Below, in pieces: positions 1-41,462 of a stretch of DNA of 41,462 nt. This DNA is from Candidatus Falkowbacteria bacterium RIFOXYC2_FULL_36_12 (GTDB lineage: Bacteria; Patescibacteriota; Patescibacteriia; UBA11705). Position 1 is the stretch's first letter, and the number at the start of each line of letters is the position of its first letter. A program made the translations under genes and the position numbers. The notes beneath the pieces were generated by a model that was given only the letters and a program-made list of their open reading frames with translations, did not search any database and was not told the origin of the DNA. Location of the stretch: contig MFGJ01000007.1 in assembly GCA_001778235.1 (NCBI GenBank), positions 31,116 through 72,577 on the forward strand, read 5' to 3'.

Positions 1-1047
<1,047 letters not shown>

Positions 1048-1108
1048 TTATTTCAATACTTTTCAGTAAAATTGTATCTATATATTATAATTATATTTAT
1101 TATAAAAA

Positions 1109-2062
1109 TTATTTATTTTCCAAAGCGGCTTTGCCTGAACTGATTTCAGCGATCTCCTGTGTAATGGCTGACTGTCTAGCTTGGTTGAAAACCAAGGTTA
1201 ACCCGTCTATCATGTCGGTGGCGGCATCACTGGCATTTCTCATAGACATCATGCGAGCACTGTGTTCTGATGCGTCTGACTCCAAAACTGCTTGATAAAT
1301 CTGAACTTCTAACAGTCTTGGCATTAATTTTTCCAAAACAGCCCTTGGATTTGGTTCAAAAATATATTCAAAATTCATGTCACCTTTTTTCAAATATTTT
1401 TCTTTTTTCTCTGAAATAAATTCTTTTGTCATCTCAATCCCAGCACTTTTTCCCACAATGCCTAAATATTCTTCTGGATTTGGATCAATTGGTAAAAGTT
1501 GCTTTACCCTGGCTTGCTGTTTTACAGCTGAAACATAATCGGTATAGGCAACCATAACTTTGTCGTATTTTTTCTCGGTATAATCTTTTATTATCATGTG
1601 GACCATACTAGAAACCTCGGCTGCACTGGTTGTGACATCTTGTTTGATAAAATCAGCTGTTACTGTCTGGTCCTCATTTAAAAGCAAATCTCTGGCTCTG
1701 GTTCCCAAAGTAATTATATCGGTTTTTTTGATATTTTTTTCATGCTTTCTTATGGAATTCATGGCTTTCTGCACCACAGCATTATTAAAGCCTCCACACA
1801 AACCACGATTTGAACTAATTACAATTAATGCAACATTTGTTACTGTTCGCTTTTGAAGTAGTGGATGATGAACAGTATCGGTTTTCTCTGATAAATGTAA
1901 AATCGTGGTCCAAGCTAAATTGGCATAATCTCGAGTAGCCAAAACATTCTCAACTGCTTTTCTCATCTTAGCAGCAGAGACCATTTCCATCGCCTTGGTA
2001 ATCTTGTGAGTATTACCAACGGATTTGATTCTTCTTTTTAATTCTCTTGTTCCAAGCGACAT
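1109..2062 (-). CDS. atpG: F1 ATP synthase subunit gamma
   Basis: ORF MSLGTRELKRRIKSVGNTHKITKAMEMVSAAKMRKA..., SNRGLCGGFN motif. Confidence 0.95.
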   Translation of the reverse strand: MSLGTRELKRRIKSVGNTHKITKAMEMVSAAKMRKAVENVLATRDYANLAWTTILHLSEKTDTVHHPLLQKRTVTNVALIVISSNRGLCGGFNNAVVQKAMNSIRKHEKNIKKTDIITLGTRARDLLLNEDQTVTADFIKQDVTTSAAEVSSMVHMIIKDYTEKKYDKVMVAYTDYVSAVKQQARVKQLLPIDPNPEEYLGIVGKSAGIEMTKEFISEKKEKYLKKGDMNFEYIFEPNPRAVLEKLMPRLLEVQIYQAVLESDASEHSARMMSMRNASDAATDMIDGLTLVFNQARQSAITQEIAEISSGKAALENK

Positions 2063-2065
2063 AGC

Positions 2066-2094
2066 TTGACAAATTTAATAATTTATTATAATAT
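2066..2094 (+). promoter_or_regulatory. Near-consensus sigma70-type promoter for the Cys-rich cassette
   Basis: TTGACA at 2066-2071, 17-nt spacer to TAATAT 2089-2094 (overlapping TATAAT at 2087-2092). Confidence 0.6.
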
Positions 2095-2170
2095 ATTGGT
2101 TGTAACCGTGCGCCAACCCCTGAAGTATTTATCTCTCATGATAAAACTTCTGGGCAAGGGAGGACTAGTA

Positions 2171-2449
2171 ATGAGCGACAAGGTACGAGATGCATGCAGA
2201 TTCTGTCGTCCTTGTGATCATTTTGACGCTTATCATGGATTTGACTGTACATTGATTGCTGGAAATTCTGAACGATGCTGTGAATTTGGTGCTTGTACAA
2301 AAGCAAGAATTTCTGGCAAGCCTGTAAATCTGATGACGGCAACTTATGCGACGGTTGAAATGTGTGATGGCAATGTTACTGACATTTCCCGAAGGGGTCC
2401 TGATTTTATTGGTCGAATGGCTCAAATTGAGGTAATGCCTCCGCGATAA
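2171..2449 (+). CDS. Small Cys-rich protein (92 aa), unknown function
   Basis: ATG at 2171 preceded by GGGAGG Shine-Dalgarno; MSDKVRDACRFCRPCDHFDAYHGFDCTLIAGNSERCCEFGACTKA...; the longer ORF start at 2066 lies inside the promoter. Confidence 0.8.
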   Translation: MSDKVRDACRFCRPCDHFDAYHGFDCTLIAGNSERCCEFGACTKARISGKPVNLMTATYATVEMCDGNVTDISRRGPDFIGRMAQIEVMPPR

Positions 2450-2477
2450 CTATTAGAAAACTTCTAGTAGTTTTTTT
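2449..2477 (+). terminator. Rho-independent terminator of the Cys-rich cassette
   Basis: ACTATTAGAA-aac-TTCTAGTAGT (10 bp, one G-U) followed by T7. Confidence 0.8.
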
Positions 2478-2479
2478 AT

Positions 2480-4054
2480 TTAATTTGTTTTATCCTCGGC
2501 TTTTTCATCCTTGGCAATCATAAATTCTGGGTTGGCAGATTTAAATTCCTCAAGAACTGATTTTAATAGCTTCTCAATTTCTTCGGTTAATTCTTTTTCA
2601 GTTTCGATTTTCAGTAGCAGATCTTTGGCATTGGCATTTAGATATTTATGCAAAGCTGATTCAAAATCTTGAACTTTAACAATCTCAACATCATCTAAAT
2701 AACCATTAATTACTGCATATATAATAATGACTTGATTGGCTACAGGTACTGGTTCATAAATACCTTGTTTCAATATTTCAGTAATACGAGCACCGCGTGT
2801 AAGTTGTTTCTGGGTTTCTTCATCTAAATCAGAACCAAACTGCGCAAAAGCGGCTAATTCTCTGTATTGAGCTAACTCAAGTCTTAATTTCCCAGCAACT
2901 TTTTTCATGGCTTTTATTTGGGCTGATGATCCAACACGAGAAACTGACAAACCAGCATTTACAGCCGGACGAATACCCTGATAAAACAAATCATTTTCCA
3001 AATAAATTTGTCCATCTGTAATAGAAATTACATTGGTTGGAATGTAGGCAGAAACATCACCGGCCTGCGTCTCAATAATCGGTAAAGCAGTAAGAGAACC
3101 TCCACCATATTCATCGTTAAGCTTGCAAGCTCTCTCTAGTAATCGTGAATGCAAGTAGAAAATATCCCCAGGATAAGCTTCACGACCTGGTGGTCGACGC
3201 AATAAAAGAGAGACTTCTCTATAGGCGACCGCGTGTTTACTCAAATCATCATATATTACCAAAACATCTTTTCCCTGCTCCATAAAATATTCACCCATAG
3301 CAACTCCAGCGTAAGGAGCAATAAAGCTCAATGATGCTGGATCTGAAGCGCCGGCAAGTACAACTGTAGTATATTCCATGGCTCCATGTTCTTCTAATTT
3401 ATTTACAATACGAGCGATTTTTGATTCTTTTTGACCAATTGCAACATAGATACAAATCATGTCTTGTCCTTTTTGGTTTATGATAGTATCAATCGCAATT
3501 GCGGTCTTACCTGTTTGACGATCACCAATGATTAATTCGCGTTGACCTCGTCCAATTGGGATCATGGAATCAATAGCTTTTATTCCGGTCTGAACTGGCT
3601 GGTGAACAGATTTTCGAGTAATAACACCTGGCGCAATTTTTTCCACTGGATTAAATTTTGTGGTTTTTATTTCACCTTTACCATCTTTTGGGAAGCCCAA
3701 TGGATCAACAACTCGGCCGATCAAAGCCTCACCAACTGGAACCTCAAGAATTCTACCTGTGCTTTTGACTTCATCGCCTTCTTTTATCTTCAAATAATCA
3801 CCCAAAATCATTGCACCAACAAAATCTTCTTCCAAGTTCAGCACAACGCCAAAAACATTGTTACCAAAATCAATCATTTCTGATGCCTTGGCATTACTCA
3901 AACCAGATATCTTAGCAATACCATCTCCAACCTCAACCACTCGTCCAACATGATCAACAGAAACTTGTTGCTGAAAATTTTCTATCTGCTGTCTAAGAGC
4001 ATCAATAATATAATCCTTGTTTATTACTTTTTCATTTAGTTTTTTTCCTGACAT
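2480..4054 (-). CDS. atpA: F1 ATP synthase subunit alpha
   Basis: [15 protein letters not shown] Walker A; full-length alpha-subunit homology. Confidence 0.97.
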
Positions 4055-4066
4055 AAGTATAAAAAT

Positions 4067-4603
4067 TTATAGATTAGAAATTTTCGACTGCAATCTACTG
4101 ATTTTGCCAATGACAGACGAGTCAACGACCTTGTCACCAAGTTGCAAACGCAAACCACCAATCAAATGTTTATTAATTATATTTTTTACAATTATCTGCT
4201 GTTCAAGTTTAATTGAAAAAAGTTGTTTCAAAGTTTTTTCTTGCTTGGCGGTCAGAGGGACTACACTCTCAACATTTAGTTCGAAAATTGAATCCTCATC
4301 AAGATTGTTTTTTCTAGCTTCAGCAATAATTGAATCCAAAGTCAGAAGAGCTTTTGACTTCAATAATAAAAATATAAAATTATAAGTCATCTCACTGATA
4401 AAATCCTGGAAAACTACTTTCAGAGCTTTCTTTTTATCAGTAAAACTGATGTGCGGATTGGTCAAGTACTGTTTCAATTCCAGGTTAGCATTCAATTTTT
4501 CGCTGACATCTGTCAAATCTGCAAGCAACTGTTCGAGAATCCCCTTTTCACGACCAAGCCTTGTCAATGCCTTGGCAAAATGTTTTTTATTAATCTTTTT
4601 CAT
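4067..4603 (-). CDS. atpH: F1 ATP synthase subunit delta
   Basis: Position in operon; LGDKVVDSSVIGKISRLQ C-terminal delta motif. Confidence 0.9.
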   Translation of the reverse strand: MKKINKKHFAKALTRLGREKGILEQLLADLTDVSEKLNANLELKQYLTNPHISFTDKKKALKVVFQDFISEMTYNFIFLLLKSKALLTLDSIIAEARKNNLDEDSIFELNVESVVPLTAKQEKTLKQLFSIKLEQQIIVKNIINKHLIGGLRLQLGDKVVDSSVIGKISRLQSKISNL

Positions 4604-4612
4604 GACAATTTA

Positions 4613-5125
4613 TTATTTTAGTTCAGTTTTTTCTAGGTCAAGCAAAACTTGATCTATTAACTTTTCTTGTTGTTTGTCTGTCATAGTATCAGCAGTTAAT
4701 TTACCTGATGCCAATAGAACCAATTCACCTAATTCTGATTTTACTTCCTTAATCATTTTTGCTCGTTCACTAGTTATTTCATTTTTTGCAGAGATAACAA
4801 TTTTTTCAGCTTCTAATTTTGTTTTGGCAAGTTTCTCCTGGCGAACAAGCTCTGCGTCTTTTTCTGATTGTCCAATGATTAATTGAGCCTGCTTTCGGCC
4901 TTCGGCGATTGCTTTTTTCTTTTCCTGCTCTGACTTCGACAGATTTTCTTCAATCAATTCAGCATTTTTCAAGCCATCATCAATTTTCTTACTACGATCT
5001 ACCATCAGCTTCATTAGTGGTCTTAGCCCAAAATAATACAAGACAGAAAAGACAATAATAAAATTGATTCCTTGGGCAATAAGTAATTTCCAATCAATGT
5101 GAAAAGTTTTAATTAATTCGTCCAT
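4613..5125 (-). CDS. atpF: Fo ATP synthase subunit b
   Basis: N-terminal TM helix plus long charged helix; operon position. Confidence 0.92.
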   Translation of the reverse strand: MDELIKTFHIDWKLLIAQGINFIIVFSVLYYFGLRPLMKLMVDRSKKIDDGLKNAELIEENLSKSEQEKKKAIAEGRKQAQLIIGQSEKDAELVRQEKLAKTKLEAEKIVISAKNEITSERAKMIKEVKSELGELVLLASGKLTADTMTDKQQEKLIDQVLLDLEKTELK

Positions 5126-5138
5126 ATATTATGAAATG

Positions 5139-5214
5139 AAGCGAGGTCAGCGAGTACAGCGAGTAAAGCTTATAAATTAACTCTTTACTTGCTGTAGTCT
5201 GTACTTGCTGTTTT
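5139..5214. repeat. Nonamer-based hairpin element, copy 1 (atpE-atpF intergenic)
   Basis: AGCGAGGTC-AGCGAGTAC-AGCGAGTAA-AGC arm versus TTTACTTGCTGTAGTCTGTACTTGCTG arm. Confidence 0.75.
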
Positions 5215-5263
5215 AATTTTCTATTTCTCCCCCACTAATTATTAATGAGGGAACAGCAAAAAA

Positions 5264-5560
<297 letters not shown>

Positions 5561-5630
5561 AATTTTACAAGTTAATTACTGTCGACTTTGAATGAATTTA
5601 TTTATAGTCGGTTTAACTTGATTTCAAGTG

Positions 5631-5703
5631 AATAAAGCGAGTACAGCGAGTACAGTAAATACAGTACCTGTACTTACCTCGCTTTACTTGCTTTAATCGC
5701 TGT
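5631..5703. repeat. Nonamer-based hairpin element, copy 2 (abuts atpB stop codon)
   Basis: AAAGCGAGTACAGCGAGTACAGTAAATACAGTA ... TACTTACCTCGCTTTACTTGCTTTAATCGCTG. Confidence 0.75.
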
Positions 5704-5704
5704 T

Positions 5705-6595
5705 TTAATGTTCTTCTGCTGTACCAGCGATGGTGTAATAAACTAGTGTCAACATACCAAAAATCAAGGCTTGGATAATCCCAACAATAACTTCCAAAAA
5801 CATAAATGGAATTGGTAGCCCAAAAGCAAAAATCACCGCAATCGAACTTAGCAAAACCTCACCAGCAAAAATATTACCGAACAGACGAAAACTTAAGGAA
5901 GCAACTTTGGCAATTTCACCAATTATTTCTACGAGCCCAACAAAAGCTTTGATCGGATTGACAAGAATTATAGCTGGTTCTTTTCTGATTTTCTTCGGTA
6001 TTTCAATCAGTGCATTGAAGTTTATAAATTTGTTGGTGTGTTTCCAAAAACCGACGGTGAACATGCCAAAAATATTTGCGCCAATAACAGAGATCAGGGC
6101 TAATGCCAAAGTAGTATTCAAATCAGCAGTTCCACCTCGAAAATATGGGATAAAAGTATCATTTTCAATAAAACCAATAGAACCTATCCCCGGCAATAGA
6201 CCAAGCCAATTATTCAATAATATAAAAATAAAAAAAGTGAACACAATCGGGAACACTTTCTCTGATTTTTTTCGATCATTGGTAACTGAATCACAAAGGT
6301 TTAGAGCCCCTTCAATCACCATTTCAAAAACATTTTGTAATCCTCTGGGAACTTGTTTTAATTTTAATCTTAGTACAACTGAAAAAATCAAGACTATCAG
6401 AACCACTAACCAGGTATTTAACAAAGAATTTGTTATATTAAAGCTTCCAATAGTGTATATCGGTTCAGCTGACAAGGAAATCTCATGCTCAAACTGTTCC
6501 CCACTTTGTTCAGTGTGGGCTTGAATCTCTCCAGTACGAGTTTCCACTGGTATTTCAATAGAATTATCCAGTTCATTACTAATCACTTGTGACAT
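5705..6595 (-). CDS. atpB: Fo ATP synthase subunit a
   Basis: SLSFRLFGNIFAGEVLL motif, multi-TM. Confidence 0.95.
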   Translation of the reverse strand: MSQVISNELDNSIEIPVETRTGEIQAHTEQSGEQFEHEISLSAEPIYTIGSFNITNSLLNTWLVVLIVLIFSVVLRLKLKQVPRGLQNVFEMVIEGALNLCDSVTNDRKKSEKVFPIVFTFFIFILLNNWLGLLPGIGSIGFIENDTFIPYFRGGTADLNTTLALALISVIGANIFGMFTVGFWKHTNKFINFNALIEIPKKIRKEPAIILVNPIKAFVGLVEIIGEIAKVASLSFRLFGNIFAGEVLLSSIAVIFAFGLPIPFMFLEVIVGIIQALIFGMLTLVYYTIAGTAEEH

Positions 6596-6615
6596 AATAT
6601 GTGAAGCTGAAATTT

Positions 6616-6885
6616 TTATTTTTTATTCTTTTCAGTTTTTTTTGAATTTGATGAGATTTCATTCATGGCTTGGATTGACTTTTTTACAACAGCAATATTG
6701 GTAATGATAAAAGCAATTCCAATTGAAATTAGGAATATCCATGGTGATTTATTATATCTTTCATCAAGCCAATCCCCAACAAAAACTGCCACAATAATCG
6801 GTCCAGCGACCCAAGCTGTTAATTCACCAAATAACTTCATGGCTGGTTGCCACCATTTTTTTTCATTATTTTCGTTGTTCATCAA
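6616..6885 (-). CDS. AtpZ/AtpI-family ATP synthase accessory membrane protein
   Basis: Two TM helices, first gene of the atp operon, typical AtpZ-like size. Confidence 0.75.
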   Translation of the reverse strand: MMNNENNEKKWWQPAMKLFGELTAWVAGPIIVAVFVGDWLDERYNKSPWIFLISIGIAFIITNIAVVKKSIQAMNEISSNSKKTEKNKK

Positions 6886-7048
6886 ATTTTCAAAATATAA
6901 TCACCTTTTATAAAAGGCTTTCGCCTATATTCTACTGAAAATAAATGCTTGTGTCAATAAACCATGTTGATAAACACCAGTTTTTGACAAATAAACCAAA
7001 AAATGACTAAAAATAGTCATCTCTGTATATCTTTTTTTATATGAAAAA

Positions 7049-7891
7049 TTAAAAAACTAAATTAAACAGCTGTTTGGCATTTTTTACTGTCAAATCTGCG
7101 GCTGCATCAAAATTAATTTGACGAATTTCAGCAATCTTCTGAACAACATATTCAACATAGATTGGCTCATTTCTTTTGCCCCGATAAGGCTCTGGTGTTA
7201 AATATGGACAATCTGTCTCGGCTAATATTCGATCTAGAGGCATCTGGGAAATAATATTTTTTGTAGTCCCTGTTTTGTCAAAAGTTATAACACCGGTAAA
7301 ACCAAGGTAAAAGCCTAATTCCAAAAACTGCTTGGCTATTTCCCAATCTGATCCAAAACAATGAATCACTCCCCTTTTTTTCGGCAGATTCTTTTTCAAT
7401 TCACTCAAAATATCTTTGTAGGCATCTTTGGGATTGTCTTTGCTCCCGCGACAATGAAGTATCAATGGAAGCTTATTTTGGTTGGCTAAATCTATTTGGG
7501 AGTGTAAGGCTTTTTTCTGTTTTTCTTTTATTGAATAAATATCTCGAGTAACATCAACATGGTAATAATCCAGTCCACACTCTCCGATTGCGATGACTTT
7601 TTTTTCTTGAGCTAAAATATTAAATGCAGAGTGATCAAATTCTTCAGCTTTGGCGTGAAATTTTACATCATCTTCCTCGACAATAAAATCTTCGAGGTGC
7701 ACAGGATGAAGACCGATTGAAGCATAAGTTTTTTTGAAGTCTGCGGTCATATCAACCGCTCTTTTGCTGGTACTAAATTGTGAGCCAACATTTATAATAG
7801 CAACCTGATGTTTTTCAGCCCTGGCCATTACTTGCTGAAAATCTGATTTAAAATCATTGAAATTTACATGAGCATGAGTATCGATTAACAT
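7049..7891 (-). CDS. tatD: TatD family metal-dependent hydrolase
   Basis: MLIDTHAHVNF, GECGLDYY, ILAETDCPYLTPEPYRGKRNEP. Confidence 0.95.
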   Translation of the reverse strand: MLIDTHAHVNFNDFKSDFQQVMARAEKHQVAIINVGSQFSTSKRAVDMTADFKKTYASIGLHPVHLEDFIVEEDDVKFHAKAEEFDHSAFNILAQEKKVIAIGECGLDYYHVDVTRDIYSIKEKQKKALHSQIDLANQNKLPLILHCRGSKDNPKDAYKDILSELKKNLPKKRGVIHCFGSDWEIAKQFLELGFYLGFTGVITFDKTGTTKNIISQMPLDRILAETDCPYLTPEPYRGKRNEPIYVEYVVQKIAEIRQINFDAAADLTVKNAKQLFNLVF

Positions 7892-7912
7892 AAAGAATCA
7901 TTATTTCACATT

Positions 7913-8410
7913 TTATAAAATACTTTTCAAGGCTTTCAAGGCTTCGGGAAGAAGAGGTAAGAAAATGTAGGAAATCATAAGTAATAATGGCGTAATTAAT
8001 GAATCTGCCATTTGGGAAATCAACCAATCATTGAGCGGATATTTACTTAGGAAATAAATAACAACGGATAAAACCAGAATGCCTTGGACAATCCCAAGAA
8101 CTGAACCAAGAAGTCTCTCAAAAGTTTTGAGAAAAGGAATAATTGCAATTATTTCAAAAACCTTGCCAAATCCCCAGAATAATAAGCTCATTATTTTCAA
8201 TATAAGCGAGAAAATCAGCAGAAAAGCAAAAAAATTGGATAAATTGTTTCCGCCCAGAAATGAGCCCAACAGAAGATAATATTTGCCGGCCAGTACCACG
8301 GCCACAACTAAACCTACCATACTGCCAACAACCTGGAGAAAACCCTGCTTAAAACCCCAAATAGCAAAAATCAAAATAACTCCGATTAGGATATAATCTA
8401 GAATGATCAT
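7913..8410 (-). CDS. CvpA family membrane protein
   Basis: Multi-TM, N-terminal DYILIGVILIFAIWGFKQGFLQ typical of CvpA. Confidence 0.8.
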   Translation of the reverse strand: MIILDYILIGVILIFAIWGFKQGFLQVVGSMVGLVVAVVLAGKYYLLLGSFLGGNNLSNFFAFLLIFSLILKIMSLLFWGFGKVFEIIAIIPFLKTFERLLGSVLGIVQGILVLSVVIYFLSKYPLNDWLISQMADSLITPLLLMISYIFLPLLPEALKALKSIL

Positions 8411-8436
8411 ATTTTTATTTTTATATTTTTATTTTT

Positions 8437-8814
8437 CTAATTTTTTTTACAAATATCGGCTATAGCCTGTAATACTTGCTCCAGCTCATTATATACTTGA
8501 TCGTTTCTAACTCTAAATACATTAATTTGTAGACTCTCCAAATAATCGGTTCGAATTCCGTCATAATAAACTGCCTTATCTGAATAATGCGATGGTCCAT
8601 CAACTTCAATTACCAATCTAGATTCAGGACAATAAAAATCAACAATGTAACGACCAATACTATGCTGTCGTCTAAACTTAATACCACAAAGTTGTTTGCC
8701 TTTAATTCTACTCCATAGCATGACTTCAGCTGAAGTCATGCTATTTCTTAGCTTCCTACGAAGTGGTAATAACTTTCTTTTATTGTGAATTTGTCCCATG
8801 TGTGATTTCCTCAT
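8437..8814 (-). CDS. DUF559 (very-short-patch-repair-like) endonuclease-fold protein
   Basis: MTSAEVMLW...FRRQHSIGRYIVDFYCPESRLVIEVDG motifs. Confidence 0.92.
   Translation of the reverse strand: MRKSHMGQIHNKRKLLPLRRKLRNSMTSAEVMLWSRIKGKQLCGIKFRRQHSIGRYIVDFYCPESRLVIEVDGPSHYSDKAVYYDGIRTDYLESLQINVFRVRNDQVYNELEQVLQAIADICKKN
8715..8744. repeat. Perfect 30-bp palindrome inside the DUF559 coding sequence
   Basis: ATAGCATGACTTCAG|CTGAAGTCATGCTAT, exact inverted repeat. Confidence 0.97.
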
Positions 8815-8820
8815 TGTATA

Positions 8821-8887
8821 ACCACCCCAGAGAAAGGATGCTAATATTCCCCTCCTTTTAGGACAAGGAGGGGATAAGAGAGGTGGT
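8821..8887. repeat. Nested palindromic element upstream of the DUF559 gene
   Basis: ACCACC...CCCCTCCTT-TTAGGAC-AAGGAGGGG...GGTGGT. Confidence 0.85.
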
Positions 8888-8892
8888 AATTT

Positions 8893-10404
8893 TTATTTTC
8901 GCATGAACAAAGACTCACCTTTGTCTAATTTTGTGCCCTCTTTTACTAAACCAATTTCACGATAATTTTCTTCAACAGATTGAATATTCAATTTCTTCAA
9001 TATTTGGTCTGATGTTTCTGGGAGGTATGGAGAAATAGCATAAGCTAAATGTCGAACAATCTCAATCAAATTATATAACACTTGTGACAATTTGTCATTG
9101 TTATTTTTTGCCAGTTCCCATGGTTTTTCTGAATCAATATAATTATCACACCATGAAACCAATTGCTGAATTAATTGAATGTTATCGTAAAGTTTTAAAT
9201 CAGAAAAATTCTTATCATATGTTTGCCAAAAACTTTTTAGATCAAAATCTGCTGTATATTTTCCTGCAGGAACAGAGCTAGAAAAATATTTTTCCGCCAT
9301 ACCTAAAACGCGACTGACAAGATTACCCAAACCATTAGCCAAATCAGCATTGTATTTCTTGACGAATTCTTCCGCCTTTATATCTCCATCATTACCAAAA
9401 GGAAATTGGGAAATAATTAGATATCTTGCAGCGTCTGAACCATAGGTATCAACTAATTCATTTGGATCAATAACATTACCAATACTTTTACTCATTTTTT
9501 GTCCATCAATAGTAAAAAATCCATGGGCAAAACAAACTTTTGGCAAGGGTAAATCAAGCGCCATTAATAAAGCCGGCAAGATAATTGCATGGAACTTCAA
9601 AATATCTTTGGCTAAAAGCTGAACTTCTGCTGGCCAAAATTTCTGGAATTTCTCACTATTATCCTTTATACCAAGTGCAGAAAGATAATTGAGGAGAGCA
9701 TCAACCCAAACATATATTGTTTGGTCCTGGTCAAAAGGAACTTTTATCCCCCAGTCAACACTTGCTCGACTGATAGCAATATCTTGTAAACCGTCGTGAA
9801 TAAAGCTAAGAACTTCGTTTTTTCTTGATTCTGGTTCAACTTTAAATGCTCCTGATTCAATTATTTTTTTTAAATCAGTTTGAAAATCAGATAAACGGAA
9901 AAACCAATTTGCTTCTTTTAGATGGTTTAATTTTTGCTTTGGATGGTCAGGACATTTTCCGTCAACTAAATCGCTCTCTGTTTTGTAGGCTTCACAACCA
10001 GTACAGTACAACCCTTCATATTCTCCCTGATACAATACTGGCTGACCAGAAGGGCCTTTGGCGTCTTTTAACTTTAATAATATTTCGATAACAGCTTCCT
10101 CGTGTCTGAATTCTGTAGTCCGAATAAAATCATTGTTTGATATGTTTAATTTTTGCCAAGTTGCTTGAAACTGCGCAGAAACTTCATCGCTAAAATCTTG
10201 CGGTAATTTACCGGCTTTTTCAGCTGCTTGAGCTATTTTTACTCCATGTTCATCAGTGCCTGTTAACAGAAAAACATTGTCATCCCCTATCTGCTTGCGA
10301 TAATAACGAGCTAAGATGTCGGCGGCAATTGTGGTATAAGCATGACCGAGATGAGGTTTATCGTTGACATAATAAATCGGAGTTGTGATGTAGAATTTGT
10401 TCAT
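8893..10404 (-). CDS. metG: Methionyl-tRNA synthetase
   Basis: YYVNDKPHLGHAYTT (HIGH-type), DGQKMSKSIGN (KMSKS). Confidence 0.97.
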   Translation of the reverse strand: MNKFYITTPIYYVNDKPHLGHAYTTIAADILARYYRKQIGDDNVFLLTGTDEHGVKIAQAAEKAGKLPQDFSDEVSAQFQATWQKLNISNNDFIRTTEFRHEEAVIEILLKLKDAKGPSGQPVLYQGEYEGLYCTGCEAYKTESDLVDGKCPDHPKQKLNHLKEANWFFRLSDFQTDLKKIIESGAFKVEPESRKNEVLSFIHDGLQDIAISRASVDWGIKVPFDQDQTIYVWVDALLNYLSALGIKDNSEKFQKFWPAEVQLLAKDILKFHAIILPALLMALDLPLPKVCFAHGFFTIDGQKMSKSIGNVIDPNELVDTYGSDAARYLIISQFPFGNDGDIKAEEFVKKYNADLANGLGNLVSRVLGMAEKYFSSSVPAGKYTADFDLKSFWQTYDKNFSDLKLYDNIQLIQQLVSWCDNYIDSEKPWELAKNNNDKLSQVLYNLIEIVRHLAYAISPYLPETSDQILKKLNIQSVEENYREIGLVKEGTKLDKGESLFMRK

Positions 10405-10657
10405 AGGTTATTAATTACGGATAATGTTCGTATGTTTTTTAAGCTTTTCAAATTTATTTTTTTTGGGTGAATGGTAGCCTTCCGTAAGCGGCATAGGCTG
10501 TTGAATGGAGGGTAATTAAAGGGGGTGAATTGCCCGAAATCCAAGGCACTTTATTGTAATATTAACATTTTTATATTGAAAATACAAACAATTGATTTTT
10601 ATAGTTTGTTTTGGTATATTATTAACACAATCTTATTTTAAATTGTAAAAAAATATT

Positions 10658-12544
10658 ATGTTTCTATCAAGCAAGGACATCCGAAATACTTATTTAAATT
10701 TCTTTAATTCAAAGGAACATACGATAATTTCTTCCGCATCCCTAATCCCCCAGAACGACTCCACTCTTCTTTTCACAAACTCAGGGATGTCCCCATTAGT
10801 CCCTTATTTATTAGGAGAAAAACATCCAGGCGGAAGCCGGCTGACAAACTGTCAAAAATCATTTCGTACTGAAGATATTGAGGATGTAGGAGACAATCGC
10901 CATACAACATTTTTTGAAATGCTTGGGAACTGGTCACTTGGAGATTATTTCAAGAACGACCAATTGAACTGGTGGTATGAGCTTTTAATTGATAAATTCA
11001 AGCTGGATTCAAAAAAACTTTACCAGTCGGTTTATGTTGGTGATGATTCCATTGAAAAAGACAACGACTCTATTCGCATAATTAGCAATGTGTTTTCCAA
11101 ATACGGAATCATAGCTGACGAAGGACCTGAAACTACTGGTAAGGGGGACTTGGGGCCAGGCTTTGAAATTGATTTTAATAAATATCGTATCTTCGCATAC
11201 AGAGACAAGAACTGGTGGCAAAGAGGTGATGCAATCGGAGAACTTGGAGGGCCTGATTCTGAAACTTTTTATGACACAGGAAAAAAACACAACCCCAAAT
11301 TTGGGAGACATTGTCATGTAAATTGTGACTGCGGAAGATTCTTAGAAATTGGCAATTCGGTTTTTATGCAATATCAAAAGACCAAAAAAGGATGGGTGCC
11401 TCTGGCTAACAAAAATGTTGATTTTGGCGGAGGATTGGAGCGTATAACAATGATTTTGCAAAATAAAGATAATATATTTGAAACTGACCTGTTTATAAAT
11501 GTACTGAAAAAAATTGAATCTTTATCTGGAAAAAAATATCGGGACAATATGAGTCCATTTGAAATTATCGCTGATCATTTGAAAGCTGCTACATTTATAA
11601 TGGGAGATGATAAAGGAATTACACCATCAAATGTCGACCAAGGATATGTAGTTAGGAGGTTAATACGAAGAGCCTTGCGATACGGAATGCAAATTGGAAT
11701 TGCAAAAGAATCCTGGACATATGATATTGCCGAAACAATTATAAGCGACTACTCTGAAATATATCCGGAACTTGATCGAAATAAAAATTTTATTTTGAAC
11801 AGCTTGAACGATGAAGAAAATAAATTTATTAAAACGCTAGAAAAGGGTTTGATTGAAGTTGAAAAAATATATAATAACATCATCAATAAAGGAGCTGAAT
11901 TTACCATAACTGGAGAACAAGCCTTCAACATATACCAAACCTATGGATTCCCAATTGAAATGATTCACGAGGAAATAAAAAAAAGAAACGGGAAAATTAT
12001 AAACGAAGAAGATTTTCAGAAATTTTTCAAAAAGCATCAAGACACATCCAGAACTGCTGCTGCAGGAAAATTCAAAGGTGGATTGGCGGATCATAGCATT
12101 AAAACCACAGCATTGCATACCGCTGCTCACCTTTTGTTGGCTGCTCTACGAAAACTCTTAGGAGATCAAGTTACACAGAAAGGCTCCAATATTAATGCGG
12201 AAAGATTGCGCTATGATTTTTCTTATCCATCAAAACTTACGCCATCAGAATTAGAACAAATTGAAAACCTAGTGAATGATGCAATCAAAAAAAACTTATC
12301 CATAAGCCAAGAGGAATTGACAGTGAATGAAGCAAAAAAAAGAAATGCCATCGGGGTTTTCGATTCCAAATATGGGGAAAAAGTGAAGGTGTACAAAATT
12401 GCCAAGGATAGTGATGTTTTCTCATACGAAATATGCGGCGGTCCCCATCTGGATTACACTGGAAAAATGGGCAAGTTCAAAATTACAAAAGAAGAATCAA
12501 GCTCTGCCGGAGTGCGCAGAATTAAGGCTATCTTAATAAAATAA
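10658..12544 (+). CDS. alaS: Alanyl-tRNA synthetase lacking the C-terminal C-Ala domain (628 aa)
   Basis: CQKSFRTEDIEDVGDNRHTTFFEMLGNWS, editing-domain HTAAHLL and CGGPHL motifs; ends after the editing domain. Confidence 0.95.
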   Translation: MFLSSKDIRNTYLNFFNSKEHTIISSASLIPQNDSTLLFTNSGMSPLVPYLLGEKHPGGSRLTNCQKSFRTEDIEDVGDNRHTTFFEMLGNWSLGDYFKNDQLNWWYELLIDKFKLDSKKLYQSVYVGDDSIEKDNDSIRIISNVFSKYGIIADEGPETTGKGDLGPGFEIDFNKYRIFAYRDKNWWQRGDAIGELGGPDSETFYDTGKKHNPKFGRHCHVNCDCGRFLEIGNSVFMQYQKTKKGWVPLANKNVDFGGGLERITMILQNKDNIFETDLFINVLKKIESLSGKKYRDNMSPFEIIADHLKAATFIMGDDKGITPSNVDQGYVVRRLIRRALRYGMQIGIAKESWTYDIAETIISDYSEIYPELDRNKNFILNSLNDEENKFIKTLEKGLIEVEKIYNNIINKGAEFTITGEQAFNIYQTYGFPIEMIHEEIKKRNGKIINEEDFQKFFKKHQDTSRTAAAGKFKGGLADHSIKTTALHTAAHLLLAALRKLLGDQVTQKGSNINAERLRYDFSYPSKLTPSELEQIENLVNDAIKKNLSISQEELTVNEAKKRNAIGVFDSKYGEKVKVYKIAKDSDVFSYEICGGPHLDYTGKMGKFKITKEESSSAGVRRIKAILIK

Positions 12545-12553
12545 TATAACATT

Positions 12554-13135
12554 ATGCATCTCACAGCTCAACAGAAAGAAATAGTTAACAATACAAAAAA
12601 ATTCGTAGAAAAAAGAAAGACTAGATTTCCTAAAGGCGAGGATATGCTTTCTCATAATAAAAATGTTGAAAAATTTGCCGTCGAAATATACCAGGGGTAT
12701 AAAAACATAAAAATCTTTCCGCTCATATTAGCAGCACATTTACATGATATTGGATTATCAGAATCTTCCGACCACGAAAAACACGCTGCTATAGGCTACG
12801 ATATGACAAAAAAGTATCTAAGGAAATATAATTTTATTACTAGCGACCAAATCGAATTAGTAGCATTATGCGCTCTCAATCACCGAGGAGATAAAAAAAC
12901 AAAACGCTCAATAGAGGAAAAGATAATTTCATCAGCTGCGGCGATGGATTTCATTGATCGTTCCCTTTTCTTATTTACAGAAAAATGCAAACACAATAAA
13001 TACAATGACTCTGTAGCATGGATACAAAAAATACTAAATAAAATCATGACAAGAATTGAGCTGCCTGAAGCTCGCAAAATAATCAAACCAAAATACAATG
13101 CTGCCAAAAGAATTTTTGAATTAGAAAATATTTAA
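12554..13135 (+). CDS. HD-domain phosphohydrolase-like protein
   Basis: LAAHLHDIGLSESSDHEKHAAIGYDM HD motif; 9 nt downstream of alaS. Confidence 0.8.
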   Translation: MHLTAQQKEIVNNTKKFVEKRKTRFPKGEDMLSHNKNVEKFAVEIYQGYKNIKIFPLILAAHLHDIGLSESSDHEKHAAIGYDMTKKYLRKYNFITSDQIELVALCALNHRGDKKTKRSIEEKIISSAAAMDFIDRSLFLFTEKCKHNKYNDSVAWIQKILNKIMTRIELPEARKIIKPKYNAAKRIFELENI

Positions 13136-14281
13136 AATATTTTTTCCATATTTTTTAGTCAAGCGATGCAAATTCATTTCCATAGAACAAGCGCCGCACG
13201 ATCCACAACCAGATGTTTTGGAAAGTTTATTTGTCAACCCTTTTTTGTCCATCAGAAGGATGGCTTTTTTTGTTATTCCCAAAAACCACACAGGATTAAT
13301 TCTCTCACGATTTTCTAATGATGACCCTGGAAATGAACGCAGACACAGGAGATTTGTCGGAACGCCGATTTCAGAAAGATATCTAATGCCATCTAATGTG
13401 TCCTGTTCATTCTCCAGGCCAGCGATTAGAACTGAAAAAACCTTAACTCCATTTGCTTTGTTATAATTGAATATATTTTTATATTCATTTACTTTTATTT
13501 CAGATTTACCGGGAAGAAACTCATTTCTAAATCTATCGGAATATACTTCGAGATTTGCAGAAAAAGTATCTAGCTTTAAATTTGCCAATTTTTTCATATT
13601 TTCTAGCTCTTTAGGAGGTGAAGCCTCAATTGCGATTTTAACCTTCCCATCAAATTCACGCAGCTTTTTTAGATATGGAATGTATTTTGCTAATCCTCTA
13701 TCCAGTGAAAAATTATTTCCTCCTGTTAATAAAATCTTTGGACGTCTACCAGTTTTATTAATAACCTGTTTGTAAGCCGACAGTAATGTTGTTGGGCTCA
13801 ACATAATCTTATCCTTTTTCAAAGCACAAAAGGCGCATGCCTTTTTAACTTCCTGGTAGCAACATCCTCTTATGCTGTTTGGAATCTGGGGTATAGCAGC
13901 AATAAGAGTTTCAAAATCCATGTTCACATTCTGATTTCTAATTTTAATTTCTGGAACCAGCGACACCCTAAATAATTTTATCCCATCAAACTCGATTATT
14001 GCATGTTTTTTATTGCCAATCATTTTTATTTTTATTGGATTATCGTTGCTGATATATGAAAATGGAACTAATGCTCTCAGTTGTTTATTCCCAACATAAA
14101 GCTGTATGCCACTATTTCCAGTTCTTTTATCCTTTTTATTACTAAGATCTAATCCCAAATCCACCGATGCCCCACAGCAGACAAGATATGCACAAATTTT
14201 TACCTTATTAGCAAGACAACACGGATTTTTAAAATCCAGATTCAATTCGGAAATATATTGGTTTAATATTTTTTCTTTCAT
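13121..14281 (-). CDS. Radical SAM protein with CX7CX2C cluster motif and C-terminal Cys cluster
   Basis: CYQEVKKACAFCALKK; LLTGGNNFSL; C-terminal SGCGSCGACSME. Confidence 0.8.
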   Translation of the reverse strand: MKEKILNQYISELNLDFKNPCCLANKVKICAYLVCCGASVDLGLDLSNKKDKRTGNSGIQLYVGNKQLRALVPFSYISNDNPIKIKMIGNKKHAIIEFDGIKLFRVSLVPEIKIRNQNVNMDFETLIAAIPQIPNSIRGCCYQEVKKACAFCALKKDKIMLSPTTLLSAYKQVINKTGRRPKILLTGGNNFSLDRGLAKYIPYLKKLREFDGKVKIAIEASPPKELENMKKLANLKLDTFSANLEVYSDRFRNEFLPGKSEIKVNEYKNIFNYNKANGVKVFSVLIAGLENEQDTLDGIRYLSEIGVPTNLLCLRSFPGSSLENRERINPVWFLGITKKAILLMDKKGLTNKLSKTSGCGSCGACSMEMNLHRLTKKYGKNILNIF

Positions 14282-14282
14282 A

Positions 14283-14834
14283 TTAAATATTAAATTGATG
14301 AATTGAGCAACTTGTTATTTCCGGCATTTTTTCATGCGAATCAAATAAGGTGTATAACATTTTTATAGCTGCTCCATGCGTAACAATTGCAATTTTCTTA
14401 TTCCTTATTTCTTTTAAATATTCTAATCCGTCCAGTAGTCTCAATCTAAATGTTTCAAAGCTCTCAATATCTGGCACATCAGCATCGTCAATAAGTTTTC
14501 CATCTCTAAACCACTCCGGGGTTGTCTTCATTATTTCCAATTTGCATTTTCCTTCCAAAAAACCGAAATTTCTTTCTCTAAAACAACTTGATTCATACCC
14601 CATGGAAATTCCCGAACTCATCGATAAAATTTTTGCTGTCTCTATTGCCCTTCCTAAATCACTTGATATTATTATATCAACCTTATTTTTTAATAACTTC
14701 GCCAATTCCATCGCCTGAATTTTACCAACACTAGTTAAGGGGGAATCTAGCCATCCCTGATAAATGCCTGCTCTATTCCATTCAGTTTCAGCATGCTTAA
14801 TAAGTATGATTTCCATATTAAGATAATTCACCAT
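14283..14834 (-). CDS. Histidine phosphatase superfamily (phosphoglycerate mutase-like) protein
   Basis: LIKHAETEWNRAGIYQGWLDSPLTSVGKIQA; THGAAIKML. Confidence 0.88.
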   Translation of the reverse strand: MVNYLNMEIILIKHAETEWNRAGIYQGWLDSPLTSVGKIQAMELAKLLKNKVDIIISSDLGRAIETAKILSMSSGISMGYESSCFRERNFGFLEGKCKLEIMKTTPEWFRDGKLIDDADVPDIESFETFRLRLLDGLEYLKEIRNKKIAIVTHGAAIKMLYTLFDSHEKMPEITSCSIHQFNI

Positions 14835-16002
14835 AAAATTGTTTATCCGTATCCCCAGAGCTTATATTCACCACAATTATTTTTTTGTTATTAATCCTTG
14901 CTTGCTTTATGACCGATGCAATAGCATACCCTGTTTCTAGCGCAACAAACCTTTCCTCACTCTTAAAAAATAACTCAGCAGCATTCTTCGCTTCATTTGA
15001 TGAAAATTGATCAACCTCAATTAATCCTCGACCATGAAAATACGCAACCGGACTAGCAACAATGGTTGATCCTAGACCTCCTATATAATTACCCTTTTTT
15101 AGGCCATCAATCCCATAAGTTTTCATAAGGGGGTAATATTTGAGATTATCAATTGAAAACATTCCAATCCTCCCTTCCGACAAAATCGGACATGTAGCTG
15201 CTTCAGCAGATACAATTTTTGTCTTTCTTTTGTCATCCAATATATCTGCCAAAAATATTGCCGATGTGCCCAGGAGATTGGCTCCGCCACCACAACTGCC
15301 TATAATAATATCCGGATATTGCCCCATTGCCGATAGTTGTTCTTTAATCTCTAATCCAATAATGGATTGTGGGATAATAAAATAACCATAAACTGAACCA
15401 AATATATATCGGGCATTTTTTAATTTTTTTGTATATTCTATAGCCGCATCGGCAGATAAACTAAGGAGATCTTTTACTTTTTCATCTTTTTTTGGATTTA
15501 CAATTATAACCTCTGCACCAAATTTTTCCATCAGACTTTTTCTATCCGGCCTTTTTCTATGACTTTCATAATCCATAAAGCAAATAGTCTTAACTCCAAA
15601 TTTATTGCCCGCCATAGCCAAAGCTATTCCCCAATTACCGGTAGTTTCGGTGGTTATTGTATCAATGCCATCTTTCTTGCAAAGATATGCGATTAAAAAA
15701 GCGCTATTTGCTTTATGGTTTTTCGTTGGAGATTCTCCCTCATCTTTGATATATATTTCGCAATCTGTCCCAATCGCATGCTCAAATTTCTTCGCCCTGA
15801 AAATAGAGGTAGGCCTATATGATTCATAAACTGGCCATAACTCCTCTGGAATTTCTATATATTTATCTCTGGATAGCTCTAATTTTGCCAATGACGGAGG
15901 GATAACTTCGGAAAGAGTATCTAGGGTTATCTCTTTTCCAGAGACAGGATCATGCAGATCAACTGGACAATAATGCTTCAGATTTAAAAATTTTTTAATC
16001 AT
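14818..16002 (-). CDS. TrpB2-like (tryptophan synthase beta-like) PLP-dependent enzyme
   Basis: RPTSIFRAKKFE...KDEGESPTKNHKANSAF (PLP Lys motif); GSCGGGANLLG phosphate-binding loop. Confidence 0.85.
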   Translation of the reverse strand: MIKKFLNLKHYCPVDLHDPVSGKEITLDTLSEVIPPSLAKLELSRDKYIEIPEELWPVYESYRPTSIFRAKKFEHAIGTDCEIYIKDEGESPTKNHKANSAFLIAYLCKKDGIDTITTETTGNWGIALAMAGNKFGVKTICFMDYESHRKRPDRKSLMEKFGAEVIIVNPKKDEKVKDLLSLSADAAIEYTKKLKNARYIFGSVYGYFIIPQSIIGLEIKEQLSAMGQYPDIIIGSCGGGANLLGTSAIFLADILDDKRKTKIVSAEAATCPILSEGRIGMFSIDNLKYYPLMKTYGIDGLKKGNYIGGLGSTIVASPVAYFHGRGLIEVDQFSSNEAKNAAELFFKSEERFVALETGYAIASVIKQARINNKKIIVVNISSGDTDKQFYGELS

Positions 16003-16008
16003 AATTTT

Positions 16009-17325
16009 TTATATGTATTGAAAATATTTAATAACAAAATTTGAAATTTGATCTGCGCCCGCAAATCCTTTTTGATAGTTTAAAACTGATCTCTGCTTAA
16101 CCGCAAGCTTATCTAAAGCTATATCAGTAGAATATTCATTTTTAAGTAAATCCAATAGATCTCTTTGATAGCTTCCTGACTCCTCCCATTCTTCGTATTT
16201 TTTATACATCCAATGCATTTCTTCTATGCCTGATTTAAATTTTATTTTTTTAAGATCCTTCTCTTTTTCATAGATAAGAATACCTGGAAATTCGCCCCCC
16301 ATTTTTCTGTAACCAAGAACCTGAGGATACTGTGTTGAATTTTGCTCTGGAAGAAATATAATAGGAACGCCATAATGAATAGCTTCATATATGGATTTTT
16401 TTCCGGGTGCAGTTATCAGAAGAAACGTTTTCTCCATTATTTTGAGCATTTCTCTATGACTAAAGGATTTCACCTTAATGCCAGCATGCAAATTGAAAAA
16501 TTTCTTATTTTTTTTGATTCTTTCGGCAATTTCAGGATGAACAACAATAATAAATTTCTTGTCTTTATATAATTCATTAATGACTGGGCTTATAAACTTA
16601 GCAATCATCTTTACGTATATATCTAAATCAGCATTATCATTAACTGGATTTTTCATTCCATTAAGATTAATCAAGATATAATCCTTTTTTATCTTTTTAT
16701 TTTTTACCACCGATAAATCTAAAACTGGACTTATTTCCGAAAATTTATTCTTACCTCCAAGGATATCACCCAGTCGAAAAATTCTTTTTTCAGTTCCAGG
16801 AAATTTTTCGTTAATATACGGGAATTTTTCCAAAAAGGAGTGCAGGGAACATTTATTAGACAACAACTGAGATTCGTGTGGCGTTAGGCCTGATTTTTCC
16901 AGCCTGGAAATTTTCTCTAAATAATTACCACCTTTTAATATGTGTTCCATTATTTGACTGTATTTATCATAATTTTTCTTATCTTTTGTCAGCAACCAAA
17001 ACCAAAAATTCGTATCAATATTAATAACTGGAATACAACAATCGTATCCAAAAATAGAGATGTATGGATTGCCACAAGAAATAATCAAATCAAATTTTTT
17101 ATCAATATTTGAAATTCCTTTTATATCTGTCTCTATTATTTTATCAGAATCAAATAACTCTTTATAATTTTTGAAAAAATGCGTAACATTTCCCCACCCC
17201 ACAAGATAATTATCAGATTTAAATCCCTTCCTCTTTAGATTTTTAAGAATATACGCTATGGTAGCTTGCGACCCAAAACCAAAATGCTGAGCCGAAAACA
17301 ATATTTTTGGAATTAATTTTTTCAT
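16009..17325 (-). CDS. GT-B-like glycosyltransferase/epimerase-fold protein
   Basis: FSAQHFGFGSQATIAYILKNLKRKG N-terminal Rossmann; C-terminal LLITAPGKKSIYEAIHYGVPIIFLPEQNSTQYPQ typical of GT28/GT-B. Confidence 0.7.
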   Translation of the reverse strand: MKKLIPKILFSAQHFGFGSQATIAYILKNLKRKGFKSDNYLVGWGNVTHFFKNYKELFDSDKIIETDIKGISNIDKKFDLIISCGNPYISIFGYDCCIPVINIDTNFWFWLLTKDKKNYDKYSQIMEHILKGGNYLEKISRLEKSGLTPHESQLLSNKCSLHSFLEKFPYINEKFPGTEKRIFRLGDILGGKNKFSEISPVLDLSVVKNKKIKKDYILINLNGMKNPVNDNADLDIYVKMIAKFISPVINELYKDKKFIIVVHPEIAERIKKNKKFFNLHAGIKVKSFSHREMLKIMEKTFLLITAPGKKSIYEAIHYGVPIIFLPEQNSTQYPQVLGYRKMGGEFPGILIYEKEKDLKKIKFKSGIEEMHWMYKKYEEWEESGSYQRDLLDLLKNEYSTDIALDKLAVKQRSVLNYQKGFAGADQISNFVIKYFQYI

Positions 17326-17332
17326 AACAGCT

Positions 17333-18364
17333 TTACTTTATAGGACTTGAATATTTTAAATTATTTGTAGTCGCAATGGATACACCTGCATGCAACATCA
17401 TAGGACAATATTTGCAGAAATCCATTCTATTTTTCCGGTATTCTTGCATTTCTTCTCCTTTCCATATGCCTAAAATAGATTCTTTGCGCACATTTCCCAC
17501 AATCGGCTTATGCGTATACTCAGACCCATTACATGGAAGCACATCTCCGTTTGGATAAATCAATAGAAACACATTTGGCCGATTGCATTTTTTGTGTATA
17601 ACTTTTTTCTCCCAATATACCCCATCATAAAACTTACTTTTTGCACTTTTTTTATTACCATAAAATCCACTCAAATTCAAAAGACTTTTTCTATCCAAAA
17701 CGATGTTGTCTTGTTTTTTACGATTATGGTAATCCTTGATTGCCTGTGGCAATATTTCATCCCTGAAAATTTTCAGATCTTTTTTACTCAACAAAAGATA
17801 TTTTTCCGAGTAATCATTCTCCGGGTAATTCAAGCTAAGCGAAGACGCATTAACATCAAACGAGTATGCAATAAAATCACTGAGTCTTTTATAATTATGC
17901 TTATTTACGACAATATGAACAACCAGCCTGACTTTACTTTTTCCTATTAATATTGCAGCGGCATTGGCATATTTAAAACTTCCGCGCCTTCCTCTAATGC
18001 GATCATGCTCTTTTCCATTCGTGCTATATAAAGAGAGCTTGATCTGATCAAGTCCAGACTTTTCTATTTTGTGCAGCAAAGGTCTATCCAGGAAACGGCC
18101 ATTTGTATTTAACGAAACAAAGAAACCCATCTTTTTCGCCTCATAAATCAGCTCTGTTAATTTTTCATAATGAGTTGGCTCACCGCCTGATATTGTAAGA
18201 TAAAAAACTCCCATGTCCCTTGCTTCCTTAAAAACTTTTTTCCATTCAGTTAATGAAATCTCGCTATTGCGCGAATTTAAAATTTGCTTCCTGCTGATGC
18301 AAAATGGGCAATTATGGTCGCAATATCCAGTAGGCTTGATAGTTAGGTGTTTTAATTTTCTCAT
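17333..18364 (-). CDS. Radical SAM protein with SPASM-type C-terminal Cys region
   Basis: CDHNCPFC; ISGGEPTHY; C-terminal CNRPNVFLLIYPNGDVLPCNGSEY...GNVRKESILGIWKGEEMQEYRKNRMDFCKYC. Confidence 0.9.
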   Translation of the reverse strand: MRKLKHLTIKPTGYCDHNCPFCISRKQILNSRNSEISLTEWKKVFKEARDMGVFYLTISGGEPTHYEKLTELIYEAKKMGFFVSLNTNGRFLDRPLLHKIEKSGLDQIKLSLYSTNGKEHDRIRGRRGSFKYANAAAILIGKSKVRLVVHIVVNKHNYKRLSDFIAYSFDVNASSLSLNYPENDYSEKYLLLSKKDLKIFRDEILPQAIKDYHNRKKQDNIVLDRKSLLNLSGFYGNKKSAKSKFYDGVYWEKKVIHKKCNRPNVFLLIYPNGDVLPCNGSEYTHKPIVGNVRKESILGIWKGEEMQEYRKNRMDFCKYCPMMLHAGVSIATTNNLKYSSPIK

Positions 18365-18373
18365 ATTTTTAAA

Positions 18374-20287
18374 CTAATCATTATGCCACCGATATTCTTC
18401 TTTGAGTATATTCTTGGGATTATTGTTGGTTAAAATTTTGTAAATTTTTCGAGACATAGTATCCGCTGAAATAAGTTTTAATTTGTCGGTTTTACAAAAG
18501 TTGTAAAAAAATCCGTCATCTTCTATCTTTTTAATTTTATTTATTGATTCAACAATTTTTGATTTTTTATATTTTGACGACAATATTTTAATTATATTAT
18601 TATCTTCCAGATAATCAAAATGTTGCAATATATCATAATCAACCTCTGATATTTCTTTTATTTTAGAGCTGCCTATGTCCATAACGAAAAATTTATCTTC
18701 TTCGTTGAAAGTAAAATAGCGATATTTTGAATCTGGCACCCTCAGCTTATCAAAAAATTTAATTTTGGAGTCCAAGAAACCTAAGTATTTATCAACTCTT
18801 TCCCTGATTTTATATGTTTCTCCCTTAATCTTTTCCTCATTTATCTCGCCGTTTTTTATCCAGATAATACTTTCTTTGGTAAAATTTGCGTATATATCAG
18901 TTAATTTTTTGAGTAATTTCTCATACTCTTCTCTGCCAGCTAACGACTTTTTATTTTTTATACCATTAATAACCCAGTGTCTATTTTTATTAATAATATC
19001 AATCCACTCCACAAAAATAATTTTTATCGCCATGTATGCCTTTGCAACATCCTTGTCCACATAATAATCATGGTAACCATCCATTACATTATTGTGAATA
19101 ATCTTTTTCTCATTTTCCAACATTTTTTGCAGGCTTGCCCCATCATGCACCTTTAATGCCTTATGAATATCAGTGCCATAACTTTTTATCTTTTCCAGGA
19201 ATTCTATGTCTTTCAAAATGGAATCCAATGTTGAATATGGATTAAATAGTATGGCAGCGGGGAAAACGGAGATCTCCAACTTTTTAAGTTTCCTGATAGC
19301 CTCCTTTATTTGCCCCGAACTTACTTGCTTGTTGAATTTTTTTAAAGTGTAATCATCTAATGTTTCCATTCCTACTAATAATCTTTCGAATCCGGCCTTT
19401 TTCATCTTTATTACTACATCTTCTCGAATATCGTCTGCTCTGCACAAGGCCATTAGATGTAATTTAAGCCCTCTTTTTATTATTAAATCACTAATTCCAA
19501 TCACGCGATCAATTCCTGCTTGTCCCGGCCCAAATAGCTCATCGTCTTGGAACTTTATAACTGAAACTCCAAATGTTTTATTTAGATATTCTAATTCATC
19601 AACCACATTTTCTGGCGATCTCCCTCTCCAACAGGAACCTACATTTATCCTATTAAACGAATTCTGGCTACAAAAAGTACAACTTCCGTAGCAACCCCTA
19701 CTTGAAAAGAAACAAGCATACCCAATACGCTTCATCGAATGCAACAGGAGATCCCTAGCGGGAAAAGGTATGGAATCAAGATTGCTTATTTTTTCTCTTG
19801 GCTTATTGAAATACAATAATCCGTTCTTTTTTCTATACGCCAGCCCCTTTATTTTTGCTAATGTTTTTTTCTCAAATATACGCTCTACAAGCTCAAGTAA
19901 TGTATCCTCTCCTTCCCCTAAAACAATTGAATCTAGTTGATCAATGGCATCAAACAAAGATCTCGGCGAAAGGGTTGGCGTTATGCCACCAAAACAAAGA
20001 TGAAAATTTTTATCTTTGTTTGTAACAAGATTTACTATGGTTTTTATCGTAGGCAACGCCCGCTGCGTCACGGAAAATCCCAATATTTTGAATTTTTTCA
20101 TTTTTATTATTTCTGCGGTCTGATTTGCGCTTAAACCAAACATGTCGGCATCCATTATGTCGACCGAATAACCATTTTTTCGCAAAACTGCTGCCAAATA
20201 CAAAATTCCAAGTGGCTCTTTAGGATCTTGATCTCCAAATCTCGTGGTCTTATAAATGGGGGGGTGAACCAATAGTATATCTGCCAT
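18374..20287 (-). CDS. Cobalamin-binding-domain radical SAM protein with C-terminal RRE/PqqD-like domain
   Basis: N-terminal ILLVHPP...EPLGILYLAAVLRKNGYSVDIMDAD B12-binding fold; SSRGCYGSCTFCSQ CX3CX2C; residues ~522-597 resemble the SCIFF-maturase N-terminal RRE. Confidence 0.85.
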   Translation of the reverse strand: MADILLVHPPIYKTTRFGDQDPKEPLGILYLAAVLRKNGYSVDIMDADMFGLSANQTAEIIKMKKFKILGFSVTQRALPTIKTIVNLVTNKDKNFHLCFGGITPTLSPRSLFDAIDQLDSIVLGEGEDTLLELVERIFEKKTLAKIKGLAYRKKNGLLYFNKPREKISNLDSIPFPARDLLLHSMKRIGYACFFSSRGCYGSCTFCSQNSFNRINVGSCWRGRSPENVVDELEYLNKTFGVSVIKFQDDELFGPGQAGIDRVIGISDLIIKRGLKLHLMALCRADDIREDVVIKMKKAGFERLLVGMETLDDYTLKKFNKQVSSGQIKEAIRKLKKLEISVFPAAILFNPYSTLDSILKDIEFLEKIKSYGTDIHKALKVHDGASLQKMLENEKKIIHNNVMDGYHDYYVDKDVAKAYMAIKIIFVEWIDIINKNRHWVINGIKNKKSLAGREEYEKLLKKLTDIYANFTKESIIWIKNGEINEEKIKGETYKIRERVDKYLGFLDSKIKFFDKLRVPDSKYRYFTFNEEDKFFVMDIGSSKIKEISEVDYDILQHFDYLEDNNIIKILSSKYKKSKIVESINKIKKIEDDGFFYNFCKTDKLKLISADTMSRKIYKILTNNNPKNILKEEYRWHND

Positions 20288-20294
20288 AATTTAT

Positions 20295-21332
20295 TTAAAA
20301 TCCTTTAACTTGTAACTTGGAGCCAACTTCCTTGATCCATGACTTTTTGCAATCACATTTAAAAGCCAGGACAGCATCCGTAATTATACGCACATTTTTT
20401 TGATGCCGATTGATATCATTGAGATAATTCCTTATTTTATTTGAACAAGTGCAAATTTTTCCAGATTCGTCATAATTCGAAGGAACGGATATTGTTTCCA
20501 CATTATCCTTATAATTTCCCAAAATAATTTTAAAATCATATTTCTGCTCCTTTCTTATTTTGTCCAAAATTTCAATTGACTTGGCTATGCTATATAGCCA
20601 GATAGGTTTAAACTCATTTCTAAAATAAGGAATCTTAGCAATAAAAGAATTTTCCGCAACAAAAAATGGCTGGACCGCAACCACAAGACTGCTTGGTTTA
20701 TTTTTCATTAAACACACCAAATCCTTTACGCTTTTTGCCAAGTCCACAATTGATTCATATTCGCTCATATCAACGGGAGGTTTCAATAAAAGATAAGCTT
20801 GAAATCCCACTCCTTCTTTCTGTAACACATCGATAGCCTTGATGAATCTTTTTTTTGTAAATCCCTTTGCGGTCTTTCTCCTTATTTCATCGCTCATTGT
20901 TTCTAGGCCAACAGCGATAAATAATTTTTTTGGATCAATATATTTTGTTAAGTCTTTTATGTTTTTTGAATTGATAAATTCAGGTCTCGTTTCCAAAACT
21001 ATTTCCTTAATGGAATCTCGATTCAAGGTCTTTACAATCTCCTGACGCGAATTTGCCGAAACCTCACAATCATCAAAAAAACTTCCAGAACTATAAACCT
21101 CAACCCTTGAAATGCTTTTTGTATAATTTTTTTCGAAAAAATCCAAAAAATAACCCCCAACTTTTTGGGGTTCAATTGGTTTTTCCCAATTTATAAAGCC
21201 ACAGTATACGCATCTTTTTCCTTTTCGAACGCTAATACAAGGCACTGTGTTGATGCCTATTTTCCATCGGAGCCCATTTTCATATGGTTCCTTCAGATTT
21301 AGGGTTATTTTCGACTTATTTTTGAATTTCAT
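20295..21332 (-). CDS. Radical SAM protein resembling the TIGR01210/RaSEA-like (Elp3-like) family
   Basis: LRWKIGINTVPCISVRKGKRCVYCGF (CX8CX2C); VEVYSSGSFFDD; LETRPEF; GLETMSDEIRR. Confidence 0.7.
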   Translation of the reverse strand: MKFKNKSKITLNLKEPYENGLRWKIGINTVPCISVRKGKRCVYCGFINWEKPIEPQKVGGYFLDFFEKNYTKSISRVEVYSSGSFFDDCEVSANSRQEIVKTLNRDSIKEIVLETRPEFINSKNIKDLTKYIDPKKLFIAVGLETMSDEIRRKTAKGFTKKRFIKAIDVLQKEGVGFQAYLLLKPPVDMSEYESIVDLAKSVKDLVCLMKNKPSSLVVAVQPFFVAENSFIAKIPYFRNEFKPIWLYSIAKSIEILDKIRKEQKYDFKIILGNYKDNVETISVPSNYDESGKICTCSNKIRNYLNDINRHQKNVRIITDAVLAFKCDCKKSWIKEVGSKLQVKGF

Positions 21333-21507
21333 CGATGCGTATTACATATTTAAACTTCGATTAACCGTAGCACTTTATGAATAAAAAATCAATTACAAGT
21401 AGAAACGCACAACATTATTTGGCGAGATAAACTATGTGTCTGCCTGCGGTTCGACTGAACTCGCCGAATGTCCGTTAGACAGATAGCTAATTTGTTATTT
21501 ATTGAAA

Positions 21508-22179
21508 CTATTTTCCTCTGACTACAACTACGAATTCACCTTTTTGTTTTTCAATGACTTGTTCAATAACTTCGGAAAGTGTTCCACGATAGATTGTTTC
21601 AAATTTCTTGGTAAGCTCACGGCCAACAATGATTTGTCTTGAATCGTCAATAAAATCTTTCATTTCTGCCAATGTTTTTATCACTCTGTGTGGTGAGTCG
21701 TAATAAATTGTAGTTATTTTTGAATCATTTATTTGCTGAAATATTTTTGTTTTGCCCTTGTGAGGCATGAAACCAAGAAATAAAAATTTATCGGTCGGAA
21801 AACCTGAAGCACTCAAAATAGTTGTGACAGCACTGGCTCCTGGAATGGGAATTACTTCAATATTGTTTTTTATTGCAAGCTCAACAATTTTGCCACCTGG
21901 ATCTGAAATTCCTGGGGTACCAGCATCAGAAATGTAAGCAATGTTTTTTCCTTGTAATAATGATTCTCCAATTAATCTTTCAATTTTTTCATCTGATGAA
22001 TGCTGGTGCAAACCAATTGTTTTCTTTTTTATATCAAAATGAGACAGTAATTTTGCAGACTGCCTGGTATCTTCACACCAAATAACATCAACACTTTCCA
22101 AGGTTTCCTTGGCTCTAAAGGTTAAATCAGAAAGATTACCGATTGGTGTGGCAACTATGTATAAAATTCCATTTTCCAT
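21508..22179 (-). CDS. rsmI: 16S rRNA (cytidine1402-2'-O)-methyltransferase
   Basis: LYIVATPIGNLSDLTFRAKETLESVDVIWCEDTR; YISDAGTPGISDPG. Confidence 0.96.
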   Translation of the reverse strand: MENGILYIVATPIGNLSDLTFRAKETLESVDVIWCEDTRQSAKLLSHFDIKKKTIGLHQHSSDEKIERLIGESLLQGKNIAYISDAGTPGISDPGGKIVELAIKNNIEVIPIPGASAVTTILSASGFPTDKFLFLGFMPHKGKTKIFQQINDSKITTIYYDSPHRVIKTLAEMKDFIDDSRQIIVGRELTKKFETIYRGTLSEVIEQVIEKQKGEFVVVVRGK

Positions 22180-22253
22180 ATAGCTAAACTATAACAGAAT
22201 AATATAAATAAAACAAGTTTTTGCCCAGTTTTAGTATAATAAATTAGCACCTA

Positions 22254-22282
22254 TTGACATTTATTAATGAATATGCTATAAT
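22254..22282 (+). promoter_or_regulatory. Strong consensus promoter for the large ncRNA
   Basis: TTGACA-17 nt-TATAAT with extended TGC. Confidence 0.85.
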
Positions 22283-22289
22283 TGTTAGT

Positions 22290-22775
22290 TGTAAATTAAA
22301 AAAAGGCAATTTCGCATCACAACCAAGAACATAAGTACGAGGTAAAAATGCGGAAGAGGCTCTAGGACCGTCAAGGAAACGAAGAACGACTTGGCGGGAT
22401 CAGGCTGAAGCAGACAGTGAAGAAGACACTGCTGAAGCCTAAAGGTTCTTCACCCCTCAATCCCAAGTGTCCACAACCCTTCAAAATGTGGGCAAAAATG
22501 GGAGATGAGGGTCGTCAGCTGAAATGCTGATCTCGTCGGCAGGAACATATTTATGTTACCTGGCCGTTAACCCATTTGCAGTGGCTCTTTCATCTCCCTA
22601 GCTGAGGCTAAGGAGAAAAAGGAAACTTCGTGGAGCGTCATAGTTAACCACCCCGGGAATAGGAATTAGGGCGCCCGGCCAGTGGAAAACCCGAGAAAAT
22701 CTCGGGCAGAAAATTGGGATAGCTAACAAAGCGATTCCCTTAGGTCCTCCCCCCGTCGCAAGTGTCGGGGTTTTT
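22290..22775 (+). ncRNA. Candidate large structured non-coding RNA, family unknown
   Basis: Consensus promoter, no ORF, several compensated stems (AGGACC 22364-22369 with GGTCCT 22743-22748; GGGAGATGA 22500-22508 with TCATCTCCC 22590-22598; CCCGAGA-aaa-TCTCGGG 22690-22706), terminator at the 3' end. Confidence 0.75.
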
Positions 22776-22782
22776 TTATTTT
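22751..22782 (+). terminator. Rho-independent terminator of the large ncRNA
   Basis: CCCCG-tcgcaagtgt-CGGGG followed by T7. Confidence 0.85.
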
Positions 22783-22805
22783 TTAAATTAGAAGGCTACA
22801 ATGAG

Positions 22806-22834
22806 TTGACAATTTTATCAAATTGATGTATTGT
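22806..22834 (+). promoter_or_regulatory. Promoter of the membrane-protein gene
   Basis: TTGACA-17 nt-TATTGT. Confidence 0.65.
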
Positions 22835-22871
22835 ACCTAGTTATGCATTCACCCACAGGCAGGAGGATCAA

Positions 22872-23384
22872 ATGCAGTTTATTGGAGTTTTTGTGGCAAT
22901 TGTAACGGTGATTGCTGTAATTATTGCAATTTTGTATTCTGTTGGAGTGATGCTTATTGGTATCTTGTTGCCGGCGATTGTTTTAATTTTGATCGGTGGC
23001 GGTTTGGCGCTTTACTTTTTCGAAAAGAATAAAACCGGGTCGGCTGTATCGGTGATTTTGGCAACACTTTTGTTGGGGGCAATTTATTACACCAGCGATG
23101 CAAGTACACATAACTTGGGTAAGGTATTAAGTTGCGCAATGCCTGATAATTTTATGGTGTGTCCTTTGTCAAACCAGCTTAAGGTGGAAATTAGATGCAG
23201 ATGGGAGATGAGATGTAAACAGGTAGCTGACCATATCTATACTATCTCGGGTAAGTCTCAACAGGAATTGTACGAATGGGCTCTGCATACCTGTTCTAAA
23301 AGAGTGGGTTACCCACCGTTTGATGCGTATCTAAATTGTCTTGATCGGGCGATGAATCAAGATGATTATAATCGTTGCCAGTGA
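22872..23384 (+). CDS. Membrane protein with Cys-rich C-terminal domain, unknown function
   Basis: Two or three N-terminal hydrophobic helices, seven Cys in the C-terminal half, AGGAGG SD, own promoter. Confidence 0.8.
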   Translation: MQFIGVFVAIVTVIAVIIAILYSVGVMLIGILLPAIVLILIGGGLALYFFEKNKTGSAVSVILATLLLGAIYYTSDASTHNLGKVLSCAMPDNFMVCPLSNQLKVEIRCRWEMRCKQVADHIYTISGKSQQELYEWALHTCSKRVGYPPFDAYLNCLDRAMNQDDYNRCQ

Positions 23385-23425
23385 GACTATTAGAGTTTAT
23401 TTGAGGAGAAAAACTTCATTGGATA

Positions 23426-23454
23426 TTGACAATTATCTTGCGCTATGATATAAT
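23426..23454 (+). promoter_or_regulatory. Strong consensus promoter
   Basis: TTGACA-17 nt-TATAAT. Confidence 0.85.
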
Positions 23455-23459
23455 ATAAA

Positions 23460-23660
23460 CTCGTATGGTCCTGACGGAAGGACCATACAGATTCTCATAC
23501 AATGTCTTGGAAGACTCGAAACACTGAAGGAGGACGCAATGAGGCGTGGATGGTGAGCCAAAAGCCCAAAGCCATCCAGTTCAAGCTCAAAGCTTGGACC
23601 ATGCCAACAACAAATGTTAATATAGACCCCCCGACATGTCGGAGGGTCGTTTATTTTAAA
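23460..23660 (+). ncRNA. Candidate sRNA or attenuator-type leader (short ORF MRRGW at 23539-23556)
   Basis: 10-bp hairpin GTATGGTCCT-gacgga-AGGACCATAC, AGGAGG SD before ATGAGGCGTGGATGGTGA, GGATGG/CCATCC and CAAGCT-caa-AGCTTG stems, terminator hairpin GACCCCCCGACATGTCGGAGGGTC. Confidence 0.6.
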
Positions 23661-23687
23661 AATGTTATTTTCTGTTATAATAGCTTT

Positions 23688-24542
23688 ATGAAGTCTGCAA
23701 GAAATAAAACTATCTACATCAACCCAACTGAAATTAAATCTTTTCAAGATTTTGAGTTATTACCAAAAGAAATAAATGCGCGTGATTTACAAAATAAAAT
23801 TTATCTAACAAACTCAATAATCGCTTTAGCAAAAATACCTTCTGGTTCAATTGATCTAATTGTTGCAGATCCACCCTATAATATTAATAAAAATTTTGGT
23901 CGAGGATCAATAAAATTACCTGAAGCTGATTTTCGCGATTGGTGTGATAATTGGATTGAACAATGTGCAAGAATACTGAAACCAACCGGATCAATTTACA
24001 TCTGCATTGATTGGGTCAGCTCTGGGATGATCCAAAACATCTTATCAAAATATTTTTTTGTCAGAAATAGAATTACTTGGAAACGAGAAAAAGGCCGAGG
24101 GTCAAAAAATAACTGGAAAAATAATATGGAAGACATCTGGTTCGCGACTAAGTCAGATAATTATACTTTTAACTTGGATGCTGTGAAGGAAAAGAAAAAA
24201 GTCCTAGCGCCATATGTTGATAAATTTGGTGAAGCAAAAGACTGGACTGAAAAAAATGGTGAGAAATTCCGAATGACTCACCCATCAAATATTTGGGTTG
24301 ATCAGGTTGTGCCCTTCTGGTCGATGCCTGAAAATACTGAACATCCGACACAAAAGCCGGAAAAATTGATTGAACGAATAATCCTAGCATCATCTGATGA
24401 AAAAGATTTGGTTTTTGACCCTTTTCTAGGTTCTGGAACAACTGCGGTCGTGGCAAAAAAACTGGGACGAAAATATTGTGGGTTTGAAATTGAAAAAAAG
24501 TTTTATATAATTGCCTGGAAAAGATTAAAAAAAACTGTTTGA
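23688..24542 (+). CDS. DNA (adenine-N6-type) methyltransferase, orphan
   Basis: VADPPYNINKNFGRG and FDPFLGSGTTAVVAKKLGRKYCGFEIE; ATG at 23688 chosen over the ORF-track start at 23502, which crosses the terminator. Confidence 0.9.
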   Translation: MKSARNKTIYINPTEIKSFQDFELLPKEINARDLQNKIYLTNSIIALAKIPSGSIDLIVADPPYNINKNFGRGSIKLPEADFRDWCDNWIEQCARILKPTGSIYICIDWVSSGMIQNILSKYFFVRNRITWKREKGRGSKNNWKNNMEDIWFATKSDNYTFNLDAVKEKKKVLAPYVDKFGEAKDWTEKNGEKFRMTHPSNIWVDQVVPFWSMPENTEHPTQKPEKLIERIILASSDEKDLVFDPFLGSGTTAVVAKKLGRKYCGFEIEKKFYIIAWKRLKKTV

Positions 24543-24554
24543 TTAAACAGTTTT
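24531..24554. terminator. Bidirectional terminator between convergent genes
   Basis: AAAACTGTTT-gatt-AAACAGTTTT. Confidence 0.75.
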
Positions 24555-24949
24555 CAAGATTCAGACTCCCCATTCATCATTTTTAGATAATGACTATAAC
24601 CGATAAAGACCTCCAGCATCTTTTGAATGTCCACAACCTCAAAAGTCTCAATGAGATAAAGCTCCAAATCTTCAAGAAAAATATTAAAATTATATCTCGC
24701 ACCTACTTGATCCTGACAGCTGACAACCATTTTTGTTTTATCTTCAGAAGGATAAATATCATTGGCCATGGATAATAGATCAGATTCAACAGGTCTTGGG
24801 GTTGGACAAATTACCCCTCTAAGAACGAAAGGACCTGGTGTCAGAGAAAAACCAAAAATCGATCCCTTGATATTCTTCAATCTTCTTATCTCAACTACAG
24901 TACCTGCTGGTAGATTCAGAAAATCCTCAAAATTTTCAACTCTTTTCAT
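24554..24949 (-). CDS. Hypothetical protein (131 aa)
   Basis: ORF with SD (AGGAGGG) and promoter TTGACA-17-TAATAT upstream on the minus strand. Confidence 0.75.
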   Translation of the reverse strand: MKRVENFEDFLNLPAGTVVEIRRLKNIKGSIFGFSLTPGPFVLRGVICPTPRPVESDLLSMANDIYPSEDKTKMVVSCQDQVGARYNFNIFLEDLELYLIETFEVVDIQKMLEVFIGYSHYLKMMNGESES

Positions 24950-25121
24950 GTTGGCTTCCCTCCTGGTTTGCCACTGGGAAAATTTATATTAACAATAATT
25001 AATAAAAATGTCAAATACACTTCGATAATTCGATCACGCACTAGAAACAAGTTTAAGTGCATGGGAAGAAGGCTCAATGCAGGCGAAATTCAGAGTGAAA
25101 AGTGAGTGGTGGTTGATTATA

Positions 25122-25285
25122 CCCTGAAATAAATTCAGGGTGACAAGTGAGGGGTAGTGACAAATTTGGAGATCCTGAATTGACATTAGAGGAAGGAATG
25201 GAAAAATTAATTTGATTTTTGAAGAATTATATCCTGAAACAAGTTCAGGATGACAAATTGGGAGATCCTGAAACAAGTTCAGGAT
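25122..25285. repeat. Cluster of REP-like palindromes (CCTGAAACAAGTTCAGG / ATGACAA type)
   Basis: CCCTGAAATAAATTCAGGG 25122-25140; ATCCTGAAACAAGTTCAGGAT 25231-25251 and 25265-25285, each followed by TGACAA. Confidence 0.9.
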
Positions 25286-25304
25286 GACAAGAGTGTGAGG
25301 TAGG

Positions 25305-25880
25305 CTATTTTTTCTTCATGTTGATATCGTATAGAATGTATTCAATTTTATTCAAATTTTTCTTGGCTTGATCAAATTTTGTACGAAGATAACCGCCAAG
25401 ATTGTATTCAAGCAATAAATGAATTATGTCTGAAATTTCTTCGGCGATTTTTTTTACTTTTTCAAATTCATCCTTGGATGAAAGCAGGACTGCTTGCCGA
25501 TGAAGCTCTCCAGTAAAATCCGATAATCCCCCGACATATTCGTCAGCATGAATATCCACGCCAACAATTTCTCCGACTTCTTCGCCTTTTTGGTAGGCTA
25601 AAAATAATTTTGCTTCGGCAAATTCTTCAACAGCTGAACTCCAGGTCGGCTCATTTCTTAATTTTTGATTTTGCTTAAAATCAATTTCCATTTTCTGAAT
25701 TAGTTGCTGACTTTCGGCTAATTTTTCTTCTGCTTCTACCATGTTATCTCTGTGAAGTGCAAAAATCGCCTGTTTGGCCAAATGCTGGGCTTGAGCTGAC
25801 TGCCCGATAATTATTCGACGAAATTTATCATAATCTGCTTGATTTGAATTAATTTTTCTCCAAAAATCTTTGTTGATCAT
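25305..25880 (-). CDS. Translin/TRAX-family protein
   Basis: EEKLAESQQLI; DEYVGGLSDFTGELHRQAVL core motif; all-helical 191 aa. Confidence 0.75.
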   Translation of the reverse strand: MINKDFWRKINSNQADYDKFRRIIIGQSAQAQHLAKQAIFALHRDNMVEAEEKLAESQQLIQKMEIDFKQNQKLRNEPTWSSAVEEFAEAKLFLAYQKGEEVGEIVGVDIHADEYVGGLSDFTGELHRQAVLLSSKDEFEKVKKIAEEISDIIHLLLEYNLGGYLRTKFDQAKKNLNKIEYILYDINMKKK

Positions 25881-26003
25881 AGATGTTGTGATGTGTAATA
25901 CTGAAATATTGAAATAATGTAATATTGGGTTATGATCCTATTTTTACATTTTTCAAATAAGTCATTTTTATAAATTTATTAATTCTGTTTTGTAATTCAT
26001 TCC

Positions 26004-26030
26004 ATAATAATAATAATAATAATAATAATA
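26004..26030. repeat. (AAT)n microsatellite
   Basis: About nine ATA/AAT units. Confidence 0.95.
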
Positions 26031-26088
26031 TTTCTCGTAGAAGGACGAATCCGTCCTCTGGTTGATATTATTACAATATATCAATATT

Positions 26089-27096
26089 TCAATCGAGATA
26101 TTTATTTCTATTCATAATATGTTCCTCGTGATTTCGGCTGAAGATTATTTCATTGGTTGGGGTTGTAAGGAAAAAATAATATGGAGTTGATTGGGGATAA
26201 ATTACTGCTTTGATTGACTCGATGCTTGGATTGGAAATTGGGGTTGGTGGTAAACCAATTATCTGATAAGTATTATAAGGATTTTCAATAACCGTGTCAT
26301 CAATGCTAGGTCTGGTTGTACCTTTGTTGGTAATATAGTTTACGGTTGCATCTGACTGGAGAGGATAATTATCGCCAATTCTTTTCCAAAAAATATTAGC
26401 CACAATTTGCCTGTTTTCATAACCAAACATTTCTTTTTCCACAATACTAGCCAGGGTTAGAATATGATAAAAATCTTTTTTTTGTGCTTTTACCTCCGCT
26501 AGTAAGTCACTCGTAACCTTGTATTCAAAATTATCCAGCATTTTACGAACAACTTCTTCAGGAGTTGAGTCTACATATACTTTATATGTGTCAGGATAAA
26601 GAAACCCTTCGAGACTGGCTGATTTAGGCTTGTATTTCAAAATTTCATAATCCAGATTTGGTGTATCTTCTACAATCTTGAGAAAATCAGTTGCTTTGAA
26701 AAGTTCTTTTGATTCAAGGTATTCGGCAATCTCTTCCTTTTTCCAACCTTCAAGAATTGTAATTGAAATTTCCTGTCTAACTTCTTTGCCGGCAGTTAAA
26801 ATACTGATTATTTTCTTCAAACTCATATCAGTTGAAAGATGATATTCACCTGGTTTGAAATTTTTACGAGCACCAGAAAGAACAACGAAAATTTTTGCAG
26901 TGAAATCTTTGCTCGAAAAACCTTGTTTTTTCAAACTATCAATAATTTGGGTGACGCCTTGACCTTCTTCAATAACAAATGTTTTAGACCCAAATGGATT
27001 ATTGTTTGGACTCTCAACTAAAATATTGAGTCCAACCCAGAAAAGAAAAGTCAACCCAATAATCGCGATAATAGAATTTAGAACTTTTTTTGTCAT
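26089..27096 (-). CDS. mltG: Endolytic transglycosylase MltG (YceG-like)
   Basis: LASIVEKEMFGYENRQIVANIFWKRI; PLQSDATVNY; YNTYQIIGLPPTPISNPS. Confidence 0.95.
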   Translation of the reverse strand: MTKKVLNSIIAIIGLTFLFWVGLNILVESPNNNPFGSKTFVIEEGQGVTQIIDSLKKQGFSSKDFTAKIFVVLSGARKNFKPGEYHLSTDMSLKKIISILTAGKEVRQEISITILEGWKKEEIAEYLESKELFKATDFLKIVEDTPNLDYEILKYKPKSASLEGFLYPDTYKVYVDSTPEEVVRKMLDNFEYKVTSDLLAEVKAQKKDFYHILTLASIVEKEMFGYENRQIVANIFWKRIGDNYPLQSDATVNYITNKGTTRPSIDDTVIENPYNTYQIIGLPPTPISNPSIESIKAVIYPQSTPYYFFLTTPTNEIIFSRNHEEHIMNRNKYLD

Positions 27097-28172
27097 AAAA
27101 ACTTATTTTGGTTATTTTTTTTTAATCTTTCAACTATTTTTTTTACTTCCTGCGATTTGCTTTTGGGACAGATTAGGAGAACATCTGGCGTATCAATAAT
27201 TGCCAAGTCATTTAGGCCGATGGTTGCTATCAATTTATTTTTTGGGGCGTAGATCAGACAGTCTGATGAATTTTCATGAATATGATTTGCCTTGGCAACA
27301 TTGGCATGATCATCTACTGAATTTTGTTGAGCTTCATAGAGAACATCAAAAGCACCAACATCACTCCAGCCAAAATTTCCTTTGATTATGATTACTTCAC
27401 TTGGATCAATTTTTTCAGTAATGGCATAATCAAAAGAAATTTTTTCCATTTGATTGAAGGCTGAACAAACTAGTTCCTGATTGTTAATTGCCAAAGCTTC
27501 AACAATTTGATGAAGTTTTTCTGAATGAGCTGGGCTATGTTTAGAAAAGGCTTCAAGAATTTTTCGTGGAGTCCACATGTAATAATTGGCATGCCAAAGA
27601 TAGTCGCCTGCTTCTAAATACTGTTTTGCTAATTCAAAAACTGGTTTTTCAGTGTGACCTCTGAATTCATATACTTCTGCGGAGTTATTTTCAAGGCAAT
27701 TTCCAATTCGGGTGTAGCCGAGTACTGTGCTGGGAAAAGTCGGTTGGATAGCGATGTCAATCATTTTTGAGGTTGAGCGAATTAATTCGTCAGCTTTTTT
27801 TATTGTCTGAATAAATTTGTTGTTATCAAAAATATAGTGGTCTGATGGGATATAGGCGATCGGTTCATCAGGGAATTGATTATAAAGTTTGGCAGCAATA
27901 AAACCCATTGCCGGTGCTGTATCACGCTTTTCTGGTTCTATTATATAATTTTCTAATGGAATTTCCGGCACAAGTTCTCTAGCTTGGGCAACTAAATCCG
28001 GATTCAGACTGACATAGATATCTGTAATTGGAAATTCAGATTTAAAACGATTAACTGTTTGTTCAAACAGTGTTTTTTCACCTACTATTTTGCTAAATTG
28101 TTTTGGCTTACTTTCACGGCTAAGTGGCCATAATCGTGTACCACCGCCACCAGCGAGAATTACGAGTTTCAT
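27093..28172 (-). CDS. Mannose-1-phosphate guanylyltransferase
   Basis: VILAGGGGTRLWPLSRESKPKQF; overlaps mltG by 4 nt. Confidence 0.93.
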   Translation of the reverse strand: MKLVILAGGGGTRLWPLSRESKPKQFSKIVGEKTLFEQTVNRFKSEFPITDIYVSLNPDLVAQARELVPEIPLENYIIEPEKRDTAPAMGFIAAKLYNQFPDEPIAYIPSDHYIFDNNKFIQTIKKADELIRSTSKMIDIAIQPTFPSTVLGYTRIGNCLENNSAEVYEFRGHTEKPVFELAKQYLEAGDYLWHANYYMWTPRKILEAFSKHSPAHSEKLHQIVEALAINNQELVCSAFNQMEKISFDYAITEKIDPSEVIIIKGNFGWSDVGAFDVLYEAQQNSVDDHANVAKANHIHENSSDCLIYAPKNKLIATIGLNDLAIIDTPDVLLICPKSKSQEVKKIVERLKKNNQNKFL

Positions 28173-28385
28173 GGGATTACTAATTACGAATAACTATGAA
28201 TCTACCACTGCTAGTATTATCTTAATTTAAGCATAAATAATGAAATATTGAAATAGTGTAATAGTGAAATATGGTCGAAAATATGTGAAAAACATTTTTC
28301 CGTGAGGAGTCTGCAAGAACGACATAACAGTCTCTGACACCTCGAATTTATTTACCTAATTTTAGTATAAAAATCAAGTGCATTA

Positions 28386-28414
28386 TTGACTTTTTATCGA
28401 ATATATGCTATAAT
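28386..28414 (+). promoter_or_regulatory. Strong promoter of the GC-rich gene
   Basis: TTGACT-17 nt-TATAAT, extended TGC. Confidence 0.85.
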
Positions 28415-28442
28415 TATAAGAAGTACCTAGACAACTGAACGG

Positions 28443-28496
28443 CCGCTTTAGGCGGACATGCACCCCACAGCATTGGAGCTTTAGGCTCCAGGAGGG
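28443..28496 (+). promoter_or_regulatory. Tandem-hairpin 5' leader next to the Shine-Dalgarno
   Basis: CCGC-TTTAG-GCGG and TGGAGC-TTTAG-GCTCCA, both with a TTTAG loop, then AGGAGGG. Confidence 0.7.
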
Positions 28497-28504
28497 TAAT
28501 TATC

Positions 28505-28984
28505 ATGACGACGAGCTACGACTACTACTTCGCCAACATCCGAAAAGAGGGCGAGAAGTTCTTCGAGAACTATGGTCCCGAGGAGCACATGAGCCTCAAG
28601 GAAAGCATCCTTAGGGAGACATCGGAACAAGGATCAGAAGGGGCTCTGAACGCACTCCAGCTCAAGGTGCTGGAGGTGCTCACGAGCTTCGCGAAGATGA
28701 TCTTGTTCGGCTGGCTGACCGAGGTGAACATCAGCGCCCCGGCCAAGATCGAGAACGAGTACTTCGTCTCGGTCGAGTTCAAGCTCCGCAACCGCGAGAA
28801 AAGCAACTTCGCCAGGATCTACCTGGTAGAGAGGTGGCAAAACACCTTCTACGCGCAGGCCATCGTGGCCGAGATCCCCACCCACCCCGAGACCCAGGTG
28901 TTCAAGCTCCTCGTCCATGACAAGGGGAGCGACGAGTTCACCTTCCGCGCGCTCGAGCACACGGATCGGAAGTGGAGCTTCTAG
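28505..28984 (+). CDS. Hypothetical protein (159 aa) in an unusually GC-rich ORF
   Basis: SD, promoter, predominantly G/C-ending codons unlike neighbours; no recognised domain. Confidence 0.85.
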   Translation: MTTSYDYYFANIRKEGEKFFENYGPEEHMSLKESILRETSEQGSEGALNALQLKVLEVLTSFAKMILFGWLTEVNISAPAKIENEYFVSVEFKLRNREKSNFARIYLVERWQNTFYAQAIVAEIPTHPETQVFKLLVHDKGSDEFTFRALEHTDRKWSF

Positions 28985-29171
28985 CTCCGGTCCGCGCACC
29001 CACAACGAGACAAGCCTGTCTCAAATCACACGAACAAATAAAAGTTGATTATGCAATGCATGGTCAGCTTTTCAGTTTAAATAATGAAAGATTGAAATAT
29101 TGTGAAATAAAATTGGAAATAGATGGAAATACAGTTGTAAATAAATTGAAATATGTTGTAAATAACCTTGA

Positions 29172-29200
29172 TTGACATTTTGATAAAAACCGATTAAAAT
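29172..29200 (+). promoter_or_regulatory. Promoter of the small membrane-protein gene
   Basis: TTGACA-17 nt-TAAAAT. Confidence 0.6.
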
Positions 29201-29240
29201 AAAGTCTTAATTGTTCCTCATACAGCAGGAGGGCGGGAAA

Positions 29241-29666
29241 ATGAGCATTGGATTGTCAATTATCTTGTTAATTTCAATTTTTAGTGCAATCGGTTTCCTG
29301 CTGGCTTGGCACAGATGGAATATTTTTCACCTTTATTCCAAAAATCATCAGGTGGTTTCAAAAGTATTTGAGAATGGGTATGGAGTAGAGACTGAACAAT
29401 GTTTAATCACATTTTGGCCGATTAAGAAAAGTAGACTAAATAAACTACTGTTTCCTCGACCAACTGGTAGCAGACAAAGAATGGTAGATATATCGGGTAA
29501 TTCAAGTTTGAATATTCAAAATTTGTCACAAGCTGTCTACTGTATAATTGTTGGGCTAGCTTTCCCTGTTCTCCTTTGCGTCAACGCATTGGGAATAATC
29601 CCTGCCCTACTTGCCAGATTGATTACAACCGCCATTGAAAGAAATAAAAATTGCAATCTCATTTAA
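29241..29666 (+). CDS. Small membrane protein, unknown function
   Basis: ATG at 29241 preceded by the GGAGGG SD; hydrophobic N-terminus MSIGLSIILLISIFSAIGFLLAW; second TM near the C-terminus. The ORF-track start at 29211 lies upstream of the SD. Confidence 0.7.
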   Translation: MSIGLSIILLISIFSAIGFLLAWHRWNIFHLYSKNHQVVSKVFENGYGVETEQCLITFWPIKKSRLNKLLFPRPTGSRQRMVDISGNSSLNIQNLSQAVYCIIVGLAFPVLLCVNALGIIPALLARLITTAIERNKNCNLI

Positions 29667-29684
29667 ATCAATGAGGTTTTTTAT
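29656..29684 (+). terminator. Terminator of the small membrane-protein gene
   Basis: CTCATT-taaatc-AATGAG followed by GTTTTTTATT. Confidence 0.7.
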
Positions 29685-30493
29685 TATAATAGCGCAATTA
29701 ATAAAATGACTATTCCTAAAATTATCCTGTACCAAGCAAAGACTGAAAGTGAATGTTTTTCAAGAAATTTGAGGAAATATTTTATTATTAAATACCCAAC
29801 AATAAATGCTGTTAGAAAACCGACAAGAAATAAATACTGTTCTGTTTTTTCAAGAGTAAAAATACTAATGTCCAACATTTTTTTTATGCCAGCGCCGAGT
29901 ACAATTGGGATACTTAACAAGAAAGAAAACTTGGCTGCTTCGGAACGCTTTAATTTCAAAACCATTCCTGTTATAATAGTACTGCCGGATCGGGAAACTC
30001 CAGGGATTAAGGCTAATGCTTGGGCACAACCTATGATGATTGCTTCGGGGATTGATAATCCTTCAAAAGAGGCTGTTTTCCTAGACCACTTTTCTACAAT
30101 GAAAATTATAATTGCACCGACAATTAATGAAATAGAAACAACCAACAGACTTCTGAAATATAGTTCAATGTAATAATCGAGGAAATATCCAGCGAGGACC
30201 GCTGGGACTGTGGCAACCAGAAGATTTAAAACTGTTTTTTGTTCATCATTACCAAGGTTAAAGCTACGAAACATTTGCAAGAATGCTAGAAAATATTTCT
30301 TTAAATCTTGTCTGAAAAAAATTATCAGGGCCAAAACCGTACCTAGATGAAGAGCAATGTCAAAGCTTAGAGCATTAATTTGATTAAGAGGTAGAATCTG
30401 GTGTAAAATAACTAAGTGACCTGAACTTGAGACTGGCCAGAACTCTGTGACCGCCTGAACAATTGCTAAAATTATAGCGTACAAAAAATACAT
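29684..30493 (-). CDS. uppP: Undecaprenyl-diphosphatase
   Basis: IVQAVTEFWPVSSSGHLVI; ALIPGVSRSGSTI. Confidence 0.96.
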   Translation of the reverse strand: MYFLYAIILAIVQAVTEFWPVSSSGHLVILHQILPLNQINALSFDIALHLGTVLALIIFFRQDLKKYFLAFLQMFRSFNLGNDEQKTVLNLLVATVPAVLAGYFLDYYIELYFRSLLVVSISLIVGAIIIFIVEKWSRKTASFEGLSIPEAIIIGCAQALALIPGVSRSGSTIITGMVLKLKRSEAAKFSFLLSIPIVLGAGIKKMLDISIFTLEKTEQYLFLVGFLTAFIVGYLIIKYFLKFLEKHSLSVFAWYRIILGIVILLIALL

Positions 30494-30511
30494 ACTTATA
30501 TTTATTTAATT

Positions 30512-30952
30512 TTGAAAACTATGATGTATTATTTATTAATTATCCCAATTTTATCAGCCATCATCGCACAAATCATGAAAATGATAATTGATGCGCTGAA
30601 AAAACAGTTCTCGTGGAATGACTTGAATAGCTACGGTGGTATGCCATCATCACATTCAGCCATGGTAGCATCCCTAGCTTCGGCTGTTGGCTATTTTGAA
30701 GGTTGGGACTCGGCAACTTTTGCGATATGCATTGTGCTAGCTTTAATTGTAATCCGTGATGCCGGAGGATTCAGAAGACAAATTGGTTTCCAAGCCAAAA
30801 CTATAAATCAACACATTGCTCAAATTTCGTCTGAACAAAGTTCTGAATTTGAACATTTACGAGAACGAATGGGTCATTCACCTCTAGAGATTTTGGTCGG
30901 AATTGTCCTTGGTGTCTTGATCACAACAATTTTTATACTATATATTGTTTAA
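30512..30952 (+). CDS. Divergent PAP2 family protein
   Basis: YGGMPSSHSAMVASLASAVG; DAGGFRRQIG; HSPLEILVGIVLGV. Confidence 0.92.
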   Translation: MKTMMYYLLIIPILSAIIAQIMKMIIDALKKQFSWNDLNSYGGMPSSHSAMVASLASAVGYFEGWDSATFAICIVLALIVIRDAGGFRRQIGFQAKTINQHIAQISSEQSSEFEHLRERMGHSPLEILVGIVLGVLITTIFILYIV

Positions 30953-31822
30953 TTACTTCTGACAATTTGGACAAAAGCTGGTCCCTCTGCCGACCAGTTT
31001 TATTTTTTTTATTTCAGTTTGACCACATCTTAGACACGGCTCACCGGCTCGACCATAAACTCTTAGGAATTGAGCATAACTGCCTCTTTGTCCACTGCCA
31101 TCAACATAGGTATTGACTGATGAACCTCTATATTTTATGGCTTTTTTCAAAATTGATTTCAATGATTTACGGATATTTTCTCGATCAATTGATGTTAAGG
31201 TTTGAACTTTTCGCGTGCAAAGAATTCCGGCTTCAAAACAAGCTTCATCAGCGTAAATATTGCCAATACCTGAAATTAAATCTTGTGTTAATAAAAATTT
31301 TTTAATACTCCAGTCTGGACGACGATCCAATAATTTAGTAAACTCAATCATGGTAAACTTGCGGTCAACCGGTTCAATTCCGAATTTCTGCTGTTCAAGC
31401 TCGGCTAACTGGTCATTAACCAATTTTAAATAACCAAATTTGCGGATGTCATTATAATACAGCTTACCATGACGACCAAAATTAAAAAAAACTTTGTTGA
31501 AACGATGAGGTTGGTCAGAAATTTGCTTGATTGGGTGACCAGCCGAAACTGAACCAGTTACAGGATGGACAAAAACAAATTGTCCTGTCATCTTCATGTG
31601 TGCCAGGACCTTTTTATTCTTGCCAAAGTCAAACACAAGCATCTTGCCGGTGCGCGTAATATTTTTCAGCACTCTATTTTCAACAGCCCTGATTAATTCT
31701 TCCATTGATGGCTGTATCTTTTTTGCAAAATCAGCTGATATGTTAATCTCAATAACTTTTTTTCCTTTGACAAATTTATCTAAGTCTCGACGGACTGTTT
31801 CAACCTCTGGTAATTCGGGCAT
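30953..31822 (-). CDS. mutM: Formamidopyrimidine-DNA glycosylase
   Basis: MPELPEVETVRRDL; GIGNIYADEACFEAGI; C-terminal zinc finger CLRCG...CPNCQK. Confidence 0.97.
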   Translation of the reverse strand: MPELPEVETVRRDLDKFVKGKKVIEINISADFAKKIQPSMEELIRAVENRVLKNITRTGKMLVFDFGKNKKVLAHMKMTGQFVFVHPVTGSVSAGHPIKQISDQPHRFNKVFFNFGRHGKLYYNDIRKFGYLKLVNDQLAELEQQKFGIEPVDRKFTMIEFTKLLDRRPDWSIKKFLLTQDLISGIGNIYADEACFEAGILCTRKVQTLTSIDRENIRKSLKSILKKAIKYRGSSVNTYVDGSGQRGSYAQFLRVYGRAGEPCLRCGQTEIKKIKLVGRGTSFCPNCQK

Positions 31823-31827
31823 ATTGA

Positions 31828-31921
31828 AAGCGAGAAAAGCGAGGTCAGTAAATAAAGCAAGTAAAGCTGTGATTTAATTTATGTTGTATTTACTGCACTT
31901 GCTGAACAGGCTGTACTTGCT
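31828..31921. repeat. Nonamer-based hairpin element, copy 3 (abuts gpmI-1 stop)
   Basis: AAAGCGAGAAAAGCGAGGTCAGTAAATAAAGCAAGTAAAGC ... TTGTATTTACTGCACTTGCTGAACAGGCTGTACTTGCTT. Confidence 0.75.
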
Positions 31922-33498
31922 TAAATCAATGGTTTTCCAGAAAGGTATTTTGGGATTTCTATCTCCATCATTTTCAAGGCTGTGGCTGTAATATCACTTA
32001 GAAGACCGACTGGACGGACAAGACTCAAGTCTGTGCCGATTAGCTGTGAATTTGGATCTGACTTGCCACGAAAATTTTCGCCAACAATAATACATGGAAC
32101 TGGGTTGGTAGTATGGTCCTTGGTAATTTCGCCTGTCTGCAGATTTCGAAGCTCTTCAACATTGCCATGATCGGCGGTAACAATACATTGTCCACCTTTT
32201 GACATAACCAGATCAACAATCTGGCCAATACAATAATCTGTGGTTTCAACGGCTTTGATTGCGGCTCTTATATCACCGGTGTGACCAACCATGTCTGGAT
32301 TGGCAAAATTGACTACAATAAAATCATGCTTTTCCTGCATTATGACTTTTGTTAATTTCCTGGTGACTTCAAGCGCAGACATCTCTGGTTTTTCCGCATA
32401 ACTAGCAACTCGGGGAGAAGGAATGACTTCACGGTCCTCTGATTTGTAAGGATCTTCTTCTCCACCATTGAAAAAGAAAGTTACATGGGCATATTTTTCT
32501 GTTTCTGCAATATGAAATTGATTCAAACCTGCCTCACTTACGACTTTGGCCAAACCGGTTTCAACACCTTCCTTTTTCATCGCAACTTCAACCGGCAAAC
32601 CAGCTTCATATTCAGTCATGGTTACGAAAAATAAATTATTGATTTTTTTACTTTCAAACTTGTCAAAATTATCAAGAACAAAAGCTTTGGTTAATTGTCT
32701 TGCTCGGTCAGAACGGTAATTAGCAAAAATTATCGCGTCCCCATCTTCAACTAAGGCAGTTGGTTTACCCTCGGAACCAATAACAAATGTTTCAAATTCC
32801 TCGTCATAAACCTTTTTAGAGTAGGACTCCTCAATTGCGCCCACTGGATCTTTTGAATAATGCTCCGCTGTCCCGTTGACCATCGCATTGTAAACTTTTT
32901 CAATTCTCTCCCAATGATTATCACGATCCATGGCATAAAATCTTCCAGCTAGAGTCGCAAGTTCTCCGACTCCAATTTGTTTAATTTTTGCTAGCAATTC
33001 TTCGATATAACCTTTTCCACCATTATAAAGCGTATCACGACCATCTAGGAAAGCGTGGACAAAAACATTTTTTATTTTATTTTTTTTAGCGAGCTCAAGT
33101 AAAGCATAAATATGAGCATTTGATGAATGGACTTTGCCGTCGCTCATCAAGCCAAAAATATGAAGCTTGGAATTGTTTTTCCTCACATGCTCAACTGCGT
33201 TCAAGAAGCTCTGATTGTCAAAAAATTTACCGTCACTTATTTCCCGATCAATTCTTGGTAAATTCTGAAATAAAATTTTGCCAACACCAAGATTTATATG
33301 ACCAACTTCAGAATTACCAATTTCCCCCCAAGACAAACCGACTGACTCACCAGAAGCGAGCAAAGTAAAAACAGGAAAATTTACCAATAAATTATTGAAA
33401 TTGGTTGTTTTGCCGAGAGTGACTGCATTACTATCACACGGAGGAGCAATTCCCCAGCCGTCCATAATTATGAGTACAAATGGTTTTCTTTGGGACAT
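31921..33498 (-). CDS. gpmI: 2,3-bisphosphoglycerate-independent phosphoglycerate mutase, paralog 1
   Basis: IIMDGWGIAP; GNSEVGHINLGVG; TADHGNVEE. Confidence 0.96.
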   Translation of the reverse strand: MSQRKPFVLIIMDGWGIAPPCDSNAVTLGKTTNFNNLLVNFPVFTLLASGESVGLSWGEIGNSEVGHINLGVGKILFQNLPRIDREISDGKFFDNQSFLNAVEHVRKNNSKLHIFGLMSDGKVHSSNAHIYALLELAKKNKIKNVFVHAFLDGRDTLYNGGKGYIEELLAKIKQIGVGELATLAGRFYAMDRDNHWERIEKVYNAMVNGTAEHYSKDPVGAIEESYSKKVYDEEFETFVIGSEGKPTALVEDGDAIIFANYRSDRARQLTKAFVLDNFDKFESKKINNLFFVTMTEYEAGLPVEVAMKKEGVETGLAKVVSEAGLNQFHIAETEKYAHVTFFFNGGEEDPYKSEDREVIPSPRVASYAEKPEMSALEVTRKLTKVIMQEKHDFIVVNFANPDMVGHTGDIRAAIKAVETTDYCIGQIVDLVMSKGGQCIVTADHGNVEELRNLQTGEITKDHTTNPVPCIIVGENFRGKSDPNSQLIGTDLSLVRPVGLLSDITATALKMMEIEIPKYLSGKPLI

Positions 33499-33511
33499 AT
33501 TTTTGAAATGA

Positions 33512-33580
33512 GTTCAGCAAGTTCAGCGAGAAAAGCTAGTAAAGTTTTTGACCGTACTTGCTGGACTTGCTGTATTTACT
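33512..33580. repeat. Nonamer-based hairpin element, copy 4 (overlaps gpmI-2 3' end)
   Basis: GTTCAGCAAGTTCAGCGAGAAAAGCTAGTAAAG ... CGTACTTGCTGGACTTGCTGTATTTACT. Confidence 0.75.
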
Positions 33581-35144
33581 TTTTTCTTGTTATTAATGAT
33601 TGACCTGAAAGATATTCGGGTTTAGCAATATCAAAATAATCGTAAATTGTTGGGGCGATATCTCCAAGATTACCAGAAGTTAGCTTTAGGTTCTTATCAT
33701 GATTAGCAACAATGAATGGAACTGGATTGCTTGTATGTTGGACATTAAATTCATTATTCTGTGTTAACATGGTTTCTGCATTGCCATGATCAGCGGTCAA
33801 AAATAGTGTTCCTGACCGTGAAATAAGCTCGGACATTATTTTCCCGATACAAATATCGACATGACTAACCCCCTCAACTGTAGCATTAAAATCACCTGTA
33901 TGTCCAAGCATATCAGCATTAGCAAAATTTGCAACGATAAAATCGTGCTTCTTATGTTTCAAGCTTTTTATAATATAATCAGTAATTTTATAAACGGACA
34001 TTTCTGGTTTTTCGGCATAAGACTGAACAACAGGAGATGGAATCATTACCCTGTCTTCAGCAAAGACTGGATCTGCATGACCTCCATTCATAAAATAAGT
34101 AACATGTGCAAACTTTTCGGTTTCAGCGATATACAATTGCTTGTAGGTGTTCATAACAAATGGCAATGTACCAATCAAATCATCTCCTTGAAAGGCAGTG
34201 ACTATGTTATTTGATAAATCTGGACCAAAATCTGTCAGAGCGCAAAACAAAACATTCTTTGGGACTTTGCTTCGTTTGAATGAACCTGGATTTTTTTTAT
34301 TGAAATCTCTCTGCGCAAATGTTTTGGCGATTTGTCTAGCCCGATCAGAACGCAAATTGAAAAAAATAATAGCATCATTGTCAGAAATTCTTGTCTGTTT
34401 GTAATCTCCGTCTTCGGAAATTATTGCTGGTTCTAAATATTCATCAGTATATCCAGCATTGTATGAATGTTTAATCGCTTGATCAACAGAAGTAAACCTC
34501 TGGCATTTTGATCCAACCAAACAATCATAAGCAACTTTTGTCCGGTCCCAATTTTTTCCTCGATCCATGGTGTAAAATCTTCCTGCCAAGGTAACAATTT
34601 CAACACCGTTATAACCTTTATCAAGTTTTTTAATTTGAGCTTTTACAGATTTAATAATTTTTTCAATTGACCTCTGCGGAGAGTCTCTTCCGTCTGTAAA
34701 TAAATGAAGATATACTTTTTTTATTTTATTTAATCGAGCAAATTCTATTAACGCATACAGATGTTTCAAAGAACTATGCGGGCTGGTACCATCACAGATT
34801 AATCCCATGAAGTGTAATTGTGATTTATAAGCGTTCAAATGATCCAGAACATGCAAGAAAGATGTGTTAGAAAAAAAAGTTTTATCCGAAATTGAACGGT
34901 CAATAACACTGGCATCCTGCAGTACAATTCTACCTGCACCAATATTTAAATGGCCTGATTCTGAATTACCAGGCTGATGCTCGGGCAAACCAACACAACT
35001 ACCACTAGCGCAAAGCTGGCTATGTGGATATTGCTTGATTAACTTATCGAAATTACTTGTCTTGGCTTTGACAATGGCATTGCCACGACTTTTTGGGGCT
35101 ATACCCCAACCATCGAGAATTAATAATACAATTGGTTTATGCAT
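33576..35144 (-). CDS. gpmI: 2,3-bisphosphoglycerate-independent phosphoglycerate mutase, paralog 2
   Basis: LILDGWGIAP; PGNSESGHLNIGAGRIVLQD; TADHGNAET. Confidence 0.95.
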   Translation of the reverse strand: MHKPIVLLILDGWGIAPKSRGNAIVKAKTSNFDKLIKQYPHSQLCASGSCVGLPEHQPGNSESGHLNIGAGRIVLQDASVIDRSISDKTFFSNTSFLHVLDHLNAYKSQLHFMGLICDGTSPHSSLKHLYALIEFARLNKIKKVYLHLFTDGRDSPQRSIEKIIKSVKAQIKKLDKGYNGVEIVTLAGRFYTMDRGKNWDRTKVAYDCLVGSKCQRFTSVDQAIKHSYNAGYTDEYLEPAIISEDGDYKQTRISDNDAIIFFNLRSDRARQIAKTFAQRDFNKKNPGSFKRSKVPKNVLFCALTDFGPDLSNNIVTAFQGDDLIGTLPFVMNTYKQLYIAETEKFAHVTYFMNGGHADPVFAEDRVMIPSPVVQSYAEKPEMSVYKITDYIIKSLKHKKHDFIVANFANADMLGHTGDFNATVEGVSHVDICIGKIMSELISRSGTLFLTADHGNAETMLTQNNEFNVQHTSNPVPFIVANHDKNLKLTSGNLGDIAPTIYDYFDIAKPEYLSGQSLITRKK

Positions 35145-35192
35145 ATTTCAATTGATGAATTGAAGTTAGACAATCAATTCAGGTTTGAGATT

Positions 35193-36455
35193 TTATTTAT
35201 TCAGTTCTCTTTCTATCTCCATCAAACGATTATACTTTGAAACTCTTTCAGATCGAGACAATGAGCCTGTCTTGATAAAATCTGAATTTACAGCGACTGC
35301 CAAATCAGCAATAAATGTATCGCAAGTTTCACCTGAACGATGAGAAACACTGACTTTGTAATTATTGGCTTTGGCAAGATAGATTGTTTCAATGGTTTCA
35401 CTCAATGAACCTATCTGATTTAATTTAATTAAAATTGCATTGGCGACATAATTTTCAATACCATGATACAAGCGAGATGAATTGGTAACAAATAGATCAT
35501 CCCCAACTAAAGTAACCTGCTGTCCAAGATAGTTGGTAAGTTTATTCCAATTAATCCAATCATCCTCGTGCAAAGGATCCTCAATGGAAATAATCGGGTA
35601 TTTATTCAACCATTGTTCCAGAATTTTAATAACTTCATCGGCTGAAATAAATTTCTTGCCTTTTTTATCATTCAAAGAATATTCTTTGGTCTTGGGATCA
35701 AAATATTCTGACAAAGCTAAATCCATAGCCAAAAAAGCATCCTTACCCGGTTTGTAACCAGCTTTTTTTATGGCTTCAACAATAAACTGGAGGGCCTGCT
35801 CATTGGATCGAAGGTTTGGAGCAAAACCACCTTCATCACCAACTAAAGTGTGGAAGCCGGCTTGTTTTAACAATGTTTTCAAGTGGTGAAACACTTCAGC
35901 TCCGATCTGAATACTTCTGGCAATAGTTGAAGCCTTTGGGACAACCATGAATTCTTGGATGGTCAGAGAATTATCAGCGTGCTTGCCACCATTTAGAATA
36001 TTCATAGTCGGAATTGGCATGCGCCAGCCCTTTTCTTTCAACTTAAAGGTTTCGCGGATATAGCGATAAAGCGGTTTTTTCTTGGCAAGAGATCCGGCTC
36101 TAGCACAAGCAAGTGAAACTGCCAGAATAGCGTTAGCACCAAGTTTTCTTTTATTATCAGTACCATCTAATTTAATCATTGTAGAATCAATTTTTGCTTG
36201 ATTGGTGATGGTCATTCCCTTTAAAGCTGGTGCAATTTTTTTCTCAATATTATTTACAGCTTTTAGCACTCCACGGCCAAGATATCTTTTTTTATCTCCA
36301 TCTCGTAGTTCAAGGGCTTCATGAATTCCAGTTGACGCGCCTGAAGGGACCGAAGCTTTGGCAATAACTTTATTGGTTAATTCAACTGTTGCTTCAACGG
36401 TTGGGTTACCTCGAGAATCAAGAATTTCTCGGGCTGTGATTTTTCTTATTTTCAT
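35193..36455 (-). CDS. eno: Enolase
   Basis: MKIRKITAREILDSRGNPTVEATVEL; SHRSGETCDTFIADLAVA; ORF track extends 15 codons further upstream but the homologous start is at 36455. Confidence 0.96.
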   Translation of the reverse strand: MKIRKITAREILDSRGNPTVEATVELTNKVIAKASVPSGASTGIHEALELRDGDKKRYLGRGVLKAVNNIEKKIAPALKGMTITNQAKIDSTMIKLDGTDNKRKLGANAILAVSLACARAGSLAKKKPLYRYIRETFKLKEKGWRMPIPTMNILNGGKHADNSLTIQEFMVVPKASTIARSIQIGAEVFHHLKTLLKQAGFHTLVGDEGGFAPNLRSNEQALQFIVEAIKKAGYKPGKDAFLAMDLALSEYFDPKTKEYSLNDKKGKKFISADEVIKILEQWLNKYPIISIEDPLHEDDWINWNKLTNYLGQQVTLVGDDLFVTNSSRLYHGIENYVANAILIKLNQIGSLSETIETIYLAKANNYKVSVSHRSGETCDTFIADLAVAVNSDFIKTGSLSRSERVSKYNRLMEIERELNK

Positions 36456-36504
36456 AAATCTTACTCTAAATTGATTGAAAAATAATTCTTTAGCTATCAA
36501 CTAT

Positions 36505-37287
36505 TTATAAAATTTCGTATTCAACTGTAACATTTACTGTAATTTCCTGACTACCTGCTTCAATTGAAGTGGTACCTTCTGGCATGCTTTCAGCTGAACC
36601 ACCTAGCCCAAAGGTATCTTTGTAATAAGCTGGATTGGCTGAACTTTCGTAAAATGAAACCACTTTGCCCAATTTTACACCGGCGGCCTCGGCCAAATCA
36701 ATTGCCTTGGATTTGGCTTGTTCGATCGCTATTATTCGAGCTTCAGATTTTATTTTTTCTTCATCATCAACTGAAAAAGTCAACCCACCGACTTGGTTTA
36801 ATTTGAATTCACCTATGAGTGAGATAACATCACTTATTTTTTCTAAGTTGCGAATTTTAACTTTGACGGTTTGATCAACTTTGTACCCAGTCAAAACACT
36901 GCCAGAATCACGCCAGTCATAATTTGGATAAACATTGTAGCTCTCTGTCTGTATATCCTCTTTTTCAACATTAAATTCCTTTAATTTTTTTATTACATTA
37001 TTAATTTTGTCAGAATTCTCTCTTTGGGCAACGGCAACATCCTTATTTTCAGTAGATAAGCCCAATCGAATTTCTGCAATATCAGGAACAACAACAACCT
37101 TGCCCTCTCCAGTCATAGAAATTTTATCTTTTTGGTCCAATGATTTTCCAACATAATTGTACTGTTTCCAAGCGTTGCGTGAGAGCAAAATCAGGAAAAT
37201 CGAAACAAAGACTATAAGAACTGTCATCAATATCAATTTCCATAATGTTTGTTGACCACAACATGATGAGTTTGTTTGTTCTTGCAT
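36505..37287 (-). CDS. SIMPL (DUF541) domain protein
   Basis: N-terminal TM; MTGEGKVVVVPDIAEIRLGLSTENKDVAVAQREN; periodic SIMPL fold signature. Confidence 0.88.
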   Translation of the reverse strand: MQEQTNSSCCGQQTLWKLILMTVLIVFVSIFLILLSRNAWKQYNYVGKSLDQKDKISMTGEGKVVVVPDIAEIRLGLSTENKDVAVAQRENSDKINNVIKKLKEFNVEKEDIQTESYNVYPNYDWRDSGSVLTGYKVDQTVKVKIRNLEKISDVISLIGEFKLNQVGGLTFSVDDEEKIKSEARIIAIEQAKSKAIDLAEAAGVKLGKVVSFYESSANPAYYKDTFGLGGSAESMPEGTTSIEAGSQEITVNVTVEYEIL

Positions 37288-37304
37288 AAATTTTATATTA
37301 TTTA

Positions 37305-38495
37305 TTATTTATTTTTAATTAGAGGTTTTATGCCAGGGAGAATAATGCCTTCTAGAAATTCAAGCATTGCCCCGCCACCGGTTGAGATAAAATCAATTTT
37401 ATCTTTCAAACCAAACTGTCCAAAGGCAGCTATAGTTTCTCCACCACCGATTATGGTAGTTACATTTTTCTTTCGACTCCGAGAAGCAACAAACTTGGCT
37501 AGAATTTTTGTTCCACGAGAAAAGTCTTTGAGTTCAGTATTACCAACTGGACCACCCCAAACTATAAGCCGAGCGCCTTGCAAGGCATTAATATAGCGAC
37601 GAATTGTTTCTGGTCCGATATCTAAAATCATTTCGTTTTTTGAGGCGATCTGTGAATCCCAACTAAGTTTGTGATACCTAGATTGAGTCATCTTTTTCTT
37701 GTCAGATACAATATAATCTATTGGATATAAAATTGTTCGTCTTTTTAATAAAACTTTAGCCCGACGCAAAAATCTATCGTCACAAACTGAAGCTCCAATA
37801 TCAGCTCCGGCTGCTTTGAGAAAAAGATTACCAACACCACCAGCAACCAATACGCTGCTATATTTCGAAGAAAGAGCTTCCACAACGGGAAATTTTGAAT
37901 CTATTTTTATCCCACCGATAATGGCAACGGCATAAGATTTTTGATTTATTGCCCGTGATAAAAAGTCAACCTCTTGGTCCATGTTCAAGCCTGAAAAACT
38001 TGGCAAACATTTTGTAATAGCTGAAACAGAAGCTGCTTTACGATGGCAAACGGCAAAAGCATCATTAACATAAATATCTGCCATTGAAGCTAATAGCTCG
38101 GCAAAACGACGGCTATTTTTTTCTTCAGCTTCATCAAACCTTAAATTTTCTAAAACAATAATCTTTATACTACTATGTTTTATACTCCTAGCAGTTGATT
38201 CATTTAGTCGGTCTGTAACGAATTTGATTGCTTGACCAGGTAAGTCTTTTTTTAACACACGGACAATTGGTGCCAAGGAATACTTCTTCTGTCTGCGTCC
38301 CTCTGGCCGACCGAGATGTGAGGCAATAATCAATTGACAGTTCCGTCGTAGAAGATACTTGATTGTTGGGATTGTTCTCTCAATACGATATGGCTCAAGA
38401 ATCTTGTTGTTTTTCATCGCAACATTCCAATCAACTCGCAAAAATACTTTTTTGCCTTTTAAATCTTTTACATCTTTGATGCTGTATAATTTCAT
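37305..38495 (-). CDS. pgk: Phosphoglycerate kinase
   Basis: KKVFLRVDWNVAMKNNKI; VNDAFAVCHRKAASV; ATP-site STGGGAMLEFLEG. Confidence 0.96.
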   Translation of the reverse strand: MKLYSIKDVKDLKGKKVFLRVDWNVAMKNNKILEPYRIERTIPTIKYLLRRNCQLIIASHLGRPEGRRQKKYSLAPIVRVLKKDLPGQAIKFVTDRLNESTARSIKHSSIKIIVLENLRFDEAEEKNSRRFAELLASMADIYVNDAFAVCHRKAASVSAITKCLPSFSGLNMDQEVDFLSRAINQKSYAVAIIGGIKIDSKFPVVEALSSKYSSVLVAGGVGNLFLKAAGADIGASVCDDRFLRRAKVLLKRRTILYPIDYIVSDKKKMTQSRYHKLSWDSQIASKNEMILDIGPETIRRYINALQGARLIVWGGPVGNTELKDFSRGTKILAKFVASRSRKKNVTTIIGGGETIAAFGQFGLKDKIDFISTGGGAMLEFLEGIILPGIKPLIKNK

Positions 38496-38529
38496 ATTTT
38501 AATATATACGATTTGAAATTTCGTAAGCT

Positions 38530-39060
38530 TTAATTGTTTGTCCGGGTAGAAACCCCTGATTTTGGACTAAACATTTGGGCACCTTGACCAGACAGGACAG
38601 AAACTATTTGATCTGGATTACTAGTTGAAATAAAATATTTTTGCTGGCTATTTTTATCTTTGAATCTTATGCCAGACCCTTGTCTGGCGATAAAACCTTT
38701 GACTCCATTTCGACCATGACGAAAACCAAATCCGCCGAATTCTGAAAATTTATAATCATGTATTTCTAGATCTACAATATTTTTTACATAGACTTCTTGC
38801 TTCATAAAAGCAAAGCGAAACTTAAACAGATCACGACTTATACATAGGTGTAAATGGTTGAAAGAAAAACTGGCTAGAATCAATAACCCTGCCGCGAAAA
38901 TCATAACAATCAGGGCTATTGGTTGATTGAATAATTGGTAATAATAAACTAGATAGCCCAGCACAAATATTGTAGCTAAATTCATGGCTAAAAATATAGG
39001 CTGAAATCTTTGTTTCTCCTCATAAATGATATTTTCCATAAGATCAAGAACTTCACACAA
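38530..39060 (-). CDS. Membrane protein, PH-like C-terminal region
   Basis: Two TM helices then a beta-rich region; likely start MENIIYEEK. Confidence 0.6.
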   Translation of the reverse strand: MCEVLDLMENIIYEEKQRFQPIFLAMNLATIFVLGYLVYYYQLFNQPIALIVMIFAAGLLILASFSFNHLHLCISRDLFKFRFAFMKQEVYVKNIVDLEIHDYKFSEFGGFGFRHGRNGVKGFIARQGSGIRFKDKNSQQKYFISTSNPDQIVSVLSGQGAQMFSPKSGVSTRTNN

Positions 39061-39104
39061 TTTTACCTAATAATTATAACAAATCTTTGCTCGGATGCAA
39101 AATG

Positions 39105-39138
39105 TGGTAAAACAAAAAACAGGCTCAAATGAACCTAT
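39105..39138 (-). terminator. Terminator of the small basic protein gene
   Basis: Minus strand: AGGTTC-ATTT-GAGCCT-GTTTTTTG. Confidence 0.7.
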
Positions 39139-39140
39139 TT

Positions 39141-39260
39141 TTATACCTTACTTTTTTTCTTTATCCGCAAAGCTTGTCTTTTTATGGTTTTTGAACGGCG
39201 GTCTTTCTTTACCGGATTCATATGCTTGTTTGCACGATCATTTGGTCTTATTTTTCTCAT
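39141..39260 (-). CDS. Small highly basic protein (39 aa), below ORF-track cutoff
   Basis: MRKIRPNDRANKHMNPVKKDRRSKTIKRQALRIKKKSKV, uninterrupted from ATG to TAA and immediately followed by a terminator. Confidence 0.65.
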   Translation of the reverse strand: MRKIRPNDRANKHMNPVKKDRRSKTIKRQALRIKKKSKV

Positions 39261-39339
39261 ATTATTTAAGCTTTTTCAACATCCAATTCTTAAATCCTAA
39301 TAAATAAAGACTATCATAGTTAATAATATTAGTCAAGAA

Positions 39340-39372
39340 ATGAAAAAATCCATTGATAATATCAATGAATTT
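39340..39372 (-). terminator. Terminator of the 39371-39691 gene
   Basis: Minus strand: CATTGATA-T-TATCAATG then GATTTTTTC. Confidence 0.7.
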
Positions 39373-39691
39373 AGTGAATAAGATTTCGAGCTTCTTGACC
39401 AAGAAGCCAACCACATTCATCTTGCCAAAATTTCAACCAATTCTTTCTCTCTAGAAATGTCGGAGGATCTCTCATCAAAAAGCCTTGAGTGCTTGCAGAG
39501 GCAAAACTTGATGAAAGATAAATACTGACTCTAGCCAATCTGTGGCCAACTTCTCGAATCAAAATGTCATTGTGTCGAACACTACGCATGAGTCTTGCCA
39601 GTGCATCACTAGCAGTTTGGTAATGAGCATCAGTGACATGTCGAATAATATTTTGGATTAGTTGTTCTTGTTCAGATGTCAAAGGTACCAT
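39371..39691 (-). CDS. Hypothetical helical protein (106 aa)
   Basis: GAGGAGGG SD; upstream TTGACG-17-TAGAAT promoter on the minus strand. Confidence 0.75.
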   Translation of the reverse strand: MVPLTSEQEQLIQNIIRHVTDAHYQTASDALARLMRSVRHNDILIREVGHRLARVSIYLSSSFASASTQGFLMRDPPTFLERKNWLKFWQDECGWLLGQEARNLIH

Positions 39692-39777
39692 GACCCAGCC
39701 CTCCTCGGCGCTGATTGTTTATTCAAGTATAAGTCAACTGTTTATTCTAACATAAAACATAACTTTCGTCAACAAAA

Positions 39778-41001
39778 CTAACTAAAATCATCAGATCCTT
39801 GACGGAATCCTCCTATTTTTTTTCTTAATCTGGATAATTTTAATAGATGAGCTGGCTTAACGGTTAACTCGCCATATCTATCATTTATTTGATCCAAATA
39901 CGGTACCAGTTCAAACCGCTGACGGTCAGCCTGAAACAAGGGAATTTGGCGAGAGTTCGGAGCTAAATTGCTAACTCTGATGCCGATTAAACGAACTGCG
40001 CTAGGTAAACGATAACGACTTAAAATTTCTAATCCCCTTTTGTACAACTCTAAACTATCATTAATATAACTATCAAGAGTTACACGAAAACCAGAATGAG
40101 TGAAATCAGAAAAACGCCAAAAAAATTGCAATGTTCGTCCTGCCAATTTTTTATGCCGTAGCTCCCGTCCACATTTTTCACAAAGATGAAGCAACACCTG
40201 TAAAATTTCCTGTTTATCAAAAGTATCATAAGGCAGAGTATAAGCTCGGCTAATTGATTTTACTTCAGCCTCTTGCTCGGCTGAAATTACAACTGAATCA
40301 TCATGACCATTACTCATATCTTTCAATTTCTGACCGTAAAATGGTCCAAACTCTCGAACAAGTTTTTCAACTGGGTATTGGCGAAGTTTCTTGACTGATT
40401 CAACACCAATATTTTCTAATCGTTGTAAAATGCGTCGACCAATACCACAAAAGTCATCTAATTTTATGCTATCTAATACTTGAATTTTATTTTTTTCATT
40501 AATAACAACCAGACCATTAGGCTTTTGCATATCAGAAGCAAGTTTAGCCAGTAACTTATTGGTTGCAATGCCGATTGAACAGGTAATTCTCTCGCCTATT
40601 TGTTGCTTTATCTCAAATTTAATTTTATTAGCCTTGTCTCTTGCTGACTGCCAATTTTTGCACCAGCCAGTCATATCGAGAAAAGCTTCATCAATACTGA
40701 AAACTTCTACTTTGTCAGAAAACTGATTAAATATTTTGAGAAACATCTTAGTTGTTTGCATGTATTTACTGCCATCTGGCTCAAGGAAGATCAAATTTGG
40801 ACAAAGTTTTTTGGCTTCGAAAGTCGGCATTGCAGTTTTTATCCCAAACTTTTTGGCTTCAATCGAGGCAGCGACAATTACGGACCTAGAACCCTCTTTG
40901 CCACCGACCACAATTGGCTTACCTCGGAGAAAAGGATTAGCTTGTTGCTCAACGGAAGCAAAATAGGAATTCATATCAATGTGGAAAATAATTTTTTTCA
41001 T
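39778..41001 (-). CDS. dinB: DNA polymerase IV (Y-family)
   Basis: IIFHIDMNSYFASVEQQANP; VEVFSIDEAFLDMTG; GIATNKLLAKLASDMQKP. Confidence 0.97.
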   Translation of the reverse strand: MKKIIFHIDMNSYFASVEQQANPFLRGKPIVVGGKEGSRSVIVAASIEAKKFGIKTAMPTFEAKKLCPNLIFLEPDGSKYMQTTKMFLKIFNQFSDKVEVFSIDEAFLDMTGWCKNWQSARDKANKIKFEIKQQIGERITCSIGIATNKLLAKLASDMQKPNGLVVINEKNKIQVLDSIKLDDFCGIGRRILQRLENIGVESVKKLRQYPVEKLVREFGPFYGQKLKDMSNGHDDSVVISAEQEAEVKSISRAYTLPYDTFDKQEILQVLLHLCEKCGRELRHKKLAGRTLQFFWRFSDFTHSGFRVTLDSYINDSLELYKRGLEILSRYRLPSAVRLIGIRVSNLAPNSRQIPLFQADRQRFELVPYLDQINDRYGELTVKPAHLLKLSRLRKKIGGFRQGSDDFS

Positions 41002-41092
41002 ACTTCATATTTTTTCAAACAAAAAACTACTAATCTTGTTTTTGAACTTAAACCGATATTTTAATGGTTAGTAAAATAGATGATTAGTAGTC

Positions 41093-41338
41093 TTACTCTG
41101 AATAACTTTCATTTAATGTCCAGCAATTTTTTTCAGTATCAAAACACAATTTAAAATAATTAGACTTATTACTGACTGAATAAAAATACAATTTATCTCT
41201 GCCTCGTCTGACAGAATGAACTAGATTTACTTTGTCGATTTTGTATCTTCTATTGCCCCAACGGAAGTAAAGAGGCAAAGATTTATTTTTCAAAAATGCA
41301 CAGATCACTTCAATTGGTTCGTCAATTTTATTAAACAT
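41093..41338 (-). CDS. Small protein upstream of dinB, possibly DUF6504-like
   Basis: YFRWGNRRYKIDKVNLVHSV...YFKLCFDTEKNCWTL pattern. Confidence 0.5.
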   Translation of the reverse strand: MFNKIDEPIEVICAFLKNKSLPLYFRWGNRRYKIDKVNLVHSVRRGRDKLYFYSVSNKSNYFKLCFDTEKNCWTLNESYSE

Positions 41339-41462
41339 ACATTGTTAGGTCCTGCCAGAAACCTTTTATAGTACGACGATAAAAAGCTCGGAATCTTCGT
41401 TTTGACATAAATTTTGTTTTTGCTTTCGGGGGAAAGGATCAGACAACCCCATGCTTGAATAA

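Follow-up and report, generated by a model that had tools for sequence, protein, structure and literature searches.

The stretch of DNA analysed (41,462 nucleotides, in the following referred to as the window) carries an operon of seven genes which most likely makes a small molecule. Three of its enzymes, designated p7, p3 and p1, move as a group between distant phyla. The reading which we prefer is that of a specialised-metabolite operon with p7-p3-p1 as its conserved three-enzyme core; we hold it tentatively, at somewhat less than an even chance, and the product itself is a prediction. The constituent parts belong to known superfamilies and their combination matches no described pathway, so that the system was rightly called undescribed in the original prediction. 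This prediction had envisaged either a biosynthetic or a peptide-maturation operon. The former gains support from the recurrence of the core and from p3 relatives located next to NRPS genes, while peptide maturation is given up as the main reading since no precursor-like small ORF was found. Small-genome bacteria of the CPR type are believed to synthesise hardly anything themselves. If our reading is true, a pathway of seven genes, four of them encoding oxygen-sensitive radical enzymes, would constitute a striking exception among such bacteria and could bear on their action upon hosts or rivals. Clusters of the antibiotic type in very different microbes contain relatives of p3.

Operon layout and host genome

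The seven co-directional ORFs follow each other unbroken on the minus strand from position 21332 to position 13121 and are named from p7 (first) to p1 (last). On re-computation, both the ORFs and their borders were found exactly as originally predicted. From p7 onwards the genes are separated by gaps of 7, 9, 7 and 6 nt, followed by a 17-nt overlap of p3 with p2 and by a single nucleotide between p2 and p1. Pfam and NCBIfam enabled a family placement for all seven proteins, four of which (p7, p6, p5 and p1) are radical-SAM members. As none of the seven passes the NCBIfam cut-off of any named function, each of them has to be considered a divergent member. The features are as follows (window coordinates):

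20295..21332, minus strand: p7, first gene, radical-SAM protein on the RaSEA/queuine-lyase/Elp3 side of the superfamily; CX8CX2C, C-terminal CxC...CxC
18374..20287, minus strand: p6, cobalamin-binding radical-SAM enzyme of 637 aa (PF02310 and PF04055)
18497..18712, minus strand: RRE-like domain (PqqD/SCIFF-maturase type) near the C-terminus of p6, residues about 526-597, suggested by weak sequence matches
17333..18364, minus strand: p5, radical-SAM/SPASM enzyme, CX3CX2C (PF04055 and PF13186)
16009..17325, minus strand: p4, GT-B glycosyltransferase, distantly cytosylglucuronate (CGA) synthase-like (weak GT28_C match, TIGR04467, structure model)
14818..16002, minus strand: p3, PLP enzyme belonging to a clade of its own, apart from TrpB2 (PALP/TrpB2-like; identity, tree)
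15629..15717, minus strand: p3 signature HKxN-19 aa-ETxGNxG, formed by the PLP lysine loop and the substrate loop (pattern search)
14283..14834, minus strand: p2, histidine phosphatase (branch 1), nearest model alpha-ribazole phosphatase (PF00300)
13121..14281, minus strand: p1, radical-SAM protein of the variant/MSMEG_0568 group; CX8CX2C, C-terminal GCxxCGxC

The host genome comprises 1,088,258 bases (1.09 Mb) on 8 contigs and is estimated to be 99.8% complete. It had been described as streamlined, which is true in relative terms only, as it contains 18 radical-SAM matches, 17 of them above the family cut-off, and is thus not poor in such enzymes. Contamination was rejected as an origin of the operon, since the contig around it measures 334 kb and has an ordinary composition. 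Its base composition approximates that of the flanking DNA, with the lowest value being found for p4 (29.8% G+C). The operon was also considered as a genomic island, but its composition is not clearly foreign, and no empty site could be defined since the gene order around alaS varies among the relatives.

The PLP enzyme p3 and its gene company

Judged by its sequence, p3 is not a TrpB2, the tryptophan synthase beta that forms tryptophan from indole and serine or phosphoserine, but a relative with altered active-site loops. With TrpB2 and TrpB-like proteins (TIGR01415, PRK12391) it shares the fold, the PLP lysine of HKxN and the glutamate of the ET loop, and its identity to the TrpB2 proteins of its own phylum amounts to 30-36%. 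In contrast, its score on the TrpB2 model TIGR01415 (258.6 bits) falls well below the curated cut-off of 518.85 bits. Conspicuous differences concern the active-site loops, which read KNHKAN and ETTGNWG in p3 compared to GSHKxN and ETGAGQWG in TrpB2 of the same phylum; hence, (N)HK is present instead of GSHK, and VALETGY is likewise found in place of APESAHA. The substrate loop of p3 is one residue shorter, as is also evident from an alignment with solved TrpB, and the TGN which it contains resembles loops of the cysteine-synthase type (CysK-like). In a tree including TrpB2 and TrpB1 of the phylum, p3 and nine relatives form a clade of their own with a support of 100/100, all members of which retain the PLP lysine of HKxN and the E of ET. 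The original designation of p3 as a TrpB2-like PLP enzyme therefore holds with respect to kinship, while score, loops and clade set it apart from TrpB2. Neither a described enzyme like p3 nor a function for its clade was found in the open-licence literature, which is weak evidence of absence. This clade, a group of tryptophan-synthase relatives with a rebuilt active site, poses a clean and testable enzyme question.

The distribution of the clade was traced by scanning one public genome collection with a DNA pattern encoding HKxN, 19 residues and ETxGNxG. The pattern occurs once in the window, never in shuffles thereof and never in the viral contigs searched. In the genome collection it is present at 16 places, nine of which encode p3 relatives of 48-64% identity. 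The nine further clade members belong to Dehalococcoidia, Nanoarchaeia, Paenibacillus, Bacteroidetes and actinomycetes. On the Dehalococcoidia contig, p7 (41% identity), p3 (64%) and p1 (48%) are consecutive on a single strand and are preceded, on the same strand, by genes for DXS, a polyprenyl synthase, IPP isomerase and UbiA (UbiA named from Pfam, the other three read off their sequences). On the Nanoarchaeia contig, genes for a SpeD-like protein, p3 (58%), a RaSEA-like relative of p7 (28%) and a QueC-like protein succeed each other with 4-nt overlaps. Although the scan used the p3 motif alone, one of the contigs which it returned harbours p7 and p1 orthologs adjoining p3, and the recurrence of the core thus exceeds what chance would provide. 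The test of co-occurrence proposed in the original prediction has accordingly turned out in favour of conservation, p7-p3-p1 recurring together in one genome of the Dehalococcoidia, and p3 in combination with a p7-like protein in one of the Nanoarchaeia. Against the metabolite reading it must be said that only the core is conserved as a unit, p2, p4, p5 and p6 not being found with it in one other genome, and that the Dehalococcoidia core adjoins isoprenoid genes instead.

Members of the p3 clade in bacteria and archaea are repeatedly found next to NRPS genes and in the company of radical-SAM enzymes. In Paenibacillus and in actinomycetes the p3 orthologs mostly adjoin NRPS genes: that of P. 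amylolyticus is flanked by carbamoyltransferase and NRPS genes, that of Dactylosporangium by penicillin amidase and NRPS genes, and an NRPS is encoded near that of Kutzneria, while a periplasmic binding protein (siderophore-type) is encoded near that of S. aculeolatus. In P. ehimensis we observed an apparent nucleoside-peptide cluster which includes a p3-clade enzyme. There, the genes after p3 are, in order, AsnB-like, HprK-like, HAD and phosphotransferase-like, followed by an unnamed gene and then by genes for a BlsE-like radical-SAM enzyme (TIGR04466, 161 bits), a DegT protein, a CGA-synthase-like glycosyltransferase (TIGR04467, 69.8 bits) and a second DegT protein. The row ends with a protein of the NRPS condensation type and a pair of ABC exporters (phosphotransferase, condensation-type and exporter genes named by eye). 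The CGA-synthase-like glycosyltransferase is a relative of p4 (E 2e-8) and the BlsE-like protein a relative of p5 (8.6e-11). It is the occurrence of p3 relatives beside NRPS genes and in this one nucleoside-type cluster which makes a specialised metabolite the best reading of the operon.

Among the genomes sampled, the complete seven-gene set was found nowhere else. No close ortholog of p7 is present in 93 related genomes (best other match 31%), and none of p1 in 380 genomes of the phylum, which yielded three weak matches, nor does any of 147 further genomes of the Dehalococcoidia class contain a p1 ortholog. With p4 and its paralog as queries, four weak matches were obtained from genomes of the phylum; p5 and its paralog gave matches at sub-family level only, and the best match to the p3 clade, of which no member was found, is a TrpB2 at 36%. 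The operon is hence near-unique among the sampled genomes and not typical of its phylum; a search of the open-licence literature for a matching CPR system returned none, which again is weak evidence of absence. Judged from this distribution rather than from synteny, the operon was likely gained horizontally. That the full set was found in one genome only could also mean that unrelated genes, each with a minor function of its own, have been gathered in one transcript by chance. The conservation of the core across distant phyla and the joint duplication of the p4/p5 pair within the genome argue against this explanation, which we regard as very unlikely.

Radical-SAM enzymes of the operon

Along most of its length p7 aligns with archaeosine RaSEA (PMC11298593) and queuine lyase. 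On the RaSEA model TIGR01210 it reaches 142.7 bits and remains, like its relative from Nanoarchaeia (169.5 bits) and its ortholog from Dehalococcoidia (135.5 bits), below the cut-off of 212 bits; its radical-SAM Pfam score (28.8 bits) is slightly below the respective cut-off. When p7 and three of its relatives were combined in a profile and compared with solved structures, queuine lyase (6p78, 6e-11) and also Elp3 were retrieved. Searches with p7 gave no match in phages or in viral contigs and two weak Streptomyces matches in plasmids. In another genome of the class, a protein encoded at L036:6656-8302 possesses a RaSEA-like C-terminal half with 28% identity to p7, preceded by a long N-terminal part which by eye is GNAT acetyltransferase-like.

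Kinship with RaSEA and queuine lyase would suit an operon for tRNA modification of the 7-deazaguanine type, in which p7 would act on tRNA and its neighbours would supply the added group, and both the QueC-like neighbour in Nanoarchaeia and the TGT gene which each of the three genomes with a full or half core contains fit this assumption. In each of these genomes, however, there is a single TGT-family match (ArcTGT or bacterial), a second match of the ArcS type being absent, p7 scores under the RaSEA cut-off, and its partners, unlike those of RaSEA, are p3 and p1 instead of ArcS or other tRNA enzymes. Moreover, such a pathway offers no role to p4, p5, p6 and p2, and the system is missing from nearly all relatives, which is at variance with housekeeping tRNA modification. 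Thus, we consider a role in tRNA modification highly improbable; a housekeeping function of this sort, named in the original prediction as a case that would speak against it, is unlikely.

The second radical-SAM enzyme of the core, p1, scores under the cut-offs of NF045502 (82.6 bits) and TIGR04043 (69.4 bits). It aligns along its radical-SAM part with the MSMEG_0568, or variant, radical-SAM proteins of the nitrilase-cluster type, although at an identity of about 25% and in surroundings which contain no nitrilase-cluster genes. Its structure model comes closest to barrels of the lipoyl synthase/NifB type. While four radical-SAM proteins with four cluster motifs had been predicted, and the four proteins are indeed present, Cys140 is kept in all five aligned p1 sequences, and the motif of p1 is therefore CX8CX2C, as in p7, and not CX7CX2C.

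From its domain content, p6 classes as a cobalamin-dependent radical-SAM enzyme: PF02310 (59.3 bits, cut-off 32.1) is followed by PF04055 (61.9 bits), with the CX3CX2C motif present as CYGSCTFC. Its best NCBIfam model is BchE (146 bits, cut-off 481), the score exceeding that on any nucleoside enzyme. The nearest solved sequence is OxsB (3.7e-21), which tells little since few B12 radical-SAM enzymes have been solved. With OxsB (oxetanocin) and BchE, p6 shares the layout of B12-binding and radical-SAM domains; it differs from them by the additional C-terminal RRE-like domain, by its score under the BchE cut-off and by company that includes neither a tetrapyrrole partner nor OxsA. The RRE-like stretch, contained in the last 110 residues, has no Pfam match and gives weak matches to NF040492 (2.6e-5), TIGR03974 (7e-4) and RumMC (0.004), all three of which fall on the N-terminal RRE stretch of these maturase models, as well as a weak match to residues 17-79 of CteB (5wgg, E 0.005). 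In the same genome, five proteins matching p6 (B12 radical-SAM type) are encoded within 20 kb of contig C6 (about 178-198 kb).

The sequence of p5 displays the radical-SAM core (PF04055, 78.5 bits) together with a SPASM domain (PF13186, 48.2 bits), which places it among the SPASM radical-SAM enzymes. Its best NCBIfam model is PqqE (128 bits), and its nearest solved relatives are PqqE and then BlsE; on the BlsE model TIGR04466 it obtains 58.1 bits with the cut-off at 400. Searched against viral contigs, p5 and its paralog gave one irrelevant match.

Maturation of a RiPP would be consistent with the PqqE-likeness of p5 and with the RRE-like domain at the end of p6: p5 and p6 would modify a precursor bound by this domain, and p4 would glycosylate it. 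The matches of p6 to maturase RRE regions and to CteB keep this reading in consideration, yet they are weak and by sequence only. Neither within or around the operon nor at the paralog cluster described below is there a precursor-like small ORF, in line with the original remark that no precursor peptide is obvious, so that a precursor would have to be encoded elsewhere in the genome, which is possible. Furthermore, the conserved core consists of p7, p3 and p1 and includes neither p5 nor p6, and the clusters served by the p3 orthologs are of the NRPS type, for which free amino acids are the building blocks. A RiPP system is in our view unlikely.

Tailoring enzymes, proposed chemistry and neighbouring features

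The GT-B-like nature originally ascribed to p4 was confirmed by an AlphaFold model (pLDDT 70), for which Foldseek retrieved GT-B folds such as YjiC, macrolide glycosyltransferases and CalG2. The top NCBIfam model, TIGR04467 (CGA synthase), covers part of the protein only and scores 23.9 bits with a cut-off of 300. No match to p4 was found in plasmids. Its relatives are located at L039, L113, L114, L055 and L056, of which L113 is the P. ehimensis cluster and L039 lies on contig C2 of the genome that contains the operon. The histidine phosphatase assignment of p2 likewise proved correct (PF00300, 128 bits); on TIGR03162 p2 obtains 94.9 bits, below the cut-off of 162.9.

On contig C2, positions 4324-9381 hold a second cluster with paralogs of both p4 (23%, 3e-24) and p5 (33%, 1e-57). 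Its genes encode, in order, the p4 paralog (TIGR04467, 30.2 bits, cut-off 300), a purine-type phosphoribosyltransferase (APRT/HPT-like, 108.8 bits), a full LysRS, the p5 paralog and a methyltransferase. Since contig C7 encodes another full LysRS (485 bits), that of C2 (525 bits) is an extra copy. In two further genomes of the phylum, a p4 relative adjoins a B12 radical-SAM gene, with IMPDH, nucleoside-hydrolase and ABC genes nearby (G138), and is part of an aminosugar-type cluster with two radical-SAM genes (G421).

The latter cluster would agree with an operon for a cell-envelope glycan or a lipid-linked sugar, in which p4 would act as an envelope glycosyltransferase while the radical-SAM proteins would modify sugar or lipid. 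The isoprenoid and UbiA genes flanking the Dehalococcoidia core, as well as the further stretch rich in B12 radical-SAM genes in the genome that contains the operon, point in the same direction. The operon, however, contains no nucleotide-sugar, flippase or polymerase gene, and p3, for which no role in glycan formation is known, is found beside NRPS genes. We judge an envelope function to be improbable.

Returning to the specialised metabolite, an aminoacyl-glycoside or nucleoside-type product is our specific guess, drawn by analogy. The known relatives of p4, p5, p6 and p7 and the p4/p5 paralog cluster all point to nucleobase or nucleoside chemistry: CGA synthase for p4, BlsE for p5, OxsB for p6 and deazaguanine enzymes for p7, to which the phosphoribosyltransferase on C2 and the P. 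ehimensis cluster may be added. Individually these signals are not strong, some being biased by which enzymes have been studied, and all proteins of the operon stay below the curated cut-offs of the nucleoside-pathway models. In the blasticidin S-type nucleoside pathway, BlsD is the CGA synthase and BlsE a decarboxylase (PMC3715490). As in this pathway, a GT-B glycosyltransferase and a SPASM radical-SAM enzyme are combined in one operon here, and the P. ehimensis cluster unites p3 with BlsE-like and CGA-synthase-like genes. In contrast to it, the present operon contains four radical-SAM enzymes plus p3, and both p4 (23.9 of 300 bits) and p5 (58.1 of 400 bits) remain far under the BlsD and BlsE cut-offs.

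The reactions proposed in the following, their order and their product are predictions. p3 would catalyse a beta-replacement or beta-elimination on an amino acid of the serine/threonine type and thereby provide an unusual amino-acid unit, the C-N or C-C bonds of which p7 and p1 would break or rearrange by radical chemistry. The remaining enzymes would contribute tailoring steps specific to this genome, namely sugar transfer from a nucleotide-sugar donor (p4), oxidation or decarboxylation (p5), methylation or ring remodelling (p6) and phosphate removal (p2). The operon has no exporter, resistance or ligase gene as a direct neighbour, which counts against a metabolite. In its boldest form, which we consider possible albeit doubtful, the proposal takes p7-p3-p1 as a mobile core that yields a new small-molecule class, shared by bacteria and archaea: a repurposed TrpB2 would make a novel amino-acid unit for radical-SAM remodelling, built here into a glycosylated nucleoside-like product that has no known counterpart.

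Two neighbouring features of the window deserve mention. On the plus strand, positions 12554-13135 encode an HD-domain protein convergent with p1, the last 15 bases overlapping. It was considered as an OxsA-like partner and rejected, as it has no match among solved structures. An HD-type protein likewise precedes p3 in P. amylolyticus. On the other side of the operon, positions 22254-22790 (plus strand) probably encode a structured RNA about 500 nt long. The region has no Rfam match at E values up to 1 and contains no tRNA or tmRNA; it shows a perfect TTGACA-17-TATAAT promoter with TG, a T-rich terminator at its end and a fold z-score of -5.6.
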